Source: JBFLXN01 sp040755715 [NCBI: Candidatus Edwardsbacteria bacterium]
GTDB lineage: Bacteria; Edwardsbacteria; AC1; JBFLXN01
Assembly (NCBI GenBank): GCA_040755715.1
Contig: JBFLXN010000123.1
Span: 1 to 8,423 of the forward strand
Reading direction: 5' to 3'
DNA length: 8,423 nt
Shown: positions 1-8,423 of the stretch, piece after piece
Layout of the letters: the number at the start of each line of letters is the position of its first letter
Position numbering within the stretch: the first letter of the stretch is position 1
Notes under the pieces: generated by a model
What the model saw: the letters and a program-made list of their open reading frames with translations, nothing else
What the model was told of the DNA's origin: nothing
Database searches by the model: none
Program-made: the position numbers and the translations under genes

Positions 1-118
1 AGGGTAGCTCTCAAACAGTATGAGGTAAAAGAACAAGAAATTATCAATCGCTTGACTTTTTGTCAAGCAAAATCTTCAACAATTTCAATCCCATTTTAGT
101 CCAGTTTTACGGGGGTCA
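1..118. mobile_element. Probable end of an insertion sequence that interrupts the restriction gene
   Basis: On the minus strand the TaqI-like nuclease frame stops exactly where the sequence becomes TGACCCCCGTAAAACTGG, which looks like an IS terminus (TGA followed by a C run, running to the window edge). The TGA stop of the truncated nuclease would thus come from the element itself. A perfect 7-bp inverted repeat (GCTTGAC, 50-56; GTCAAGC, 62-68) lies inside. On the plus strand, frame 1 is open from the window edge to a TAG at 97-99 (32 codons, ending ...SSTISIPF), and this could be the tail of a transposase. On the minus strand a TTGACA (about 62-67) followed 15 nt later by GATAAT could be an element promoter instead. 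No transposase domain is visible and the other end is outside the window, so the call rests on the abrupt loss of homology and the terminus-like sequence. Confidence 0.35.
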
Positions 119-415
119 GAGCGCCTTATTTTCATAAAATTTTCTATGCGCCCGCACCAATTCCTTTAAGTCCTTAAGCTTCTGAGAGTGGTTTTGCCGG
201 AGTTTATTCCAAAATTTATTAAACCAATCTTCAAAGCTCAAAAAATTCTTCCACTCCCAATAAGTCGCGTAAATTGATTTTAAGGGAAACAATTGCGAAA
301 CCAAATCTTGCTCCACCCACTTGATATTCTTCAATTCTTCTCGGTATTTATCTAGTGGAATAGTTTCAAGAAACTCACGATATTTTTCCAAATCTCTAAT
401 TGGATTTTTCCTCAT
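116..415 (-). pseudogene. Truncated TaqI-like type II restriction endonuclease (N-terminal fragment)
   Basis: A 99-residue product from the ATG at 413-415. That ATG overlaps the methylase stop as ATGA and has a GAGGG ribosome site about six bases upstream. A further in-frame ATG at 443-445 would add ten residues inside the methylase gene; the coupled start is preferred. Residues 31-38 (IKWVEQDL), the PL pair near 44-45, the YW at 52-53 and the aromatic FEDWFNKFW stretch at 61-69 match, in the same order and at nearly the same positions, the N-terminus of R.TaqI as I recall it (IKTVEQDL, PL, YW, FEEFFDHWW). R.TaqI is about 263 residues, and its catalytic Asp/Lys residues lie beyond residue 130. 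This fragment therefore lacks the nuclease core and should not cut DNA. The frame ends in TGA where an IS-like end begins; the missing 3' half may lie beyond the window edge. The family call is by remembered similarity, not a search. Confidence 0.7.
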
Positions 416-1824
416 AATATGCCCTCTTCTTTTATTTCTTGCCATTCCTTTTTATTTGGCAAAGGTAAATTTTTTAATTGAGTAATACTCAAATGATAAG
501 TAATTTCTCTGTAGACATCTTTTATATATTTTCTTACATAATCTGAATTGAGATATTCTAATATTTCTGAAGCACTAAGGTCAAACTCCCTACTAAATAA
601 ATCATTTTTTCTCAAGAGATGATAAACATCACCCATCCATGGATAGCATCTTTTATCATAAGCTGCGCCAACTTTCCCATTTTCTCTGAAACCATGCCCA
701 ACAACAATATGTGGTGTGCTAAAATACCCGCGTAGTTTTTTAGCATCTGATTTCTTGATCCAATAATCTGTTAGGTTGTCATAAATAATTCTATGACATT
801 TAAGGTTTCGTCCATTTAGAAGCGGCAAATAATTATTTCCGTTTAACAATGCTTTTCTTGTGATATACGGATTGTGTTTAATCTCAGGCGTTCGGGGAGA
901 AATCCTTATCTCGTAAATATCGCCTAAACGATAAGAACAAATACTTTCTAATGTGTGTGTGTAATCTGTTTCAAACTTGACTACTTCACCTTGCCAGTGA
1001 GAGTTTACTTTTATCGTATTAATCTTATTATCTCGGTATTCCAAAAGTTCCAACCTCGAAGCAAACTTGTCAGATTTAAGGAAATTTAACACCACTGAAG
1101 AAACATCGGCTTCAGGTTTAAACACATCTGGTCCTAAATAAATTATAGCGGTCCCACCATTTTGGGATAAAAAGGTTCTCAGTTTTTTAAATTCATCCAG
1201 AATCATAAATGTAGGAGGAACGATAAAAATCAATTGTCCTTCAGGTTGGAGCAACTTAATAGATTTTTCTATAAAGGCGCCATAAACATTGTATTTCCCA
1301 TACCAAGTCTCATACAGACTTTTATATTTTTCCTTAGTGGCATGGTCTATTTTTATAGTGTAATGTTTGGAAAGACTCGGAATGCCATAAGGCGGATTGC
1401 CAATAACTAAATCAAAATATGACTCAGGCTGCCATAAAAGGTAATCAGCCCTGATTACCTTAATATTACCACCAATATTTACAGTAGTTAAATAATTGAT
1501 AATATCCTGATTAACTTCTACCCCAAAGAGTTTTGCTTGCTTAGAAAGTGTAGGTTGATTCCTTCTTATTCCGACCAAAAACTGTGCCAAACCACAGGCA
1601 GGTTCTAAGATGGAAATATCTTTTTTATCAGTATATTTAGTAATATCAATCAAGTTAACCATAAAATCAACAATACATTCAGGTGTGAAAAACATCCCAT
1701 AGTCTTTTTTAATACCTTTAAGATTGTTATTTACTATGCTTTGATGGACTTTATAGTCCACCAGTGCATCTTCTCTTATCAGTAATGGTTTGCGTCTTTT
1801 TTGTCGATACTTTACCCTCTTCAT
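412..1824 (-). CDS. TaqI-like DNA N6-adenine methyltransferase (type II, gamma class)
   Basis: A 470-residue methylase predicted to transfer a methyl group from S-adenosylmethionine to adenine N6, probably within TCGA as for M.TaqI. Motif X is FFTPECIVDFMV (45-56), motif I is LEPACG (73-78), the acidic GVE is at 101-103, the RADYLLW block is at 125-131, and the catalytic motif IV NPPY is at 143-146. GKYNVYGAF (176-184) and VPPTF (202-206) follow as in M.TaqI. The C-terminal half (about 250-450) matches the TaqI target-recognition domain, with LLNGRNLK (335-342), TPHIVVGH (370-377) and YPWMGDVYHLL (394-404). Length is slightly above the 421 of M.TaqI, with a basic N-terminal extension. The start ATG has AAAAGGTGAT upstream, eight bases from GGTG. 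The gene has its own promoter at 1935-1963 and is followed by the overlapping nuclease fragment. It now appears to be a solitary methylase and may still mark the genome. Confidence 0.92.
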   Translation of the reverse strand: MKRVKYRQKRRKPLLIREDALVDYKVHQSIVNNNLKGIKKDYGMFFTPECIVDFMVNLIDITKYTDKKDISILEPACGLAQFLVGIRRNQPTLSKQAKLFGVEVNQDIINYLTTVNIGGNIKVIRADYLLWQPESYFDLVIGNPPYGIPSLSKHYTIKIDHATKEKYKSLYETWYGKYNVYGAFIEKSIKLLQPEGQLIFIVPPTFMILDEFKKLRTFLSQNGGTAIIYLGPDVFKPEADVSSVVLNFLKSDKFASRLELLEYRDNKINTIKVNSHWQGEVVKFETDYTHTLESICSYRLGDIYEIRISPRTPEIKHNPYITRKALLNGNNYLPLLNGRNLKCHRIIYDNLTDYWIKKSDAKKLRGYFSTPHIVVGHGFRENGKVGAAYDKRCYPWMGDVYHLLRKNDLFSREFDLSASEILEYLNSDYVRKYIKDVYREITYHLSITQLKNLPLPNKKEWQEIKEEGIL

Positions 1825-1869
1825 ATTCTTATCACCTTTTCAAAGCGACCAATTGCGTATAACTCGTTC

Positions 1870-1945
1870 ATAGACGAAATATTTCACTTTTTATCCCATT
1901 TGGGGATTATAAACGAAGTAATTCGTTTATCCTTACTATAGACGA
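1870..1945. promoter_or_regulatory. Iterated ATARACGA boxes, possible operator array
   Basis: The octamer ATARACGA (R is A or G) occurs at 1870-1877, 1909-1916 and 1938-1945 on the plus strand and as its complement at 1923-1930. The middle pair forms a 9-bp perfect inverted repeat (1909-1917 with 1922-1930, four-base centre) right at the predicted transcription start, and the 1938-1945 copy overlaps the -10 box. Four copies in 76 bp around one promoter suggest binding sites for a repressor or controller. The cognate protein is not visible in the window. The inverted pair could also simply be a hairpin in the leader RNA. Confidence 0.45.
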
Positions 1946-1991
1946 TAAAAAGAGTTTTGTCAACATAAATATTCATTCCCATTTGGGGAAT
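1893..1991. repeat. Two short hairpins with the same core CCCATTTGGGG
   Basis: The core CCCATTTGGGGA occurs twice: within ATCCC (1893-1897) and GGGAT (1903-1907), and within ATTCCC (1975-1980) and GGGAAT (1986-1991). Each is a small stem with the same five-base loop ATTTG. One copy lies in the methylase leader and the other upstream of its promoter, so they flank the promoter. Confidence 0.5.
1935..1963 (-). promoter_or_regulatory. Sigma70-type promoter of the methylase/nuclease operon
   Basis: On the minus strand there is a perfect -35 TTGACA (1958-1963), a 17-bp spacer and TATAGT (1935-1940) as the -10, a near-consensus match with ideal spacing. Transcription would start near 1928, giving a leader of about 100 nt before the methylase ATG at 1824. 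Octamers ATARACGA overlap the -10 and flank the start site. Confidence 0.75.
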
Positions 1992-2005
1992 ACAGGTTAA
2001 TATTT

Positions 2006-2035
2006 TCCGTATCCCGATTTTCATCAGGATACGGA
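2006..2035. repeat. Hairpin repeat with ATCCCGAT arms, copy 1
   Basis: Arms TCCGTATCCCGAT (2006-2018) and ATCAGGATACGGA (2023-2035) pair over 13 positions with one mismatch around a TTTC loop. The inner part (ATCCCGAT, short loop, ATCgGGAT) is the same as a hairpin at 8356-8374, so this is a dispersed repeat family. It lacks a T-run on either side, so it is not a typical intrinsic terminator. Confidence 0.6.
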
Positions 2036-2053
2036 TTTCAGCGATATCAGCCA

Positions 2054-2154
2054 GTCGCCAGAGGCGACCTGCCTTAGGCATGGAGGCGGATCCGCCTCCG
2101 ATGGAAAACGGATTAGATGGATTTGAAATCCGTGTTAATCTGTGTAATCTGTGG
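2054..2154. repeat. GC-rich mosaic of palindromes and 9-10 bp tandem units
   Basis: In the gap after the TPR gene, three structures follow one another. GTCGCC (2054-2059) pairs with GGCGAC (2063-2068). A perfect 18-bp palindrome GGAGGCGGATCCGCCTCC spans 2082-2099. Three near-identical units AATCCGTGTT, AATCTGTGT and AATCTGTGG fill 2127-2154, with GGATTT/AAATCC (2119-2131) adjoining. Composition here is far more GC-rich than the flanks. Together with the hairpins at 1893-2035 this accounts for nearly all of the 345-bp gap between the methylase and TPR genes. The short open frame across it (1884-2081) translates hairpins and is not considered a gene. Confidence 0.6.
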
Positions 2155-2169
2155 TTCCATATGTTCTTT

Positions 2170-3771
2170 TTAATGTTTCAGACTGGACAGCCAACTCTGG
2201 AAACTGCTGACAGCTTCTTCAGTTGTCTCTGGCTTTTTTTCTTCCTCAGCTTTTTGGGGAAGTCTTTCTTCTTTCGCCTCTGAGGGAGGCTTCATTCCCA
2301 AAGATTTCTTTTCCTCTTCAGTAAAGAGGTCACCGAAACTTACAGGTTTTTCCAAAGGAGTTTCTTTTATCTCAGAGGGAATTGGACTTGGTTCTTTCTT
2401 TTTCTCAAGCAAAGGTTTGACCTCTACTACAGGGGGAGAAGGAATTTCTACCTGAGGCTTGACCGCCGTACTGATTGATTTTTCCATTTCAGCAAGCATA
2501 CCTTTGAATAGCTCGGGACCTTTTTCTAATTTTTCCGGTCCTACAATAACTGGAGTGACGACTTCTTCTCTTGTCGGTAAGACCGTCTCACCTTTACTTT
2601 CCTCTGCTGGTGCAGTCAGTGGTATTTCTTCTTTGGGAGCTAAAGTTACTGGTGGTAGCGGCAGTTTAGCCGAGAGTTCTTCAACTCGTTTTTTCCATTC
2701 AATATTTTCTGGTTCAGCCTCTAATAGTTGTTTGTAAATCCCTATCGCCTTTTCTACAAATCCTTGTTCAGCATAGATTTCGGCCAAAGTCTTGGAGGCT
2801 ATAGGGGGCTTTGGTTTCGGAATCTCTTTCGGTGGTATCTCTTCAACTATGGCCGGTTTTTGCATTTCTGGTGGTTTCTCCATCTCTAGTGGCTTTTCTA
2901 TTTCTGGTGGTTTTACTATCGTTTCAAGAGTTGGAACAATCAGTGGTGGACGCATCACTTCTAAAGGTGGAAATTGTGGTGGAGTTTCCGTAATTTCTAA
3001 GGTCGGTGGTGGTGCTGGCATTTCAATCACTCTTGCCAGAGGCTGGGTCTCTTCCGCTTTTGTAATTTCCGAAGTCAGTGATTCGCCTCCCTCCACAGGT
3101 TTTTCTTTCGGTAAGACCCCGCTCTCAGAGGTAGGTAGCATTACCTTTGACTCCAGAGTTTCTGGCACTGAAGGCTCAACTGGTGGAAGTGAAGTGGTTT
3201 CAATTCCAGAAGGTGGTGTAAGTTCAATTACAGCGGGTGGGATTTCTGGTGCTTTTTCAATCACTAATTCTACTGGCTTGATTTCCTGAACTCCCATTAG
3301 TGAAAGTTCGGCAGCTGATGGTTTAGAAATTACTGGCTCTTCTCTCTTTTCCTCTTTTGGCAAAAGTGTCTCTAATTTCTCTTTCACCTCAGGTTCTGCT
3401 GGATTAAGGTCTAAAACCATTTGATACCGTTTGACAGCTTCTTCCTTCATCCCTTGAGAAAGATAGACTTCGGCTAAAAGTTTCAAAGCTACCAGATTTT
3501 GTGGGTCAAATTTAAGTGTCTTTTCAAATTCTTCTCGGGCTAAGGAAAGCATTCTCTTTTCGTAGTAACAGCGAGCCAGAACCAAATGGGCAGTAGCATA
3601 GTTAGGATGCGTTTCCAACCCTTTTTTGCAGACCTCAATTGCTTCCTCCAGCATATTACCTTTTCGGTAGGCATCGGCTAGTAGAGCAAAAACCCTTGAC
3701 TTTGGGTTAGCCACATATTCTTCAGTTAGTGCTTCAATTTCGGGTCGCAATTGAAAACTTTCTTGTGTCAT
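2170..3771 (-). CDS. TPR-repeat protein with long proline-rich linker
   Basis: A 533-residue protein of unknown specific function, probably a scaffold or adaptor. Three tetratricopeptide repeats stand at about residues 25-126 (for example ALLADAYRKGNMLEEAIEVCKKG). A long low-complexity linker rich in P, E, K, V and I (about 137-325) follows, then one more TPR at 327-360 (LAEIYAEQGFVEKAIGIYKQL). A second charged, proline-rich stretch ends in FGDLF (479-483) and a terminal helix SFQSWLSSLKH. No signal peptide or membrane segment is seen, so it is probably cytoplasmic. The start at 3769-3771 is chosen because AAGGAGAAA (3776-3784) stands at ideal distance; an ATG ten codons upstream (3801) lacks such a site. 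The gene follows mtnA by 111 bp and may be co-transcribed or use the promoter at 3880-3908. The linker contains three 18-bp tandem repeats. Confidence 0.85.
   Translation of the reverse strand: MTQESFQLRPEIEALTEEYVANPKSRVFALLADAYRKGNMLEEAIEVCKKGLETHPNYATAHLVLARCYYEKRMLSLAREEFEKTLKFDPQNLVALKLLAEVYLSQGMKEEAVKRYQMVLDLNPAEPEVKEKLETLLPKEEKREEPVISKPSAAELSLMGVQEIKPVELVIEKAPEIPPAVIELTPPSGIETTSLPPVEPSVPETLESKVMLPTSESGVLPKEKPVEGGESLTSEITKAEETQPLARVIEMPAPPPTLEITETPPQFPPLEVMRPPLIVPTLETIVKPPEIEKPLEMEKPPEMQKPAIVEEIPPKEIPKPKPPIASKTLAEIYAEQGFVEKAIGIYKQLLEAEPENIEWKKRVEELSAKLPLPPVTLAPKEEIPLTAPAEESKGETVLPTREEVVTPVIVGPEKLEKGPELFKGMLAEMEKSISTAVKPQVEIPSPPVVEVKPLLEKKKEPSPIPSEIKETPLEKPVSFGDLFTEEEKKSLGMKPPSEAKEERLPQKAEEEKKPETTEEAVSSFQSWLSSLKH
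2857..2910 (-). repeat. Three 18-bp tandem repeats in the TPR gene linker
   Basis: Units at 2893-2910, 2875-2892 and 2857-2874 encode PPEIEK, PLEMEK and PPEMQK (residues 288-305). The DNA as well as the protein is repeated, which points to recent duplication in the unstructured linker. Confidence 0.75.
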
Positions 3772-3775
3772 AATA

Positions 3776-3784
3776 TTTCTCCTT
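3776..3784 (-). promoter_or_regulatory. Ribosome binding site that sets the TPR gene start
   Basis: AAGGAGAAA on the minus strand lies just upstream of the ATG at 3769-3771 and is the strongest Shine-Dalgarno sequence in the window. It favours this start over the in-frame ATG at 3801. Confidence 0.8.
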
Positions 3785-3879
3785 GATTTATTAAATTTCA
3801 CAAATTGTGATGATAGACAACATAGCCATCTTAGCCAAATGAAACGAAAAATTTATTGGAGATTGGTAAATTCAATTAT

Positions 3880-3908
3880 AGTTTATACCATTCTAAACAC
3901 TTTGTCAA
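3880..3908 (-). promoter_or_regulatory. Possible promoter for the TPR gene inside the mtnA 3' end
   Basis: TTGACA (3903-3908) in the last codons of mtnA is followed on the minus strand by an AT-rich stretch containing TATAAA (15-bp spacer) and TAAACT (17-bp spacer). The -35 is perfect but neither -10 choice is ideal. It would give the TPR gene its own transcript with a leader of about 100 nt. Confidence 0.4.
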
Positions 3909-4953
3909 GTAAAAAATGACCGCTGGTAGGTCTCAAGATGCCTTCTTCAGTAATAATCGCACTGATGAATTTCGCTGGGGTCACATCAAAGGCAGGGTTA
4001 AAAACATTAATCCCATCTGGAGTAATTTTTTTTCTTTTTACTCCTGCCCCCTTAGAAAATTTTTCTAAGGGGGTGAATGTAATCTCTTCCGCATTTCTTG
4101 TTTCAATTGGTATTTCCTTACCGTTTTTTAAATTCCAGTCAAAAGTAGAAGTCGGAGCGGCTACATAGAAAGGAATTTTGTGTGTTCTGGCTAAAATAGC
4201 TAAATTATAGGTACCGATTTTATTGGCAATATCACCATTACCAGCAATCCGGTCTGCACCAACAATCAGACAATCAATCTTTTTATTTTTCATTGTCCAG
4301 GCAGCCGCACTGTCACAAATCAGAGTTACCTCAATGTCTGTCTGTTTTAATTCCCAAGTAGTCAAGCGTGCTCCCTGTAAGAGTGGACGGGTTTCGGTTA
4401 CAATTACCGAAATTCTTTTTCCTTCTTGTTTGGCTTTGTAGATAATACCTAAAGCAGTCCCTATCCCGCCGGTAGCCAACATTCCAGTATTGCAGTGGGT
4501 AAGAACAGTAAATCCGTCTTTGATTAATTTTGCTCCATATCGGGCAATTTTTTCACATTTTTCTTTTTCTTCATTATGTATTATTAAGGCTTCATCTAAT
4601 AATTCTTTTTTAAGTTCTGCGAGAGATTTTTCCCTTCTTTTAACTATTTTCTCCATTCTTCCCAGTGCCCAAAATAGATTAACTGCTGTAGGACGACTCG
4701 CTTTGAATTTTTCAACTACCAAAGGAAACTCTGTCAAAAATCTTTCTTTGGTTTGCATATTTTTTATTCCTAAATAGACTCCGTAAGCAGCGACTATACC
4801 AATAGCTGGCGCTCCTCTCACCGCTAATTCATCTATTGCCTTTATCACTGATGGATAGGAATGACATCTGAGATATCGTATCCGTTGAGGCAATTGTCTC
4901 TGGTCTAAAATTTCTAAGGCATCGTTTTTCCATTGGAGAGATTGGGCAATCAT
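3883..4953 (-). CDS. mtnA: S-methyl-5-thioribose-1-phosphate isomerase
   Basis: A 356-residue cytoplasmic enzyme that converts methylthioribose-1-phosphate to methylthioribulose-1-phosphate in methionine salvage; relatives also act on deoxyribose-type salvage substrates. Family blocks appear in order: RGAPAIGIVAAYGV (46-59), RPTAVNLFWAL (87-97), THCNTGMLATGGIGTALG (152-169) with catalytic Cys154, TETRPLLQGARLT (186-198), and GADRIAGNGDIANKIGTY (232-249) with catalytic Asp234, then PFYVAAPTSTFD (261-272) and FNPAFDVTP (318-326). Its ATG overlaps the tsaD stop as ATGA, so translation is coupled. No other methionine-salvage gene is in the window. Residues about 294-303 (TPLEKFSKGA) are extra relative to the usual short loop between the EEVT and R-I-x-P-x-G blocks and are encoded by a perfect palindrome, so they look like an inserted repeat. 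The active-site motifs are intact and the enzyme is expected to work. Confidence 0.95.
   Translation of the reverse strand: MIAQSLQWKNDALEILDQRQLPQRIRYLRCHSYPSVIKAIDELAVRGAPAIGIVAAYGVYLGIKNMQTKERFLTEFPLVVEKFKASRPTAVNLFWALGRMEKIVKRREKSLAELKKELLDEALIIHNEEKEKCEKIARYGAKLIKDGFTVLTHCNTGMLATGGIGTALGIIYKAKQEGKRISVIVTETRPLLQGARLTTWELKQTDIEVTLICDSAAAWTMKNKKIDCLIVGADRIAGNGDIANKIGTYNLAILARTHKIPFYVAAPTSTFDWNLKNGKEIPIETRNAEEITFTPLEKFSKGAGVKRKKITPDGINVFNPAFDVTPAKFISAIITEEGILRPTSGHFLLDKVFRMV
4047..4073. repeat. Palindromic element inserted in frame in mtnA
   Basis: Arms CCCCCTTAGAAAA (4047-4059) and TTTTCTAAGGGGG (4061-4073) are perfectly complementary around a single T. The 27 bp encode nine residues (about 295-303) in a loop where MtnA relatives are shorter. 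The sense strand begins TTCACCC then TTAGA, as does the element in mnmA at 7703-7751, which suggests one family. Confidence 0.65.
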
Positions 4954-5957
4954 TTTCGGTTCTTCTCTTTTTCTCTTGTGCTGTCCAATTTTGCCATTGC
5001 TGAAAGAGAAAGATTATCTTTCTCACCTTTGATAAATCGGCGATAGCCGGCGGCAGCAATCATCGCTGCATTATCAGTGCAGAGAGACGGTGAGGGAAAG
5101 TGACTATGTAATTTCTCTGCCTTGGCCGATTCCTCTATTTTCAGTCGCAAGCGACTGTTGCAGGCTACACCTCCCACCAACACAAGGTCTTCCACTTTCT
5201 GTCTCTTTGCCGCTCGGATTGACTTTTCCACTAAGACATCAACTACTGCTTCTTGGAAACTCGCACAGATATCGGGCAAAGATTTCCTTTCTTCTTTCCT
5301 GAGATAGTGAATCACGGCGGTCTTTAATCCGCTGAAAGAAAAATCCAGGCTTTCTTCATTCAGGTAGGCTCTTGGAAATGGGATAGCGTCTGGATTGCCT
5401 GATTTGGCTAATCTTTCAATTTCTGGTCCGCCAGGATAGGCAAGACCCAAGAGTTTTGCTACTTTATCAAAAGCTTCACCGGCCGCATCATCTAAGGTAG
5501 CCCCCAAAAGTTTAAATTCGTTTTCACTCACTTGGTAAAGTGAAGTATGACCTCCTGAAGCTACTAAAGCAACAAATGGATTTTCTATTTGTTCTTCCAA
5601 AAAGATTGCCGAGATATGTCCTTCAAGATGATTCAGTCCCATCAGTGGAATTCTCAAAGAATAGGCTAATCCCTTAGCGCAGGAGAGACCAATTAGAAGT
5701 GAGCCTACCAGACCTGGACAATTCGTTACCGCAATTAGTTCAATTTCAGACAGGGAGACTTTTGCCTCCTTCAGAGCGATTTTGATTACTGGAATCAAAG
5801 TCTTAATATGTGCCCTGGAGGCTAACTCTGGAACTACCCCTCCATATGGGATATGAATTAACTGGGAAAGAATAATATTGGAAAGAATTTCATTTCCGTC
5901 TCTAACTACGCTGGCAGAGGTTTCATCACAAGAAGTTTCAATACCTAAGATAAACAT
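4950..5957 (-). CDS. tsaD: tRNA N6-threonylcarbamoyladenosine transferase TsaD
   Basis: A 335-residue protein of the Kae1/Gcp (ASKHA) family. It transfers the threonylcarbamoyl group from TC-AMP to A37 of ANN-decoding tRNAs, acting with TsaB and TsaE, which are not in the window. From the chosen start, the sequence opens FILGIETSCDET. It then shows the metal-binding HLEGH (His110 and His114), SGGHTSL, GATLDDAAGEAFDKVAKLLGL, YPGGPEIE, FSFSGLKT, VGGVACNSRLR and CTDNAAMIAAAG with metal-ligand Asp295. Length is typical. The ATG at 5955-5957 is preferred over the one at 5964-5966, because AAGGTGGG (5967-5974) directly abuts the latter but is well spaced from the former. One oddity is NCPGLVGS where most members have a glycine before the PG. 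The stop overlaps the mtnA ATG. The gap to the upstream YbbR gene holds an inverted repeat. Confidence 0.96.
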   Translation of the reverse strand: MFILGIETSCDETSASVVRDGNEILSNIILSQLIHIPYGGVVPELASRAHIKTLIPVIKIALKEAKVSLSEIELIAVTNCPGLVGSLLIGLSCAKGLAYSLRIPLMGLNHLEGHISAIFLEEQIENPFVALVASGGHTSLYQVSENEFKLLGATLDDAAGEAFDKVAKLLGLAYPGGPEIERLAKSGNPDAIPFPRAYLNEESLDFSFSGLKTAVIHYLRKEERKSLPDICASFQEAVVDVLVEKSIRAAKRQKVEDLVLVGGVACNSRLRLKIEESAKAEKLHSHFPSPSLCTDNAAMIAAAGYRRFIKGEKDNLSLSAMAKLDSTREKEKNRK

Positions 5958-5978
5958 TTGGTTCATCCCACCTTGCCG

Positions 5979-6049
5979 TTAGAACTGAAACTCTGAAGAG
6001 CTAAAGTTAAAAATCTTTTATGCTTCAGTTCTTCAGCCTTCAGCTCTAA
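5979..6049. repeat. Imperfect inverted repeat between the YbbR gene and tsaD
   Basis: The left arm (5979-6006, TTAGAACTGAAACTCTGAAG...) and right arm (6023-6049) are complementary at about 22 of 27 positions around a 16-nt AT-rich loop. Each arm is itself built from short CTGAAG-type units. It fills most of the 108-bp gap. It may be a mobile palindromic repeat or an RNA structure tuning expression of tsaD. There is no T-run, so it is not a classical terminator. Confidence 0.6.
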
Positions 6050-6065
6050 TTTCTTTTTGCCTCTA

Positions 6066-6986
6066 CTATTTAATTACTACCCGGAAATGTTTGGGTTCGG
6101 CTTCAAGAAGAGCTATACTGGGCGGCAATTCAATTTTGGCGGGTAAATCATACACACCATTCTTTAACCCCGCCAGGTCAATCTTAGCCTTAATCTTGCT
6201 GGGCTCAAGTTTTCTAATTTCGGCCGCAGGGCCCACCACACTTAAATTGATTTTTTGAGGTTGGAGAGAAACCACTAAATTTCCTTCCCGGTTGACCACT
6301 TGCACAATTACTTCAGGAATTATCTCTTTTACCGCTTCCTCTACTTTTAATAAAACTAAAACTGATTCTGGGGAAATTTTAAATAGTTCTTTGTTGGGAA
6401 GAGGTAACTTAATCCATTGTTTTGTTTGGCAAGTGAGTTCCTCAAGGTTAATTTTTTCTGTGCTGAGAGAATCAATTGTTGATAGCATTTTGCGTGGTCC
6501 TGAAAGTTCTACTACAGAGGGGTGAAGAATTGGCGGCTCAGCCAAAACAAATCCTTCTTTAGGTTCCCCCTCACAAATAGGAAATAGCCGAATCTTTTTA
6601 GAGCCGAGGCGATCTAGTTCCAACTCTAAAGTAGTAGGCGAAATAATTTTCTTTACCAATACCTTCGTTTCGGCAGGCAGTTTTACATCTTCTGGCTGAA
6701 GAATAATTTTGTTCTTAGGCAATTTGAGTTCCGAGAGGTCTATTTCTACATAAGGTGGTTTAAATCTTAGGAGTAGCAATTGTTTTCCAGTTCCTTCAAA
6801 CTCTACTGCGATGGCAGAAGGAATCTCAGTGACCAGAACCAAATTCCTGGGTAAATTCCGAACTCTTAGGGAAGTCTGCCAAATAACTGTAGAAGTTCGT
6901 TCTGTGGCTACATGGAACCAGAGAAGCAGAGCAATCACTAAAGCCACTATTTTGATTTCTATATTATTGATTAGCCACTTAAACAT
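6066..6986 (-). CDS. YbbR-domain membrane-anchored protein
   Basis: A 306-residue protein with one N-terminal membrane helix (about 11-27, IKIVALVIALLLWFHVA) and the rest predicted outside the cytoplasm. Three YbbR-like repeats can be seen at about 35-125, 130-215 and 220-306. Signature segments are VELSGPRKMLSTIDSL (158-173) and NLSVVGPAAEIRKLEPSKI (247-265). The opening MFKWLINNIEIKIVAL is typical of the family. In Firmicutes the YbbR protein (CdaR) sits beside the diadenylate cyclase CdaA and affects it. No cyclase is in this window, so that role is not shown here. The gene starts 19 nt after the mnmA stop and is probably co-transcribed with it. Only a weak ribosome site (AAAGG, about 15 bases upstream) is visible, so its translation may depend on coupling to mnmA. 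Confidence 0.85.
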   Translation of the reverse strand: MFKWLINNIEIKIVALVIALLLWFHVATERTSTVIWQTSLRVRNLPRNLVLVTEIPSAIAVEFEGTGKQLLLLRFKPPYVEIDLSELKLPKNKIILQPEDVKLPAETKVLVKKIISPTTLELELDRLGSKKIRLFPICEGEPKEGFVLAEPPILHPSVVELSGPRKMLSTIDSLSTEKINLEELTCQTKQWIKLPLPNKELFKISPESVLVLLKVEEAVKEIIPEVIVQVVNREGNLVVSLQPQKINLSVVGPAAEIRKLEPSKIKAKIDLAGLKNGVYDLPAKIELPPSIALLEAEPKHFRVVIK

Positions 6987-7005
6987 TTTTTATTGAACAC
7001 TACCT

Positions 7006-8175
7006 TTACTTTTTGCTTTCAATTATCCCCCCCCCAATCACTTCTTCTCCTCGGTAAAATACCACCGATTGGCCAGGGGTAATGGCTCGCTGAGGTTCAG
7101 CAAAGACAACTGATACTTTGTCTTTGGCTAAAGGAGTAATTGTGGCCAGAGTGGCCGGATGGAGATACCGAATCTTCACTTCTGCCTGAAAACTGTTTCG
7201 TGGCCCTACCCCCCTCAGCCAATTTAATTGGGAAGCAATCAATTTATTTTGATAGAGGTCTTTATCTTCACCCACATAAATTTGATTCTTTTCTCCATCA
7301 ATTCTTATGACATATAGAGGCTTACCAATAGCAATTCCTAAACCGCTTCTTTGCCCAATAGTATAAAAGGCAATTCCTTTATGTTCTCCAAGAATTTTCC
7401 CAGATTTATCAACTATTTGACCGGGGGAAACAGGATGAGTAGGGGCGTTAAATTTACCGCCCCTACTTCTTAAAAATTCTCCATAGTTATTATCAGGGAT
7501 AAAACAAATTTCTTGACTTTCTGCTTTATTAGCGGTCTTAAGTCCTAATTTTCTAGCTTTATTTCGCACTTCTTCTTTGGTCAGATTTCCTAAAGGAAAG
7601 AGAATGTTTGACATCGTCTTCTGAGTAAGGCCCCATAAGGCATACGATTGGTCTTTACTTCTGTCAACGCCTTTGAAAAGGCGGTATTGTTCACCATTTT
7701 TTACCCCATTAGAGAATGCTTCATTTCTCAAAAGGAGGTCTCTAACTGGGTGAACTATTCTGGCATAATGCCCGGTGGCTAAAAAATCAGCGCCCCAAGA
7801 TTTTGCTTTCTCTAAAACTTTTGAAAATTTGATTACCGTATTACAAACAATACAAGGGTTTGGGGTTTTCCCTTTCAGATATTCTTGACAAAAGTTTTCA
7901 ATCACTACTCTTTCAAATTCAAAAGACAGGTCTATTACATAATGAGGAATTTTCAATTTATCACAAACCGCTCTTGCGCCTTCAATTGCCTCAAACGAAC
8001 AGCAACTCTTTTCGTGAAGCTTAGAATTATGGTAACAAAAGAGGCGCATACTTACGCCAATAACTTCATATCCTTCTTCTTTTAACAAAGCGGCGGCTAA
8101 CGAACTATCCACACCACCTGACATCGCTACTACTACTTTTTTCATCACTTTTATTTCTTTAGACATTTCATACAA
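7006..8175 (-). CDS. mnmA: tRNA-specific 2-thiouridylase MnmA
   Basis: A 389-residue enzyme that adenylates U34 of Lys, Glu and Gln tRNAs and inserts sulfur to make s2U. The PP-loop AMSGGVDSS is at 17-25. PNPCIVCN (105-112) carries the first catalytic Cys (108) and SQEICFIP (220-227) the second (224). ATGHYARI (133-140), KDQSYAL (174-180) and GQRSGLGI (274-281) are also intact. The C-terminal beta-barrel ends with AEPQRAITPGQSVVFY. Two segments are extra relative to family members: residues 142-158 (HPVRDLLLRNEAFSNGV) and about 237-246 (SRGGKFNAPT). Each coincides with a palindrome in the DNA. The start is uncertain: ATGs at 8175, 8166 and 8145 all precede the PP-loop and none has a clear ribosome site; MKKVVVAMSGG at 8145 matches the usual family start best. 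Nine consecutive G near the 3' end (7027-7035) encode GGG. Confidence 0.95.
   Translation of the reverse strand: MYEMSKEIKVMKKVVVAMSGGVDSSLAAALLKEEGYEVIGVSMRLFCYHNSKLHEKSCCSFEAIEGARAVCDKLKIPHYVIDLSFEFERVVIENFCQEYLKGKTPNPCIVCNTVIKFSKVLEKAKSWGADFLATGHYARIVHPVRDLLLRNEAFSNGVKNGEQYRLFKGVDRSKDQSYALWGLTQKTMSNILFPLGNLTKEEVRNKARKLGLKTANKAESQEICFIPDNNYGEFLRSRGGKFNAPTHPVSPGQIVDKSGKILGEHKGIAFYTIGQRSGLGIAIGKPLYVIRIDGEKNQIYVGEDKDLYQNKLIASQLNWLRGVGPRNSFQAEVKIRYLHPATLATITPLAKDKVSVVFAEPQRAITPGQSVVFYRGEEVIGGGIIESKK
7439..7466. repeat. GTAGGGGCG palindromic element in frame in mnmA
   Basis: Arms GTAGGGGCG (7439-7447) and CGCCCCTAC (7458-7466) are perfectly complementary around ten AT-rich bases. It encodes residues 237-246, in a loop before PGQIVDKSGK where relatives have about eight fewer residues. 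Hairpins with GTAGGGGCG arms are, as I recall, common between genes in many environmental genomes; here one lies inside a gene. Confidence 0.6.
7703..7751. repeat. Palindromic element inserted in frame in mnmA
   Basis: Arms ACCCCATTAGAGA (7703-7715) and TCTCTAACTGGGT (7739-7751) pair at 11 of 13 positions around a 23-nt centre. The translated insert (residues 142-158) sits between ATGHYARIV and KNGEQYRLFKG, which would join directly into a normal MnmA. Outside the arms GTTCACC (7689-7695) and GGTGAAC (7749-7755) also form an inverted pair, perhaps part of the element or its target. Confidence 0.7.
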
Positions 8176-8299
8176 AAGAACAGCGGAGAATGCGGAGACT
8201 CATGTTGTCGTAAACTCCACCGATATATCTCTCTTCTGTGTCCAATACTGTAAACAATAACTAAATTTTGAGTGTAATTTATCCCATATACTACCCTCT
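8176..8299. other. Non-coding leader upstream of mnmA
   Basis: AT-rich, with no convincing gene. It contains a 9-bp tandem pair GCGGAGAAT/GCGGAGACT (8183-8200). A tiny minus-strand frame (ATG at about 8202) ends in a TGA that overlaps the first possible mnmA ATG. No promoter with two good boxes was found. Confidence 0.4.
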
Positions 8300-8350
8300 A
8301 GTGCTGTGTGACATAAATTCCGTAACTTTTTTCGGGAGTCACACAGCACT
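8300..8350. repeat. 51-bp element with 13-bp perfect terminal inverted repeats
   Basis: AGTGCTGTGTGAC (8300-8312) and GTCACACAGCACT (8338-8350) are exact complements around 25 nt. The interior begins TTCCG and ends CGGGA and resembles the next hairpin at 8380-8412 (TTCCGaAACTT...ACTTTCGGAA). No coding potential; MITE-like or a structured RNA element. Confidence 0.65.
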
Positions 8351-8355
8351 TTCAC

Positions 8356-8374
8356 ATCCCGATTCTATCGGGAT
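8356..8374. repeat. Hairpin repeat with ATCCCGAT arms, copy 2
   Basis: ATCCCGAT (8356-8363), loop TCT, ATCGGGAT (8367-8374): a perfect 8-bp stem. It is the same motif as the inner part of the hairpin at 2006-2035. Confidence 0.6.
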
Positions 8375-8379
8375 ATGAC

Positions 8380-8412
8380 ATTCCGAAACTTGCCACTGGC
8401 AACTTTCGGAAT
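8380..8412. repeat. 33-bp hairpin repeat
   Basis: Arms ATTCCGAAACTTGCC (8380-8394) and GGCAACTTTCGGAAT (8398-8412) pair at 14 of 15 positions with an ACT loop. It is the third hairpin in a row upstream of mnmA, all within 113 bp. Confidence 0.65.
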
Positions 8413-8423
8413 TGTAACCCCTT

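What the first reader, a model, noticed from the sequence alone, without database searches (positions are those of the whole stretch)
7703..7751. Palindromic element translated as a 17-residue insert in MnmA
HPVRDLLLRNEAFSNGV interrupts a conserved stretch that reads as normal MnmA if it is removed, and its DNA is an imperfect palindrome. Length is a multiple of three and the frame stays open. This is the behaviour of Rickettsia palindromic elements, but in an essential tRNA enzyme of a different kind of bacterium.
Basis: partly seen in the sequence, partly recalled or inferred. Interest (0 to 1): 0.7.

Follow-up and report, generated by a model that had tools for sequence, protein, structure and literature searches.

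The report
In-frame transposon fragment inside mnmA
A 51-base stretch inside a tRNA-modification gene is a tiny transposon-like repeat that added 17 amino acids without breaking the gene, and its relatives share their ends with a very small mobile-looking element whose only gene is a GIY-YIG DNA-cutting enzyme, an unusual partner for such repeats.

Summary
Window 7704-7750 is a 47-bp imperfect palindrome that adds 17 codons (HPVRDLLLRNEAFSNGV) to a loop of MnmA; none of 108 other MnmA proteins aligned has it. It belongs to a family with arms CCCCGTTAGA/TCTAACGGGG: 94 of 384 sampled Omnitrophota-phylum genomes carry it, against 2 of 384 for the reversed control, and 5 of 50 genomes of other groups. 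Copies are flanked by 4-bp direct repeats (45 of 114 exact, 11 expected) and one empty site is clean, so these are MITE-like. Another species' MnmA carries a separate in-frame copy elsewhere. The new part: the same ends frame ~265-336-bp elements whose only gene is a ~85-aa GIY-YIG nuclease (16 of the 30 best GIY-YIG loci, 9 with exact 4-bp repeats). IS200-like transposases show no link. The comparison with Rickettsia palindromic elements fits the behaviour, not the family. That the nuclease moves the elements is inferred. The window's own genome is not held, its own duplication is not intact, and its lineage is unresolved.

The parts
7704..7750 (.). MITE-like element core, arms 7704-7713 (CCCCATTAGA) and 7741-7750 (TCTAACTGGG)
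   Evidence: sequence; family scan (2 mismatches to the consensus arms); copies in 94 of 384 genomes
7700..7703 (.). flanking tetranucleotide TTTA, probable left half of a decayed 4-bp target-site duplication
   Evidence: agrees with TGAA on the other side at 2 of 4 bases only
7751..7754 (.). flanking tetranucleotide TGAA, probable right half of the decayed duplication
7702..7752 (-). 51 bp translated as HPVRDLLLRNEAFSNGV in MnmA
   Evidence: AlphaFold model places it between strands 128-130 and 154-156 with block pLDDT 57 and 40
7006..8175 (-). mnmA, tRNA 2-thiouridine(34) synthase, host gene
4047..4073 (-). probable second, diverged copy inside mtnA (CCCCCTTAGAAAATTTTTCTAAGGGGG), coinciding with about 11 extra residues (TPLEKFSKGAG region)
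   Evidence: scan at 2 mismatches; gap of about 11 residues in the three solved MtnA chains shown; 27 + 4 bp is not a multiple of three, so less certain

Best explanation
The insert is a copy of a short non-autonomous transposon (MITE) with terminal inverted repeats CCCCGTTAGA and a 4-bp target-site duplication (preference YNNR, mostly TAAA/TGAA). It landed in a tolerant loop of mnmA; 47 bp plus 4 duplicated bases make 51 bp, so the frame was kept, and because two of three frames through the repeat are open (HPVR..SNGV and TPLE..LTG) the gene survived. The family's coding member is a ~265-336-bp element with the same ends whose only gene is a single-domain GIY-YIG nuclease; the short copies are taken to be internal-deletion or end-only derivatives mobilised in trans by that nuclease plus host ligation or gap repair. 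Shown: repeat family, ends, duplications, one clean empty site, in-gene copies, GIY-YIG genes framed by the ends. Inferred: that the nuclease does the cutting in transposition, that short copies derive from the GIY-YIG element in general (one deleted intermediate seen), and that all this holds in the window's own genome.
For: Family and spread: against 1 of 149 in the phylum of a Heliorestis genome (Bacillota by its label; control also 1 of 149). Direct 4-bp repeats: 44 of 113 vs 12 expected, 45 of 114 vs 11. Empty sites: L237 4221-4265 vs L233, TGAG once in the empty copy; L215 9922-9968 vs L268, L273 and L284, each with a 4-base overlap of the flanks. In-gene copies: 37 of 114 in a spanning ORF, 30 of these 37 with a length fitting a 3n gain, hosts including Der, MobA, a class V aminotransferase, GcvT, PolA, DnaG, UvrD and FeFe hydrogenase. 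Second MnmA hit in another species. GIY-YIG: 16 of 30 best loci framed by the ends (15 of 22 in repeat-rich, 1 of 8 in repeat-free genomes; the script's 17 includes L264, which is flanked by two separate short copies and is discounted here), against 73 of 20,000 random placements. All 11 elements of 265-336 bp with 12 or more matching end bases and at least 3 of 4 duplicated bases held GIY-YIG, but 10 of the 11 come from loci picked by the GIY-YIG search. Purifying selection on the nuclease: omega 0.06-0.19 in the 11 of 66 pairs with finite dS, all with dS above 1, so rough. L193 holds an internally deleted GIY-YIG between the ends.
Against: The window copy has no intact duplication (TTTA/TGAA) and imperfect arms. 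69 of 114 copies lack an exact duplication. Having any GIY-YIG match at E 1e-3 does not differ: 36 of 40 repeat-rich and 35 of 40 repeat-free genomes; only strong matches to the query do (19 vs 3 at E 1e-20), and the query itself came from a framed gene in a rich genome. Four of 40 repeat-rich genomes (G265 with 18 copies, G353, G395, G417) gave no match at all. Only 30 of the 71 matching genomes were examined, one best locus each. A GIY-YIG domain is not known to join DNA strands (recalled). Other flank comparisons gave overlaps of 4 (L239 vs L251, L244 vs L242), 6 (L192 vs L048), 8 (L239 vs L233) and 14 (second L244 copy) and are not clean.
Confidence: 0.72

Rival explanations
1. Same MITE insertion, but the GIY-YIG gene is only a passenger or a parasite of the ends; an unidentified transposase acting in trans moves both.
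For: GIY-YIG nucleases have no known strand-transfer activity (recalled); four of 40 repeat-rich genomes gave no GIY-YIG match and any-match counts do not differ between rich and repeat-free sets; the genomes are drafts, so another enzyme could be missed; only one other transposase family (Y1) was tested.
Against: No ORF other than GIY-YIG was found between matching ends with duplications in the loci scanned, apart from pairs that span separate copies. The ends abut the GIY-YIG ORF so tightly that in 8 of the 12 framed genes read correctly the stop codon is the tetranucleotide directly outside the end.
Confidence: 0.22
2. A REP-type palindrome moved by an IS200-like TnpA_REP (Y1) transposase.
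For: Short palindrome, many copies, interspersed; Y1 genes are common in these genomes.
Against: Y1 genes occur in 34 of 40 repeat-rich and 35 of 40 repeat-free genomes; 0 of the 30 best Y1 loci are framed by the ends; Y1 elements make no target duplication (recalled), whereas a 4-bp one is seen.
Confidence: 0.03
3. Ordinary length variation of the MnmA loop after TGHYAR; the palindrome is coincidence.
For: The loop varies in length in other species (L042, L048, L096, L029).
Against: The DNA of the insert matches a dispersed repeat family at both ends with the expected 3n length; 0 of 300 mononucleotide shuffles of the window give the arms.
Confidence: 0.02

Closest known systems
Rickettsia palindromic elements (RPEs; Ogata et al. 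2000, known here only through passages of review PMC10969869)
   Same: Palindromic repeats translated in frame inside unrelated genes.
   Different: RPEs are given as ~150 bp, ten families, with a conserved peptide; here mostly 29-55 bp cores, variable middle, 4-bp target duplication, many intergenic copies, GIY-YIG partner, other phyla. No RPE sequence was compared.
MITEs of insertion sequences (review PMC10969869, passages; general features recalled)
   Same: Short, non-coding, terminal inverted repeats, target-site duplication, many copies; one internal-deletion intermediate (L193).
   Different: The coding relative encodes a ~85-aa GIY-YIG nuclease and no recognised transposase.
GIY-YIG-encoding insertions in rRNA genes of CPR bacteria (PMC11270868, passages)
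   Same: GIY-YIG genes in insertions that resemble neither group I nor group II introns; the authors judge their spread to be outside the context of homing.
   Different: Those lie in rRNA genes; the terms 'inverted repeat' and 'palindromic' do not occur in the held text, and short palindromic derivatives were not seen in the passages read.
REP/REPIN with TnpA_REP (PMC8266576, PMC3116915; start of abstracts in the search listing)
   Same: Dispersed short palindromes thought to be moved in trans.
   Different: No link with Y1 transposases here, and a target duplication is present.
Casposons (PMC4046053, passages)
   Same: Prokaryotic elements with inverted repeats and target duplications whose enzyme is not a classical transposase; one carries a GIY-YIG gene.
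   Different: Polymerase- and Cas1-encoding; GIY-YIG is an accessory gene there.

Membership tests
MITE | short non-coding element with terminal inverted repeats | tested here: met
   114 copies with cores 26-71 bp (search limited to 24-75), arms CCCCGTTAGA; longer ones 83-176 bp
MITE | target-site duplication of fixed length | tested here: met
   4 bp; 45 of 114 exact vs 11 expected; 5-mers abutting the arms are not among the enriched offsets; one clean empty site. Not intact in the window copy
MITE | shares ends with a coding element | tested here: met
   GIY-YIG elements
MITE | moved by the partner's enzyme | not testable with these tools
   needs a transposition assay
Rickettsia palindromic element | in-frame insertion in protein-coding genes | tested here: met
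Rickettsia palindromic element | ~150 bp size and a conserved peptide | tested here: not met
   mostly 29-55 bp; only the ends HPVR/SNGV or TPLE/LTG are conserved, middle variable; RPE size
Rickettsia palindromic element | sequence relation to RPE families | not tested
   no RPE sequence was compared
REP moved by TnpA_REP | association with a Y1 transposase | tested here: not met
   34 of 40 vs 35 of 40 genomes; 0 of the 30 best Y1 loci framed by the ends
GIY-YIG nuclease (PF01541), for the partner protein | profile match and conserved catalytic-type residues | tested here: met
   E 1.6e-16 for the L190 protein; invariant Y..G, R and E columns in 12 proteins; which residues are catalytic is recalled

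The most novel reading that the evidence does not exclude
A new kind of DNA transposon: ~265-336 bp, terminal inverted repeats, 4-bp duplications, and a single ~85-aa GIY-YIG nuclease as its only enzyme, whose stop codon is often the flanking tetranucleotide (TGAA/TAAA), and which has seeded uncultured bacterial phyla with tiny palindromic derivatives that insert in frame into core genes such as mnmA. Other GIY-YIG genes framed by different ends (L155, L279, L289) suggest a whole class.
Probability: 0.5. Interest if true: 0.9.

Novelty: new variant of a known kind. Interest (0 to 1): 0.75.

Why it matters
If a lone GIY-YIG nuclease can drive a transposon-like element, it would add a transposition system without any of the usual transposase types (recalled: DDE, Y1/HUH, serine and tyrosine enzymes), in a very small package. 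It could explain the recurring peptide inserts (HPVR..SNGV, TPLE..LTG) in proteins of uncultured phyla, offers a testable model for how selfish DNA becomes new protein segments, including at the start of prepilin genes, and would suggest a non-homing route for the GIY-YIG insertions reported in CPR rRNA genes.

Tried and rejected
Whole-genome count of copies for the window: impossible, no genome held. Placing the window organism: MnmA is at most about 55% identical to anything found; among the loci held at that time only L008 has mtnA near mnmA and no other gene of the window is shared; the MnmA tree gives no starred set that holds the window. Pattern of the window element in viral contigs: 0; first arm pattern: 0; looser arm pattern: 20 stretches. 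GIY-YIG query in plasmid and phage collections: none at E 1e-5. Y1 transposase as partner: rejected. A hairpin serving as RNA structure: weak (z -1.94). Duplication longer than 4 bp: not supported. Sister-species comparison G003/G002 for a clean empty site: not clean. GIY-YIG presence as such as the correlate: not supported, 36 of 40 vs 35 of 40 at E 1e-3; only close relatives of the query and the framing ends differ. Frame statistic: 30 of 37 vs 37 of 77 (Fisher p 0.001) is partly circular because a frame-breaking copy would not count as inside an ORF; the less circular figure is 67 of 114 over all copies against one third expected. Paper searches for a bacterial GIY-YIG transposon, for Omnitrophota palindromes or for palindromic elements in genes listed no GIY-YIG transposon of bacteria; lists were capped, and subscription journals and preprints are not in that library.

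Full report
Observation. The minus-strand gene at 7006-8175 is mnmA. Its segment HPVRDLLLRNEAFSNGV is coded by 7702-7752, whose DNA is an imperfect palindrome, core 7704-7750. In an alignment with 108 other MnmA proteins from many phyla (80 and 28 of 30; two short rows dropped) only the window has it; the surrounding TGHYARIV/KNGEQY is continuous in the others. The site is a loop of variable length. A model from 25 sequences (mean pLDDT 85) puts the insert between strands 128-130 and 154-156 with low confidence, which fits an exposed loop.

Family. Three Omnitrophota loci among the 80 MnmA loci held clear relatives of the palindrome, one of them inside MnmA itself but at another place: L042 reads RV-HPVKSSDITSGEFAIGELFNRV-KVKF near the C-terminus. 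A pattern of the two arms hit 94 of 384 genomes drawn from that phylum, up to 46 copies per genome, while the same pattern read backwards hit 2 of 384. In 50 genomes of other groups it hit 5 (control 0): one Elusimicrobiota, two Nitrospinota, one Chloroflexi and one Latescibacterota MAG; misbinning is possible for some. In the phylum of that Elusimicrobiota genome it hit 4 of 5; in the phylum of a Heliorestis genome (Bacillota by label) 1 of 149 with control 1 of 149. An identical 29-mer occurs in G018 and G265 of the Omnitrophota sample, the Elusimicrobiota and the Chloroflexi genome, which suggests horizontal spread; 20 viral-contig stretches also carry perfect copies.

Anatomy. The four bases outside the arms are a direct repeat in 45 of 114 copies against 11 expected, 46 of 65 perfect-armed copies match at 3 or 4 of 4, and 5-mers abutting the arms are not among the enriched offsets. 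Target preference is YNNR, TAAA and TGAA most of all. A paralogous empty site on another contig of the same genome shows it cleanly: CATTATGAG[45 bp]TGAGCATT against CATTATGAGCATT; three homologues of a hit GIY-YIG gene give a 4-base overlap as well. Other flank comparisons overlapped by 4, 6, 8 or 14 bases and are not clean. Just inside the fixed arms, bases differ between copies but stay complementary within a copy (36 of 41 longer copies at the first variable position, 19 expected).

In genes. 37 of 114 copies lie in a spanning ORF, 77 do not. The 37 copies fall in 34 ORFs, of which 25 have a Pfam match; eight copies lie inside the matched domain. Hosts include Der, MobA, a class V aminotransferase, GcvT, DNA polymerase I, DnaG, UvrD, PrmC, a diphthamide synthase-like protein and an FeFe hydrogenase. 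With the 4-bp duplication the net gain is 3n for 30 of 37; over all copies 67 of 114. The first number is partly built in by requiring an open frame. Two frames are open through the repeat (HPVR..SNGV 22, TPLE..LTG 14 of 37; one copy in the third, with altered arms). The window's mtnA has a likely second copy at 4047-4073, matching about 11 residues absent from the three solved chains shown.

Coding partner. Looking between inverted arms, L215, L190 and L193 showed a small GIY-YIG gene, or part of one, framed by the same ends. Searching 40 repeat-rich and 40 repeat-free genomes with the L190 protein gave strong matches (E at most 1e-20) in 19 and 3, but any match at E 1e-3 in 36 and 35, so it is the close relatives that differ; the query came from a rich genome. 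One best locus was examined for each of 30 of the 71 matching genomes. My script found the ends on both sides in 17 of these 30; in L264 they belong to two separate short copies, leaving 16: 15 of 22 from rich and 1 of 8 from repeat-free genomes. Random placements gave 73 of 20,000. Exact duplications occur in 8 as first delimited, 9 with the outer end of L273. In 8 of 12 ORFs read correctly, the stop codon is the tetranucleotide right outside the end; five of 17 were misread by the script. All 11 intervals of 265-336 bp with matching ends and at least 3 of 4 duplicated bases hold GIY-YIG, 10 of them from loci picked for GIY-YIG; the 17 under 200 bp have no ORF over 55 residues, and one of them is the deleted GIY-YIG of L193; of four longer ones three span separate copies and the fourth (L273, 764 bp) looks like one GIY-YIG element inside another. 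The nuclease is conserved by selection, roughly estimated. Y1 transposases show no association.

Interpretation. The window insert is best read as a MITE of this family that slipped into a tolerant loop of mnmA in frame. That it is the same family is shown by its ends; its own duplication is decayed. That the GIY-YIG protein moves the family is inferred from the shared ends and the absence of other genes between them; how a nuclease alone would achieve joining is open, and host ligation of a 4-base staggered cut is my guess. Four repeat-rich genomes without any GIY-YIG match (G265, G353, G395, G417) are unexplained, although the assemblies may be incomplete.

Known work. The review PMC10969869 (passages) describes Rickettsia palindromic elements as an unusually frequent case of in-frame intragenic elements; PMC11270868 (passages) reports GIY-YIG genes in CPR rRNA insertions that are not introns and seem not to spread by homing. 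Searches listed no bacterial transposon whose sole protein is GIY-YIG; the lists were capped and the library is partial. I therefore rate the window feature as a new variant of a known kind, and the GIY-YIG system as possibly a new kind.

Noticed in passing
window 8301-8349 and 8380-8412: Two further palindromes just upstream of mnmA: GTGCTGTGTGAC..GTCACACAGCAC (seen) and ATTCCGAAACTTGCCA/TGGCAACTTTCGGAAT. An exact 25-base piece of the first is in none of 292 loci.
   Followed up: partly
L155 5637-5789, L289, L279 and L280: Small GIY-YIG genes framed by other inverted ends (CCCCCACACCAATTAT, CCCCCACACCAACTCC, ACCCGCTCAACTTTTTGGATAT), suggesting sister families; the flanks printed for L279 and L280 are identical although they come from two genomes.
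   Followed up: partly
L215 9815-10150 and 10583-10632; L230 9931-9985: Elements sit directly before the GFTLIEL-type prepilin start, giving LTGFTLIEL-like fusions; one brings a whole GIY-YIG ORF in frame with the pilin.
   Followed up: partly
L242 10000-10330: A gene fragment resembling GxxExxY proteins (label recalled) lies between ACCACAGATTAACACAG-type inverted repeats near two 36-bp copies, perhaps another nuclease-repeat pairing.
   Followed up: no
L288, L290, L291, L292, L233: More distant GIY-YIG genes lie beside what look like tRNA genes with a piece of the tRNA repeated on the other side; tRNAs were not predicted with a tool.
   Followed up: no
L257 3848-3994 and L260 4213-4359: 147-bp elements with ends TGCCGTTACAACT and exact 4-bp duplications carry a 44-bp copy of the present family inside them: nested insertion.
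   Followed up: no
L273 1268-2031: A 764-bp interval with ends TCCCGTTAGACCTC and duplication TTCA holds a second framed GIY-YIG element, as if one GIY-YIG element had inserted into another.
   Followed up: no
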